DNA from: Novipirellula herctigrandis
GTDB lineage: Bacteria > Planctomycetota > Planctomycetia > Pirellulales > Pirellulaceae
Assembly (NCBI GenBank): GCA_007859835.1
Contig: SJPJ01000001.1
Location: 7,342,543-7,393,186 of the forward strand
DNA length: 50,644 bases
Direction of reading: 5' to 3'
Made by a program: the position numbers and the translations under genes. Under the pieces are notes generated by a model. That model had not been told where the DNA came from. It saw only the letters and a program-made list of their open reading frames with translations, and made no database searches. This document shows positions 1 through 50,644 of this stretch, one piece after another (positions within the stretch are counted from its first letter, which is position 1; each line of letters begins with the position of its first letter).

Positions 1-517
1 TTAGCCCGGATTGGCTCTACACTTGGAGCCGATGGGATCGCCCGGGGAAGCGCACTTGGAGTTTCCACACATGCTCAGGTTCTGGGACTCCGTCGCGTCC
101 GACCGCAACTCGCCGACTGCAGCTCGCCGATAGCGGTGCAGCCGATGTTAACTTTCCCCATAAAGGGACAAGGTCGGCACGCGAAAGTGATGATTTCGGA
201 GCTCATAGCTGGCCTGTGTTGCCCTTCGTATTGGACACTCAGCACGATATTGTTACCTGCGATCGCACCTCCAAGAAAGGCTAAGTAATTGGCGAGATCT
301 TATTCGTAAGAAACCTTCATTCTCTCTTCCAAACCGGTTTTCCCCGGCGCACCCCCATCCCCCTGCTACTCGGCCGGCGGGGGGGCAAGTGATAGTAGCA
401 CCTCAACTGCTTGATGTGACGGAGCATGTTGCGCATGATTGACTTGGAGTCTGCGAACAAATATACATATAGGATCTTTTATCCGTATCTCGTGTTTCGG
501 AAAAACAAGGAAACCCA
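1..517. other. Leading region without a recognised gene
   Basis: No convincing coding region is visible in these 517 bases. There is a G-rich stretch around 371-388. The next gene starts at 518 without a clear Shine-Dalgarno sequence. Any promoter for it should lie here, but I cannot place one. Confidence 0.5.
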
Positions 518-2635
518 ATGTCACTGAAACAGCTGGTCAACAGTCGTATCCGCTCATCACTAAACCAAGTTTCTCGCAGACGCGGTTCGGCTGCTCGATT
601 TCGAAGGCGTTTGCGAATAGAAACAATGGAAAGCCGGCGTTTGCTGGCTGTGGTGATGGTCGACACATTCAGTGATATCGTCGACTCGAATGACGGGGTG
701 ACGAGTCTACGCGAAGCGGTGGTGGTGGCGGAATCTACTCCAGGTAACGACAGGATCATGCTGCCCTCTGGCACGTATGATATCGGGAGTCCGGGGACGC
801 TAGCGATCGATGACGCCAGCGGATCGATTGCGATTCAGGGCATAGGTGGAACGGCGACCATTGACGCGAACGGCAGCTCAAGAGTTATCGAGATTTCTGA
901 TGTTAGTTCGGTCACGATGAAAAAGATCGAAGTCATGGGCGGTTCTTCTGCCGACGGTGGTGGGATTTATAATGAGGGTGATCTGACCCTCATCAATGGG
1001 GCAGTTCGCGAGAGTCATTCCAACGGGCGTGGAGGCTCGATCTACAACACTGGCCAATTGTCGCTTAAGAATTCGTTTGTCGAATCTTACGGAGCAGGGA
1101 TCGATGGAGGAGCGATCTACAACACTGGTCAATTATCGCTGAAAAATTCGGTTGTCCAATCAGACGCAGCAGGGAACGATGGAGGAGCGATTTACAACAC
1201 CGGCCAATTATCGCTGAAAAATTCGGTTATCGAGTCAAGCTTAGCAGGGAACGATGGAGGAGCGATCTACAACACCGGCCAATTGTCGCTAAAGAATTCG
1301 GTTCTCGAATCAAACGAGGCAGGGATCGATGGAGGAGCGATCTACAACACGGGTCAGTTATCCATCGCTGGATCCACGTTCGTCAACAATACCTCGGGTT
1401 CAGCTGCAGGCGCAATCTTCACCGATGGGGAATCGTCAGACACATCGATTAAATCAAGCACATTCGACGGAAACACAACCGAGTATGCTGGCGGCGCCGT
1501 CTTCAGCTTGTACGGGACGCTCGAAATCAAGGATTCGGTGATCCAAAACAATTCGGCCGTTAATGGAAACGGCGGCGGTGTTTTGGTATTGGAGGGCGTT
1601 AGCACGTCGATCAAAGGTACGGTGCTGGAATCGAATTTTGCCGCTGATTCTGGTGGCGCGATCTTGGTTGAAAAAGGGGCAATGGAAATTGAAATAACTG
1701 ATTCAGCATTCAGAAACAACGAGGCAGGTTCTCACGGTGGTGCGGTTGCCGTTCGAACAACTGCATCCGCAGTGATCAAAGACAGTTTGATTGAGCAAAA
1801 CGTTGCCGCCAATAACGGTGGCGGAGTCTACGTCGGAACGAGCAGTATCGTCGCGATCAAGGAAACGAGTTTCACTTACAATCAGGCTAAAAGAGGTGGG
1901 GCGATTGGGGTCGATGGGAGCATTGCTATGGTCGACGACACCACATTGATCGGCAATACCGCTGCAGCTTTGGGCGGTGCGATATGGAGTGTGAAATCAT
2001 CAGTCGATGTCTCTAACGGATTATTTTCTGATAACACGGCGATTGGATCTGCCGGAGGAGCTATTTTCTCCGGCCTCGGCAATTCGCTGGCCGTCACCGG
2101 CACCAACTTTGAGCAAAACACTGCTGCGAAAAACGGTGGCGCGATCATTAGCAACAATAGCGACTTGGAAGTTCGCGATTCCATTTTTGCGGACAATGAT
2201 GCGACCGGCGGTTTTGGCGGCGCCATCGCTATGATTAGGGGCGACAACGTGATCAGCGACTCCACGTTCGTCCGAAATCATGCCTCAGGCAACGGTGGAG
2301 CAGTCGGCTTGATCCTCGGTGGCACGCTCGACCTCTCAGGTAGTCTGTTCGAAGCCAACGAGTCGGGTAAGTACAGTGGTGCCCTTCATAACGAAGGAAT
2401 GACAACCGTCCATTCTTCCTTGTTCCAATCGAACATTGCAACGTTCAATGGTGGGGCGATCTTCAACTCCAAAATCGGTTCGATCGATATTGTTGATTCG
2501 GAATTTGATAGTAACGACAACTTGGGTTCTAGCGACGGTACAGCGATCTACAATCAAATTGGAGGTGTGTTGACCATTGATTCTCTGACCACATTCAGCA
2601 ATCACGATGGCGTGCCCGTTTTCGAGGAAGCCTGA
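518..2635 (+). CDS. Exported beta-helix repeat surface protein, LEPRxLL-like/CSLREA-type N-terminus
   Basis: A 705-residue protein predicted to form a right-handed parallel beta-helix at the cell surface. The N-terminus is basic, with paired arginines at about 20-32, and runs into M-E-S-R-R-L-L-A at about residues 40-47. That resembles the LEPRxLL motif found near the N-terminus of large planctomycete surface proteins. It is followed by a CSLREA-like segment (DSNDGVTSLREAV, about residues 57-69). From about residue 140 to the end there are Pmp-like repeats with recurring GGAI/GGAV and (F)xxN motifs. Five of them (1031-1405) are near-identical 25-residue units. I see no dockerin, PEP-CTERM or autotransporter domain. 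The role is unknown: adhesion or a structural surface protein is plausible. It is separated from its neighbours by long gene-poor DNA. Confidence 0.85.
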   Translation: MSLKQLVNSRIRSSLNQVSRRRGSAARFRRRLRIETMESRRLLAVVMVDTFSDIVDSNDGVTSLREAVVVAESTPGNDRIMLPSGTYDIGSPGTLAIDDASGSIAIQGIGGTATIDANGSSRVIEISDVSSVTMKKIEVMGGSSADGGGIYNEGDLTLINGAVRESHSNGRGGSIYNTGQLSLKNSFVESYGAGIDGGAIYNTGQLSLKNSVVQSDAAGNDGGAIYNTGQLSLKNSVIESSLAGNDGGAIYNTGQLSLKNSVLESNEAGIDGGAIYNTGQLSIAGSTFVNNTSGSAAGAIFTDGESSDTSIKSSTFDGNTTEYAGGAVFSLYGTLEIKDSVIQNNSAVNGNGGGVLVLEGVSTSIKGTVLESNFAADSGGAILVEKGAMEIEITDSAFRNNEAGSHGGAVAVRTTASAVIKDSLIEQNVAANNGGGVYVGTSSIVAIKETSFTYNQAKRGGAIGVDGSIAMVDDTTLIGNTAAALGGAIWSVKSSVDVSNGLFSDNTAIGSAGGAIFSGLGNSLAVTGTNFEQNTAAKNGGAIISNNSDLEVRDSIFADNDATGGFGGAIAMIRGDNVISDSTFVRNHASGNGGAVGLILGGTLDLSGSLFEANESGKYSGALHNEGMTTVHSSLFQSNIATFNGGAIFNSKIGSIDIVDSEFDSNDNLGSSDGTAIYNQIGGVLTIDSLTTFSNHDGVPVFEEA
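1031..1405 (+). repeat. Five tandem 75-bp repeats inside the beta-helix gene
   Basis: Copies begin at 1031, 1106, 1181, 1256 and 1331, exactly 75 bp apart. Each encodes 25 residues starting GG(A/S)IYNTGQLS. Copies 1-4 are near-identical and the fifth diverges in its second half. Variation clusters at the fourth-quarter positions (FVESYG, VVQSDA, VIESSL, VLESNE). This is recent in-frame duplication that can expand or contract without breaking the gene. Confidence 0.93.
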
Positions 2636-3403
2636 TTCGTCCCGGATATGATGGCTTCGTTGTCTCGATGCTTCTGTTTCGAGATCACGCCGCATTTCAA
2701 TCCAACTAAAGAGTCGATTTGCTTCGCCTCTCCCAAAAACCTTATCTGGGGGAAGGCGAGTTGGTCCAGCGACCCAATGGTTCGATACAAAAGGGGGCAA
2801 TCGCGATTGGAAGCCGTGATCCAACGTGGATTGGCAGAACTTTGGATTCTCTGCCTGCTAGTTTTTGCCGACGACTCGCGACTCGGCTTTGTCTGAGATT
2901 CAGAGTCAACCGCGCAGATCCAGTTGCGACTCACCTTCGACACGCAAAACAAATGTAATTCGCCCTTTTGTAACGATCGCCTTTGTTGCTTCCACTTTTG
3001 ATTATTGCAATGTCCGGCTGAAAGTATTGGCTCCGGCCTTTTGTTCGCGGCAAAGATTGCTTTTTGGGTGCAGTTGCATATTTTTACGTTTCGATTGATT
3101 TATCTGATTTTCGAATCAGTTCACTTCGGCGGCTGGGCGAACTCGTCACGCGACAGCTGCAATCGGTGTTCCCGGCGTTTTCACTGGCTTGTTTTTCGGT
3201 CTCTTTGGAGACTGACCCAATAGGTCAGACGCCTACTGTGAAATTTGGCTAATCGCCGAATTTTTGGCACTAAGTTTGGTTTACTTTTAGCAAACCCAAT
3301 GGTGTGAAAATAAGTGACAAATTGACCATTTAGACCCCATTCATGTACAATGTGGGTGCAACGCAAATTTGCGTTAAGTCATTGATTTCAATCTACTTGC
3401 GAT
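2636..3403. other. Gene-poor intergenic region
   Basis: About 770 bases without a coding region I can support. Short open frames exist on both strands, but their translations look random. AT-rich stretches around 2940-3380 could hold promoters. Confidence 0.5.
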
Positions 3404-3492
3404 GCGACTCCAACTTGTCTCAAATGCTGAAAGAGCAGATTGAGGGCCTAGTGAGAGTTGATCCCGTGGTGGTTCGAGTCCTCTCTGTCGCA
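3404..3492 (+). pseudogene. Degenerate tRNA-Leu(GAG)-like sequence
   Basis: The 3' half resembles a class II tRNA-Leu: anticodon loop TTGAGGG (3440-3446, anticodon GAG), 3' anticodon stem CCTAG, a variable arm ending GTTGATCCCG, and the T-loop TTCGAGT (3473-3479). Proposed acceptor strands 3404-3410 and 3485-3491 pair at five of seven positions, and the 89-base length fits tRNA-Leu. However, the 5' anticodon stem keeps only two pairs, the T-stem has a T-T mismatch, and CCA does not follow (ATTG instead). I read it as a decayed tRNA or a recombined tRNA fragment, not a working tRNA. Confidence 0.45.
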
Positions 3493-3514
3493 TTGGGTCT
3501 TATAAGGATTTTGG

Positions 3515-3542
3515 ACACGCTGGTTTAGCAAAACCCTAGTGT
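3515..3542. other. Imperfect hairpin
   Basis: ACAC...GTGT outer arms and GGTTT/AAACC inner arms around AGC can form an interrupted hairpin just downstream of the tRNA-like sequence. It has no T-tract. The function is unknown. Confidence 0.25.
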
Positions 3543-3970
3543 CGCTCCGCACGTAACCTGTTGACGTAGCATTGGATTCGCGTCGCTGGCCTGGACAGGG
3601 CATGTTCTCGACGCTCAGGGTTCCCCTCTCAAGCGAAATAGGCCCTTCATGTCGTCACTGCAGCCAAAGTCCGCAGCCACCCTCCGCATTGGTGACCAAC
3701 GCTTTCAACGCTCGATCGGCACAACGTACCGTCCCTGCTTGCAGTCGGTTGCATCGGCCCAGGCAAGCTTACTCAATTGCTTCGCCTCGCTGTTGCCGTC
3801 ATGATGGACCACTTCTGGTGAACGGTGTAGCAAAGACGCCAAGCTGCAGGCAGGGGCACGACCGCTGTTACGGGCCGAATCCGCTTCGTGAAGTCGGTTT
3901 GCCCAACCACTTCGTTTGCGATTACAATCGTGACCTGTTTTCGGTGAATGACTCGGAAAGAGTAACGGCC

Positions 3971-5074
3971 ATGTTTCTTCGAACAATCATCCTGCCTTTA
4001 ACCTACGGGGCACCTCTGTTTGTCTTGCTGTTGCTCACCGGCGCAACGTGGGCGGCGGACATGCAGACAATTAAACTCGCCCCCAACAAGAAAGGATTCA
4101 TCCTTTTTCCAACGGGCGAACGCTACGTGCCCTGGGGCCACAACTACGGCTCGGTCGACATCCTGGAACGTCTGGCCAAGGACCCTGCCCGTGTTGCGCG
4201 AGACTTCGCCGAGATGAAGGCTGCCGGCACTACCGTTGCTCGGGTGCATCCCGAGATGCCAAAGATCCTCACCGCTCCGGACAAGGCCGATCAGCAGGCA
4301 GTCGACCAACTCAAACAGCTCCTCGAGATCGCCGAGAACTCAGGCATTTATCTCAAGATCACAGGTCTAGCTTGTTACAAGATCGAGAATCGTCTGGCTT
4401 GGTATGATTCGATGGATGAGCATGATCGCTGGAAGACGCAGGCCTTTTTCTGGGAAACGATCGCTCGCGCGTGTGCCGAGAGCCCGGCCGTATTCGCCTA
4501 TGACTTGATCAACGAACCTGCTGCAATCGGCAAGCAAACCGATGGGTGGTATACGGGCAGGATGGGTGATGTCGAATTCTGCCAACGGCTCAGCCTAAAT
4601 TCGGACGATCGAACCGGTCACGATGTCTTCCGCGAGTGGACCAGCCGAATGGTCGCCTCGATCCACAAGCACGACCAGACGCACTTAATCACCATGGGAA
4701 TGCTTCCGTTCCCTGGCGCATACAAGGCGGCTGCCGAACAACTTGATTTTGTTTCACCGCATTTGTATCCCAAGTCAGGCAAGGTTGATGACCAGATCAC
4801 GCTCCTTCAGAAGTTCGACTGGGGGAAGCCCATTGTGATCGGTGAAACCTTTCCCTTGAACTGCGGCCCAGACGACGAGCGAGATTTCCTTCTCAAGAGC
4901 CGCGAGATTGCGCACGGCTGGATCGGACACTGGCCAGATCAATCTCCTGCTGAACTCGCCGAGTTGAAGAAGACCGGTAAGTCCACCATCAAAGACGCAA
5001 TCTGGCTTTCCTGGGTAGACCTCTTCCAAGAGATCGGTCCTCAGATGATCGGCGAAATTTCGAAACAGGAATGA
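3971..5074 (+). CDS. Exported GH5-like glycoside hydrolase
   Basis: A 367-residue (beta/alpha)8-type glycosidase. I chose ATG at 3971 because it opens on a good signal peptide (residues 1-29, ending TWAA). The in-frame upstream extension to 3572 reads as non-protein. Residues 38-60 (NKKGFILFPTGERYVPWGHNYG) are the usual N-terminal strand of cellulase-like GH5 relatives. FAYDLINEPA places the acid/base Glu at E182 after N181, and PIVIGETF places the nucleophile Glu at E292. Retaining hydrolysis of a beta-linked glycan is expected from the family; the substrate is unknown. It sits just upstream of the sulfatase island and could supply backbone cleavage, but it has its own long 5' and 3' intergenic regions. 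Confidence 0.85.
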   Translation: MFLRTIILPLTYGAPLFVLLLLTGATWAADMQTIKLAPNKKGFILFPTGERYVPWGHNYGSVDILERLAKDPARVARDFAEMKAAGTTVARVHPEMPKILTAPDKADQQAVDQLKQLLEIAENSGIYLKITGLACYKIENRLAWYDSMDEHDRWKTQAFFWETIARACAESPAVFAYDLINEPAAIGKQTDGWYTGRMGDVEFCQRLSLNSDDRTGHDVFREWTSRMVASIHKHDQTHLITMGMLPFPGAYKAAAEQLDFVSPHLYPKSGKVDDQITLLQKFDWGKPIVIGETFPLNCGPDDERDFLLKSREIAHGWIGHWPDQSPAELAELKKTGKSTIKDAIWLSWVDLFQEIGPQMIGEISKQE

Positions 5075-5471
5075 TCGCCTAAGGGGCGAGCAGTGTGGAC
5101 AGGACACATCGGACGCCGAATTAATACCGGAGGCAGCTGACGGCAAGACTTCGAAGCCGTTCTCAACGCCGACAAGTATAATTTCGATTTGCGGTCAAGA
5201 ATCATCGTCGACTTGAGAGAGCAGGCTTTGTGCCGAAAGTACCCGAACAATCCGCGGTCGATCAAATACCGGATACAAGAAAGCCGACGGCGAAACGTTT
5301 GAAAACAAAAGGTTCGATCGCTAGATTCTGTGTCCGATGGCCCTATTGAAACGGGGCTCACAGCACACTACCCATTGATGTCGCAATTTGGAATCAGTTT
5401 GACGCACACGACCAATCCCCAGCAGTGACAATCGTTGCTGAAACATGACGCCAATCAAGGAAAATAGCTAA
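5075..5471. other. Intergenic region upstream of the first sulfatase run
   Basis: Nearly 400 bases without a supportable gene. AAGG at about 5457-5460 is a weak ribosome-binding candidate for the sulfatase starting at 5472. It probably holds the promoter of the 5472-9860 run, but no clear promoter hexamers are seen. Confidence 0.4.
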
Positions 5472-6860
5472 ATGATTAACAGGAACATCCGTCTCCTGAT
5501 CCTGGCTCTCAGCATTTTGATCGCTTTGAATTCGGTGATTGCTGCCGACAAGCGAACGGCCGGAACGGAACGTGCGCCGAATATCGTCTTCTTCTTGGCG
5601 GACGATATGGGTTGGACCGACCTGGGCTGTTATGGATCGACATTCTACGAAAGCCCTAACATTGATCAGTTAGCCCGAGATGGCATGCGGTTCACCGACG
5701 CCTACACTGCTGGCACCGTTTGCTCTCCAACTCGCGCCAGCATCATCACTGGCCAGACAACGCCACGGCATGGATGTACGAACTGGGGCGGTGATCTCTC
5801 TGAACCCGAAAAGCATTTCTCTATGGCCAAGGCGTTGAGAGAGGGTGGGTACCAAACTTTCTTTACTGGCAAATGGCATATTGGTGCAACGACACCTAAG
5901 CAGGAAGGTTTCGATACTTTTGAAGAATTGCTGCCTCCACTCAATTTGAAAAACGATCCCAAGAAGACCAGACAGATTACAGGGCACACCCTGGCGTTCT
6001 TGGAACAGCTCGATCCCGAAAAGCCGTTCTTCGCCTACGTCAACTACCATGCCGTACATACAGCGATGAGGGAGCGGGCGGACTTGGTGGCAAAATACAA
6101 AGCCAAGCTTTTGTCCGAGCCACCAAAAAGCCGCGGCCCCCAAGGCTTAGAGAGGGAACGCGACCGCAGTAACAAACAAGTCCAGGACGTTCCAGAGTTC
6201 GCCGCGATGGTCGAGGGCCTCGACACCTCCGTGCGCGAAATCCTCAATGCTGTTTCCACGAGAGGTCTCGACGAAAACACGATCGTGATCTTCAGCTCCG
6301 ACAATGGTGGGCTGTCGACCAAGGGATGCACATCGAATTTGCCGCTACGTGCGGGCAAAGGATGGGCTTACGAAGGCGGGATCCGTGTTCCGCTAATCGT
6401 GAAATGGCCAGGCAAGGTAAAAAAGGGGCAGGTATCGGATGTCCCCGTTATCAGCATGGATTTCTATCCGACTTTGCTCGAAGCCGCTGGGCTTGCCCTT
6501 CGACCCAAAGAACACGTCGATGGCATCAGTTTGTTACAATTACTGAAAGATGGAACGGCTCCCGAGAGGGACACGCTCTACTGGCATTATCCGCACTACC
6601 ATGGAGCCGGATGCATTCCCGTCGGCGCTCTGCGTGAAGGACAGTACAAGCTGGTCCATTGGTTCGGCGAAGACCGCTACGAACTGTACGATCTTTCCAG
6701 CGACATCAGCGAGTTGCATGACATCAGTAAAAAGGAACCAGAACGAGTCGAACGCTTGGCGAAAAAGCTGATAACCTGGCAGCATGGCATTCCCAATATC
6801 AAGTTTGATAATCCCAACTTGCTCGAAAAGAAATCAACGAGCAGGAAAGGTAAAAAGTAG
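5472..6860 (+). CDS. Exported S1-family sulfatase (arylsulfatase A-like)
   Basis: 462 residues, with a signal peptide at about 1-25. It hydrolyses sulfate esters using a formylglycine made from Cys84 in C-S-P-T-R (84-88). The calcium-site Asp pair is D44-D45, the GKWH lysine is K134, H193/H196 lie in NYHAVH, and SSDNGG supplies D277-N278. The full catalytic set therefore looks intact. The C-terminus ends in a short basic tail (KKSTSRKGKK). The next sulfatase starts 10 bp downstream, so they are probably co-transcribed. The substrate is not predictable from these motifs. Confidence 0.95.
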   Translation: MINRNIRLLILALSILIALNSVIAADKRTAGTERAPNIVFFLADDMGWTDLGCYGSTFYESPNIDQLARDGMRFTDAYTAGTVCSPTRASIITGQTTPRHGCTNWGGDLSEPEKHFSMAKALREGGYQTFFTGKWHIGATTPKQEGFDTFEELLPPLNLKNDPKKTRQITGHTLAFLEQLDPEKPFFAYVNYHAVHTAMRERADLVAKYKAKLLSEPPKSRGPQGLERERDRSNKQVQDVPEFAAMVEGLDTSVREILNAVSTRGLDENTIVIFSSDNGGLSTKGCTSNLPLRAGKGWAYEGGIRVPLIVKWPGKVKKGQVSDVPVISMDFYPTLLEAAGLALRPKEHVDGISLLQLLKDGTAPERDTLYWHYPHYHGAGCIPVGALREGQYKLVHWFGEDRYELYDLSSDISELHDISKKEPERVERLAKKLITWQHGIPNIKFDNPNLLEKKSTSRKGKK

Positions 6861-6870
6861 GAAGTGCGAC

Positions 6871-8316
6871 ATGGCGACCACAAATTCTCGAAACGTGAAG
6901 ACAAGAATGATACTCCTGACGATTGCCAGTTCAATAAGAGACCGCGTGAGTACGACGACGCGATTTACACTGCTGCTTGCCTTGTGCTTTTGCCTCGGTG
7001 GGTTTAAAGCCGCAAGCGCTGACGACGGGGCCCGTCCAAACGTGCTGTTCATCGCCGTGGATGACCTGAACGCTTGGGTCACGCATTTAGGCCGCAATCC
7101 ACAGGCGAGAACTCCTAACATCGATCGATTGGCGAAAATGGGGACAACATTCAGTCGCTCGTATTGCGCCGTGCCCGCCTGCAATCCGGCACGAAACGCG
7201 TTGATGACTGGTCAACGTCCCTGGACAACGGCTTGCTATATGAACGGGGACCCATGGAAGAAGCACACCAGTGAGGGATTCGGGCTTAGCAACCAGTTCA
7301 AAAAGGCTGGTTACCACGTCGCCGGAGCAGGAAAAATCTATCACAGCCAAACGTATTTCGAGTCGGAGTGGTCAGAGTACTTGGACCCCAAGAGCTACTC
7401 TTTGAATGGACCAGGTGTAAAGAAGGACGAAGGATACCATGTACCGCTTCCTCATGATCTGAAGGATGACGACCTCGGTGACTGGCATGTGGTCGACTGG
7501 TGCATTGAACAACTGCACAAGCAACGAGACAAGCCGTTGTTTCTGGCGTGTGGTCTGTACAAGCCTCACCTGCCGTTTGCAGTGCCGCGAAAGTACTACG
7601 ACATGTTTCCGCGTGATCAGATTCAGCTGCCGCCACATCGTGAAGATGATCTGGACGATATCCCACCCGCTGGGGTCAAGATGGCCAAGTCGAACGGCGA
7701 CCATGCCAAATTTCTGAAATCCGGTCGCTGGAAAGACGCCATCCAATCCTATCTGGCAACGTGCGCATACACCGACATGAACATTGGCCGGCTATTGGAT
7801 GGGCTTGAAAAAAGCAGCTATGCCGACAACACCATCATTGTACTTTGGGGCGATCACGGATGGTCATTCGGTGAGAAAAGCCATTGGCGCAAGTTTGCAT
7901 TATGGGAAGAGCCAACTCGAGCTCCTTTGATTTGGGTCGCACCCGGCGTCACTCAAGCGGGCACCGTATGTGAGCGAAGTGTCGATTTCATGACGATCTA
8001 CCCTACATTGTGCGAATTGGCGGGCATCGATATACCCTCGCACGTTGAAGGACCCAGCGCCATCACGCTATTGCATGATCCAACAACCGCTTGGAATCAC
8101 CCGGCGATCACCACGCACGGCTACAAAAATCATACCGTGCGAACAGAGACGCATCGGTACATTCAGTACGCCGATGGCAGCGAAGAACTGTACGACCACA
8201 CGAACGATCCGTACGAATGGACGAACATCGCCTCGAAACCTGCCTCGGTGATGGAAATCGAGAAACTCAGGAAGCACTTGCCAACTCGCAATGCCCAGCC
8301 GCGCAAGAAGAAATGA
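6871..8316 (+). CDS. Exported S1-family sulfatase (iduronate-2-sulfatase-like)
   Basis: 481 residues from ATG 6871. An earlier in-frame ATG at 6784 would overlap the previous gene by 77 bases and is less likely. The signal region at about 32-50 ends AASA. The active-site motif is C-N-P-A-R (C104-R108), with the calcium pair at D64-D65. LNAWV at the start and a WGDHGWSFGE segment are typical of the iduronate-2-sulfatase-like branch. The WEEPTRAPLIW segment contributes to the usual substrate pocket. It ends in a basic tail (RNAQPRKKK). It is second of three tandem sulfatases. Iduronate specificity is not proven; many planctomycete members have other substrates. Confidence 0.94.
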   Translation: MATTNSRNVKTRMILLTIASSIRDRVSTTTRFTLLLALCFCLGGFKAASADDGARPNVLFIAVDDLNAWVTHLGRNPQARTPNIDRLAKMGTTFSRSYCAVPACNPARNALMTGQRPWTTACYMNGDPWKKHTSEGFGLSNQFKKAGYHVAGAGKIYHSQTYFESEWSEYLDPKSYSLNGPGVKKDEGYHVPLPHDLKDDDLGDWHVVDWCIEQLHKQRDKPLFLACGLYKPHLPFAVPRKYYDMFPRDQIQLPPHREDDLDDIPPAGVKMAKSNGDHAKFLKSGRWKDAIQSYLATCAYTDMNIGRLLDGLEKSSYADNTIIVLWGDHGWSFGEKSHWRKFALWEEPTRAPLIWVAPGVTQAGTVCERSVDFMTIYPTLCELAGIDIPSHVEGPSAITLLHDPTTAWNHPAITTHGYKNHTVRTETHRYIQYADGSEELYDHTNDPYEWTNIASKPASVMEIEKLRKHLPTRNAQPRKKK

Positions 8317-8374
8317 AGTCAATATTCAGCCTGACCAGGTTTGTTTTGTCATATTGGATGCCGCAATGCCACGA

Positions 8375-8408
8375 CGCTTTGTCGTTCCTTGGCAATCGGC
8401 AAAGCGTA
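8375..8408 (+). terminator. Possible weak terminator hairpin
   Basis: A perfect 8-bp stem ACGCTTTG/CAAAGCGT with an 18-base loop, followed by ACATTTTCTT, lies between two sulfatase genes. The long loop and imperfect T-tract make it a weak candidate. It could attenuate the upstream pair. Confidence 0.3.
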
Positions 8409-8459
8409 CATTTTCTTAATACAAGATTGCGATAACTGACCTACCTGTGGAAGAAAAAC

Positions 8460-9860
8460 ATGACCATAAATCGGCGATTGCTCCAACTATTCATTTTGAT
8501 AATTCTGCCGTTCCCACTCACGGAGAATATTGGTGCGGCTGAGTCCTCCACCCCCAATATCATCTTCATCATGGTCGATGACATGGGGTATCACGACCTG
8601 GGATGTTATGGCAGCAAGACGATTCAGACGCCAAACATTGACCGCCTGGCAGCCGAAGGCATGCGTTTTACAGACTGTTACTCTGGTGACACGGTTTGCG
8701 CGCCAGCCCGCAGCACGTTGATGACAGGCACGCATAAAGGTCACACGCCAGTGCGAAGTAACGGTGGAGGAACTCCTCTGTTCCCAGACGACATAACCGT
8801 AGCTGAGGTCCTTAAGAAGGCTGGTTACACGACAGGTGGCTTCGGCAAATGGGGCCTAGGAAATCAGGGCAAAGATGGAGCTGCCGAACGACAAGGGTTC
8901 GATCATTTCTTTGGCTACTACAACCAGTGGCATGCGCATACTTACTACACGCACCTATTTCGCAACAGCGAAAAAGTTGAGCTACACGGGCGTTATACAC
9001 ATCACGCAATCTTTGATGAAACGATGCAGTTTATCAGGGATCACCACCATAAACCGTTCTTCCTTTACTGCCCCTGGACGCCACCCCATGCGGCGTACGA
9101 GATCCCGGAAGATGAGCCGGCATGGGCTATGTACAAGGACAAGCCTTGGGATCACAACGCCAAAGTTGTCGCGGCGATGGATTCGATGATGGATCGTCAG
9201 ATTGGCGAGATAATGGTGCTACTGAAGGAGTTGAGAATCGACGAGAACACAATCGTGTTCTTTACGTCGGACAATGGTGCCGCGAAACGCTTTGACGGGG
9301 TCCACAATTCATGTGGTGAAATGAAAGGGCAAAAACGTTCGTTGCACGAAGGCGGTATCCGCGTCCCGATGATAGTGCGCTGGCCGGAACATGTCGCTGC
9401 CGGTGCGGTCAGCGATCTGCCCTGGTACTTCCCCGACGTGATGCCAACGCTCTCTGAACTTGCAGGTGTTTCGGATGAAGTCCCCGACGACATTGACGGC
9501 ATTTCGGTTGTACCAACGTTGATCGGACGGGAACAGCAAGAGCAACATGAGTACATGTTTTGGCAAGCGGGTAAGGAACAGGCCGTACGGTCACGACAAT
9601 GGAAGCTGTTGGCAAAAAACGAGACACTCTTTTTGTATGACCTTCACCACGACATCGCGGAGCAAAGAGATTTGAGCGAAAAGCACCCCGAGATTACTGA
9701 GCGACTCAAGCAGATCATGATTGAAGCGTACGATGAACCACGGAGTCAAGAAGGGGACGGCAAATACACCGGGCTTAGCGATGAACAAACGAAAGCAAGG
9801 GGGGCTGCAAAGAAAGCAAAGAAGAAGCCAACGGAAAGGTCCAATGCAGGCCAACCGTGA
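8460..9860 (+). CDS. Exported S1-family sulfatase (arylsulfatase A-like)
   Basis: 466 residues, with a signal peptide at about 1-27. The catalytic Cys80 lies in C-A-P-A-R (80-84) for conversion to formylglycine. Other active-site residues are D40-D41, K130 in FGKWG, H210 in TPPH and D271-N272 in SDNG. The FGYYNQWHAHTYY segment (about 151-163) is typical of arylsulfatase A/GALNS-type planctomycete paralogues. The C-terminal ~30 residues are rich in Lys/Arg (AAKKAKKKPTER). It is last of the first tandem run and separated from its upstream neighbour by 143 bases that hold a weak hairpin. The downstream gene is convergent. Confidence 0.95.
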   Translation: MTINRRLLQLFILIILPFPLTENIGAAESSTPNIIFIMVDDMGYHDLGCYGSKTIQTPNIDRLAAEGMRFTDCYSGDTVCAPARSTLMTGTHKGHTPVRSNGGGTPLFPDDITVAEVLKKAGYTTGGFGKWGLGNQGKDGAAERQGFDHFFGYYNQWHAHTYYTHLFRNSEKVELHGRYTHHAIFDETMQFIRDHHHKPFFLYCPWTPPHAAYEIPEDEPAWAMYKDKPWDHNAKVVAAMDSMMDRQIGEIMVLLKELRIDENTIVFFTSDNGAAKRFDGVHNSCGEMKGQKRSLHEGGIRVPMIVRWPEHVAAGAVSDLPWYFPDVMPTLSELAGVSDEVPDDIDGISVVPTLIGREQQEQHEYMFWQAGKEQAVRSRQWKLLAKNETLFLYDLHHDIAEQRDLSEKHPEITERLKQIMIEAYDEPRSQEGDGKYTGLSDEQTKARGAAKKAKKKPTERSNAGQP

Positions 9861-10068
9861 CCTCCACGTGCGAAGCTTGGTTTTTCGGCGACACTCCACC
9901 GGCCTGTTAGCAGCACGTCTGGGTGGCGGCATGCTGTAGCAATGATAGCCGTTTTCAAGACTTCGGCGAATTGGAAGGATTGATCGCTTCAGTTCATCGG
10001 CGGTGTCGACGTCGAGTGCATGGAACTACTCAGTGATCTTTGATTGCAAGGGTGCGTTTTTTCTTAAG

Positions 10069-11376
10069 CTACAAAGTCCGATACTCCTTGCGAATGAATT
10101 CATTTGCTTCAGGCAGGTTGGTGACCTTTACGGCTTTGGCATCCCATACCAATTTTTGTTTCGGGAATTTTGCCGCGATCACACCTAAATGCAGGGATTC
10201 CATGATCGGCGTTGCGTAGGCAAAATCGGCGCTCGCCTGGCCTTTGCCTTCGATTGCGTCGATGAACTCGTGGTAGTGATTGAGTGTTTTTAGAACTGGG
10301 GTCTCGGACTTGGCGTTGGCGTCGTTGAGACGCACGATCGGAGTTGAACAGTGTGGTAATAGCATGCGACCGTGTTCGCCGATGAACAATGAGCCTTGCA
10401 ACGCTATCTTGCCATTTTCCAACGTCAGTTCGGCGTAATCGACATCAGGTCGGTTTTGCCCGTCATACCAAGTAAACCGAAAATCATCGGTCGTGTACTT
10501 GGTTGGTGCAAACCCATAATTGACGATATTGCTTTCGGGATGGCTAAAGCCGTTCGGGGCGCGGCAGGTCGTTTCCGCATCGGTCGCGGCCTGTAATTCC
10601 AATGCCCGGAATGGCGTATCGATGATGTGGACCCCCATGTCTCCCAGGGTTCCACACCCGAAATCGATGATGCGACGCCAGTTCTTCGGATGATATTTCT
10701 TACCAAGGTAAGGACGAACCGGTGCGGTTCCAAGCCACAAATTCCAATCGAGGCTGGCGGGAATCGGGTCCTCGCCTTGGTAGGGTGCTCCATCAAAGCC
10801 CCAATTCTTGTTGGACCAGGCATGCACTTTTCTGATTTTTCCAAGAACACCACTTTGGATGATCTCCGTCGCTGAACGGTACGCGCCTGATCCATGATTC
10901 TGGATTCCCATTTGGGTTACCAGTTTTCGTTCGTTGGCAATTTGCAGTAAATGACGCCCTTCTTCAATGGTGTGCGTCAATGGTTTTTGAGTGTAAGCGT
11001 GCTTTCCCATTTCCATCGCTGCCAACGTAGCTGGATAGTGGGTGTGGTCTGGGGTCGAAACCGAGACGGCATCGATTTTGTCGCCCAGTTCGCTGAACAT
11101 CTCCCGGTAGTCCTGGAAGAATTGTGCGCTACTGTACTTCTGGAGCGCCGCTTCGGATTTGCTGAGTGCCGTATCGACATCACACAGACCAATGACTTGA
11201 ACATGGGGATGGCTTGCGATCGAAGAAGTGTCTGAACGGCCCTTTCCGCCGATCCCAATATGCGCAGTGCAAAGTTTTTCGTTTGGCGAATCCGCCCATA
11301 CGTGGGATGGCAATATCATAAAACTGGATACTGCGGCGGACGTTTTGACGAAGTTTCTACGGGTTACGTTATTCAT
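10069..11376 (-). CDS. Tat-exported Gfo/Idh/MocA-family oxidoreductase
   Basis: 435 residues from ATG 11376 (an adjacent ATG at 11379 is equally possible; a longer frame to 11472 lacks protein character). It starts TRRNFVKTSAAVSSF, a twin-arginine signal, so it should be exported folded with its cofactor. A Rossmann motif GIGGKG (41-46) binds NAD(P). QKP at 130-132 is the variant of the family EKP motif that carries the catalytic Lys (K131), and HTHYP (111-115) is typical. Family members oxidise sugars or glycosides, often at C3. It lies downstream of a sulfatase-DUF1080 fusion on the same strand, which suggests oxidation of a glycoside to a 3-keto form for DUF1080 to cleave. The substrate is unknown. 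Confidence 0.9.
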   Translation of the reverse strand: MNNVTRRNFVKTSAAVSSFMILPSHVWADSPNEKLCTAHIGIGGKGRSDTSSIASHPHVQVIGLCDVDTALSKSEAALQKYSSAQFFQDYREMFSELGDKIDAVSVSTPDHTHYPATLAAMEMGKHAYTQKPLTHTIEEGRHLLQIANERKLVTQMGIQNHGSGAYRSATEIIQSGVLGKIRKVHAWSNKNWGFDGAPYQGEDPIPASLDWNLWLGTAPVRPYLGKKYHPKNWRRIIDFGCGTLGDMGVHIIDTPFRALELQAATDAETTCRAPNGFSHPESNIVNYGFAPTKYTTDDFRFTWYDGQNRPDVDYAELTLENGKIALQGSLFIGEHGRMLLPHCSTPIVRLNDANAKSETPVLKTLNHYHEFIDAIEGKGQASADFAYATPIMESLHLGVIAAKFPKQKLVWDAKAVKVTNLPEANEFIRKEYRTL

Positions 11377-11481
11377 CATGGTCTCGGCTATTTCAGGTCT
11401 TGGATTGTCTGGACAGTTCGTCAACGATTTCTGGATGTGGCTCGGCAAGATGAGCGGTCTCTTCAAGATCATCCTTTAGTG

Positions 11482-11809
11482 TTACTTCTTGTTCTTTGCA
11501 TTGTCGGTATTCTCGTTCCCTCGGTTTTTCTTCACTTTCTTTTCCCTTTCTACGACTGTGCCCGTGTAGGTAGGATTGGGTTGGTCGGGAACCGGAGTCT
11601 TGATCTGTTTGATCCAGGCAAGCAAATCCTTGGTCAATCCATCTCGTTTCTCTGTTTCGGAGCGCTGCGTAATCCGCATCTTACCAATTCATGTCATCGA
11701 TATCCAAAATGGCGATGTTTGGTTTCTGTTCCTGTGTGAAACCGATATTGGTTGACAATGCGAGCAGCCAGCAAGTGCTGATAAGAGTTAGGATACGACG
11801 AATCGTCAT
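11482..11809 (-). pseudogene. Sulfatase remnant with internal deletion
   Basis: The N-terminal piece from ATG 11809 has a signal peptide and the start of a sulfatase (QKPNIAILDIDDMNW) and stops at TAA 11681-11683. Immediately after, in another frame (from 11679), comes a typical sulfatase C-terminus (LTKDLLAWIKQIKTPVP, then PNPTY and a Lys-rich tail). Roughly 400 codons, including the active-site cysteine, are missing. I read this as an intact sulfatase that lost its middle. The next gene on this strand starts 105 bases downstream, so the remnant probably remains part of the transcript. A tiny secreted peptide of 42 residues could still be made. Confidence 0.8.
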
Positions 11810-11903
11810 GTGTGAGGCTCTTGCTAAATCAGTGGTTAGTTCGGCGCGAAGTGCGTGTTGAATGTGTCTACGGTTTGTTGGTCGCATCCGATTTGCCACC
11901 GTT

Positions 11904-13970
11904 TTATTTCGGGGCCGCGCCGTCACTGCCAAGTGTCTTTATCCGAACGTTTCGGAATCGGTGCACCCCTCCTTTGCCATGATGTTGCAGCGCAATCGAC
12001 CCGCTGCGATAGACATCATCCTGAACATCGGTAATGACGATGTCGTTGATCCAGACTTGAATACGGGTTCCCTCGCAACGAATTCGAAAGGTATTCCAAG
12101 CTCCGGGTTTGAACGTGCCTGTATAATCGGTTGCGAACTTGGCTCTGGCCTCGGTGTCTTTTGGCCAGACCCATCCGGAGCCGATGGCGTAGATCATCCC
12201 GCTGTCATCGCCTTCAATTTCACATTGATAGCCTTTGAGTTTTTTGTCATTTTCACAATGGAATCCAATTCCAGAGTTATAGGTGTCGTCGGGCATGAAG
12301 ACGTCGACGGTCAGCTCAAAATCATCAAATGTTTCCTCGTGAACCAGCCACAGGTTTTTCCCGGCCAGGATATGTAGCTCACCATCGACAACGGATACTT
12401 CACCTTCAGTGTCGGTTGACCATCCGCTAAGCGTCTTGCCGTCAAACAACGGAGTCCCGTTGGCGTTTTTGCTGCTGTGCCAACTTGGCGTTCCGAACCA
12501 GTCATGCATCTCTTTTTCAAACGGTGCAACAACTTCTTCTGGTTCAGGAAACACACCTTGATCTTGAGTTTCAACCATCCAGACGGAAAGCGCGGCACGC
12601 ATTTGGATGAGCGTTTTTTGATGTTCCGGGTTGTTCGAGCCAGCTAGATTGTTGATTTCGTGAGGGTCTTTTTCTGTGTCAAACAATTGCTCCTCAGGAA
12701 CCGTTGGGGCCATCAACGCAGCGGCTGGGCCTGATAACTTGCCCTCTGCCATCAGCTGTCGCATCAGCGGCTTAATCGGAAAGCACTTTTCTTTGTAGCG
12801 GTTTAGCGAGGTAAAATGTCGTTCTGGGAAGTAGTTGCGAAGATAGTGATACTTCTTCCCGCGGACACTTCGAATGCGATTGACGGTCTCGTCAATGCGG
12901 TCGCGGGCCGAGAATGCGTACTGGCGTTCTGGGCCTAGCCTATCACCCATGAAAACACGTCCTTGCATTCCCAGTGGGCGAGCGATTCCTGCAAATCCAA
13001 GTGTGGTTGGGGTGATGTCGATCAGGCTAATCACCTGATCATTGACGGCCCCTGCTTGGTAGTTGTTTGGTGCGGGGAAATTTCGGGGCCAACGGATGAT
13101 CATGGGAACGTGCAGCCCGGTATCGTAACACCAGTGAATGCCGCGTGGTTCAATTCGACCGTTGTCGCCAAAAAACATGATGATTGTATTGTCCGCAAGG
13201 CCATCTTTTTCGAGCTGAGCCAAAACGCGACCAATCGTCTTGTCCATCCCTGAAACAGAGTTCAGGTAGCGAGCCCACTCTTTTTTGACAAGCGGATGAT
13301 CGGGGTAATAGGGCGGCGGGGTGACGTTATCGACCGTTGCGATTTGCTCGTGTGTCTTTTCGCCTTTCCATTGAACACGGGGTTGTTTCCATGTTTGCCG
13401 ATCATAAATGTCATACTCTGCCTCGAGCGTATTGATTTGAGCAAAGAAGGGCTGGTTGCCCTTGAGGTCTTCCCACTTGTCGGTGTCGTAAAGCTTTCCT
13501 TCTTCGACAAAGTTCAGGTCTAGTTTTCCGGAGCCGACCTGTTCTTCTCCCATCGTTGCGATGTTACCTGTGAAGTAGCCGACATCTTTGAGGCGGTGGG
13601 TAATGGGGCGAACGCCCTCAGGGAGCCGGTAACCATCCTCGCGATGCGAACGCATGTTGTGTGTGTCAGTGGTTGTTTGATACATGCCCACAAAGAACGC
13701 GCTGCGACTGGGAGCACACACGGGCGAGGTTGAAAATACGTGTGTGTATCGCACTCCCTTTTCGGCAAGACCATCGAGCGCAGGAGTTTTGACATTTTTG
13801 GCACCGTAACATCCGAGGTCGAGCTTCAGGTTTTCTCCAACGATCCAGAGAATATTCGGCTGAGGCTTCGCCCTGTTTTCAACAGCGTTTGCAATGGCTG
13901 ATAGCGAAAGGCTGAACAACACGACAATGGACAGCAGTGACAAACGAGCGTTTTGACTAAAAATGTTCAT
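11904..13970 (-). CDS. Sulfatase fused to a DUF1080 (3-keto-glycoside hydrolase-type) domain
   Basis: 688 residues from ATG 13970, chosen because it begins the signal peptide; a longer frame reaches 14033. Sulfatase domain about 37-490, with active-site C-A-P-S-R (C85-R89). The usual calcium Asp pair is replaced by E46-N47 in WIVGENLKLDLGCYG. MFFGDNG supplies the second Asp/Asn pair. A second domain (about 500-685; PLFDGKTLSGW...GAWNTFRIRCEG...IALQHHGKGG) matches DUF1080, a beta-jelly-roll family with members that cleave 3-keto-glycosides. One polypeptide would thus remove sulfate and attack an oxidised glycoside. It leads a minus-strand group with a sulfatase remnant and a Tat-exported oxidoreductase. 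Confidence 0.92.
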   Translation of the reverse strand: MNIFSQNARLSLLSIVVLFSLSLSAIANAVENRAKPQPNILWIVGENLKLDLGCYGAKNVKTPALDGLAEKGVRYTHVFSTSPVCAPSRSAFFVGMYQTTTDTHNMRSHREDGYRLPEGVRPITHRLKDVGYFTGNIATMGEEQVGSGKLDLNFVEEGKLYDTDKWEDLKGNQPFFAQINTLEAEYDIYDRQTWKQPRVQWKGEKTHEQIATVDNVTPPPYYPDHPLVKKEWARYLNSVSGMDKTIGRVLAQLEKDGLADNTIIMFFGDNGRIEPRGIHWCYDTGLHVPMIIRWPRNFPAPNNYQAGAVNDQVISLIDITPTTLGFAGIARPLGMQGRVFMGDRLGPERQYAFSARDRIDETVNRIRSVRGKKYHYLRNYFPERHFTSLNRYKEKCFPIKPLMRQLMAEGKLSGPAAALMAPTVPEEQLFDTEKDPHEINNLAGSNNPEHQKTLIQMRAALSVWMVETQDQGVFPEPEEVVAPFEKEMHDWFGTPSWHSSKNANGTPLFDGKTLSGWSTDTEGEVSVVDGELHILAGKNLWLVHEETFDDFELTVDVFMPDDTYNSGIGFHCENDKKLKGYQCEIEGDDSGMIYAIGSGWVWPKDTEARAKFATDYTGTFKPGAWNTFRIRCEGTRIQVWINDIVITDVQDDVYRSGSIALQHHGKGGVHRFRNVRIKTLGSDGAAPK

Positions 13971-14528
13971 GGATCGCTTCCTCACGCTACGGCGAATGGA
14001 TACAAGTTTGTGCTTCTGCTGCGCAGTCAGCAAATATATTGCGGTAGCAGTCGTTTTAGAATATATCCCAGGCGTTGGCCTTGGGCGTCAAAATGTTGCC
14101 GCTGTGCCCCGGCAAGTACATTTATACAGCAAGAACGCGCCTACCGGTCTTTTGCCGAAAAAGAGAGCTTCTCCGTTGCAGTCCTCTTCATGTCAAGATC
14201 CGCTTATAGGTTTTGAGAGGTCGCCTGGCAAATGTCCAACGGTACGCTCAGGCCATGCTTTGGTTAAAGTATTCGGTGAATTCGAGCAACTGTTAACTTA
14301 GCGCATCGACGAACATGACGTTTGAGACGAACCTCATTTTTATGCCACATCACGTAGCGGATCCACATCTAAGTTGATGGCGTGTCGCAAATCGCGGATG
14401 ATTTGGCGGAAAACAGAATGCTGTTGGCGTTAGAATATCGGGTTCTTGTTGTAGGGACCAGATGATCTTGCGCGAAGCGTGCTAGACGCTGATCTTGACG
14501 CACCCACTCTTACCAACGATCTCGCTCC
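13971..14528. other. Divergent intergenic region
   Basis: 558 bases between divergently transcribed sulfatases. No gene is supportable. It should contain the promoters for both the 13970-leftward group and the 14529-rightward run, but I see no clear hexamers, operators or palindromes. Confidence 0.45.
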
Positions 14529-16397
14529 ATGCCTCGATCTTCCAACTATTTTCTCCCGCTTCTGTTGCTGATGTTGTTTTGTCGACTTTCGTTTGCGGCT
14601 GACCAACCAAACATTCTTTGGCTGACGTGCGAAGACAACAACGTCAACTGGGTTGGTTGCTATGGGAATCCTCATGCGGATACGCCGAACATCGATGGCC
14701 TTGCTGCGGAGGGTTTTCAATACATGCACTGTTACGCCAACGCGCCGGTCTGCGCACCATCTCGAAGTACGTGGATTACCGGCGTGCATGCTCTATCGAT
14801 GGGCACACATCCGATGCGGAGTCGATATCCGATTCCTCATGACACGATCAGCTACTACCCGGATCTGCTGAAGCAGGCTGGCTACTTCGTCGGGAACGCG
14901 AAGAAAACGGACTACAATATCGGCGGCCGAAGTGACGGGGACGCGTGGGACACGAACAAGGTTGATTTCGGTGAGCTGAAAAAACAGCAACCCTTCTTTA
15001 TGGTCGTCAACAATACGAAGTCACACGAATCCAAAGCGTTCGGCGACGTCAACCACACGACTCACAGCCCGGACGACGTGCGGCTTGCGAAATACCATCC
15101 TGACATTCCAGACATCCGCAAAAACTATGCTCACTACCATGACCAGATGAAGAAGATGGACGCCGACATCGGCTTGGCTCTGGAGGAGCTTGAACGCTCT
15201 GGTCTCGCGGAGAACACGATCGTGATCCACAACTCCGATCACGGTGGCGTGATTGCTCGCAGCAAACGGTTCCTGTTCAACAGTGGAACGCACTGCCCCT
15301 TGATCATCCGGATACCGGAAAAGTTCAAACATCTGCGCCCCGCAAAACCGGGCACAAAGATCAACGACTTGGTCAGCTTCATCGACATGACGAAAACGTG
15401 GTTAGATATTTGCGGGGCTGAGACGCCGGGCTACCTTCAAGGGAAAGTGTTTTTAGGCCCAAACAAGGAATCTCGCGACTATCACGTCAGCTTTCGAGCC
15501 CGCATGGATGAGCGCTGCGACAACGTTCGAGCGATCCGTGATCGCGACGGCAAGTTTCTCTACATTCGCAATTACATGCCTTATGCACCGTGGGGTCAGC
15601 ACTTGAACTACCTATGGACGATGAAAGCGACACAGGCTTGGGAGCAATATCACAAGGAAGGAAAGACGGATGCCGTGACTGGCCGCTTCTTCGGCACCAA
15701 GCCGATGCACGAGTTGTATGACACGACGGTCGATCCCGACAACGTCAACAATCTCGTCGATGATCCAAAGTACGCGAAAGAGGTCACCAGACTCAGCAAG
15801 GCTCTCGATGCGTGGCAGCTGAAGAACTTTGATTCGGGCCTGCTTCCGGAGAGCGAGATCGTCAAGATCTCAGAGCAGACTGGCAAGACAATTTATGAGG
15901 TCGTTCGTGACCCAAAGCTGTACGATCTCAAACGCTATCAGGAACTTTCGGCCACGGCACTGTCGCCAAAATTCGGAATGGTGGAACAGTCAATTTGCTC
16001 GTGTGCCATGGCCGAAGTCGATGCGGGAGCTCGCTACTGGGGAATGGTGGGTCTTTTCAATATGCAGCAGACAAGAGAGATCGACCTGGATTTTGTTCGA
16101 GAATATCTGACCGATGAATCGCACCATGTTCGTATCATGGCGGCATGGATACTCTACCGAAGCGGCGACAAATTGTCCGCTCAGGAATGCTGGAATGAAC
16201 TGTTGCGAGACAGCTCCTATGCGTCATTGAAGATCTTCAACATCATCGACTGGATCGGCGAAGGGACCGAGCCGTACGCTGCCGCCATGAAATCTTGTGA
16301 GTTCAGTCACGGAGGCTATGTCGGTCGTATGCAGCAATATTTCGGCGTAAAGCCAAAGACGCAGAAGAAGAAACGCGGCAAGAAGACCGGCAAGTAG
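14529..16397 (+). CDS. Exported S1-family sulfatase with C-terminal helical extension (N-sulfatase-like branch)
   Basis: 622 residues. Signal peptide about 1-23 (ending SFAA). Active site C-A-P-S-R (C75-R79). The first metal-site pair is E35-D36 in LTCEDNNVNWVGCYG, as in the heparan N-sulfatase (SGSH)-like branch. HNSDHGG supplies the second metal site. After the sulfatase core (to about 465) there is a ~140-residue helical extension with HEAT-like features (YLTDESHHVRIMAAWILYRSG), and the protein ends with a very basic tail (KTQKKKRGKKTGK). It starts a closely spaced plus-strand run to 24911 (gap to next gene 60 bases). Substrate unknown. Confidence 0.94.
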   Translation: MPRSSNYFLPLLLLMLFCRLSFAADQPNILWLTCEDNNVNWVGCYGNPHADTPNIDGLAAEGFQYMHCYANAPVCAPSRSTWITGVHALSMGTHPMRSRYPIPHDTISYYPDLLKQAGYFVGNAKKTDYNIGGRSDGDAWDTNKVDFGELKKQQPFFMVVNNTKSHESKAFGDVNHTTHSPDDVRLAKYHPDIPDIRKNYAHYHDQMKKMDADIGLALEELERSGLAENTIVIHNSDHGGVIARSKRFLFNSGTHCPLIIRIPEKFKHLRPAKPGTKINDLVSFIDMTKTWLDICGAETPGYLQGKVFLGPNKESRDYHVSFRARMDERCDNVRAIRDRDGKFLYIRNYMPYAPWGQHLNYLWTMKATQAWEQYHKEGKTDAVTGRFFGTKPMHELYDTTVDPDNVNNLVDDPKYAKEVTRLSKALDAWQLKNFDSGLLPESEIVKISEQTGKTIYEVVRDPKLYDLKRYQELSATALSPKFGMVEQSICSCAMAEVDAGARYWGMVGLFNMQQTREIDLDFVREYLTDESHHVRIMAAWILYRSGDKLSAQECWNELLRDSSYASLKIFNIIDWIGEGTEPYAAAMKSCEFSHGGYVGRMQQYFGVKPKTQKKKRGKKTGK

Positions 16398-16457
16398 AGC
16401 CGAAACCCATCCGCATTTGACACAGTTAGCAGAATAGCCTCTTAGGATTACCGAAAT

Positions 16458-17942
16458 ATGCAAAGAACAATCGTTTGTGTAATCGCTGTCGTATTCAGCG
16501 TCATGAGCGTGCCTGATCGGGCTCAAGCAGATGATGCCAGCCTTCAGGATGCTGCGGGAACGTGGCACGGAGAGAAGCCCAACATTCTCTGGATCATGAT
16601 CGAAGATTGGTCCACGGATCTGTCGTGCTATGGCACTCCGTTGGTGCATACGCCGAATATTGACAAGCTAGCCGACCAGAGCGTCCGATTCGAGCGAGCA
16701 TATACGACTTCGCCCGTCTGTTCGACATCGCGTTCAGCAATGATGACCGGATTCCACCAGAACTACATTGGGGCGCATCAACATCGTACGAAGGACAAAC
16801 AACCGCTGCCGTTCGGCATCAAACCAATTCCAAATCTATTGGAGGAAGCTGGCTATTTCACGGCGACGATGGCTAGCGGTAAGACCGATTGCAACTTTCA
16901 GACTCCAAAACCATTGTTCATGGGCAAGAGCTGGAACGAACGCACCGACGACCAGCCATTTTATGTTCAGGCGACCCTTGCTGGCACGCATCGCAGTTTC
17001 GTGCGTGACCCGCAGCGCCCCATTGATGCCGACAAGGTGAAGCTACCGCCCTACTATCCAGACACGCCGCTCGCTCGGCGAGATTGGGCGAACGGATTAG
17101 AGACGGTGCAAGTCGTTGATCGTCAGGTTGGGGAATTGTTGCAACAGCTCGAAGACGACGGACTTGCGGACAACACGATTGTTTTCTTCATTGGAGATCA
17201 TGGTCGCTGTCATATCCGAGGCAAGCAGTTCCTTTATGAAGCAGGAGTTCGGATTCCGCTGATCGTGCGATGGCCAAAGCACATCAAACCGGCTTCCGTG
17301 TCCGATGAACTGGTTTCGTCACTCGACATCTCTCAAACGATTCTAAAGCTCGCCGGAGCGAAGCCAGCGCATCCACTGCACGGTAAGTACCTGTTTGGCG
17401 GTGACGTTGTTGAACGGGAGTACGTCCATTTCAATCGGGACAAGATGGACAGCACTCATGATGTGATACGTGCGGTCAGAGGTGAGCGTTACAAGTTGAT
17501 CCACAACTTGATGCCGGAACGCGCCTACTGTCAGTTGAATCATTACAAGGAAAAGTCTTACCCCATGTTGGCGTTGATGAACGTTCTGAACATGCAGGGC
17601 AAGCTGAACGATGCCCAAGCGAGATTCATGGCTGACAGCAAGCCTGAGTTTGAGCTGTATGATCTCGACAGCGATCCGCACGAAATCAACAACCTTGCGG
17701 ATGATCCAAAGTTCACGGCAATCAAAGCCGAGCTTCTTGCGGAGATCGTGCGCTGGCGAAAAGAAGTGAAAGACATTGGCGTGACCGACGAGTTTCGCGA
17801 CGGCGGGTGGTCTTCCAAGTATCCGACAAAGTCGCTCGAAGCGTGGCAAGTCGAATTGGCAGAATGGGAGCAAGCGTTGCTGGTTGATGGCAAAGCAAGT
17901 CGTAGCAGGAAGAACAAAAAGAAATCCCGAAAGACAAAGTAA
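16458..17942 (+). CDS. Exported S1-family sulfatase with unusual C-S-T-S-R active-site motif
   Basis: 494 residues, signal peptide about 1-24. The motif is C88-S-T-S-R92. The codons are TGT TCG ACA TCG CGT, so the position normally Pro (CxPxR) is Thr. The metal-site pair is E49-D50 (WIMIEDWSTDLSCYG), and FIGDHGR supplies the second pair. It belongs to the SGSH-like branch by LEEAGYFTATMASGKTDCNF and the DSDPHEINNLADDPKF C-terminal segment. It ends in a basic tail (RSRKNKKKSRKTK). AGGA at about 16445 is a weak ribosome-binding candidate. The next gene starts 3 bases after the stop. It may be active if the maturase tolerates Thr, otherwise maturation would fail. Confidence 0.93.
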   Translation: MQRTIVCVIAVVFSVMSVPDRAQADDASLQDAAGTWHGEKPNILWIMIEDWSTDLSCYGTPLVHTPNIDKLADQSVRFERAYTTSPVCSTSRSAMMTGFHQNYIGAHQHRTKDKQPLPFGIKPIPNLLEEAGYFTATMASGKTDCNFQTPKPLFMGKSWNERTDDQPFYVQATLAGTHRSFVRDPQRPIDADKVKLPPYYPDTPLARRDWANGLETVQVVDRQVGELLQQLEDDGLADNTIVFFIGDHGRCHIRGKQFLYEAGVRIPLIVRWPKHIKPASVSDELVSSLDISQTILKLAGAKPAHPLHGKYLFGGDVVEREYVHFNRDKMDSTHDVIRAVRGERYKLIHNLMPERAYCQLNHYKEKSYPMLALMNVLNMQGKLNDAQARFMADSKPEFELYDLDSDPHEINNLADDPKFTAIKAELLAEIVRWRKEVKDIGVTDEFRDGGWSSKYPTKSLEAWQVELAEWEQALLVDGKASRSRKNKKKSRKTK

Positions 17943-17945
17943 AAC

Positions 17946-19454
17946 ATGATGATAAAGATCAACTTAACGGCCAGTGGCATGCGCTGCGGGGGACTCGCTC
18001 TCGTGACGTTGGCAGCATGGACGGCAATTACCACACCTTGCTACGCAGATCGCCCCAACATTGTCCTGATATTTGCGGATGATCAGGGCTGGAAAGATGT
18101 CGGCTATCAAAGTGACGGAAAGTTCCTGACGCCCAACATCGACCGCCTTGCCAGCGAAGGCATGGTCTTCACGGACGCGTATGCAGCCGCGGGCAACTGT
18201 GCTCCGAGTCGTGCATGTCTGCTGTCAGGAAACTACACGCCACGTCACCATGTTTACGCGGTCAACAGTACCGATCGAGCGCCCAAGGAAATTCAGCGAC
18301 TGATCCCGATACCCAATCGAGCCGGCTTGGGATCAGACTTTGTGACAATCGCCGAAGCGCTGAAACAAGCAGGATACGCAACCGGGCATTTCGGCAAGTG
18401 GCATTTGGCGGGTGAAGACGGGGCGCTTCCCAGCGAACAGGGATTCGACGAGACCTACGATTCCTTTGGCGACGGAGAACTGAAGGAAGGAGCGACAGGC
18501 AACAAGAAGGGCCCCCCATCCGATCCTAAGGGCGTATTTACGTTAACGCGAAAAGCGTGTGACTTCATCGAGCGAAACAAGGACAAACCGTTCTTCTGCT
18601 ATCTCCCACACCACGCGATTCACGGCCCGTTGCAGATGCGACCGGAAACAAAAAGACTGATCGAAGAGCATTCTGATGCGGAGAAACCTTCGGCGAATTA
18701 TCTCGGCTGCACTTACGACATGGACGCAAGTGTCGGCGTGCTGTTGGCCAAGCTGAAGGAATTGGACCTTGAAGACAACACGCTGGTTGTCTACACGTCC
18801 GACAACGGAGCGACGCCGGGATCGTCACAGGAACCGCTGCGTGGCAACAAGGGTTGTTACTACGAAGGCGGAATCCGAGAGCCATTTATTGCTCGCTGGC
18901 CCGGTGTCATCAAGGGAGGCAGCCGTTGCATCGTCCCCATTAATCTCGTCGATCTTTTCCCAACGTTTCTTGCCGCTGCCGGGGTCGCCGTTCCAAACGG
19001 AAAGACGCTGGACGGTGAGAGTCTTGTGCCGCTTTTCCGGCAGGAAGGCGATCTGAAACGCCAAGCGATTTTCTGGCATTTTCCTGGTTACTTGAACTCC
19101 GCCGTGACGCGCGGCCGTGACCCGTTCTTGCGAACCAGACCGGTCAGCGTCATTCGCAAAGGCGACTGGAAACTGCATCTGTACCACGAAGAATGGCATC
19201 TTGATGGCGGTCGGGAGTCACTGGCATCAAACAACGCCGTCGAGTTGTACAACCTCGCTGACGATGTGGGCGAACGACACAACCTATCGCTGAAGCAACA
19301 GGAGAAACGCGACGAAATGCTGAACGATCTATTTGCATGGTTCGATTCAGCGGACGTGCTCTTGCCCCAAGAAGCAAATCCAAAATATGACGCAGCCGCC
19401 CACAAGAAAGCCGACGCCGGCTCGAAATCGGAGCGTCGCAGAAAGAAGAAGTAG
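17946..19454 (+). CDS. Exported S1-family sulfatase (arylsulfatase-like)
   Basis: 502 residues, signal peptide about 1-34 (ending CYA). Active site C-A-P-S-R (C85-R89), metal pair D45-D46 in FADDQGWKDVG, GKWH lysine in GHFGKWHLAG, and TSDNGA. These make a complete set for a formylglycine sulfatase. PHHAIHGPLQ provides the substrate-pocket histidines. It ends KSERRRKKK, another basic tail. It starts 3 bases after the previous stop, and a DUF1080 gene follows 56 bases downstream, so they are probably co-transcribed. Substrate unknown. Confidence 0.95.
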   Translation: MMIKINLTASGMRCGGLALVTLAAWTAITTPCYADRPNIVLIFADDQGWKDVGYQSDGKFLTPNIDRLASEGMVFTDAYAAAGNCAPSRACLLSGNYTPRHHVYAVNSTDRAPKEIQRLIPIPNRAGLGSDFVTIAEALKQAGYATGHFGKWHLAGEDGALPSEQGFDETYDSFGDGELKEGATGNKKGPPSDPKGVFTLTRKACDFIERNKDKPFFCYLPHHAIHGPLQMRPETKRLIEEHSDAEKPSANYLGCTYDMDASVGVLLAKLKELDLEDNTLVVYTSDNGATPGSSQEPLRGNKGCYYEGGIREPFIARWPGVIKGGSRCIVPINLVDLFPTFLAAAGVAVPNGKTLDGESLVPLFRQEGDLKRQAIFWHFPGYLNSAVTRGRDPFLRTRPVSVIRKGDWKLHLYHEEWHLDGGRESLASNNAVELYNLADDVGERHNLSLKQQEKRDEMLNDLFAWFDSADVLLPQEANPKYDAAAHKKADAGSKSERRRKKK

Positions 19455-19510
19455 GTACAATCAGCTGCTGCGACGCAACAATTCCTATCACCAAGATCAT
19501 AGACAGCCAC

Positions 19511-20275
19511 ATGAAGATTCCTCTACATCTCATTGTAATTCTTCTGCTCGCGCCACCGACATCGACAGCCCTCGGGCAGGACGCATCCGGCTCTGAAAAG
19601 GTTGCCGGTGGTACTGGTCAACTTGAATCGGCCACGCCCCCAAGAGCGGATCCGAAGAGTTTGTTCAACGGCAAGGACTTGACCGGTTGGCATGTCGACG
19701 TGCCTCGCAAGGACAAGAATCCGGACATCAAACCGACGTTCATTGTCCGTGACGGCAAACTTGTCAGCCTTGGCAATCCGCAGGGACATCTGATCACCGA
19801 TGCGAAATACGAGAATTATCGTCTTGAGGTCGAATACCGTTTCGCAGGCAAGCCGGGCAACTGCGGTGTCTTAGTGCATGCTTCAACGCCTCGAATGCTC
19901 TACAAAATGTTTCCGAAATCAATCGAAGTTCAGATGAACCATACGCACGCTGGCGACTTCTGGTGCATTGGTGCAGACATTACCGTTCCGGACATGATCA
20001 ACCGGCGAGGTCCAGAGGAGAATTGGGGAGTGATCGAAGGAAAGGGCCGACGTATCCTGAATCTGACAGATGGTTCCGAGAAGCCGATCGGCCAATGGAA
20101 CAAAATGATCATTGAGTGCGTTGATGATGCTGTCAAAGTGAGGGTGAACGGCGATCTGGTTAACCACGGAACAAAGTGCTCAGTCACAAGCGGTCAAATC
20201 GCACTTCAGGCAGAAGGATCGGAAGTCGAATTCCGCAAATTGTTACTCACCCCAATTAGGAAACTGATGGACTGA
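19511..20275 (+). CDS. Exported DUF1080 protein (3-keto-glycoside hydrolase-type)
   Basis: 254 residues, signal peptide about 1-22 (ending ALGQ), then a linker to about 48. The domain covers about 48-250: SLFNGKDLTGWHVD at its start, NYRLEVEYRF, GNCGVLVHAS, SIEVQMNHTHAGDFW, GQWNKMIIEC and IALQAEGSEVEFRKL. This is the DUF1080 jelly-roll family (PF06439-type), in which some members cleave 3-keto-disaccharides or 3-keto-glycosides. It stands alone here but is also present as the C-terminal domain of the 11904-13970 sulfatase. It sits between sulfatase genes in the plus-strand run, consistent with glycan breakdown. The substrate is not known. Confidence 0.9.
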   Translation: MKIPLHLIVILLLAPPTSTALGQDASGSEKVAGGTGQLESATPPRADPKSLFNGKDLTGWHVDVPRKDKNPDIKPTFIVRDGKLVSLGNPQGHLITDAKYENYRLEVEYRFAGKPGNCGVLVHASTPRMLYKMFPKSIEVQMNHTHAGDFWCIGADITVPDMINRRGPEENWGVIEGKGRRILNLTDGSEKPIGQWNKMIIECVDDAVKVRVNGDLVNHGTKCSVTSGQIALQAEGSEVEFRKLLLTPIRKLMD

Positions 20276-20356
20276 TCGTATTGCATTGCTTGCGTGTCGT
20301 CTCGTTGGCTAGGCCGGTTGTTTCTCGCTACTCACCAAATTGCTCAGGCGTTTTCC

Positions 20357-21766
20357 ATGCTTCGTTCTAAATCGATACTCGTATTGCTCGGACTATTGGT
20401 CGCCTGCTGGTTAGCCGTGCCCGTTCAATCTGAACAACCAAACGTTCTGTTGATCGCGATTGACGATTTGAACAACTGGGTTGGTTGTTTGAATGGGCAT
20501 CCGCAAGCTCGTTCGCCCAATATCGATCGACTTGCTGAACGCGGTACGTTGTTCACCAACGCTCATTGTCAGGCACCAATCTGTAATCCGTCGCGGACCA
20601 GCATCATGTATGGAATGCGGCCATCGACCAGCGGCGTATACATGAATTCGCCACTACCATGGACCGTGGAGTCTTTAAAGAACCGCGTCACATTATCGCG
20701 TCATTTCGCTGCGAGCGGTTACAAGACCTACACTGCGGGCAAGATCTATCACGGCTCGGGGTTGCCTCCCGGTGACTTTGACGAAGTCGGTCCCCGGCCT
20801 GGACAGCGACAAAAAATGGATGAACGTCTAGTCCCCGAGACGCGCGACGGGGCCAAAGGACTATGGGATTTCGGCGGCCAGTCTTACAAAGAAGAGCTGT
20901 TCCAAGATTATGTCGATGCGTCGTGGGCGATCGACGTCATTGGTAAGCAATCCGAGCAACCGTTTTTCGTGGCGGTCGGCTTCTATCGGCCCCATGTTCC
21001 TCTCTATTCGCCAACTCGAGTGTTCAATGCAATTCCGGCTGATACGATTCAACTACCGGAGGTCAAAGACGGTGACCGCGACGACCTGCCAGGCATTGCA
21101 ACCAAACTGACGAAGGCTCCTGCGGCGCCCGCTCATTCATGGTTTGTGGAAAGCGGACGCTGGAAAGAAGCCGTGCAGTCGTACCTAGCCTGCGTCCGTT
21201 GGACCGACGAACAAGTTGGTCGTGTAGTTGATGCCCTGGCAACCAGTCCGCATGCGGACAATACGATCGTTGTCCTATATTCGGACCATGGCTTTTTTCT
21301 GGGTGAAAAGGAACGTTGGGCGAAGCAATCGCTTTGGGAACAAGCCACTCGCGTGCCTTTCATCATCCGTGTGCCGGGCATGGAACAGGGCAAGCGATGC
21401 AAACGTCCTGTTGAGTTGTTGTCGATCTATCCTACGCTGATCGAATTGTGTGGATTGCCAACCCGAGAGGGACTAGAAGGTGTCAGCTTGAAACCGTTGC
21501 TGGAAAACCCAACTGCAGAATGGCCAAATGTGGCATTGACGACGTTTGGCAAAGACAATCACACCGTCCGCAATGAAACGCATCGGTACATTCGATACAG
21601 CGATGGGAGTGAGGAACTCTACGATTTGCGAAACGATCCGAACGAATGGAGCAACCTTGCTGGCGACGAATCGCTGACGAGCCTGAAAGCTGGATTGTCA
21701 AAGTTTTTTCCCGATTTTAACGCCGAACCAGCCAGAGGCGGCAAACGCAGAAAAGCAAACAAGTAA
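20357..21766 (+). CDS. Exported S1-family sulfatase (iduronate-2-sulfatase-like)
   Basis: 469 residues from ATG 20357. A GTG start at 20294 is possible but the signal peptide begins at the ATG (LLGLLVACWLAVPVQS). Active site C-N-P-S-R (C76-R80). Metal pair D36-D37 in IDDLNNWVGCLNGHPQARSP. Later motifs include GKIYH (instead of GKWH), YSDHGFFLGEK and WEQATRVPFII, as in the iduronate-2-sulfatase-like branch. It ends with a basic tail (ARGGKRRKANK). It is closely followed by another sulfatase (53-base gap). It is a paralogue of the genes at 6871 and 32047. Substrate unknown. Confidence 0.94.
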   Translation: MLRSKSILVLLGLLVACWLAVPVQSEQPNVLLIAIDDLNNWVGCLNGHPQARSPNIDRLAERGTLFTNAHCQAPICNPSRTSIMYGMRPSTSGVYMNSPLPWTVESLKNRVTLSRHFAASGYKTYTAGKIYHGSGLPPGDFDEVGPRPGQRQKMDERLVPETRDGAKGLWDFGGQSYKEELFQDYVDASWAIDVIGKQSEQPFFVAVGFYRPHVPLYSPTRVFNAIPADTIQLPEVKDGDRDDLPGIATKLTKAPAAPAHSWFVESGRWKEAVQSYLACVRWTDEQVGRVVDALATSPHADNTIVVLYSDHGFFLGEKERWAKQSLWEQATRVPFIIRVPGMEQGKRCKRPVELLSIYPTLIELCGLPTREGLEGVSLKPLLENPTAEWPNVALTTFGKDNHTVRNETHRYIRYSDGSEELYDLRNDPNEWSNLAGDESLTSLKAGLSKFFPDFNAEPARGGKRRKANK

Positions 21767-21819
21767 ACGCGTAAAAGTACTAAACGGTATCGATTCACAC
21801 TCAGTTTATAAATAGTCAC

Positions 21820-23379
21820 ATGAAGACCCACTTACAAATTATTGCCATTTTCCTTCTTACGTTATCAACGTCGGTCGCAGCCGACAAACCAAACGTTGTG
21901 ATCATTTACGGAGACGATGTTGGTTACGCCGATGTCGGAGCCTATGGATCGAGGCTTATCCCCACGCCGAACATTGACAAACTTGCCAGCGAAGGCCTGA
22001 TGTTCACCGATGGGCACTGTTCGGCAGCGACGTGCACGCCGTCACGCTTCTCGATGCTGACCGGAATTCACGGCTTCCGGCATGGCGTACGAGTGCTCGC
22101 TCCGAACGCGCCGTCTAAGATCACGCCGGAGATGTTCACTTTGCCGCAGTTGTTTAAGACGGCGGGCTATCACACGGCAGTGATTGGCAAGTGGCATCTG
22201 GGAATCGGAGACGGCAAGACGCCGGTGGATTGGAACGGCGATGTCAAACCCGGTCCTTTAGAAGTCGGGTTCGACTACTCGTTTCTGCTGCCTTCGACAA
22301 ATGACCGTGTTCCCTGTGTTTATGTTGAGAACCACCGCGTCGTGAATCTCGATCCTAAAGACCCGCTTTACGTTGGCAAAAAGCCCGACGAAGTGGTCTG
22401 CACGGAATATCCGGACGGTAAAGAGAATCCAGAGGCGATGACGTACTACAGAAGCAGCCACGGTCACAACAATTCCGTGATCAACGGAATCGGCCGCATC
22501 GGAAAACAGTTCGGAGGCAAGTCGGCCTTGTGGAACGACGAGACGATGGCCGATGTGTTCGTGGAAAAGACAAAGGCATACCTCAGCTCTCGGAAGGCTA
22601 ATGAGCCGTTTTTCCTCTATTTTTCGTCACAGGATATTCACGTTCCGCGAGCGCCGCACCCCAGGTTCAAGGGCAAATCGAAACTGTCTTACCGAGGTGA
22701 CGCGATGGTGCAGCTGGATTGGGCTACCGGCGAGATTCTCAAGGCACTCGACTCTCAGGGCCTTTCCGAAAACACGATCGTCATTTTCTCTAGCGACAAC
22801 GGCCCTGTCTATGACGACGGATACGAAGATGGCACCACCGTGCGGACTTCCACCAAGGAAGTCGATCGCGGCCATGATGCATCCGGTCCGTACCGAGGTG
22901 GCAAATATCAGATCTACGAAGGTGGCACGCGAGTCCCGTTCATCGTGAAATGGCCGGGGCACATTCAACCGGGCAAGTCAGACGCGATCGTAAACCAGAT
23001 CGATTTCACAGCGTCGTTTGCCAATCTGCTGGGCGTCACGCTCGAAGATGATCAAGCCATTGACAGCCGGAACATTCTACCGGCATTACTAGGCAAAAGC
23101 GACAAAGGCCATACTTACATGGTCGAAGAAGCTGGTCGCAAACTCGCGTTGAGGCAAGGTTCGTGGAAGTACGTTCAAGGTGCGAGGAAACAGTCTGGAA
23201 AACAGAACCAATCCGGAGAACTCTACAACCTTGATTCCGACATCGGTGAGCAGCAGGACGAGGCGAAGGAAAATCCAGCTCTTGTCAAAGAGATGCAGGC
23301 ACTACTGGATTCCCTTGTCGAAACGACGAGTGGAGTCAGAAATCACAACGGTGACTCGCCAGACGAAGGCAACCAATAA
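21820..23379 (+). CDS. Exported S1-family sulfatase (arylsulfatase A/GALNS-like)
   Basis: 519 residues, signal peptide about 1-20 (ending SVAA). Active site C-T-P-S-R (C72-R76), the textbook motif. Metal pair D32-D33 in YGDDVGYADVGAYG. GKWHLG and SSDNGPVYDDGY complete the set. The long insertion around residues 125-200, with EVGFDYSFLLPSTNDRVPCVY, is characteristic of GALNS-type paralogues. No strongly basic tail here. The stop codon overlaps the next gene's start by one base (TAATG), so translation of the two is probably coupled. Substrate unknown. Confidence 0.95.
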   Translation: MKTHLQIIAIFLLTLSTSVAADKPNVVIIYGDDVGYADVGAYGSRLIPTPNIDKLASEGLMFTDGHCSAATCTPSRFSMLTGIHGFRHGVRVLAPNAPSKITPEMFTLPQLFKTAGYHTAVIGKWHLGIGDGKTPVDWNGDVKPGPLEVGFDYSFLLPSTNDRVPCVYVENHRVVNLDPKDPLYVGKKPDEVVCTEYPDGKENPEAMTYYRSSHGHNNSVINGIGRIGKQFGGKSALWNDETMADVFVEKTKAYLSSRKANEPFFLYFSSQDIHVPRAPHPRFKGKSKLSYRGDAMVQLDWATGEILKALDSQGLSENTIVIFSSDNGPVYDDGYEDGTTVRTSTKEVDRGHDASGPYRGGKYQIYEGGTRVPFIVKWPGHIQPGKSDAIVNQIDFTASFANLLGVTLEDDQAIDSRNILPALLGKSDKGHTYMVEEAGRKLALRQGSWKYVQGARKQSGKQNQSGELYNLDSDIGEQQDEAKENPALVKEMQALLDSLVETTSGVRNHNGDSPDEGNQ

Positions 23380-24911
23380 TGAATCGCAATACGATGAGAC
23401 GCTTGGTCATGCTAGTCATGATCCTCGGAGCATTCGCAACGGATTCGTTCGCAGCTGACAAGCCAAACATATTGTTCGCGATCGCAGATGATGCAACCTG
23501 GCGACACTTCGGAGCCTACGGCTGTGAATTCGTGGAAACACCCAACTTCGATCGGGTCGCCAAGCAGGGTGTTCTATTCAAAAACTGCTACACAACCAAT
23601 CCGAAATGCTCGCCGTCGCGTGCCACGATCCTGACCGGACGAAACACATGGGAACTGGAAGACTCGTGCAACCACTTCGGAATCTTTTGGAACAAATTTA
23701 AGGTCTATCCCGATCTACTGGAGGCCGACGGATACCACATCGGACACACCGGCAAAGGCTGGTGGCCGGGCGACTTTCAGACCGGCGGTTTCAAACGGAA
23801 TCCGGCTGGCCCCGTATACAACAAAGCGAAACTCGATCCTCCAACGAGCAGCATCTCAAAAACCGATTACACCGAGAACTTCCGGACATTCCTCTCCGAA
23901 CGAACCACCGGTCAGCCATTCTACTTTTGGTACGGAGGCAACGAACCGCACCGCTCGTACGAGTTCGGAACCGGTCGAAAAGTCGGTGGCAAGAAACTTG
24001 AAGACGCGGAGGTTCCTCCGTACCTGCCAGATGAGGAAATCGTCCGCGAAGACATCCTCGACTATGCACTGGAGATCGAGTGGTTTGACAAACATCTTGG
24101 CCAGATGTTGCAGATGATCGAAGCAGCGGGTGAACTAGACAACACTCTCGTCGTCGTAACGAGCGACAACGGCATGCCGTTTCCTCGCGTCAAGGGGCAG
24201 ATTTACGACGACGATTTCCACATGCCCATGGCCGCCTGCTGGGGCAAGCACATCAAAGGCGGTCGAGTCGTCGACGATTTCATCAGTTTCTCAGACCTCG
24301 CTCCGACGTTCCTGGAGGCGGCTGGTATTGAACCGCAGCACAAGATCACCGGCAGAAGTTTCATGGACATCCTGCGCTCGGAGAATTCGGGGCAGATCGA
24401 TCCGACACGTAATTTCATCGTTGTCGGCAAGGAACGACACGATCGTGGTCGGCCCAACATGGAAGGGTATCCCGTTCGCGCCATCCGAAACGAATCATTC
24501 ATGTATGCCGTGAACTTCGAGCCTGATCGTTGGCCCGCCTGTGATCCACCAGGATTTGGGAACATCGACGGCTCGCCCACAAAGCGTCGCATCATCGAGA
24601 TGCACGAGCAGGGCAATTCGATGTATTGGGACTTCGCGATGGGAAAACGGCCCGCTGAAGAACTCTATCGTATCGATCGCGATTCGCACTGCATCAACAA
24701 TCTGGCTAACCAACCGGAATACGCCGAGACCAAGGCTCAACTTCGCAACCAGATGTTCGAACTGCTGAAGCAGCAAGAAGACCCGCGTGCTCTTGGCAAT
24801 GGCGCTGTTTTCGATCGCTTTGAGTATGGAAGCTTCAACGGTAAATCGAAGCAGCGGGTTGAAGAGGCGTCCCGCAAAATCGGGAATCGCAAACCTAAGG
24901 GGCGCCAATGA
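23379..24911 (+). CDS. Exported S1-family sulfatase (N-sulfatase-like branch)
   Basis: 510 residues, signal peptide about 1-26 (ending SFAA). Active site C-S-P-S-R (C77-R81). Metal pair D37-D38 in IADDATWRHFGAYG. TSDNGMPFPR marks this as the SGSH-like branch, sharing the segment with the sulfatase at 43368-44891. Its start overlaps the previous stop by one base (TAATG). It ends with a basic stretch (KQRVEEASRKIGNRKPKGRQ). It is last of the long plus-strand run. Substrate unknown; family members can act on N-sulfo or O-sulfo groups. Confidence 0.95.
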   Translation: MNRNTMRRLVMLVMILGAFATDSFAADKPNILFAIADDATWRHFGAYGCEFVETPNFDRVAKQGVLFKNCYTTNPKCSPSRATILTGRNTWELEDSCNHFGIFWNKFKVYPDLLEADGYHIGHTGKGWWPGDFQTGGFKRNPAGPVYNKAKLDPPTSSISKTDYTENFRTFLSERTTGQPFYFWYGGNEPHRSYEFGTGRKVGGKKLEDAEVPPYLPDEEIVREDILDYALEIEWFDKHLGQMLQMIEAAGELDNTLVVVTSDNGMPFPRVKGQIYDDDFHMPMAACWGKHIKGGRVVDDFISFSDLAPTFLEAAGIEPQHKITGRSFMDILRSENSGQIDPTRNFIVVGKERHDRGRPNMEGYPVRAIRNESFMYAVNFEPDRWPACDPPGFGNIDGSPTKRRIIEMHEQGNSMYWDFAMGKRPAEELYRIDRDSHCINNLANQPEYAETKAQLRNQMFELLKQQEDPRALGNGAVFDRFEYGSFNGKSKQRVEEASRKIGNRKPKGRQ

Positions 24912-24923
24912 GAATGCTGCCGC

Positions 24924-25097
24924 ATGTCGAAGCCCTCTGGTCGGGGAAAACGACTTCCAATTGAACAGCGGTGGGAAGGTGATGGTTGGCTCAATTCCGA
25001 ACTGACTCAACACTGGATGGATCTGTATCGTCGAGAACGGCAAGCGGGAAGGCAGACGCGGAAGCCAGCCAGAGAGAACAGGAGAACGCACGTTTAA
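24924..25097 (+). CDS. Small open frame, possible gene remnant
   Basis: A 57-codon frame from ATG 24924 to TAA 25097, starting 12 bases after the previous stop, reads EQRWEGDGWLNSELTQHW then a charged tail. It looks more protein-like than its surroundings but I recognise no family. It could be a small protein or the C-terminal scrap of a lost gene. The remaining bases to 25169 show nothing. Confidence 0.2.
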   Translation: MSKPSGRGKRLPIEQRWEGDGWLNSELTQHWMDLYRRERQAGRQTRKPARENRRTHV

Positions 25098-25169
25098 ACC
25101 CAGAGGCCAACCACTTCTCCTTTTCACTACGAGGATCGACTACCGAATCCCGATTGCGCTAAGTATCAA

Positions 25170-26750
25170 CTATTGTGCGGAAGGGGCCCAACGCAGTTTC
25201 TGTGTGGTTTCAAACTGTACGTCGCAATCGTTTGCGCCAATTTGGCCATAGCGGCTTGCCCCATTGGAAATGAGCTTCCTAAGTTCACGAGTCATCCGTC
25301 GCACCGTTTCTGGATGCTGATCTGAAAGATTCTCTGCTTCAGCAATGTCGTTGTTCAGGTCATAGAGCTCTGCAATCGTTGGCTTGCCACGCGACAGATT
25401 CAAGTTTTTCTCGCCAAGCTTGTAAACTAGTTTCCAAGAGCCTTTGCGGTAGGCGAATTCCCCAAAATTGGAATGGTTCACCATTCCTTTTCGAAGTTCC
25501 GAGGTTTCGTTTGCGGCATTGGTGCTGGTTGCGGTGCTGAGAAAACTGTAGCTATCGACTGCGGCTCCGTCTGGGAGTGCGGCGTCGACGACGTCTGCAA
25601 AAGTTGCAAACATGTCTGTAAGACAAACCATGTGGCTATTGCTTACATTCGCTGCAACGTGGTCGGGCCAACGCACTACAAATGGGACGCGATGTCCGCC
25701 TTCCCAGACATCACCTTTGTGGCCGCGAAAGGGACCACTGGGCATATGCCCCGCCGCGATCAATTCTGGCCAACCGGTGTAATGAGAATGACCGTTGTCC
25801 GCCGTGAAGATGACGATCGTGTTGTCTGCGATTCCGGCGTCATCGATGGCTTGGATAACTTGACCAGCGGACCAGTCGGTTTCCATCACAAAATCGGCGA
25901 TGGGTGCAATACCACTTTTGCCTTTGAAATTTTCTGACGGCACGATCGGTTCGTGTGGTGAGGTCATTGAGAAAAACAAAAAGAATGGCTCTTTTTGTTT
26001 TGCGCGGTCATGAATTTGCGACACCGCTCGGCGGGTAATTTCGGGGAGTATCTGGTCGAACTCCCAGCCAGGTGCCATCGGTTCGCCTTCAAATCCACGT
26101 GGCATTACGGTCCCTTGGGCCGAGTCATATTTGTATTGATCGGTTGGCTGAACGGTGACGCGATCGTTTTCGATCCAGCAGAACGGCGGCATGTTCGGAA
26201 GAACGACGCCAAAGTAGTCGTCAAATCCACGATCAACTGGACCACCGCCGATCCGCTTTTCAAAATCCCATTTGATCTTTTTTTGCGAGTTTCGTGCGAG
26301 CGGTGCCATCGTGGGCTTTTGCGGCCCTTCCCAATCCCAGCCAAGATGCCACTTACCAATGATGGATGTGTGGTAACCGTGGTCTTTCAGGAATCCGGGT
26401 AGTGTAGGGCAGTCGGCAGCAATCAATGGTGGTTCGTAGGAGGCAATAACCCATTCTTGCATGCGGGTCCGCCAGCAATACCTACCGGTTAACAATCCAT
26501 ATCGGGTTGGTGAACAAACCGCCGACGGGCTATGGGCATCTGTGAAACTCATTCCTTGCCGGACAAGCTGGTCCAGGTAGGGTGTTGCAATTTTGTTTTC
26601 GGGGTAGTGGGCTTGAATGTCCCCGACTCCGAAATCGTCTGCCAAGATCACGACGATGTTCGGTTTTGACTCGTCCGCAACAGAGGCAAGCCCAGTGAGA
26701 ACAACACTTAGCGTAGTAAGTAATCCAGTCAATAATCGTTTTCTTGTCAT
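25170..26750 (-). CDS. Exported S1-family sulfatase (arylsulfatase A-like)
   Basis: 526 residues from ATG 26750, chosen because a signal peptide starts there (LLTGLLTTLSVVLTGLASVA). A longer frame to 26864 lacks protein character. Active site C-S-P-T-R (C79-R83), metal pair D38-D39 in LADDFGVGD, GKWHLG, and TADNGHSHYTGW. RGHKGDVWEGGHRVPFVVRWP is the strand carrying the usual Lys and Arg near the sulfate. It stands alone on this strand: the plus-strand run ends before it and a divergent sulfatase begins at 27237. It has no basic tail. Substrate unknown. Confidence 0.95.
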   Translation of the reverse strand: MTRKRLLTGLLTTLSVVLTGLASVADESKPNIVVILADDFGVGDIQAHYPENKIATPYLDQLVRQGMSFTDAHSPSAVCSPTRYGLLTGRYCWRTRMQEWVIASYEPPLIAADCPTLPGFLKDHGYHTSIIGKWHLGWDWEGPQKPTMAPLARNSQKKIKWDFEKRIGGGPVDRGFDDYFGVVLPNMPPFCWIENDRVTVQPTDQYKYDSAQGTVMPRGFEGEPMAPGWEFDQILPEITRRAVSQIHDRAKQKEPFFLFFSMTSPHEPIVPSENFKGKSGIAPIADFVMETDWSAGQVIQAIDDAGIADNTIVIFTADNGHSHYTGWPELIAAGHMPSGPFRGHKGDVWEGGHRVPFVVRWPDHVAANVSNSHMVCLTDMFATFADVVDAALPDGAAVDSYSFLSTATSTNAANETSELRKGMVNHSNFGEFAYRKGSWKLVYKLGEKNLNLSRGKPTIAELYDLNNDIAEAENLSDQHPETVRRMTRELRKLISNGASRYGQIGANDCDVQFETTQKLRWAPSAQ

Positions 26751-27236
26751 TGAAGCTATTCTCGTATGAATTCGATGGTGTTGGGACATTAGCATATCAG
26801 ATAGTCCTGTTCTCGACACAAGATGGGGGTTGTCATGTACAGCCAACTCGCTTCGCGAACTCACAAAATCGAATCGGTTGTCGGCCTATTACGCATCGGA
26901 CGATCGTAATTTCTTCGGCATGTAGCGACTCGTGATTCTCGGCATCACACGTGCAACACTCGATAGGCAGCTAGAAAATGGGGGCGGATAGCCGATTGCA
27001 ACCGGGCGTTTCCGTTGCGCGGCTCATAGCAAGTTCTCAACACGGCACGCCGAATTTTGGACGCTGACGCAAATCGCCAACGAGTTGTCGCAATGTACAA
27101 CCGCGACTGCGTCAGACTGGTATAAATATGCTTTACTAGCTAAGCGTGTTAGAGTTCCGCCCCGCGGTGCCCCAAGACGTACCAATCCCAAAGGCAGGTA
27201 GCAGGATAGGTCCCCCATTTGCGAGATAGCCGGTCG
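26751..27236. other. Divergent intergenic region
   Basis: 486 bases between divergent sulfatases. TATAAAT around 27120 resembles a -10 element for the rightward gene, but no suitably spaced -35 is apparent. No other structure is recognised. Confidence 0.35.
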
Positions 27237-29408
27237 ATGGCCTTGAAATTCCCCAAAGAAATACGCCAGCGTCATGCGGGTCGTGTTGCATTGTACTGCG
27301 TTGCGTTCTTCGTATTACAGTTAACGCTTCAAACTGCGTTGATGGCCAATGAAGCTGCATCGAAACCGAACGTTCTCTTTATCGCCGTGGATGATTTGCG
27401 GCCTGAATTGGGCTGTTACGGTGAGACGGCAATCCGCACGCCAAACATCGACAGACTTGCGTCATCCGGTGTCGTGTTTAATCGAGCTTATTGTCAGCTT
27501 GCTGTGTGCAACCCGTCGCGGGTCAGCATGATGACCGGGTTACGCCCGGATTCGACCAAAGTGTGGACTCTTGACGTTCGGTTTCGAGATACAATCCCTG
27601 ATGCCGTCACGCTGCCGAAACAGTTCATGAAGCATGGCTACCACGCGGTGTCGTACGGGAAGATTTTCCACAATCCGTGGCCGGACAACGAGTCTTGGAG
27701 CGAGCCGCACGCTTGGCCGAAGAGTTCACTGTGGTCAGATGAGGCCAAAGCTCAACATGCGGAGTTTCGCAAAAAGATGCGTGCCGATGGCCATACCGAA
27801 CGTCAAGTGAACCGGATTCGCGCGGTAGCCACCGAAATTGTCGACACGCCTGACCACAAACATGTTGATGGTGCTATTGCTGAGCAGGCACTCGCTGCGA
27901 TGAAGCGGCTTGCGCAACAGGACAAACCGTTCTTCCTGGCAGCAGGATTTGTGCGACCGCATTTGCCATTCGTCGTGCCGCGGAAGTACTGGGACCTATA
28001 TCAGGCGGATTCAATCAGCCTAGCGCAGAACTCGTTTCTGCCAAACAACTCTCCCGCGTTCGCCATGAATACCATGTACGAATTGCGGGACTACATGGAT
28101 TTCGACGGGACACCGACTCCGCGAGATGGATCGCTTACCGAGGCTCAACAGCGGCGACTGAAACACGGTTACTACGCGTCCGTCAGTTTTATCGACGCGC
28201 TGATCGGTCAGCTGCTGGATGAACTCGAACGACTCGATCTTGCCGACAATACGATTGTCGTGTTGTGGGGCGATCACGGTTGGAAGCTGGGAGAGCACAA
28301 CAGCTGGTGCAAACAAAGCAACTACGAGATTGACGCTCGCGTCCCACTTATCATCCGGGCGCCCGACGCGTCAGCCACGATTCGGAAGACAAACGCGCTG
28401 GTCGAACTCGTGGACGTCTATCCCACGCTTTGTGAGTTAGCCGGCTTGCCGGTATCGGACCATCTCGAAGGTCGGAGCATCGTTCCACTTCTGTCAGAAC
28501 CGGATCAAACCTGGAAACAGGCGGCGTTCAGCCAATTTCAACGCAGGCACGGACGGACGCCGTTGATGGGGTATTCGATGCGAACCGATCGTTACCGTTA
28601 CATCGAGTGGCAGGATCGAATAACCCAAGAAGTTGTTGCGAAGGAATTGTACGACCACCGGATCGATCCACACGAAAACACAAACGTCGCTGACGCAGCC
28701 GAGCATCAGAACACGATCGTCGAATTGAACCGCCAGTTGTGGGCCACTCTGCCGAGACCACCGACGTACGAACCTCCCAAACCGCGACGCCCGCAGGCCA
28801 CGTTTCGGAATCGCGGTGACGTGTCGTTGACACTGTTCTGGATCCAACCAGATGGCAAAGAAAAGCAGATTGGCATCATTCATCCCGGAGCGGAAACGCC
28901 GCGAAACACGACACTGGGTCATCGATTCCGTATCACTGGGCCGGGTGGATTCAGTAAGACGTTTGAAATCAAGAAGCAGAATCAGTCATTCAATATCAAA
29001 CCTGCCCCAAAGCCTGCTGCGACTGGCAATAGTCGACGGCCCAACATCGTTTTCTGCATGGCTGACGACTCGTCGTGGCCGCATGCCAGGATACTTGGGG
29101 ACCCGGTTGTGAAGACTCCCTACTTCGACGGCATCGCCCGCGAATTGATCAAAGGTGAGGGAGCGTTCTCGTTTGCCATCGATCCTTTGCCCTCGAAGCA
29201 GTTCCGGAGGCTCAGCCAAAGCGATTCCGAAGTGAAGCCGTTCGCAGATCTAGCGTTTGCGGCAGGTGCCAACGAGGTACGGTATGAGCTTCGCACGGAC
29301 CCGCATCAGCTGAGGAACGTCGCCGGGCATCCCGATTACGGAAACACGCGCGAGCAACTTTGGAGCCAACTAAACTCCGAGTTGAACAAGAGTTGCATTC
29401 CGTCGTAG
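27237..29408 (+). CDS. Sulfatase + VHL-like domain + internally deleted second sulfatase
   Basis: 723 residues from ATG 27237 (a TTG at 27219 is less likely). N-terminal iduronate-2-sulfatase-like domain to about 510: signal/anchor 15-37, D52-D53, active site C-N-P-S-R (C91-R95), GKIFH and WGDHGWKLGEH. Residues about 522-585 (RNRGDVSLTLFWIQPDGKEKQIGIIHPGAE...) resemble a von Hippel-Lindau-like beta domain. Residues about 600-723 hold a second sulfatase start (RRPNIVFCMADDSSWPHA, VVKTPYFDGIARE) joined directly to a sulfatase C-terminus (VRYELRTDPHQLRNVAGHPDY). That second copy lacks its active-site cysteine and middle. It is one open frame, so a fusion protein should be made. A close paralogue lies at 33785. 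Confidence 0.9.
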   Translation: MALKFPKEIRQRHAGRVALYCVAFFVLQLTLQTALMANEAASKPNVLFIAVDDLRPELGCYGETAIRTPNIDRLASSGVVFNRAYCQLAVCNPSRVSMMTGLRPDSTKVWTLDVRFRDTIPDAVTLPKQFMKHGYHAVSYGKIFHNPWPDNESWSEPHAWPKSSLWSDEAKAQHAEFRKKMRADGHTERQVNRIRAVATEIVDTPDHKHVDGAIAEQALAAMKRLAQQDKPFFLAAGFVRPHLPFVVPRKYWDLYQADSISLAQNSFLPNNSPAFAMNTMYELRDYMDFDGTPTPRDGSLTEAQQRRLKHGYYASVSFIDALIGQLLDELERLDLADNTIVVLWGDHGWKLGEHNSWCKQSNYEIDARVPLIIRAPDASATIRKTNALVELVDVYPTLCELAGLPVSDHLEGRSIVPLLSEPDQTWKQAAFSQFQRRHGRTPLMGYSMRTDRYRYIEWQDRITQEVVAKELYDHRIDPHENTNVADAAEHQNTIVELNRQLWATLPRPPTYEPPKPRRPQATFRNRGDVSLTLFWIQPDGKEKQIGIIHPGAETPRNTTLGHRFRITGPGGFSKTFEIKKQNQSFNIKPAPKPAATGNSRRPNIVFCMADDSSWPHARILGDPVVKTPYFDGIARELIKGEGAFSFAIDPLPSKQFRRLSQSDSEVKPFADLAFAAGANEVRYELRTDPHQLRNVAGHPDYGNTREQLWSQLNSELNKSCIPS
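29035..29408 (+). pseudogene. Second-sulfatase remnant inside the 27237 gene
   Basis: Encodes a sulfatase N-terminus (PNIVFCMADD...VKTPYFDGIARE) fused in frame to a sulfatase C-terminus. It resembles the SGSH-like branch (compare 23379 and 43368) and is therefore unlike the domain upstream of it. About 350-400 residues, including the CxPxR region, are missing. It remains part of the upstream open frame. Confidence 0.75.
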
Positions 29409-29486
29409 GCATCCGGCCGCGGACAATAACTGACCAACCCGTTGGAATTCAAACATCAAAAGCGAACAGAGAAAGCGAACACCGAA

Positions 29487-31772
29487 ATGACGAATGAACA
29501 CCGGAAATCTGAGAAGCAAACGAATCGATCGCTGCTACTTTTTGTCCTTCTGCTGTCTGTGGTTGGGGCCAAAGATGTTGTAGCAAACGCCCCCCCGCGT
29601 CCCAATATTCTTTTCTTTTATGTGGATGACATGGGTTGGGGATCCATTGGTCCAAATGCTCAAGCCGCACGAAAAGCGAAGAATCTGCCTTATGTGCGCA
29701 CGCCCAATCTCGATCAGCTTGCTGCTGAAGGGATCAATTTCAAACGCGGCTACGGTTGTCATGTTTGTTCACCTGCCCGGTCATCGCTGCAAACGGGGTT
29801 CCATCAAGGACACACATTCGCTGATCGCAATGATCCCGACAACGCCAAGAAAGCCATCCGCGCCGATGATGTAACCATAGGCGACGCGCTCTCGGATGCC
29901 GGCTACGTGACCGGCTACTGGGGCAAATGGGGATACGGTGGCTCGAAAGACAAAACCAATCCTGTGATCGAAAACGTTCAGACGCTTCCAACGTCGCACG
30001 GTTACAAATTTGTGCTAGCTGAATTGCACCACGTGCGTGCCCATACCTTCTTTCAGCCAACACTTTGGAGTGCCCCCGCAGCGACGAAGTCCATCGGCGG
30101 TTTGGAACTCATCCCCAATTCGATGGCGGAGTACAAGAACAGAAGCTATCCCAACACTCCGGCGTTGCAAAACGATGCGAATTACCCAACGACAGCTTAT
30201 TGCGACGATGCCTACGCGTTCGCTGCGCTGGACTTCGTTCGCAAACAGGGACAGAACTACAACCAAACGGGCCAGCCATTTCATGGGCTTCTTGCGGTGC
30301 AGATTCCTCACGCGCCGTTCGGAGAAATCGCCACACTGCCCGATTGGGACAACGCTTACGCGGACGACCCGCATTACAAATCACTCGCGGATCAAACGCG
30401 ACAGTGGGCTGCCATGGTCACCCGTATCGACGCGCACTTCGGAAACATCCTCGCTGCTCTCGACGACCCAAACAACGACGGCGATACGTCCGACTCCATT
30501 GCCGACAATACGCTCGTCGTCTTTCAATCGGACAACGGTGGGCCAAGCGGCAAGAACAATGTCGAGCTTGATGCAAACGGTGGACTCAGTGGAACCAAGG
30601 GCAAAATACAGGAAGGCGGAATCCGCGTTCCGCTTCTTATGCGATGGCCAGCTAGAATAACTGCCGAATCGAAGTTGAAGGCTGGCACCAATTGCGACAT
30701 GGTCGTGGACGTGACTGACCTGCTGCCCACGTTCTGCGAACTTGCTGGTGCCCCTGTTCCATTGGGAATCGACGGCGTATCCATCGCCCCTGCACTTCTA
30801 GGCAGCGGTCAACAACGCCATCGGGAGTTCATCATTCACGAAGCGGGCAACGGTCAATCCATCATCCGCAGAAATCACAAACTCGTGCGTTCGAACAACT
30901 CGCCACTCAAACTCTACGACCTCGAAGCGGACCGCACCGAAACAAGTAACATCGCTGCGAGACATCCGCAACTTGTGAAAGAACTCGAAACGTTGTTGCT
31001 TGGTGAACGCGTGGCCGAACCAAGAGGATTTGCGAACACTTACCACCAATGGACGGGGCAAGACGGTGCTAAGACCTCCGACGCAGACAATTGGACTGAC
31101 TACAAGTACGCCAATGAAGGGATCAGCTACATGACCGATGATGGCGCTCCTCAGTTGTCGTGGACGGCGCGGATCGCCAACACCAGTGATCAGCCGCGGA
31201 CTGCCCAAGTCGACGCCGACATGGAAGTTCTCGGTCTTGAAGTCAGTGGCAACGCCACTGAAAATGCGAACCAGTCGCTCATTCTGGGGCCGAAGGTCAA
31301 CCTCACTGGACGGAACGAGATTCGTCTGATGCCTGACGCGACGCTTACGGTGAACGGTGGAGTCGTGTCGACGCTCCGTTGGATCGACCTCCACGCCGGC
31401 GCTACGCTCAACGGCCACGGTTCGATTAACGCGATCATCTACAATTGCGGCTCCGTCATTGCAACCGGTGCCAAGCAAACAGCATTTCACATTGATGGCG
31501 ACTACCATCAATCCGATAGCGCCAAGTTGAATTTGATGATCTCAGGTAACAAACCGGCAATCCAGGTGACCGGAGCAGCAAACCTCAGCGGTGCACTTGC
31601 AATCACTATCGCGAAAGCGTTCAAACCGATGCCCGGAACGTCCTACACCGTTCTCACGGCAAATCGAATTTCGGGCGAGTTTGCCAACCCACGTGGTGAA
31701 GTTATTGGTAGCGACGGTTCTCGCTTCATCATCGGCTATTCGAAATCCGCCGTGACTCTCAGTGTGAAATAG
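29487..31772 (+). CDS. Exported S1-family sulfatase with C-terminal beta-rich extension
   Basis: 761 residues from ATG 29487 (the frame extends to a TTG at 29442). The signal peptide follows a short basic N-terminus and spans about 13-33. Sulfatase domain to about 515: metal pair D47-D48 in YVDDMGWGSIG, active site C-S-P-A-R (C94-R98), and QSDNGGPSG. A C-terminal region (about 518-761) begins YHQWTGQDGAKTSDADNW and continues with short beta-strand repeats (TLTVNGGVVSTLRW, GATLNGHGSINA, GTSYTVLTANRISGEF). This resembles autotransporter-like passenger repeats or a small beta-helix seen on some planctomycete surface proteins. It may attach or position the enzyme at a glycan surface. Substrate unknown. 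Confidence 0.92.
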   Translation: MTNEHRKSEKQTNRSLLLFVLLLSVVGAKDVVANAPPRPNILFFYVDDMGWGSIGPNAQAARKAKNLPYVRTPNLDQLAAEGINFKRGYGCHVCSPARSSLQTGFHQGHTFADRNDPDNAKKAIRADDVTIGDALSDAGYVTGYWGKWGYGGSKDKTNPVIENVQTLPTSHGYKFVLAELHHVRAHTFFQPTLWSAPAATKSIGGLELIPNSMAEYKNRSYPNTPALQNDANYPTTAYCDDAYAFAALDFVRKQGQNYNQTGQPFHGLLAVQIPHAPFGEIATLPDWDNAYADDPHYKSLADQTRQWAAMVTRIDAHFGNILAALDDPNNDGDTSDSIADNTLVVFQSDNGGPSGKNNVELDANGGLSGTKGKIQEGGIRVPLLMRWPARITAESKLKAGTNCDMVVDVTDLLPTFCELAGAPVPLGIDGVSIAPALLGSGQQRHREFIIHEAGNGQSIIRRNHKLVRSNNSPLKLYDLEADRTETSNIAARHPQLVKELETLLLGERVAEPRGFANTYHQWTGQDGAKTSDADNWTDYKYANEGISYMTDDGAPQLSWTARIANTSDQPRTAQVDADMEVLGLEVSGNATENANQSLILGPKVNLTGRNEIRLMPDATLTVNGGVVSTLRWIDLHAGATLNGHGSINAIIYNCGSVIATGAKQTAFHIDGDYHQSDSAKLNLMISGNKPAIQVTGAANLSGALAITIAKAFKPMPGTSYTVLTANRISGEFANPRGEVIGSDGSRFIIGYSKSAVTLSVK

Positions 31773-32046
31773 AAAGTGGCAGCTCGTTGCATGACGGCAA
31801 GGCAGTCAAAATTAAGACGCGGCCAGGAGAATCACCTGCAGCTGCGTCGGTAAATGCTATGCATGATTGTACAATCCCATCTCGTCCATCTCGAAAAATG
31901 GCTGTGTTAAAGGGAAGACCGAACAAGAGTTGTCGATGGCCAAAAAACGCAGCAGAAAATTCAGGTAAATGAGACGCTACAGCCAACGACCCAAAGCCTA
32001 TTCACATCGCTCCACTGACGCAGAACCCAACCCAACTGAAAGCTCC

Positions 32047-33768
32047 ATGCTTAGAAACCTGTTCGTCTCGATCGTACTTGCACTCACCTTTGTGGCACCA
32101 ACACGGCTTCATGCCGCAGAGAAACCCAACGTCCTTTTTATCTCTGTTGACGATCTCAATGACTGGATCGGTTGCCTGGGCGGTCATCCTCAAGCCAAGA
32201 CCCCCAACATTGATCGGCTTGCCGCTAGCGGAGTGCTCTTTACAAACGCACATTGTCCCGCCCCGGCCTGCAATCCTTGTCGAAGCGCGATCATGACGGG
32301 CATTTCGCCTCATGTTTCAGGGCTGTACGACAACCGCCAAAAGATGCGTGAGATCATGCCAGATGCAGAGCTGCTGCCGAAGTATTTCTCTCGGCACGGA
32401 TATTGGTCAGCTGGTTCCGGCAAGATCTTGCACTACTTCATCGACGCGCAATCGTGGGATGAGTACTACCCGCCAAAGGAAACAGAAGACCCGTTTCCCC
32501 GCACGCTGTACCCAAAGAATCGACCGGTCAATCTTCCTGTCGGAGGTCCATGGCAATACAAGGAAACCGATTGGGCCGCTCTTGATGCAACCGACGAAGA
32601 GTTTGGTGGCGATTGGCTGGTCTCGAAATGGATCGGTGAGCAGTTGGAGAAGAAGCACGACAAACCGTTCTTCTTGGCTTGCGGAATCTATCGTCCTCAT
32701 GAGCCATGGTTTGTTCCGAAAAAGTACTTCGATCAGTTTCCGCTCGAAGACATTCAGCTGCCCCCCGGCTACAAGGAAGACGATCTCGCAGATTTACCAC
32801 CGGCAGGTCAGAAGCGAGGCCCGAATCGATACTTCCCACACATTCGTGAACACGGCCAGTGGAAGCAAGGAATTCAAGGCTACCTCGCGTCGATCGCTTT
32901 CGCCGATGCGATGGTCGGCCGGGTGATTGACTCCCTGGAAAACGGACCGAATCATAAGAACACAATTGTGGTTTTATGGAGCGACCACGGTTGGCACCTT
33001 GGCGAGAAACAGCATTGGCAAAAATTCACGGGCTGGAGAGTCTGCACTCGAGTCCCTTTGATTGTTCGCGTCCCGAATGGCGCGCCAGGATTGCCGCAAG
33101 GCACCAAGGCAGGAACGACATGCGATGAACCGGTGACTCTGCTGAGTCTGTTTCCAACTCTGACACAGCTCGCTGGCCTGCCTGACATGGAAACAAATGA
33201 TGGCCCCAGTCTTCTACCCTTGCTTGCAGATGCCGACAGCGATTGGCCACACGCATCCATTACGTATCTCAGCAAGCCAGGCAGCTACGGACTCAGCGAC
33301 AATCGCTGGCGTTACATCGAATACGAAAATGGTGACCGAGAGTTGTACGACATCGAAACGGATCCCTTCGAGTGGGAGAACCTAGCCGAAAAGCCGGAGC
33401 AGGCAGACAGAATTGCCGCACTTCGCGCCCATGCGCCGACAAAATTTGCCAAGTTTGTGGCCGCAAGCGATGAGTCACTCGTCAAGCTGAAGTGGCATCC
33501 CGCTGATGATTCAGCAAAGCTTGTGTCAAAGCCAGATGGCGACAAGTTCGATTTAGTCTTCTCGAACAAACGTAACCATCCTGTCAAAGTGTTTTGGATG
33601 GATCGGCAAGGCAATCCGAAGTCCTTTGGCACGCTGGAGGCAGGATGGCGTAAGCCACTAAAAACTCGCCCTGGGGCCGTTTGGTTGATTACCGATGCCG
33701 AAGAAAATCAGCTTGGGTATTTTGTTGTCGGCGACCGCACGGCACACGCAATCGTCCCCGCGAAATAG
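32047..33768 (+). CDS. Sulfatase (iduronate-2-sulfatase-like) with C-terminal VHL-like domain; C-N-P-C-R active site
   Basis: 573 residues from ATG 32047, chosen because the signal peptide begins there (a longer frame starts at 31969). Metal pair D35-D36 in VDDLNDWIGCLGGHPQAKTP. The motif is C75-N-P-C-R79 (codons TGC AAT CCT TGT CGA), so a second cysteine occupies the usually Ser/Ala position. LWSDHGWHLGEKQHW is typical of the iduronate-2-sulfatase-like branch. From about residue 500 (FDLVFSNKRNHPVKVFWMD...TRPGAVWLITDAEENQLGYFV) a VHL-like beta domain follows. No basic tail. The next gene starts 16 bases downstream. Substrate unknown. Confidence 0.92.
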   Translation: MLRNLFVSIVLALTFVAPTRLHAAEKPNVLFISVDDLNDWIGCLGGHPQAKTPNIDRLAASGVLFTNAHCPAPACNPCRSAIMTGISPHVSGLYDNRQKMREIMPDAELLPKYFSRHGYWSAGSGKILHYFIDAQSWDEYYPPKETEDPFPRTLYPKNRPVNLPVGGPWQYKETDWAALDATDEEFGGDWLVSKWIGEQLEKKHDKPFFLACGIYRPHEPWFVPKKYFDQFPLEDIQLPPGYKEDDLADLPPAGQKRGPNRYFPHIREHGQWKQGIQGYLASIAFADAMVGRVIDSLENGPNHKNTIVVLWSDHGWHLGEKQHWQKFTGWRVCTRVPLIVRVPNGAPGLPQGTKAGTTCDEPVTLLSLFPTLTQLAGLPDMETNDGPSLLPLLADADSDWPHASITYLSKPGSYGLSDNRWRYIEYENGDRELYDIETDPFEWENLAEKPEQADRIAALRAHAPTKFAKFVAASDESLVKLKWHPADDSAKLVSKPDGDKFDLVFSNKRNHPVKVFWMDRQGNPKSFGTLEAGWRKPLKTRPGAVWLITDAEENQLGYFVVGDRTAHAIVPAK

Positions 33769-33784
33769 CAACGGAGCAACATCG

Positions 33785-35353
33785 ATGCCACAATACTTAC
33801 GCACGCGGACTGCCCTGTTTCTATGTAGCCTGTGCCTACTGGCCGCCACCGTGCACGCACAGGCCACGGCTGCCGATCGACCAAACGTACTGTTCATTTC
33901 GGTCGACGACTTGCGTCCCGAACTCGGTTGCTACGGCAATGAAGAGATCAAGACGCCTCACTTCGACGCATTTTCAAAGCGAGCAACCACGTTCACGCAA
34001 GCTTATTGCCAAGCTGCCGTTTGCGCGCCGTCTCGTGCTAGCGTGATGACCGGGCTGCGACCTGACTCAACTCGCGTCTGGGATCTGCGAGGGAATTTTC
34101 GCCAGAACCTTCCGGATGTGGTGACGCTACCGCAACACTTTCACAAGCATGGTTACCACACCGTGTCGATGGGCAAAATTTTTCATAATCACATGCCCGA
34201 TCGTGTCTCCTTTGATGAGCCTGATTTGCGACCGGCGAAGTACATGACGGCTGAGTTGATTGATCGAGAGCCGGAGTCGTTTTATCACGACGATGCCCTG
34301 AACGCAGAATTGGTTCGCATTAGAAAACGCCGACTCGAAAAGAACCCCAACGCCTACGCCGACGGCTGGGCCTACGGTCGATCGACCGAGTCCTTTGACG
34401 CACCGGATAGCGAATTCTATGACGGTGCACAGACCGACTTGGCAATCCAGACGCTGGGTCGATTGAAGGAAAAAAAACAGCCGTTTTTCCTGGCTCTGGG
34501 ATACTACCGACCTCATCTACCCTTTGTCGCACCGACGAAGTACTGGGAACTCTACGACCGCGATCAACTCTCGATGGCGAGCAACCCGTTTTTGCCAAAG
34601 AACTCACCAGTGATGGCAATGAACTCCGCCTACGAATTGAAGGGATGCTACGATCTGGAGCATGTCAAGCATCCGTCCGTTGCAAAATTGACCGAGCAAG
34701 AAGCCAGACTACTAAAGCATGGCTACTACGCATCGGTCAGTTTCGTTGACGCATGCCTTGGAAAACTCTTGAAGGGGCTTACCGAACACGGCCTCGACAA
34801 GAACACGATCATTGTCGTCTGGGGCGATCACGGTTGGAAACTGGGCGAGCATGGTAGCTGGTGCAAACAAACCAATTACGACATCGATCTTCGCGTACCG
34901 CTTTTAGTTCACGTGCCAGGGCAAACTTCTAGCGGTGCCTGTCGAGCGATTGTTGAACTCGTCGATCTCTACCCGACACTTTGCGACGCCGCTGGCATTG
35001 CGATTCCAGACAACATGGAAGGGACAAGTTTCTTGCCGCTGCTTTCAGATCCGGAATTGAATTGGAAGTCTGCAGCATTCAGCCAGTTTCATCGCAGTCC
35101 ACGGGTGACTCCCGACGGAGGACGTTACATGGGCTTGTCGATGGTGACATCACGATACCACTACGTCCAATGGCGAGATTGGAATCACGTCACGGGCGTC
35201 GCCGGAGATCTCGTAGCGGTCGAATTGTACGATCAACAGGTCGACCCCAGCGAGAACACGAATATCGCAGGGCTCGACAAACATCAGCCTCTCGTGACGA
35301 AACTTTCGCAGCAACTCCACCGTGGCTGGCAGTTCGCGATGCCTGTCGAGTAA
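33785..35353 (+). CDS. Exported S1-family sulfatase (iduronate-2-sulfatase-like)
   Basis: 522 residues from ATG 33785. A GGAG at about 33773-33776 supports this start over a longer frame from 33695. Signal peptide about 8-27. Metal pair D41-D42 in VDDLRPELGCYG. Active site C-A-P-S-R (C80-R84). GKIFH and WGDHGWKLGEHGSWCKQTNYDIDLRVPL are shared with the 27237 gene, its close paralogue, but that gene has C-N-P-S-R. It ends the plus-strand sulfatase series. The anti-sigma factor gene converges from the other side. Substrate unknown. Confidence 0.95.
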   Translation: MPQYLRTRTALFLCSLCLLAATVHAQATAADRPNVLFISVDDLRPELGCYGNEEIKTPHFDAFSKRATTFTQAYCQAAVCAPSRASVMTGLRPDSTRVWDLRGNFRQNLPDVVTLPQHFHKHGYHTVSMGKIFHNHMPDRVSFDEPDLRPAKYMTAELIDREPESFYHDDALNAELVRIRKRRLEKNPNAYADGWAYGRSTESFDAPDSEFYDGAQTDLAIQTLGRLKEKKQPFFLALGYYRPHLPFVAPTKYWELYDRDQLSMASNPFLPKNSPVMAMNSAYELKGCYDLEHVKHPSVAKLTEQEARLLKHGYYASVSFVDACLGKLLKGLTEHGLDKNTIIVVWGDHGWKLGEHGSWCKQTNYDIDLRVPLLVHVPGQTSSGACRAIVELVDLYPTLCDAAGIAIPDNMEGTSFLPLLSDPELNWKSAAFSQFHRSPRVTPDGGRYMGLSMVTSRYHYVQWRDWNHVTGVAGDLVAVELYDQQVDPSENTNIAGLDKHQPLVTKLSQQLHRGWQFAMPVE

Positions 35354-35430
35354 TACTGCGGTGGAGTCATGGTTCCAACTGGCCAACACGCCGCAGAGGT
35401 TGCGGGCGGTGTGCGACCGTCGCTGGTAAA

Positions 35431-37053
35431 CTATTCTTTCGGACCGGACGGGGCGGGCACTGGCTGCCCCTTGGTCACTTCGGGCGGCGTGTCGGAGTCA
35501 CGGACTGAAAGATCGGCATAAATGACTCGATAGTTCTTCGAGTCCTTTGGCCGATACCAGAAGATCGGCGTGTCGGCCGCGCCAAACGAAACGCCTTTGC
35601 CCACGTAATGCGCGTTGGCGTTCGGCGAAAGGCGGATGGCGAAATTCAAACCTCGCTGAATTCGTTGCAGAATTTCATTGATCTGGTCTAGCCCGAATTC
35701 CTCGGTCTCCTGCGGCTGGGCTTCCCCAACTTCTTTGGTCTTCAGCCCGTGGGTTTCAATAAACTCTTCCATCTGCTCCGCAATCTGCTCTTCATTCAGC
35801 TTCCCCTCGATCACCGTGTGCATCAGCTCCTCTAACTTGCGCCTCTGCACTTCGTTGGGCTTCCCGGTCGCTGGAGCGAGATTCTCCCAAAAGTTCTGAG
35901 TCATCATCCGGAGAGTGGCCTTCTTCCCAGCGATTGTTGTCGTCGTCAGGAAGTCAAGTGAGTCCGGAAAAGCGCCGTCGAACAGTTCGCTGTATTCGCG
36001 GAACATTTCGATCAGATCCTTCTCTCCCGGCGCGGCCGGGGATCCATCGGCCTTCGCGTTGCGTACCGTGTAGCCGGCCGGCGGCTCAAGGCTGAACAAC
36101 GACTCGTCCATATCAACGTTGAACTCAAAGTCGCTGAACGTCGTTTTCACACTGCCTTCCATTCCCGAAGTCATTTCGAGGCGGACCGGTAGACCGGTTT
36201 CAGGATCGCCCCACAAACTAAAGTCGTGGGGCTGGCTACGAATATGGAACCCGACGACCTTGCGCCCGTCGATCTCCTTCTCGCCCAGTCGTTCGTGTTC
36301 GATGCCTGGCTTATCCTCAGCAACGTGCTGGAACAAACGCAAAAAGACAAAGGCATCGTATTCGAGAGTCTCGTTTTTGCGATTGCGGGTGGAAGTGATG
36401 ACTGTAGCCGTTTTAGACGCGGGATCCAGAGTGAGACTCTTGCCCTGGCTAAAATCCTGAATCACCACAAACTTCGGCATGTCAGGCAGTTCCGTCACCT
36501 GACGCATTCGAGTTCCGCCCAGCGTCATTATCTCGCTCGTTATTGTCCGCGCGGGCGGACCCTTCGTTTCAATAATCATCTTGCACTTAACGGTCTTCGC
36601 TTCGAGGATCGGGGCAGCGAAGTCGGCAAAAGCGAGCACCACGCCGCCGCCCTGGAACAACATGGCAACTCCGATGGCCAAAACAATAATGGCTGCTGCC
36701 GCAATGCGAGAAACTGGGGAACGCATGATCCACCTCCATCTGTTTAGGGAACGTGTCAATCGCGAGGGCTGAATCATCTCCGCCTGAGCGCAAACGAGGG
36801 GCCGCCGAGTTTCCTCCGAGGCGACCGCCGACATCACTCGCTCGACAATGCCGGTTTCCGCGACGTTGACCGGCAATTGTGCATCAGCAAGCGCGCCGCA
36901 CAACTGTGTCAGTTGCCCAAAACGCTCGCGACAATCGGGACATGTCTCGAAATGCCGACGAACATCTCGCTCTTCGTCTGTGGATAGGCAACCGGCCGCC
37001 AGCAAGCTGATCGGCTCGGCCCAAAGTTCGCAGTGGTGATGGAGATCATTCAT
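35431..37053 (-). CDS. Anti-sigma factor with zinc-binding domain and periplasmic LolA-like domain
   Basis: 540 residues. N-terminal zinc-binding anti-sigma domain: H34-x3-C38-x2-C41 in RRHFETCPDCRERF. A single transmembrane segment (about 116-135) separates the cytoplasmic part from a long periplasmic C-terminus. That part begins EAKTVKCKMIIETKGPP, and the two sections around QVTELPDMPKFVVIQDFSQ and FSLWGDPETGLPVRLEMTS resemble the LolA/LppX-like beta fold. The start overlaps the sigma gene end by 8 bases, so sigma and anti-sigma are co-translated. It should hold the sigma factor until the periplasmic domain senses a signal. A lipid or envelope signal is inferred from the fold; the true signal is unknown. 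Confidence 0.85.
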   Translation of the reverse strand: MNDLHHHCELWAEPISLLAAGCLSTDEERDVRRHFETCPDCRERFGQLTQLCGALADAQLPVNVAETGIVERVMSAVASEETRRPLVCAQAEMIQPSRLTRSLNRWRWIMRSPVSRIAAAAIIVLAIGVAMLFQGGGVVLAFADFAAPILEAKTVKCKMIIETKGPPARTITSEIMTLGGTRMRQVTELPDMPKFVVIQDFSQGKSLTLDPASKTATVITSTRNRKNETLEYDAFVFLRLFQHVAEDKPGIEHERLGEKEIDGRKVVGFHIRSQPHDFSLWGDPETGLPVRLEMTSGMEGSVKTTFSDFEFNVDMDESLFSLEPPAGYTVRNAKADGSPAAPGEKDLIEMFREYSELFDGAFPDSLDFLTTTTIAGKKATLRMMTQNFWENLAPATGKPNEVQRRKLEELMHTVIEGKLNEEQIAEQMEEFIETHGLKTKEVGEAQPQETEEFGLDQINEILQRIQRGLNFAIRLSPNANAHYVGKGVSFGAADTPIFWYRPKDSKNYRVIYADLSVRDSDTPPEVTKGQPVPAPSGPKE

Positions 37054-37639
37054 GGTTGCTATCCCGTGATTCCCGGGTCGAAGTGAAAAGGTTCACCTCA
37101 AGATTCATTTGCCGCAATTTTCCCAGCGCGTGATGCAATCGCGACTTCACCGTCCCCAAAGGACAGCCAAGAGCCGCGGCCATCTCATCCAACGTCGCCC
37201 CTGCGAAAAAACGCAACTCCACAACCAGACGATGTGCTTCCGGCAAGCTCGCAACCGCTTGGCGAATCCGGCTGGCATCTTCGGAGGCCTCCGCAGAACG
37301 ACTGGGCGTGCGTGAAGTGCATGGCATTTGGCCAATAGCATCGGGTGTGGCAGACCTGGCGGCGTTCTGGTTTCGCCGTCCTTTCAAGAACCGGTGCCGT
37401 AGAATGCCGTATAGCCAAGTGGAAAACTTGCAACGACAATCAAAACGTGCCAAGGATCGCCACGCTTCGACCAGGGTCTCTTGTGCAAGATCTTCAGCCC
37501 AGTGGCCATCCTTGCAAAGAGCGATCGCGCATCGCCACAGGCGTGCTGCGTGCTGTTCGGCGAGCTGCTCGTAGGCACTCACCTCGCCGGCCCGGGCACG
37601 GTCAATCAACTCGCGTTCATGGTCTTCGGAGATGTTCAC
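37046..37639 (-). CDS. ECF-type RNA polymerase sigma factor
   Basis: 197 residues, GTG start at 37639. Region 2 (about 24-95) carries EDLAQETLVEAWRSLARFD and FSTWLYGILRHRFL, which bind the -10 element and core. Region 4 (about 125-185) has SLPEAHRLVVELRFF and LDEMAAALGCPLGTVKSRLHHALGKLRQ for -35 recognition. Length and domain order are typical of group 4 (ECF) sigma factors. It is translationally coupled to the anti-sigma gene (8-base overlap). Targets are unknown: the adjacent sulfatases or the 38334-43133 cluster are candidates by position only. Confidence 0.95.
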   Translation of the reverse strand: MNISEDHERELIDRARAGEVSAYEQLAEQHAARLWRCAIALCKDGHWAEDLAQETLVEAWRSLARFDCRCKFSTWLYGILRHRFLKGRRNQNAARSATPDAIGQMPCTSRTPSRSAEASEDASRIRQAVASLPEAHRLVVELRFFAGATLDEMAAALGCPLGTVKSRLHHALGKLRQMNLEVNLFTSTRESRDSNHE

Positions 37640-38333
37640 TGTATTGGTGATTCCACGGTTGCCGCCAAAAGGTTCACTCGCGAGAACACTTTCTTGTGAA
37701 TTTCCGGCAGACCCCTGTCAAAATCGGCGTTTAGTGCATTTTTACATAGAACGTGAGTTTCAATTCGTAGCCACGTTCGCCAAAACGTGGCCCACCGTTT
37801 GGCGACGGTGGCTACGGCAAAGATCAAAATCCCCTAACTGAACAAAAGCGGAGCTATCTACTTGGTAGGCCGTCGCGGCTTGAAGCTCCAGCAGTACGGC
37901 GGCAGGAAGTAATTCGTGATACGCAAAGCCTCGTTCGGGGTGAAGACCGCATTGGTCAAGGAGGTGTGCCAAAACGTTGACCCTAGCATAATTTCCGAAT
38001 CTGCTTCGGATTCATCGTCCGTCGCGGTTTCGGAGTCTGCATTTCCATGCGGCGGTGTTCCTGCCCGCCGCCATCTCAAAACGACTCCCGTTGGGCGCGT
38101 CGGGGGGGAAAGCCCGAAGCCATTTTGATGGCTCGGATCTCCTCGGCCGGCGTATTCCGCGACGGATGGCCAGCCGCGGTTCCGACAAATCAAGTTCGAA
38201 CTGTACTTGAGCGAGAGTCTTGCGCGATTGGAGAATTGTTTGTCGCAAATTGGCAACTTTTGACGCGTATCATGTCCCCATCGGAACGTCTCTGTTTGAC
38301 GCTCATGTGCAAAACTGAAATCGGGATTGTCGC
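37640..38333. other. Intergenic region with a palindromic element
   Basis: 694 bases. It holds the palindrome listed at 37766-37816. The remaining sequence has open frames on both strands that do not look like proteins. It should also contain the promoters for the sigma gene and for the rightward gene at 38334. Confidence 0.5.
37766..37816. repeat. Double hairpin with complementary loops (REP-like)
   Basis: Outer arms CGTAGCCAC/GTGGCTACG enclose two hairpins. Hairpin 1: CCACGTT (37771-37777), loop CGCCAA, AACGTGG (37784-37790). Hairpin 2: CCACCGT (37792-37798), loop TTGGCG, ACGGTGG (37805-37811). The loops are exact reverse complements of each other, so the whole 51 bp forms either one long imperfect palindrome or two hairpins that could pair loop to loop. 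It looks like a REP/PU-type intergenic repeat. Confidence 0.85.
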
Positions 38334-39446
38334 GTGAAGATTACGAGCATCAAGTTTTACCAAGTCGACTTGCCTTTACACGAAGGCACGTACAGTTGGT
38401 CTGAAGGTAAAAGTGTTGACGTCTTTGACTCCACGGTTGTCGAGGTTGAGACCGATGCCGGTATTACCGGTTACGGGGAAGTGTGCCCACTGGGGCCGGT
38501 CTATCTGCCCGCCTATGCGCGTGGCGTCCGAGCAGGCATCGAGGAGCTTGCTCCGGCGTTGATCGGTGAGGACCCTCGCCATTTACTTGTTATCAACGAC
38601 AAGATGGACCGCGAGCTTAAGGGACACCCTTATGTGAAATCGGCAATCGATATCGGCTGCTGGGATATCCTCGGCAAAGCGGCCGGTCTGCCGGTTTGTG
38701 AGCTGATGGGCGGAAGGTATGCCGAAGATGTCACTTTGTATCGAGCCATCTCGCAGCGTCCTGCCGAAGAGATGGCAACGAACGTCGCGGAATATCGCGA
38801 ACAGGGCTATCGGCGGTTTCAGCTAAAGGTCGGCGGCAATCCGGACGAGGATATTGCCCGAATTCGCGCCGTCTCCGAGATCCTTGAACCGGGCGACAAG
38901 CTTGTAGCGGATGCCAACACTGGCTGGCTGATGCATGAGGCGATGCGCGTCGTCAACGCCGTCAAGGACGTTGATGTCTACATTGAGCAGCCATGCACGT
39001 CGTACAAGGAATGCCTCAGCATCCGCCGAAACACAAGGCTGCCATTCGTACTCGATGAAGTCATCGACTCGACCGCCGCGATCCTGCAAGGGGCAGCCGA
39101 TGGAGCGATGGATATCGTCAACATCAAGATCAGCAAGTTCGGCGGCCTAACACGAGCGAAGCAGGCACGCGACCTTTGTGTTTCTCTCGGGATCGCGATG
39201 ACACTCGAAGATAGCTGGGGGGGCGACATCGTAACCGCCGCGATCGCTCATCTTGCACAAGGTGCACCGAGCGAACTTCAATTCACCTCGACGGACTTCA
39301 ACAGTTACGTCACGACGTCACTCGCAGACGGTGCGCCGCAACGCGTGAACGGCCGAATGTCTGCATCGACCGAACCAGGACTCGGAATTCATCCCAAGCT
39401 TGATGTGCTGGGCGATCCTGTTTGGTGCAGTGAAGGGGCAACCTAA
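38334..39446 (+). CDS. Enolase-superfamily enzyme (mandelate racemase/muconate-lactonising type)
   Basis: 370 residues, GTG start at 38334. N-terminal capping domain (about 1-125), then a (beta/alpha)7-beta barrel. FQLKVGG (about 163-169) carries a catalytic Lys, DANTGW holds the first metal Asp, and IEQPC and FVLDEVID hold the Glu and Asp ligands. [19 protein letters not shown] (about 263-281) holds a second Lys. This pattern (Lys on both barrel faces) fits a racemase/epimerase or dehydratase acting on an amino-acid-like substrate. The closest known functions I recall are cis-3-hydroxy-L-proline dehydratase and proline/hydroxyproline betaine epimerase. The assignment is inferred from motif style and neighbours (Xaa-Pro peptidase). 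Confidence 0.85.
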
Positions 39447-39494
39447 CAATGGTCTATCTGATTCGCTTGTAAGCACGTAACGAACAGCCAACCT

Positions 39495-39500
39495 AGGAGA
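39495..39500 (+). promoter_or_regulatory. Clear ribosome-binding site of the M24 peptidase gene
   Basis: AGGAGA ends 7 bases before the ATG at 39508. This is notable because most genes in the window lack a clear Shine-Dalgarno sequence. Confidence 0.7.
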
Positions 39501-39507
39501 ATACGAA

Positions 39508-40668
39508 ATGAGTCAATCGTCCACCGCACGTATTTGCGCAGGGATTCCTGCCATCAACAACACGCTTTATCGTCGGCTTCAGTTCAGTGTCGGAGATCCG
39601 ACCGCGTTGCTTGAAGTGCCAACCGAAAACGGCACACGGTCACTGCTGCTGTTACGCGACATCGAAATGGAGCGAGCCCGGAAATTCGCCAATGTCGATC
39701 TGGTCGGTTGCCCCGCTGATTTTTCACCGGAGTGCGGCCTGTCAGGTGATCGCGAAACTGCCACAGCACAGGCGGCTGCCGAATTCCTGCGTCGCGAAGG
39801 AATCAAGTGTGTGGTTGCCGACCGCAGCCTGCCGTTGATTTACGCTGAGTTCCTCCGTCGTGCCGGCATTGAGGTCTCGTGCGACGAGAATTTGTGGGTC
39901 ACTGAGCGTCGACAGAAAAGCGAAGTCGAAATCGAACATCTGCGCGAAGCACAACGCGTCACAGAAGATGCAATTCAATTCGCTTGTGAAATGATCGCCA
40001 CGGCTGAAGCCAGAACCGGCGGCGTGCTTTTTCGAGAAGACGCACCACTCACGTCGGAGCGTGTTCGGACCGCGGTCGATATGTTTTTGTTAGAAAGAGG
40101 ATTCACGAACCCGACTTCGATCATCGCAGGCGGTCCGGCGGGCGCAGATTGTCACAACTACGGGGCTGGCGATTTGGTCACCGGACTACCCGTCATCGTT
40201 GATGTTTTTCCTCGCAGTCGAAAGTCTCTCTACAACGGAGATTGCACACGAACGGTTGTCCACGGCGACATCCCTGATGCAATTCAGGCGATGCACGCTA
40301 CGGTGCGAAAAGCCAATGTAGCAGGGAAACAGGCGACGAAGGCGGGGGTGACTGGTGAAGACGTGCACCGCGCTACGATTCAGGTGATTCAAGCCGATGG
40401 ATTTGACATCGGACTGCCGAGTGAAGATTCACCCGCTTCCTATTGTGCGATGACTCATGGAACTGGTCACGGAATCGGTTTGGATGTTCACGAGCCGCCG
40501 CTGCTGGACATCAAAGGGCCCACGTTGCTACTCGGTGACGCATTGACAATCGAGCCCGGTCTCTATCGTCGTGACCTTGGCGGCGTTCGCATCGAAGACA
40601 TGGTGATTGTTACGGAAGACGGATGCATCGATCTAAATTCGCTTAATGACGGGTTGGAATGGTCATGA
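39508..40668 (+). CDS. M24-family metallopeptidase (Xaa-Pro peptidase-like)
   Basis: 386 residues, no signal peptide, so cytoplasmic. N-terminal creatinase-like domain (about 1-140) and C-terminal pita-bread domain. The five metal ligands are all present: D232 (IVDVFPR), D245 (NGDCTRT), H321 (HGTGHGIG), E349 (IEPGLY) and E363 (VRIEDM). H328 (DVHE) is the usual second-shell His. It should remove N-terminal residues from peptides with proline in second position. It lies 61 bases after an enolase-superfamily gene and overlaps the DUF885 gene start, so they form an operon aimed at proline-containing peptides (inference). Confidence 0.9.
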   Translation: MSQSSTARICAGIPAINNTLYRRLQFSVGDPTALLEVPTENGTRSLLLLRDIEMERARKFANVDLVGCPADFSPECGLSGDRETATAQAAAEFLRREGIKCVVADRSLPLIYAEFLRRAGIEVSCDENLWVTERRQKSEVEIEHLREAQRVTEDAIQFACEMIATAEARTGGVLFREDAPLTSERVRTAVDMFLLERGFTNPTSIIAGGPAGADCHNYGAGDLVTGLPVIVDVFPRSRKSLYNGDCTRTVVHGDIPDAIQAMHATVRKANVAGKQATKAGVTGEDVHRATIQVIQADGFDIGLPSEDSPASYCAMTHGTGHGIGLDVHEPPLLDIKGPTLLLGDALTIEPGLYRRDLGGVRIEDMVIVTEDGCIDLNSLNDGLEWS

Positions 40669-42425
40669 ATAGAACGTGTACTGCCATATTCGCTGCCTGC
40701 ATGCTCACCAGCGTGACTATTGCGAACGACAACAGCGACGCGAAATTTGAGCAGCTCGGTAAACAATATATCGATCAGTTCGCCAAGTTTTCGCCTGTGA
40801 ACGCGACTTCGATGGGCGATCATCGCTTCGATGGAGAGCTTGACGATGTGAGTGACACGGCGCGAAAAAGCAAGCTTGCATGGCTTCGTGATCTTGCAAA
40901 GCGAATCGAAGGCATTGAAGCAACGCAACTTTCACGTAGTAATCAAGTCGACTATGCGCTGCTGAAACATTCGATCGAATACCGGCAGTGGAAGATCGCG
41001 GAGCTAAGGGAGTGGCAGTGGAACCCGCTGGTCTACACGGGAATCAGTGGCAACGCCCTTTACAGCCTGATGGCACGCGACTTTGCGCCGCGTCGCGAAC
41101 GTCTATTGAATGCCGCTAAACGACTTGAACAGTTTCCGCGTTTCTTCGACCAGGTACGAAACGTGCTGGTCGCTCAGCGCGTACCTGAGGTGCATGCTCG
41201 CACGGCAGTCGCACAGAATCGTGGGGTTCTGAAAACCATTGACAATTACATTCGTCCGTTTCTCGCTGACCTTTCATCGGACGAGCGGCGGCGAATCGAA
41301 ACTGCGATTCGGACCGCCGAAAACGCAGTGAGAAAGCACCAGCAATGGTTGGAAGCGGAATTGCTTCAAAGTGCGAAGGGCGATTACCGACTTGGAATCG
41401 AACGGTATGAACGCAAACTTGCATTTGCATTGCATTCCCCACTGCGACGACAGGAGATTCGTGAACTCGGCCAGCGGCGAATCGAATCGCTACACGATCA
41501 GATGTACGTGATCGCCAAACCTTTCTATCGCAAGCAGTATCCTCTGACGCGGTTTCCGGACAAGCCATCAGATCCATTTCGCCGCGCCGTGATCCGGTTC
41601 GGTTTGGAAAAGGCTTACCAGGAATCACCGAAAGCTGATGAAATTGTGCAGACCGCACAACGGTCGGTCGCTGACGCAACGGAGTTCCTCCGGAAGAAAG
41701 ACGTAATCTCTCTCGTGCCCGATCCACTTGAGATCATCGTCATGCCCGAATTTCGCAGGGGCGTGTCATTAGCGTACTGCGACTCGCCCGGCCCGCTGGA
41801 AACAAATCAGCCAACATTTTATGCCGTCTCACCGCCACCGGCTGATTGGACGGATACGCAGGTCAAATCTCACTTGCGTGAATACAACACGCGCTCCCTT
41901 GACGTCCTGACGATCCACGAGGCGATGCCCGGCCATTTCCTGCAGTTGGCACATGCAAACCGTTATGAAGGCAAACTTCGTCATCTGTTTCAGTCGGGTG
42001 TTTTTGTTGAAGGGTGGGCTGTCTACACCGAATGGATGATGTGCGAGGAGGGATTCCGTGAACAAGACCCGCTACTGAAACTAATCACGTTGAAATGGTA
42101 CCTGCGTGACGTGACCAACGCCCTACTCGATCAAGCCATTCATGTTGACGGAGTCTCGCGCAGTGAGGGCATGCGAATGATGGTGGAGGACGCGTTTCAA
42201 GAGGAACGTGAGGCCGCTGGAAAATGGACTCGCGCTCAACTCACCTCGGCACAATTACCAACCTATTTCGTCGGTTACCTGGAACACGTCGCACTGCGTC
42301 GTGACGCGGAAAAATTAGGGGGGGACGACTTTGATTTGAAGACCTACCACGACAAGGTCCTATCCTTCGGTTCGCCGCCACCCCAATTTGTTCGCGCATT
42401 GGTCCTCGACTTACCTATCCCCTGA
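40665..42425 (+). CDS. Exported DUF885-family protein (putative metallopeptidase)
   Basis: 586 residues from ATG 40665, overlapping the M24 stop by ATGA; an ATG at 40659 gives only two more residues. A signal peptide at about 1-20 is probable (ending TIAN). HEAMPGH at about residues 418-424 is the DUF885 metal-binding motif, with EGWAVYTEWMM following about 30 residues later supplying the third ligand. This spacing resembles gluzincin peptidases. DUF885 proteins are often annotated as hypothetical or as peptidases; a function in peptide breakdown is inferred from the motif and from the adjacent M24 peptidase. The substrate is unknown. Confidence 0.85.
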   Translation: MNRTCTAIFAACMLTSVTIANDNSDAKFEQLGKQYIDQFAKFSPVNATSMGDHRFDGELDDVSDTARKSKLAWLRDLAKRIEGIEATQLSRSNQVDYALLKHSIEYRQWKIAELREWQWNPLVYTGISGNALYSLMARDFAPRRERLLNAAKRLEQFPRFFDQVRNVLVAQRVPEVHARTAVAQNRGVLKTIDNYIRPFLADLSSDERRRIETAIRTAENAVRKHQQWLEAELLQSAKGDYRLGIERYERKLAFALHSPLRRQEIRELGQRRIESLHDQMYVIAKPFYRKQYPLTRFPDKPSDPFRRAVIRFGLEKAYQESPKADEIVQTAQRSVADATEFLRKKDVISLVPDPLEIIVMPEFRRGVSLAYCDSPGPLETNQPTFYAVSPPPADWTDTQVKSHLREYNTRSLDVLTIHEAMPGHFLQLAHANRYEGKLRHLFQSGVFVEGWAVYTEWMMCEEGFREQDPLLKLITLKWYLRDVTNALLDQAIHVDGVSRSEGMRMMVEDAFQEEREAAGKWTRAQLTSAQLPTYFVGYLEHVALRRDAEKLGGDDFDLKTYHDKVLSFGSPPPQFVRALVLDLPIP

Positions 42426-42487
42426 GACGTCGTGGACTACGACGACACGTTTGCTTCACAAAAATTGCCCTCTATTGTGGTCTTGAT

Positions 42488-43104
42488 ATAAATTCGCAGA
42501 TTTTTCGTGGCTGTATTCCGGCCCTAATGTGGCTGTATTCCGGCCCTAATGACGCCCTGTCTCGATGATCGTTCACCCGACGATTCCGCCCTCGAGCGAA
42601 AAGCCCGAGAGCTCATGGACGTCGGAATGACCGGTGTCATTTACTGCGGATCGAAGGGGGATTGGCCATTGCTCTCCGATCAACAGCGACAAGAGGGCGT
42701 TCGCCAACTGGTCGATGCAAGTGTTCCTGTCATTGTCGGTACTGGTGCTCAGAACACAGCCTTAGCAGTCGCTCACTCGGAACATGCTGCTGCCGTTGGA
42801 GCTGCCGGATGGATGGTCATCCCACGAGTCCTTTCACGCGGCGCATCGCCTACTGCTCAGCGACAGCACTTTGCTGCAATCCTTGGAGCGGCACCAAACC
42901 TGCCTGCTGTGATCTACAACAGTCCGCATTACGGATTTGAAACCAAGGCTGTTTTTCTTGATTTGCATCACGATTTTCCGAACCTTGTCGAATTCAAGGA
43001 ATTCGGAGGCGTTGAGTCACTAACGTATGCAGCGGAGCACATCTCGCACACGAGTGACAATGTATTGCTCATGGCCGGCGTTGACACACAGGTTTCGCAC
43101 TGTC
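42488..43104 (+). pseudogene. Broken DapA-family (dihydrodipicolinate synthase-like) gene
   Basis: A barrel-type lyase/aldolase-like protein (GMTGVIYCGSKGDWPLL, AGWMVIPRVLSRG, VIYNSPHYGF, VEFKEFGG) is interrupted. The likely ancestral start reads NSQIFRGCIPALMTPC but its first codon (42488-42490) is ATA. A 22-bp tandem duplication (42507-42550) shifts the frame and brings a stop. The 3' end breaks off after GVDTQV at about 43095-43105, losing about 110 residues. Translation could still start at ATG 42549 and run to 43133, giving a 194-residue protein with a non-homologous end, so it is almost certainly inactive. The family is often associated with amino acid or hydroxyproline breakdown, which fits its neighbours. 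Confidence 0.75.
42507..42550 (+). repeat. 22-bp perfect tandem duplication
   Basis: Units 42507-42528 and 42529-42550 are identical, each starting GTGGCTGTATTCC. The duplication falls at the 5' end of the DapA-family gene and is not a multiple of three, so it breaks the frame. Confidence 0.95.
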
Positions 43105-43367
43105 TTGCTTTTTGGGGGCGAACTGGATCTTGATGGCGGGCATCGCAGTGTTGTATTTCTGATAAAGCTTGTGAACTTCGGGATGTTTCTGCCGCAGGTC
43201 ATTCGCGTTCTTAGCAGCGTATTTCAACGCAACCAGTTTGCCCGCTTTGATTTGAGTCATCTCAATCTTCAGCGGTCCATCGTTCGCTATACCAATTTTG
43301 ATTGTGCGTCCCTTCTCGGTTGCTTCGATTTTACGACCTTGGTAATCAGAATTTTGGGTGTCACGTC
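43105..43367 (-). pseudogene. C-terminal fragment of a lost gene
   Basis: On the minus strand a frame of about 85 codons (from about 43367 down to the breakpoint near 43105) reads DYQGRKIEATEKGRTIKIG, then KSIA-like residues, ending LRQKHPEVHKLYQKYNT. I recognise the style of a C-terminal domain from planctomycete periplasmic proteins (hydrophilic, with (L/K)xKHPE(x)xKLYxKY), but not the gene. It lacks a start and ends where the DapA-family remnant ends, so a rearrangement joined two broken genes tail to tail. It is not translated with the sulfatase at 43368, which uses another frame. Confidence 0.5.
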
Positions 43368-44891
43368 TTAATCCTTTGTGATGGGGTGAGAAATTGGAAA
43401 CGGTCTATCCAGGTTGTAGTCATCCCAAGGCGATAAACCGTGCGTTCGTGGATCTTCGTTTTCAGCGAGATAATTTGCCAGCTTGCTTCTCAGGTCTGTG
43501 AGTGTTGCATGAAAACGCGGATCGCCAGCTAGATTCGTTGTCATGTCAGAGCCGTTTCGCTTGTCGTACAACTCTTCAGGTGGCACTTTGCCGAAACCGA
43601 GCGCAAACAAACGTTGGACGTCTGTATCGCCTTGGTTCTCTATGAAAAACGTCTTGATTCCACTTGGATCGATGTCACCGTAGGTGCCCCAGCCAGGAAT
43701 GAGTGTTTCGGGATGACCAGCTGGGTAGCGATTCGGCTCGAAGTTGCGTATGTAGGTCCAGTCCTTCGAATGCAAAGCCCTCCGAGGAAAACCGAGATTG
43801 TGTGGGCGTGCAAGACAGTGTTTTTCAAAAGCCGACACGACGAATTTTCGTTTGTGATCCAAGCGACCAGAGTCGTGGGACAGGAGATCACTTTTAAGGC
43901 TCTTTCCCGTCATCGTGGCAGGGATGCCGAGGCCAGCAATCTCCAGAAACGTTGGGGCCATATCGATCAACGACACAGGACCATCAAAGACTCGCCCAGA
44001 CGCGATGTGTTTGTCCCACCGAACGATCAGAGGCATGTGCACGCCGTATTCGTAAAGCGTCGCTTTCGCTCGTGGAAAGGGCATGCCGTTATCGGAGGTA
44101 AAGACGATAACGGTGTTGTCCATCAATCCACGAATCTTGAGAGTCCTGATGATCTTGCCAATCATCTGATCTGCCCACTCGATCTCCGCTAGGTAGTCGG
44201 ACAATGCGTTGCGGATATTGGCGTTGTCCGGATAGAAGCTTGGAATGTCGATCGACTCGGTTGAGATACCGGTTTCTTGTCCTAGTCCCGGTGGATGAGG
44301 CAAGTGAGGCTCGGAGATGCCAACCCAAAAGAAGAACGGCGATTCCTCAGGAACCTGCTCGAGAAACGTCACAAAGTTCGAGGCATAATCATTTCGACTG
44401 ATCCCTTTCGGCGCAGAGACAGATTTCTCGTTAAACGGTTTACCGATGGGAGCGTCATACGCACCGGGCGTGTTCTTTGTTCTCGGTGCGTAGGCCTTCC
44501 CCGTGTTGCCGATGGAGTAGCCGCTTTGCTCCAACACTAGCGGAAAGACGTCAAACTTCTCTCGAATAAAACCTGTCAAAACGCCACCTTCCTCCAATCG
44601 GAAAATGTCTTGCCCGGTTAGCACAGCCGCCCTCGATGGCGAGCACGAAGGAGCAGCACAATAGGCATTCGTAAAGCGAACGCCTCGTCGAGCAAGATCA
44701 TCCATAGCTGGCGTGCGGACAGCAGAATCGCCATAGCATCCAACATGTCGCCAAGATTGATCGTCCGTCATGATGAATAAGATGTTCGGCGACTCAGCCG
44801 CGACAGCCGCCAAGTTCGATATCAACCCAAAAATCAGTGCCGGCGTCAGTACGAAGACTGCTGTTGTTCGCCACTGGCCTATTATTCGCAT
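43368..44891 (-). CDS. Exported S1-family sulfatase (N-sulfatase-like branch)
   Basis: 507 residues. Signal peptide about 9-32 (ending AVAA). Metal pair D43-D44 in MTDDQSWRHVGCYG. Active site C-S-P-S-R (C83-R87). TSDNGMPFPR and KNTPGAYDAPIGKPFNE mark it as the same SGSH-like branch as the gene at 23379, although it lies about 20 kb away and on the other strand. No strongly basic tail. It is surrounded by peptide-degrading genes rather than sulfatases, and could act on a sulfated glycopeptide side chain (inference). Confidence 0.95.
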   Translation of the reverse strand: MRIIGQWRTTAVFVLTPALIFGLISNLAAVAAESPNILFIMTDDQSWRHVGCYGDSAVRTPAMDDLARRGVRFTNAYCAAPSCSPSRAAVLTGQDIFRLEEGGVLTGFIREKFDVFPLVLEQSGYSIGNTGKAYAPRTKNTPGAYDAPIGKPFNEKSVSAPKGISRNDYASNFVTFLEQVPEESPFFFWVGISEPHLPHPPGLGQETGISTESIDIPSFYPDNANIRNALSDYLAEIEWADQMIGKIIRTLKIRGLMDNTVIVFTSDNGMPFPRAKATLYEYGVHMPLIVRWDKHIASGRVFDGPVSLIDMAPTFLEIAGLGIPATMTGKSLKSDLLSHDSGRLDHKRKFVVSAFEKHCLARPHNLGFPRRALHSKDWTYIRNFEPNRYPAGHPETLIPGWGTYGDIDPSGIKTFFIENQGDTDVQRLFALGFGKVPPEELYDKRNGSDMTTNLAGDPRFHATLTDLRSKLANYLAENEDPRTHGLSPWDDYNLDRPFPISHPITKD

Positions 44892-45168
44892 TCAACTGGC
44901 TCGTTTCACGGCAGCGGTTTCGATCGTTTTATCATTACGGACTCTTTGACCTTGTGCATGATACCGTCAACGAATTGGGCATTGACGCCAATCGATCATT
45001 TGTTTGCGTCATGCTTCCAATGACTCAAAGCAAGCCCAGGGCGAAAATGCCGGTCATCTCATGGTCTGGTTGCGTACGCAATTCAACAACGGTTTGTCGG
45101 AAATCACAGGTCATTGGCAAGTATTATAGGGACGCTATCGCCACAAACGTCCCACAACACAAAGACTC

Positions 45169-47043
45169 ATGATGCTCCGCCTGCGGCACGACCTTTCAAC
45201 ATTCACGAACATTGGCATTGTGACGTTCGCCCTATTGAACGGTGCGATGGCAAGCGGCGCAGAGCCTACTGTTCCCGTCTTCAAAGACGGTGAAGCCCAA
45301 ATCGTCAAAGCGTTCGAAGATCCCGACTACTGGATTCGCCATGACCTGTGGGTCCAAACGGAGTTCGACTCTGACGGCGATGACAAGCTAGATCGGATGC
45401 ACGTCAGCGTCACACGCCCTCGTCAAACCGAAAGCGAGGGTTTGAAGTTGCCGGTGGTGTACGTTTCGAGTCCCTACTTTGCCGGCACGGGGGCGAAAGG
45501 GCAAGAGTTCTTTTGGGACACCAGGCACGAACTCGGGGCGACGCCTCCGCAGCGTGAGCACTTTCCCCCGCCTGAGCGAAAAGGACTGCGGCCGATTATC
45601 TCAAAGTCGCATGTCAAGGAATGGGTACCGCGCGGATACATCGTGGTTCATTCTTCTTCACCTGGGACCGGACTTTCACAAGGCTGTCCAACCGTAGGCG
45701 GCGACAACGAATCGCTCGCACCCAAAGCGGTCGTTGACTGGCTGTGCGGTCGAGCGCACGGATTCACGACACCCGATGGCGACGAAAAGGTTGTCGCCTT
45801 TTGGTGTACCGGTAAGGTCGGCATGACGGGAACCTCTTACAACGGTACGATCCCATTGGCCGCGGCAACGACCGGTGTCAAAGGACTAGAAGCGATCATT
45901 CCAGTCGCGCCCAATACGTCATATTACCACTACTATCGATCGAACGGCTTGATCCGACATCCGTTCGGTTTCTTGGGCGAGGATATCGATTACCTGTACG
46001 ACTTCATTCATAGCGGCAACGAAACAAGGCGGGACCATTGCGACTGCGAAGTGCGAGACAAGGAAATGTTGCAGTCGCTTGATCGAGAGACCGGAGACTA
46101 CAACGAATTCTGGGCCGGCCGCGATTACCTGAACGATCTAGAGCCACTGAATGCGGCTGTCTTGATGGCGCACGCTTTCAACGATTGGAACGTCGTTCCC
46201 GAACATAGCGTTCGCATCTACGAGGCACTCAAAGCGAAGGGCGTCCCAACCCAAGCGTTCTTTCACCAAGGAGGGCATGGTGGGCCGCCGCCGATGAAGA
46301 TGATGAATCGTTGGTTCACTCGCTATTTGCACGGCATCGAAAATGATGTCGAGAATGACCCGCGTGCTTGGATCGTTCGCGAACAAAATGAACGTGACAA
46401 ACCAACTCCCTACGCGGAATACCCCAATCCCGCCGCCTCACCCGTCAAGTTCTACCTCTCTGCCGGGGCGCCCGAACGAGGAAAGCTGGCAACCGTTGCT
46501 GCGGCCGATCAAGGAACGGAGACGCTTGTTGACAACTTTTCATTCAGTGGGGCGTCGCTTGCGCAAGCGGAATGGACGAATCATCGGCTGATCTATCTGA
46601 CACCGAAGTTCTCGAAGCCGATTCATCTATCGGGGACTCCCCGCATTACCATCAGGGTCGCCGCCAATAAACCCGCTGCCAACCTCTCCATCTGGCTCGT
46701 CTCTTTACCCTGGACCGAGAACAAGAAGACCAAAATCACCGACAACATCATCACGCGTGGCTGGGCCGATCCGCAGAACCATCTCTCGATCACCGAGGGT
46801 GAACCACTTGTCCCGGGACAGTTTTATGAATTGTCGTTCGATCTTCAGCCAGACGATCAAGTCATTAATAAGGGACAGCAGATCGGCCTGATGATCCTGT
46901 CAAGTGATCGAGATTTTACCCTAAGGCCAACACCCGGGACGGAGCTAACGGTCGATTTAGATGCGACGTCCATCACCCTGCCAATCGTTGGCGGCGATGA
47001 TGCGTTCGCGAAGGCCCTGTTGCAGTCCAAAGAGGATCATTAG
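45169..47043 (+). CDS. S15/CocE-type serine peptidase or esterase (Xaa-Pro dipeptidyl-peptidase-like)
   Basis: 624 residues. Signal-like segment about 12-30 (ending ASGA). Alpha/beta-hydrolase core with the nucleophile Ser223 in GTSYNG, D339 in HAFNDWN and H370 in QGGHGG: a complete triad in S15 order. A C-terminal jelly-roll (about 430-620; FSKPIHLSGTPRITIRV, DLQPDDQVINKGQQIGLMILSS) is the PepX_C/XPP-type domain. The family cleaves Xaa-Pro dipeptides or cocaine-like esters. The neighbouring M24 peptidase favours the proline-peptide reading. It is convergent with the regulator gene, with only 3 bases between stop codons. Confidence 0.88.
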   Translation: MMLRLRHDLSTFTNIGIVTFALLNGAMASGAEPTVPVFKDGEAQIVKAFEDPDYWIRHDLWVQTEFDSDGDDKLDRMHVSVTRPRQTESEGLKLPVVYVSSPYFAGTGAKGQEFFWDTRHELGATPPQREHFPPPERKGLRPIISKSHVKEWVPRGYIVVHSSSPGTGLSQGCPTVGGDNESLAPKAVVDWLCGRAHGFTTPDGDEKVVAFWCTGKVGMTGTSYNGTIPLAAATTGVKGLEAIIPVAPNTSYYHYYRSNGLIRHPFGFLGEDIDYLYDFIHSGNETRRDHCDCEVRDKEMLQSLDRETGDYNEFWAGRDYLNDLEPLNAAVLMAHAFNDWNVVPEHSVRIYEALKAKGVPTQAFFHQGGHGGPPPMKMMNRWFTRYLHGIENDVENDPRAWIVREQNERDKPTPYAEYPNPAASPVKFYLSAGAPERGKLATVAAADQGTETLVDNFSFSGASLAQAEWTNHRLIYLTPKFSKPIHLSGTPRITIRVAANKPAANLSIWLVSLPWTENKKTKITDNIITRGWADPQNHLSITEGEPLVPGQFYELSFDLQPDDQVINKGQQIGLMILSSDRDFTLRPTPGTELTVDLDATSITLPIVGGDDAFAKALLQSKEDH

Positions 47044-47046
47044 TAA

Positions 47047-48411
47047 TCAAGTATCGGAGGCTACTGCATGGGCCTTCCTGAATTGGCCGGGACTCATTCC
47101 CAACTCGCGTTGAAAGACAGCACATAGCTGACTTGAGTCCCGGAAACCACTACGCCGGGCGACCATCTTGACGGGAAGTTCCGGTTCCAAAAGTTGCCGC
47201 TTCGCGATTTCGAGACGAGCGCACGTGATCTCTTCGCCGACGGTGCGACCGACGGCATCCTTGAAACGCCTTTCCAGCGTGCGTCGCGACAGACTCGCAT
47301 GCGCCGCGACATCGTCAACAGAGATGTGTCGGTGAGCATGTGTTACGATGAAATGCAGGCACTTTGCGACTTCCGCGTCGCTCACGCCGAACGCATCGGT
47401 GGACTGGCGTTTGACGATCGTACGTGGAGGCAAAAACGTTGGTTCCTCCGGTGGTAAGGCCCCCGACATCAACTGCGCAAGTAGACCTGCTGCTCGCATC
47501 CCAACCTGTTGATACCCCACATCAATGCTGGAAAGTTGCGGATTGGTATACTCGCAAACCAGCGGTTCATTTTCTATCGAGACGATTGCCACATCCCGAG
47601 GTACTTGGAGGCCGTGTTGTTCGCATCGCTCAATAATGAATCGGCCAAGAAAATCATCGGACACACAGACGCCGGTCCGCGGTTCCAATCTGCCGACCAA
47701 CTTATCAAGTTGATTCGAGAACGACTGCCATGAAGAGATAGACTGAGAATAGGACCGATTTATCCGATTCACAGAATGTTCAATCGCGATATCGTGCGCC
47801 AATGATTCATAACCGGCGAGTTGCATTTCGACGCCACGATCATTGGAAAATCCAACGTAAGCGAGTCGCCGAAAACCAAGTGACAAAAGATGCTGAGTGG
47901 CCATCTGCCCAGCCTGATGCCAATCTGGATACACACCCGTCAGACCTGTGGCATCCGTGTTCAGCCAAACATTAACGGTAGGGATGTTCCGCTTCTTCAC
48001 TTTGGTCGCCAGCGAACGTCCGATCCGTCCAACGATCCCGTCAAAGCTCCACTTGCGGTGCTGCGAAAATGAAAAATCGGCAACCGGGATCAGAGTTGTC
48101 TCCCAATTGGCGCTGACCGCAACCTGTCGAATGCCTGCTAACACATCGAGTCGCCGGCGAAGTGGATTTTGAACGTCAATCAAAATCGCAACACGTTGTC
48201 TTCTCGTGCTCCGCCTTTCTCCAAAAGTCAGTCTGCCATTGGCTTCCCTGACAAGCACACATCTGGCAACAAGCTGATTGACCGCAGCGCGCACTGGCGA
48301 AAAGCTGACACCATAGTGCTGAGCCAGTGCACCAATTGTCAACTTCGGAGGTCTTTCACCCGATCGAATACGGGCTTCTAGGTCCTGTTCGATGTAACTG
48401 GAGATCGTCAT
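47047..48411 (-). CDS. Three-domain transcription regulator: GntR-like winged helix + LacI/periplasmic-binding-like + AraC-type HTH
   Basis: 454 residues from ATG 48411 (a TTG at 48417 adds two residues). N-terminal winged helix (about 1-65): LTIGALAQHYGVSFSPVRAAVNQLVARCVL, as in GntR. Middle domain (about 70-340) reads like a LacI/XylR sensor: VAILIDVQNPLRRRLDVLAGIRQ, TGLTGVYPDWHQAG, and VCVSDDFLGR...VAIVSIENEPL. C-terminal AraC-type HTH pair (about 350-452): ISVDDVAAHASLSRRTLERRF, then VKMVARRSGFRDSSQLCAVFQREL and MSPGQFRKAH. Two different DNA-binding types on one sensor are uncommon. It should respond to a small ligand, probably a sugar or amino-acid derivative. Targets likely include the adjacent peptidase or the sulfatase/proline genes (position only). 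Confidence 0.9.
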   Translation of the reverse strand: MTISSYIEQDLEARIRSGERPPKLTIGALAQHYGVSFSPVRAAVNQLVARCVLVREANGRLTFGERRSTRRQRVAILIDVQNPLRRRLDVLAGIRQVAVSANWETTLIPVADFSFSQHRKWSFDGIVGRIGRSLATKVKKRNIPTVNVWLNTDATGLTGVYPDWHQAGQMATQHLLSLGFRRLAYVGFSNDRGVEMQLAGYESLAHDIAIEHSVNRINRSYSQSISSWQSFSNQLDKLVGRLEPRTGVCVSDDFLGRFIIERCEQHGLQVPRDVAIVSIENEPLVCEYTNPQLSSIDVGYQQVGMRAAGLLAQLMSGALPPEEPTFLPPRTIVKRQSTDAFGVSDAEVAKCLHFIVTHAHRHISVDDVAAHASLSRRTLERRFKDAVGRTVGEEITCARLEIAKRQLLEPELPVKMVARRSGFRDSSQLCAVFQRELGMSPGQFRKAHAVASDT

Positions 48412-49231
48412 TCGCAACTCATCGCGTTCTAGTCACCAAAGCAATCGATAGCCTACTATGCTTTTGTGCACAATGTCTACTTCGGCGATGGAAATCGGCA
48501 TTCAAGCTCCATAAATACCTGCCACTATGCGCCAGACGAGAAATTTCAGAGGGCCACCGGCTGAAGTTTGGACCAAGTCGCGACTTCGCCACTAAGCCAG
48601 TTCCCTGATCGAGATTGGAATCCCACGACGTTTACGACGAACGATGCTGATGATGTCGGACACGCGCTATCGAATCGTTCCGAATGCGACATCTGATCCT
48701 CAGTGCCTAGTATTGGCACCCACCCCACCATGGACCATTGGTTAACGTGCCGAACGGCTTACCGGGAGTGGGGGTTAGGATCTTCGTTGCTCCGGCTTGT
48801 GACGTGGTGGCCGCTTCCGATGCTTCTTCGATGTGGCCGAGACGGGCGAGTACAACGGCTTGCATCTGCTGAACTAGCCAATCAAGCTTGCTGGCACTTC
48901 CCAATGCGTCAAAAGCGTCTTGGCATTTGCCAGCTCCCACTAAAGCGGCCGACAGTACGCGACGCTTACGTGCCAAAACGACCTCCTGGACAATACTTGA
49001 TCAGCGAGAATTCCAGCAAATCCCAAGCACTGAGGCAATTAAAAATGGATGGCCCCTTCTTGGTTGCTTTGAAAATCTTCCACCTATACCGGAATACTGA
49101 TGCGCGTCCTGTCAAAAAACTCCGACGAACCACCGAGACGGTGATGTGCGATAGAATTGTCGCGAAATGGGTTGATATCTCAGAGGAGGTAGAACGACCA
49201 GTTGACAGAATTGGCAAAGTTTTACGACTCG
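48412..49231. other. Intergenic region with no confirmed gene
   Basis: About 820 bases upstream of the regulator. It should hold the regulator promoter. One minus-strand frame (48707-48976) has TPR-like helical character, listed separately. A long plus-strand frame (48703-49239) ends in the repeat and does not look like protein at its N-terminal side. Confidence 0.4.
48707..48976 (-). CDS. Possible TPR-like fragment
   Basis: An 89-residue open frame with helical repeat-like residues (CQDAFDALGSASKLDWLVQQ, then AVVLARLGHIEEASEA). It might be a gene remnant with a tetratricopeptide-like helix pair. No start signal or known family is visible, and a plus-strand frame covers the same bases, so support is weak. 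Confidence 0.22.
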   Translation of the reverse strand: MARKRRVLSAALVGAGKCQDAFDALGSASKLDWLVQQMQAVVLARLGHIEEASEAATTSQAGATKILTPTPGKPFGTLTNGPWWGGCQY

Positions 49232-49321
49232 ACCCTTAAGTAACATCATTTGATCACTCCATAGCGTGAGACAGGATTCTTGTCTCACGCTTTCTTTTTA
49301 GCTGCCTAGAATTGGTAGCTT
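49232..49321 (+). repeat. 90-bp direct repeat, copy 1, containing a terminator-like hairpin
   Basis: Identical to 50295-50384 at 89 of 90 positions (one G/A change at the TTTAGCTG/TTTAACTG site). It begins ACCCTTAAGTAACATC and includes the hairpin at 49263-49291. A TAA inside its start provides an in-frame stop for a plus-strand frame that runs into it. Confidence 0.93.
49263..49299 (+). terminator. Rho-independent terminator-like hairpin (copy 1)
   Basis: A perfect 11-bp stem AGCGTGAGACA/TGTCTCACGCT (49263-49273 and 49281-49291) with loop GGATTCT, then TTCTTTTT. The stem and T-tract fit a bidirectional or forward intrinsic terminator. Confidence 0.7.
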
Positions 49322-49458
49322 TCCACTGCCATGGAGAACGACCCCGTGGGGTCAAAAAACTCGACCGACGTTGAAACACAGCTGAAAACGAGGTTTCCTC
49401 GATTTACAGGACACGTATCTCAGCCGAGTTTGAGAACCATTCGGCGTCAGCAAGAGTA

Positions 49459-49622
49459 GAAAAGGGGAAGGGGGTCGTTTTTCGGGACTTGGTTTGATAT
49501 TCTCTAGCGAATACGATCAATCTTTCTTTAGCCAACTGATGGTATGCCAAGAATCAAACGTGCCGATGAAGCAGGCTGCATCCATCATGCCCTTAGCGAA
49601 AAATGACCCCCTTCCCCTTTTC
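49459..49622 (+). mobile_element. RAYT-derived miniature element
   Basis: A 164-bp element bounded by 26-bp terminal inverted repeats (49459-49484 and 49597-49622), which start GAAAAGGGGAAGGGGGTC and match at 25 of 26 positions. Inside, ATG 49544 starts a 20-codon frame (MPRIKRADEAGCIHHALSEK, stop 49604-49606). That reads as the N-terminus of a REP-associated tyrosine transposase (RAYT, Y1-type), which usually starts MPR.KRADEAGG(I/V)YHALNRG. The rest of the transposase, including the catalytic HUH and Tyr, is gone. It is therefore a non-autonomous remnant that may still be mobilised by an intact copy elsewhere. A second left end lies at 50607. Confidence 0.82.
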
Positions 49623-49639
49623 TTTCCTGGGTTTCATCT

Positions 49640-50302
49640 ATGAATAGATCACTAACTACATTATTGCTGATGCTTCAGGTTAGCATCCTTGCTGGGGGGG
49701 CTTTAGCAGACCAGGTGTTGTTTCCAAACTCCGAGTTTTGGAGTGGTTCTATCGAGACGAAATATCGATGCTCAGCGGAAGGTGAAGCACCTTTTGTTGA
49801 TTCCGAAAAATGCGAGATAGAATTGCGTTTCACCGAAGAAAAAATGATTGGGAAAAACAGGTTTCTTATTCCCGCAGAGTATTATCCGCCTCCCGCGCGA
49901 ATAGGATACCACCGAAGCTACTTTAGCTATGCAGAATCCATGCCGATGAAAGTGGCCAAACTCCCAACATTGGAGGAGTTAAAGACGATCAAAAACGAGA
50001 GAGACTTGCAGGCTGTTTTAACCTCCCTGCCTTGGCCAGCCAGGGCATACGCGTCATCCACTGCCGAAACCTGGACGCCACAGAGAGATAGATCGAAGGA
50101 AGGTTTGCCTTTCGATATAGAGTTCACCTGGACTTCATCTGAACGCTGGTTCCAGTATGCGGCGACCAAAGAAGGGAGCATTAGAGTGATCGCCGTCTAT
50201 GTGAAATTTGCTGAGCCTAAATTATTTCCCCGGGACGTGCGTTCCCTGTTAGTTAGAGAAGGATGGTTGAAACTAGAGAAATCAAATGGGGTCCACCCTT
50301 AA
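49640..50302 (+). CDS. Small exported protein of unknown function
   Basis: 220 residues with a signal peptide at about 1-24 (ending GALA|DQ). The mature part is predicted to be mainly beta-strand with conserved-looking aromatic residues (EFWSGSIETKYRC, FLIPAEYYPPPARIGYHRSYFSYAES, ASSTAETWTPQRD, FTWTSSERWFQYAATKEG). Cys44 and Cys58 could pair. I recognise no family. The start is only 17 bases after the right end of the miniature element, so the element probably provides its 5' untranslated region and perhaps its promoter. The stop codon TAA (50300-50302) lies inside the second copy of the 90-bp repeat. Confidence 0.65.
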   Translation: MNRSLTTLLLMLQVSILAGGALADQVLFPNSEFWSGSIETKYRCSAEGEAPFVDSEKCEIELRFTEEKMIGKNRFLIPAEYYPPPARIGYHRSYFSYAESMPMKVAKLPTLEELKTIKNERDLQAVLTSLPWPARAYASSTAETWTPQRDRSKEGLPFDIEFTWTSSERWFQYAATKEGSIRVIAVYVKFAEPKLFPRDVRSLLVREGWLKLEKSNGVHP

Positions 50303-50384
50303 GTAACATCATTTGATCACTCCATAGCGTGAGACAGGATTCTTGTCTCACGCTTTCTTTTTAACTGCCTAGAATTGGTAGCTT
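50295..50384 (+). repeat. 90-bp direct repeat, copy 2, containing a terminator-like hairpin
   Basis: 89 of 90 positions identical to 49232-49321. The upstream gene ends inside it (stop at 50300-50302), and the hairpin at 50326-50354 immediately follows, so this copy should terminate that gene. Confidence 0.93.
50326..50362 (+). terminator. Rho-independent terminator-like hairpin (copy 2)
   Basis: The same 11-bp stem AGCGTGAGACA/TGTCTCACGCT as copy 1 (50326-50336 and 50344-50354), loop GGATTCT, followed by TTCTTTTT. It lies 24 bases after the stop of the 49640 gene. Confidence 0.75.
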
Positions 50385-50606
50385 GCGGTCGCCGAAGTAG
50401 TTGCCCCAGTGTGACTTGGGTAACGCTCGATGTTGATGAGATCCTTGCAAGCGGCTCGCGGTGCGTTGACCAGATTGCCGCTTCGATTGACGCAGGTTTT
50501 CATGCGTCTGCAAGCCGTTTTGGGATAGCTTTTGCGCGCCGGGCATAGCGCCGGCCGCAGCGGTGCTTTGACGCTTCGCTTGTTCGGTTGCAATGCTTCG
50601 GCAGAG
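50385..50606. other. Intergenic region
   Basis: No supportable gene. GC-rich and partly palindromic stretches (for example around 50535-50570) are present but match nothing I recognise. Confidence 0.4.
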
Positions 50607-50644
50607 GAAAAGGGGAAGGGGGTCGTTTTTCGGGACTTGGTTTG
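50607..50644 (+). mobile_element. Left end of a second RAYT-type element (cut by window end)
   Basis: 38 bases identical to 49459-49496, that is the left terminal repeat plus 12 bases of the miniature element. The rest lies beyond the window, so it is unknown whether this copy has an intact transposase. Confidence 0.8.

Follow-up and report, generated by a model that had tools for sequence, protein, structure and literature searches.

A sulfatase-DUF1080 fusion beside a Tat-exported relative of glycoside 3-dehydrogenases in Novipirellula herctigrandis: a possible link between desulfation and oxidation-elimination

A 3-keto-glycoside pathway of the BT2156-BT2159 type has reportedly been described for Bacteroides thetaiotaomicron in a Nature paper of 2024. 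We take the structures 8rr2, 9fbe, 8tda and 3osd to be those of DUF1080 proteins of this type of pathway and BT2158 to be its dehydrogenase. Like that system, the locus of Novipirellula herctigrandis described here pairs a PF06439 domain with an adjacent Gfo/Idh/MocA oxidoreductase of the BT_2158 kind. Different from it, however, the DUF1080 domain is fused to a sulfatase, the oxidoreductase stays below the equivalog cut-off, and the motifs of the DUF1080 domain are not the same. We know of no described sulfatase that is physically coupled to an oxidation-elimination (non-Koshland) route, and a search of titles and abstract beginnings, with most subscription papers outside its coverage, returned no paper on sulfatase-DUF1080 coupling. 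In the available part of PMC12385236 the BT2156-BT2159 operon is given a role in glucosinolate conversion.

Three further systems share some features with this locus. The O-glycoside beta-eliminase operon of Agrobacterium combines a TIM-barrel 'sugar phosphate isomerase' with a Gfo oxidoreductase, as does a gene row in the related genome G442 (see below), and its pathway makes use of a Gfo reductase together with an eliminase of TIM-barrel type; as described in the accessible text of PMC10628242, the operon contains neither a sulfatase nor a DUF1080 gene. In Caulobacter, the 3'-ketolactose hydrolase candidate CCNA_01705, found with LacABC, is a putative periplasmic DUF1080 protein next to a sugar 3-dehydrogenase, which resembles the present arrangement, but the dehydrogenase is of another kind and a sulfatase is not mentioned in the portion of PMC9007349 that could be consulted. 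Finally, the S1_8 sulfatases of lambda-carrageenan degradation (9bb9, 9bbd, 9bba) resemble the sulfatase part of the fusion in sequence and fold. In that cascade, however, release of the desulfated sugar is the task of conventional glycoside hydrolases (GH110 and GH2), and the excerpt of PMC12549532 mentions no DUF1080 partner.

The window, that is the whole stretch of 50,644 nucleotides that was analysed, contains the following features of relevance.

10069-11472, minus strand: Tat-exported Gfo/Idh/MocA oxidoreductase, like the glycoside 3-dehydrogenases of the BT_2158 family (PF01408, PF19051)
11473-11903, minus strand: gap of 431 bp with a sulfatase relic (three-frame translation)
11904-13970, minus strand: sulfatase-DUF1080 fusion gene, 688 amino acids from the ATG at 13970, with the frame open up to 14033
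11937-12455, minus strand: DUF1080 (PF06439) domain, assigned to the sulfatase-linked subfamily, residues 527-699 of the 709-residue frame
12831-13859, minus strand: S1 sulfatase domain (PF00884 and SGSH_C), residues 59-401 of the 709-residue frame
14529-16397, plus strand: another sulfatase, in divergent orientation to the fusion; no other sulfatase in the window is as similar to the sulfatase portion of the fusions in G257 and G824
19511-20275, plus strand: free DUF1080 protein of a type other than the fused domain (PF06439, E 1.1e-36)

The preliminary description of this DNA had proposed a one-gene fusion of sulfatase and DUF1080 next to a Tat-exported oxidoreductase as well as a separate DUF1080 gene at 19511-20275, and the Pfam domains bear out both. 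A single minus-strand frame, 11904-14033, carries PF00884 (residues 59-350, E 4.5e-37) together with SGSH_C and, further on, 3keto-disac_hyd (PF06439, residues 527-699, E 8.4e-38), and the oxidoreductase shows the twin-arginine motif TRRNF at residue 37. The Pfam scores exclude a chance origin of the domain calls in the fusion and its neighbours. The ATG at 13970, which is residue 22 of the frame and was also taken as the start in the preliminary description, is followed by what reads by eye as a Sec-type signal sequence and is for this reason the more probable start. The model of the whole fusion (pLDDT 87.0, pTM 0.72) drops below a pLDDT of 50 in the inter-domain residues 521-535. A scan for promoters and terminators gave no excess over shuffled sequences.

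The sulfatase domain contains a formylglycine-type cysteine motif, CAPSR, at residue 106. Its nearest solved relatives are 9bb9 (S1_8A, E 5.1e-92), 9bes, 9bbd, 9bef and 9bba, down to E 3.1e-49, and the first entry after these five S1_8 structures in the PDB sequence list follows at E 1.2e-24; moreover, the top 12 Foldseek matches are all S1_8. By sequence comparison the sulfatase is thus closest to the S1_8 enzymes, largely 2-O-sulfatases. Those of the lambda-carrageenan cascade are 2-O-sulfohydrolases, and S1_8 also includes an N-sulfoglucosamine sulfohydrolase, according to the same excerpt of PMC12549532.

The NCBIfam model that best describes the oxidoreductase is NF058561 (BT_2158_fam, glycoside 3-dehydrogenase; E 2.1e-90, 303.7 bits), which is matched over nearly its full length (protein 37-458, model 1-437 of 487), the runner-up family reaching 67 bits. 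The oxidation of a sugar at C3, as first suggested, is therefore favoured by a model that is by far the best one, but at a score that does not reach its equivalog cut-off of 750 bits. Among PDB dehydrogenases the protein matches 8tdf (E 9.3e-55) and 8tdh (E 1.9e-53), and its QKPL at residue 162 and GDMGVH at residue 277 align with EKPL and GDMACH of 8tdf. The lysine of the KP motif and the histidine of the DMG-x-H motif are presumably the catalytic residues in this superfamily.

We suggest that these proteins could serve a route of desulfation, oxidation and elimination. The fusion would be a secreted exo-acting S1 sulfatase, probably acting on 2-O-sulfate at the non-reducing end of sulfated oligosaccharides, and its DUF1080 domain, of a sulfatase-dedicated subfamily, would handle the same sugar. 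The route would most likely be a periplasmic 3-keto route, in which desulfation exposes the 2-hydroxyl, C3 is then oxidised by the Tat-exported Gfo/Idh/MocA enzyme and a DUF1080 protein then performs beta-elimination at C1-C2 and rehydration; this last role may fall to the fused domain, to the free protein or to the product of some other member of the genome's about 45 DUF1080 genes. For Agrobacterium, a hydrogen bond from the C2-OH has been proposed to aid C2 deprotonation (PMC10628242, in the text accessible). The route is plausible but unproven, and as a whole it is an explanation that we favour tentatively.

The alignments place the fused DUF1080 in a small sulfatase-linked subfamily, which in six genomes is fused to three kinds of sulfatase. 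Besides the kind found in the window, a second one occurs in G257 and G824 (57% identical to each other) and a third in G148 and G343, with a further case, seen in part, in G349. A BT_2158-type oxidoreductase adjoins the G257 and G824 fusions and hence accompanies two of the three fusion kinds, including that of the window, whereas no Gfo gene lies within the stretch fetched around the G148 and G343 fusions. Gfo-DUF1080 single-gene fusions are found in G287 and G142 (Pfam-confirmed for G287). Conservation of the window's fusion in the lineage was ruled out: its orthologues match only to about residue 530-543, none of the sulfatase orthologues at 80 public loci or among the matches listed from 199 genomes of this family is fused to DUF1080, and the only full-length match among those listed is the window itself. 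The two samples overlap, as 15 orthologue loci from the G genomes are the same genes as public loci.

Is the fused domain then an enzyme at all? It may instead be a carbohydrate-binding module that anchors the sulfatase to the sugar and does no chemistry, with the oxidoreductase only loosely related, an explanation that we regard as only slightly less likely than the route above. In Foldseek, the model of the fused domain (pLDDT 92.7) matches among others the eliminase/hydratases 8rr2, 9fbe, 8tda and 8v31. The CBM66 of Bacillus subtilis levanase (4azz, 4b1l, 4b1m), which has the same fold but is a binding module, is likewise among the best matches, 4azz giving a TM score of 0.68 by query and 0.79 by target at 17% identity, as compared to 0.63-0.66 by query for proven eliminases. 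Because the fold fits CBM66 as well as it fits proven eliminases, the reading as a binding module competes seriously with that as a catalytic eliminase. In line with this, the levanase CBM66 matches the DUF1080 profile by sequence (E 3.6e-6), and for Thermogutta proteins the labels DUF1080 and CBM66 have been noted to overlap (PMC5673643, available part). DUF1080 is moreover attached to many unrelated proteins, such as Gfo enzymes and, in the accessible parts of the respective sources, kinases (PMC11032199) and an alginate-lyase protein (PMC13027841).

The preliminary description had made its proposal depend on the residues needed for cleavage, and here the fused domain gives a divided answer. 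Putative catalytic residues are shown in a figure of PMC9765024. When the six sulfatase-linked DUF1080s are compared in a MAFFT alignment with 18 other rows of their type, Glu617 is present in none of the former and in all of the latter, Arg619 in none as against 17 of 18, and an acidic residue at position 616 in two of the six, the window not among them, as against 18 of 18. Position 592 is His in the window but Arg in the other five and in 17 of the 18 other rows. The absence of a Glu and an Arg that are kept by the relatives argues for binding. On the other hand, the subfamily keeps Gln603, Glu605 and Asn647, the window also has His685, and the loop IYAIGSGWVWPK is identical in the fused domains of the window, G257 and G824 and has not decayed. 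Also against a mere anchor is the Lentisphaerales locus L023, where a DUF1080 of the subfamily with a signal-peptide-like start stands unfused beside an S1_8 orthologue and a sugar dehydrogenase. A simple loss of the DUF1080 glutamate, as hinted at by HMMER alignments, was ruled out, since MAFFT shows Gln and Glu to be swapped between types, with Q603-x-E605 of the fused domain standing where E-x-Q of other DUF1080 types is placed. The fused domain reads QHHG as compared to QDHG in 8rr2 and 8tda. NCBIfam gave no credible model for DUF1080 proteins (seven tested).

A more far-reaching version of the desulfation-oxidation-elimination route would make the fusion a desulfating lyase with two functions: the same secreted polypeptide would strip the 2-O-sulfate from a terminal sugar and, after C3 oxidation by the neighbouring Tat-exported dehydrogenase of the BT_2158 type, eliminate the aglycone from the desulfated 3-keto sugar. 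This version we consider unlikely.

As to the link between desulfation and oxidation-elimination that had been proposed at the outset, gene neighbourhoods lend it partial support. The genome G442, which belongs to the same family, has four genes in one row: an orthologue of this sulfatase, genes for a TIM barrel and a Gfo/Idh/MocA protein, and an orthologue of the free DUF1080 in the window (73% identical over 209 columns). The Gfo protein of this row does not belong to the BT_2158 kind, scoring 34.6 bits on that model, and the TIM barrel has a partial match in the window's genome (E 8.9e-21, residues 173-348) but none at E 0.001 in a PDB sequence search. A BT_2158-type Gfo gene directly adjoins the sulfatase orthologue in G416, and L068 and L076 have similar neighbours. 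Furthermore, DUF1080 genes of this genome cluster with Gfo/Idh/MocA genes, 7 of 45 lying within 2.5 kb of one as compared to 1.66 expected (fraction 0.001 of 2000 rotations). Then again, the sulfatases of this genome show no enrichment of Gfo genes around them (5 of 72 versus 4.73 expected), the free DUF1080, though it has EVQ, reads QAEG where the proven eliminase has QDHG, and most of the sulfatase orthologues examined lack such neighbours. Within two genes of the sulfatase orthologue, Gfo occurs in 8, TIM in 4 and DUF1080 in 4 of 87 distinct neighbourhoods, counts which are not clearly separate from those for 20 control sulfatases (0, 0 and 1, respectively), and a general tie of the S1_8 sulfatase to Gfo or DUF1080 genes was rejected. 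DUF1080 is absent within about 1.5 kb of the relatives of the window's Gfo protein in all of 29 other genomes, and a sulfatase is absent within that distance in 23 of the 29. An incidental adjacency, by which one of the genome's 72 Gfo genes is found only by chance close to a fused sulfatase that is itself part of a dense cluster of sulfatases, with desulfation and 3-keto chemistry unconnected, would agree with these settings and with the at least 148 sulfatases on the genome's two main contigs, but appears improbable in view of the BT_2158-type genes beside two fusion kinds and of the arrangements in G416, L068, L076 and G442.

The sulfatase-dedicated DUF1080 subfamily, found with three sulfatase kinds and twice next to relatives of glycoside 3-dehydrogenases, provides a small and concrete set of proteins for testing whether oxidation-elimination, and not ordinary hydrolysis, opens sulfated sugars. 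Should the fusion prove to be a bifunctional lyase, it would be the first sulfatase known to us to be coupled to a non-Koshland route, in a design built with three sulfatase kinds; should the domain only bind, it would still be a new accessory domain of sulfatases.

Sulfatases number at least 150 in this genome, which also has 51 matches to PF06439 and 73 to Gfo/Idh/MocA, and to our knowledge most of these proteins have no assigned role; in the window alone, 16 of the 30 proteins scanned are PF00884 sulfatases. The gap between the fusion and the oxidoreductase holds the remains of another one, namely a signal peptide with the beginning of a sulfatase that runs into a stop, and the C-terminal tail of a sulfatase, whereas the part between them is gone. 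The N-terminal piece, which has no match at E 0.01, was read as a sulfatase start by eye, and the C-terminal tail matches sulfatase C-termini with a best E of 4e-5.

A sulfatase and a DUF1080 domain do share one gene, as the preliminary description had it: PF00884 (sulfatase, E 4.5e-37), SGSH_C (E 2.1e-11) and PF06439 (now named 3keto-disac_hyd, previously DUF1080, E 8.4e-38) lie in a single frame. The neighbouring Gfo/Idh/MocA (Gfo) oxidoreductase carries a twin-arginine motif, in keeping with the Tat export ascribed to it, and the free DUF1080 gene is likewise present. The features concerned are:

11904-14033, minus strand: frame of the fusion, 709 residues, likely start the ATG at 13970
11473-11903, between fusion and oxidoreductase: putative sulfatase relic of 431 bp (start and tail, middle gone)
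10069-11472, minus strand: Gfo oxidoreductase, the fusion's neighbour, twin-arginine motif TRRNF
19511-20275, plus strand: free PF06439 protein, by domain match

Of the 30 window proteins scanned, 16 are sulfatases; a pattern search found the Cys-type maturation motif in 15, and the sixteenth (16458) has CSTSR. The host genome of 9.5 Mb, of which the window is a part, contains at least 150 sulfatases, 51 PF06439 matches and 73 Gfo matches, 72 of them above cut-off. An ECF sigma factor (37046-37639) with an adjoining anti-sigma-like zf-HC2 protein (35431-37053), on the margin of the sulfatase cluster, is a possible regulator.

Among solved structures, the fusion's sulfatase part is closest to S1_8 enzymes that act in the lambda-carrageenan cascade, with 9bb9 at E 5.1e-92 and the first structure outside S1_8 at E 1.2e-24; the top 12 Foldseek matches of the full fusion model are all S1_8 structures. 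Excerpts of PMC12549532 describe the lambda-carrageenan S1_8 enzymes as 2-O-sulfohydrolases and also assign to S1_8 a sulfohydrolase for xylose-2-sulfate and one for N-sulfoglucosamine. Judged by sequence and model, the fusion sulfatase may have 2-O activity. In two Opitutaceae loci (L049 and L065) its orthologues have frames of 894 residues that end in a C-terminal extension of 385 residues, in which a search found no DUF1080.

The oxidoreductase had been proposed to oxidise C3 of a sugar. Its top NCBIfam model is indeed a glycoside 3-dehydrogenase, BT_2158_fam (303.7 bits, E 2.1e-90; runner-up 67 bits), and its closest solved structures are 8tdf (E 9.3e-55) and 8tdh (E 1.9e-53). Since the score lies under the equivalog cut-off of 750, however, the protein is a relative of the BT_2158 family and not a proven member. 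The best Gfo matches gave 30 loci, counting the window's; DUF1080 occurs within about 1.5 kb in the window's alone, and a sulfatase in 6 of the other 29, of which five belong to a single genus (g329).

The predicted model of the fused DUF1080 domain (pLDDT 92.7) has BT3469 (4jqt, 30% identity) as its top Foldseek match, with CBM66, a carbohydrate-binding module of the same fold, and the eliminase/hydratases 8rr2, 9fbe, 8tda and 8v31 next at similar scores. In an alignment of 29 domains it belongs to a six-row subfamily, together with a Lentisphaerales MAG (L023) and genomes G257 (L156), G148 (L158), G343 (L159) and G220 (L118), the last with no sulfatase seen beside its member. In the 18 rows of this type that lie outside the subfamily, position 617 is always Glu and position 619 is Arg in 17, but neither residue occurs in any of the six; position 616 is an acid in 18/18 and in 2/6, the window not among these. 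Position 592 is His in the window and Arg in the other five subfamily rows and in 17 of the 18 (one X). Common to all six are Gln603, Glu605, Asn647 and Gln683, and His685 is found in four, including the window. Where 8rr2 and 8tda have the motifs E-x-Q and QDHG, the fused domain has Q-x-E and QHHG, while the free window DUF1080 has EVQ, and QAEG in place of QDHG; such differences would neither prove nor rule out activity. Single-gene Gfo-DUF1080 fusions also exist (L160:8394-10898, with an additional CBM35-like C-terminus, and L161:9403-11895), and their DUF1080s retain the equivalents of Glu617 and Arg619 that are absent from the sulfatase-linked ones.

The most coherent reading is that the sulfatase would take sulfate off O2, the exported dehydrogenase would oxidise C3, and a DUF1080 protein would perform elimination at C1-C2. 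For the Agrobacterium eliminase, excerpts of PMC10628242 propose that the free C2-OH aids C2 deprotonation through a hydrogen bond; a 2-O-sulfate would therefore be expected to interfere with elimination, and the order desulfation, oxidation, elimination would be chemically sensible. The fused DUF1080 may instead only bind, and the evidence for a catalytic and for a binding role weighs roughly evenly. We place the three-step pathway slightly ahead for two reasons: a free-standing member of the subfamily also exists, with a sulfatase and a sugar dehydrogenase as neighbours, and the altered loop is strongly conserved, not decayed, in the window, G257 and G824. DUF1080-Gfo pairs, 3-keto routes and S1_8 sulfatases are already known, and excerpts of PMC5673643 and PMC5352709 report planctomycetes as rich in DUF1080 and PF01408 proteins. 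No description of a sulfatase-dedicated DUF1080 subfamily coupled to a 3-keto route was found in the literature searched.

The free subfamily protein is that of L023, where a 75% identical sulfatase orthologue precedes the DUF1080 (186.7 bits to the fused domain, signal-peptide-like start) on the same strand; a glucose/sorbosone-dehydrogenase gene that includes a cytochrome c domain comes next. Among the matches listed, sulfatase orthologues in same-family genomes are 58-87% identical, their alignments ending at about residue 530-543; the sole full-length match to the fusion among those listed for 199 genomes (at most the best five candidates scored per genome) is the window itself, and none of 80 public loci, a set overlapping with the 199 genomes, has the orthologue fused to DUF1080. 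Other sulfatases carry the same DUF1080 subfamily in 4 of the 29 other matches for which a locus was available (G257, G148, G343 and G349, the last incomplete, cut by the locus end) and in G824. At 57% identity over 818 columns, the fusions of G257 and G824 count as one kind; the window's and that of G148/G343/G349 bring the number of kinds to three. The window's fused DUF1080 is 59% identical to that of G257 and 55% to that of G824, whereas the sulfatase parts share only 36% and 31%. A subfamily profile built from the six rows, window and G257 included, matches at E 1e-40 in 18 of 397 genomes of the class (at most the best eight candidates scored per genome) and exceeds 250 bits only in the window, G257 and G824, all three fused. 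In the fusions L156:8871-11378 and L214:7991-10480 a long middle region, with a HEAT_2 match in L156, separates sulfatase and DUF1080; L214 is without a sulfatase-part stretch present in L156.

A divergently transcribed Gfo gene directly adjoins the fusion in G257 and G824 (371 and 366 bits to BT_2158_fam), and the two form a clade (support 100/98) with the Gfo adjoining a sulfatase orthologue in G416 (404 bits). The window Gfo stands in a different part of the same larger tree group, and given the weak support of the fork (81/93, drawn open) we claim no orthology. By profile, no Gfo gene lies in the stretches covered at the G148 fusion (16 kb) and the G343 fusion (14 kb). A one-strand row in G442 (L153:5850-10715) of DUF1080 (sharing 73% identity with the free DUF1080 of the window), Gfo (34.6 bits, not of the BT_2158 kind), TIM barrel (PF01261) and S1_8-type sulfatase (86% identical to that of the fusion) is a candidate for a complete desulfation and 3-keto route. 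Sulfatase, TIM barrel and Gfo recur in G569, and sulfatase and TIM barrel in G541; the window's genome has only a partial match, 37% identical, to the G442 TIM barrel. Elsewhere in the window's genome AP_endonuc_2, DUF1080 and Gfo genes lie within about 6 kb (L221:7132-13451), another candidate 3-keto cluster.

Across the window's genome, DUF1080 lies within 2.5 kb of Gfo in 7/45 cases against 1.66 expected (fraction 0.001, 2000 rotations). With sulfatases taken from the matches listed, minus two on the third contig and the fusion itself, the counts are 7/45 against 3.22 (0.03) for DUF1080 and 5/72 against 4.73 (0.51) for Gfo; DUF1080 is not enriched near TIM barrels (0/45 at 2.5 kb). Orthologue neighbourhoods, two genes each side, were taken from 108 loci, six of them dropped as the target was absent from the gene calls; the remaining 102 represent 87 distinct genes (15 duplicates), and for one of these, L066, the gene caller had taken a different sulfatase in place of the target. 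Gfo, TIM barrel and DUF1080 neighbour 8, 4 and 4 of the 87, 3, 4 and 0 of the 27 same-family loci, and 0, 0 and 1 of 20 control sulfatases, all four neighbours being present in 77/102, 23/27 and 12/20 loci, respectively; none of these differences is counted as enrichment.

The gap between fusion and oxidoreductase holds a signal peptide and KPNIAILDIDDMNW, followed by a stop codon. This N-terminal piece matched nothing at E 0.01; we read it as the putative beginning of a sulfatase. The C-terminal tail weakly resembles sulfatase C-termini (best E 4e-5). The simplest account is a sulfatase gene minus its middle, and the ancestral order on one strand would thus probably have been sulfatase-DUF1080, sulfatase, oxidoreductase. 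Further along the window, at 47047-48417, a single protein combines an AraC-type regulator with sugar-binding LacI-like and GntR-like domains.
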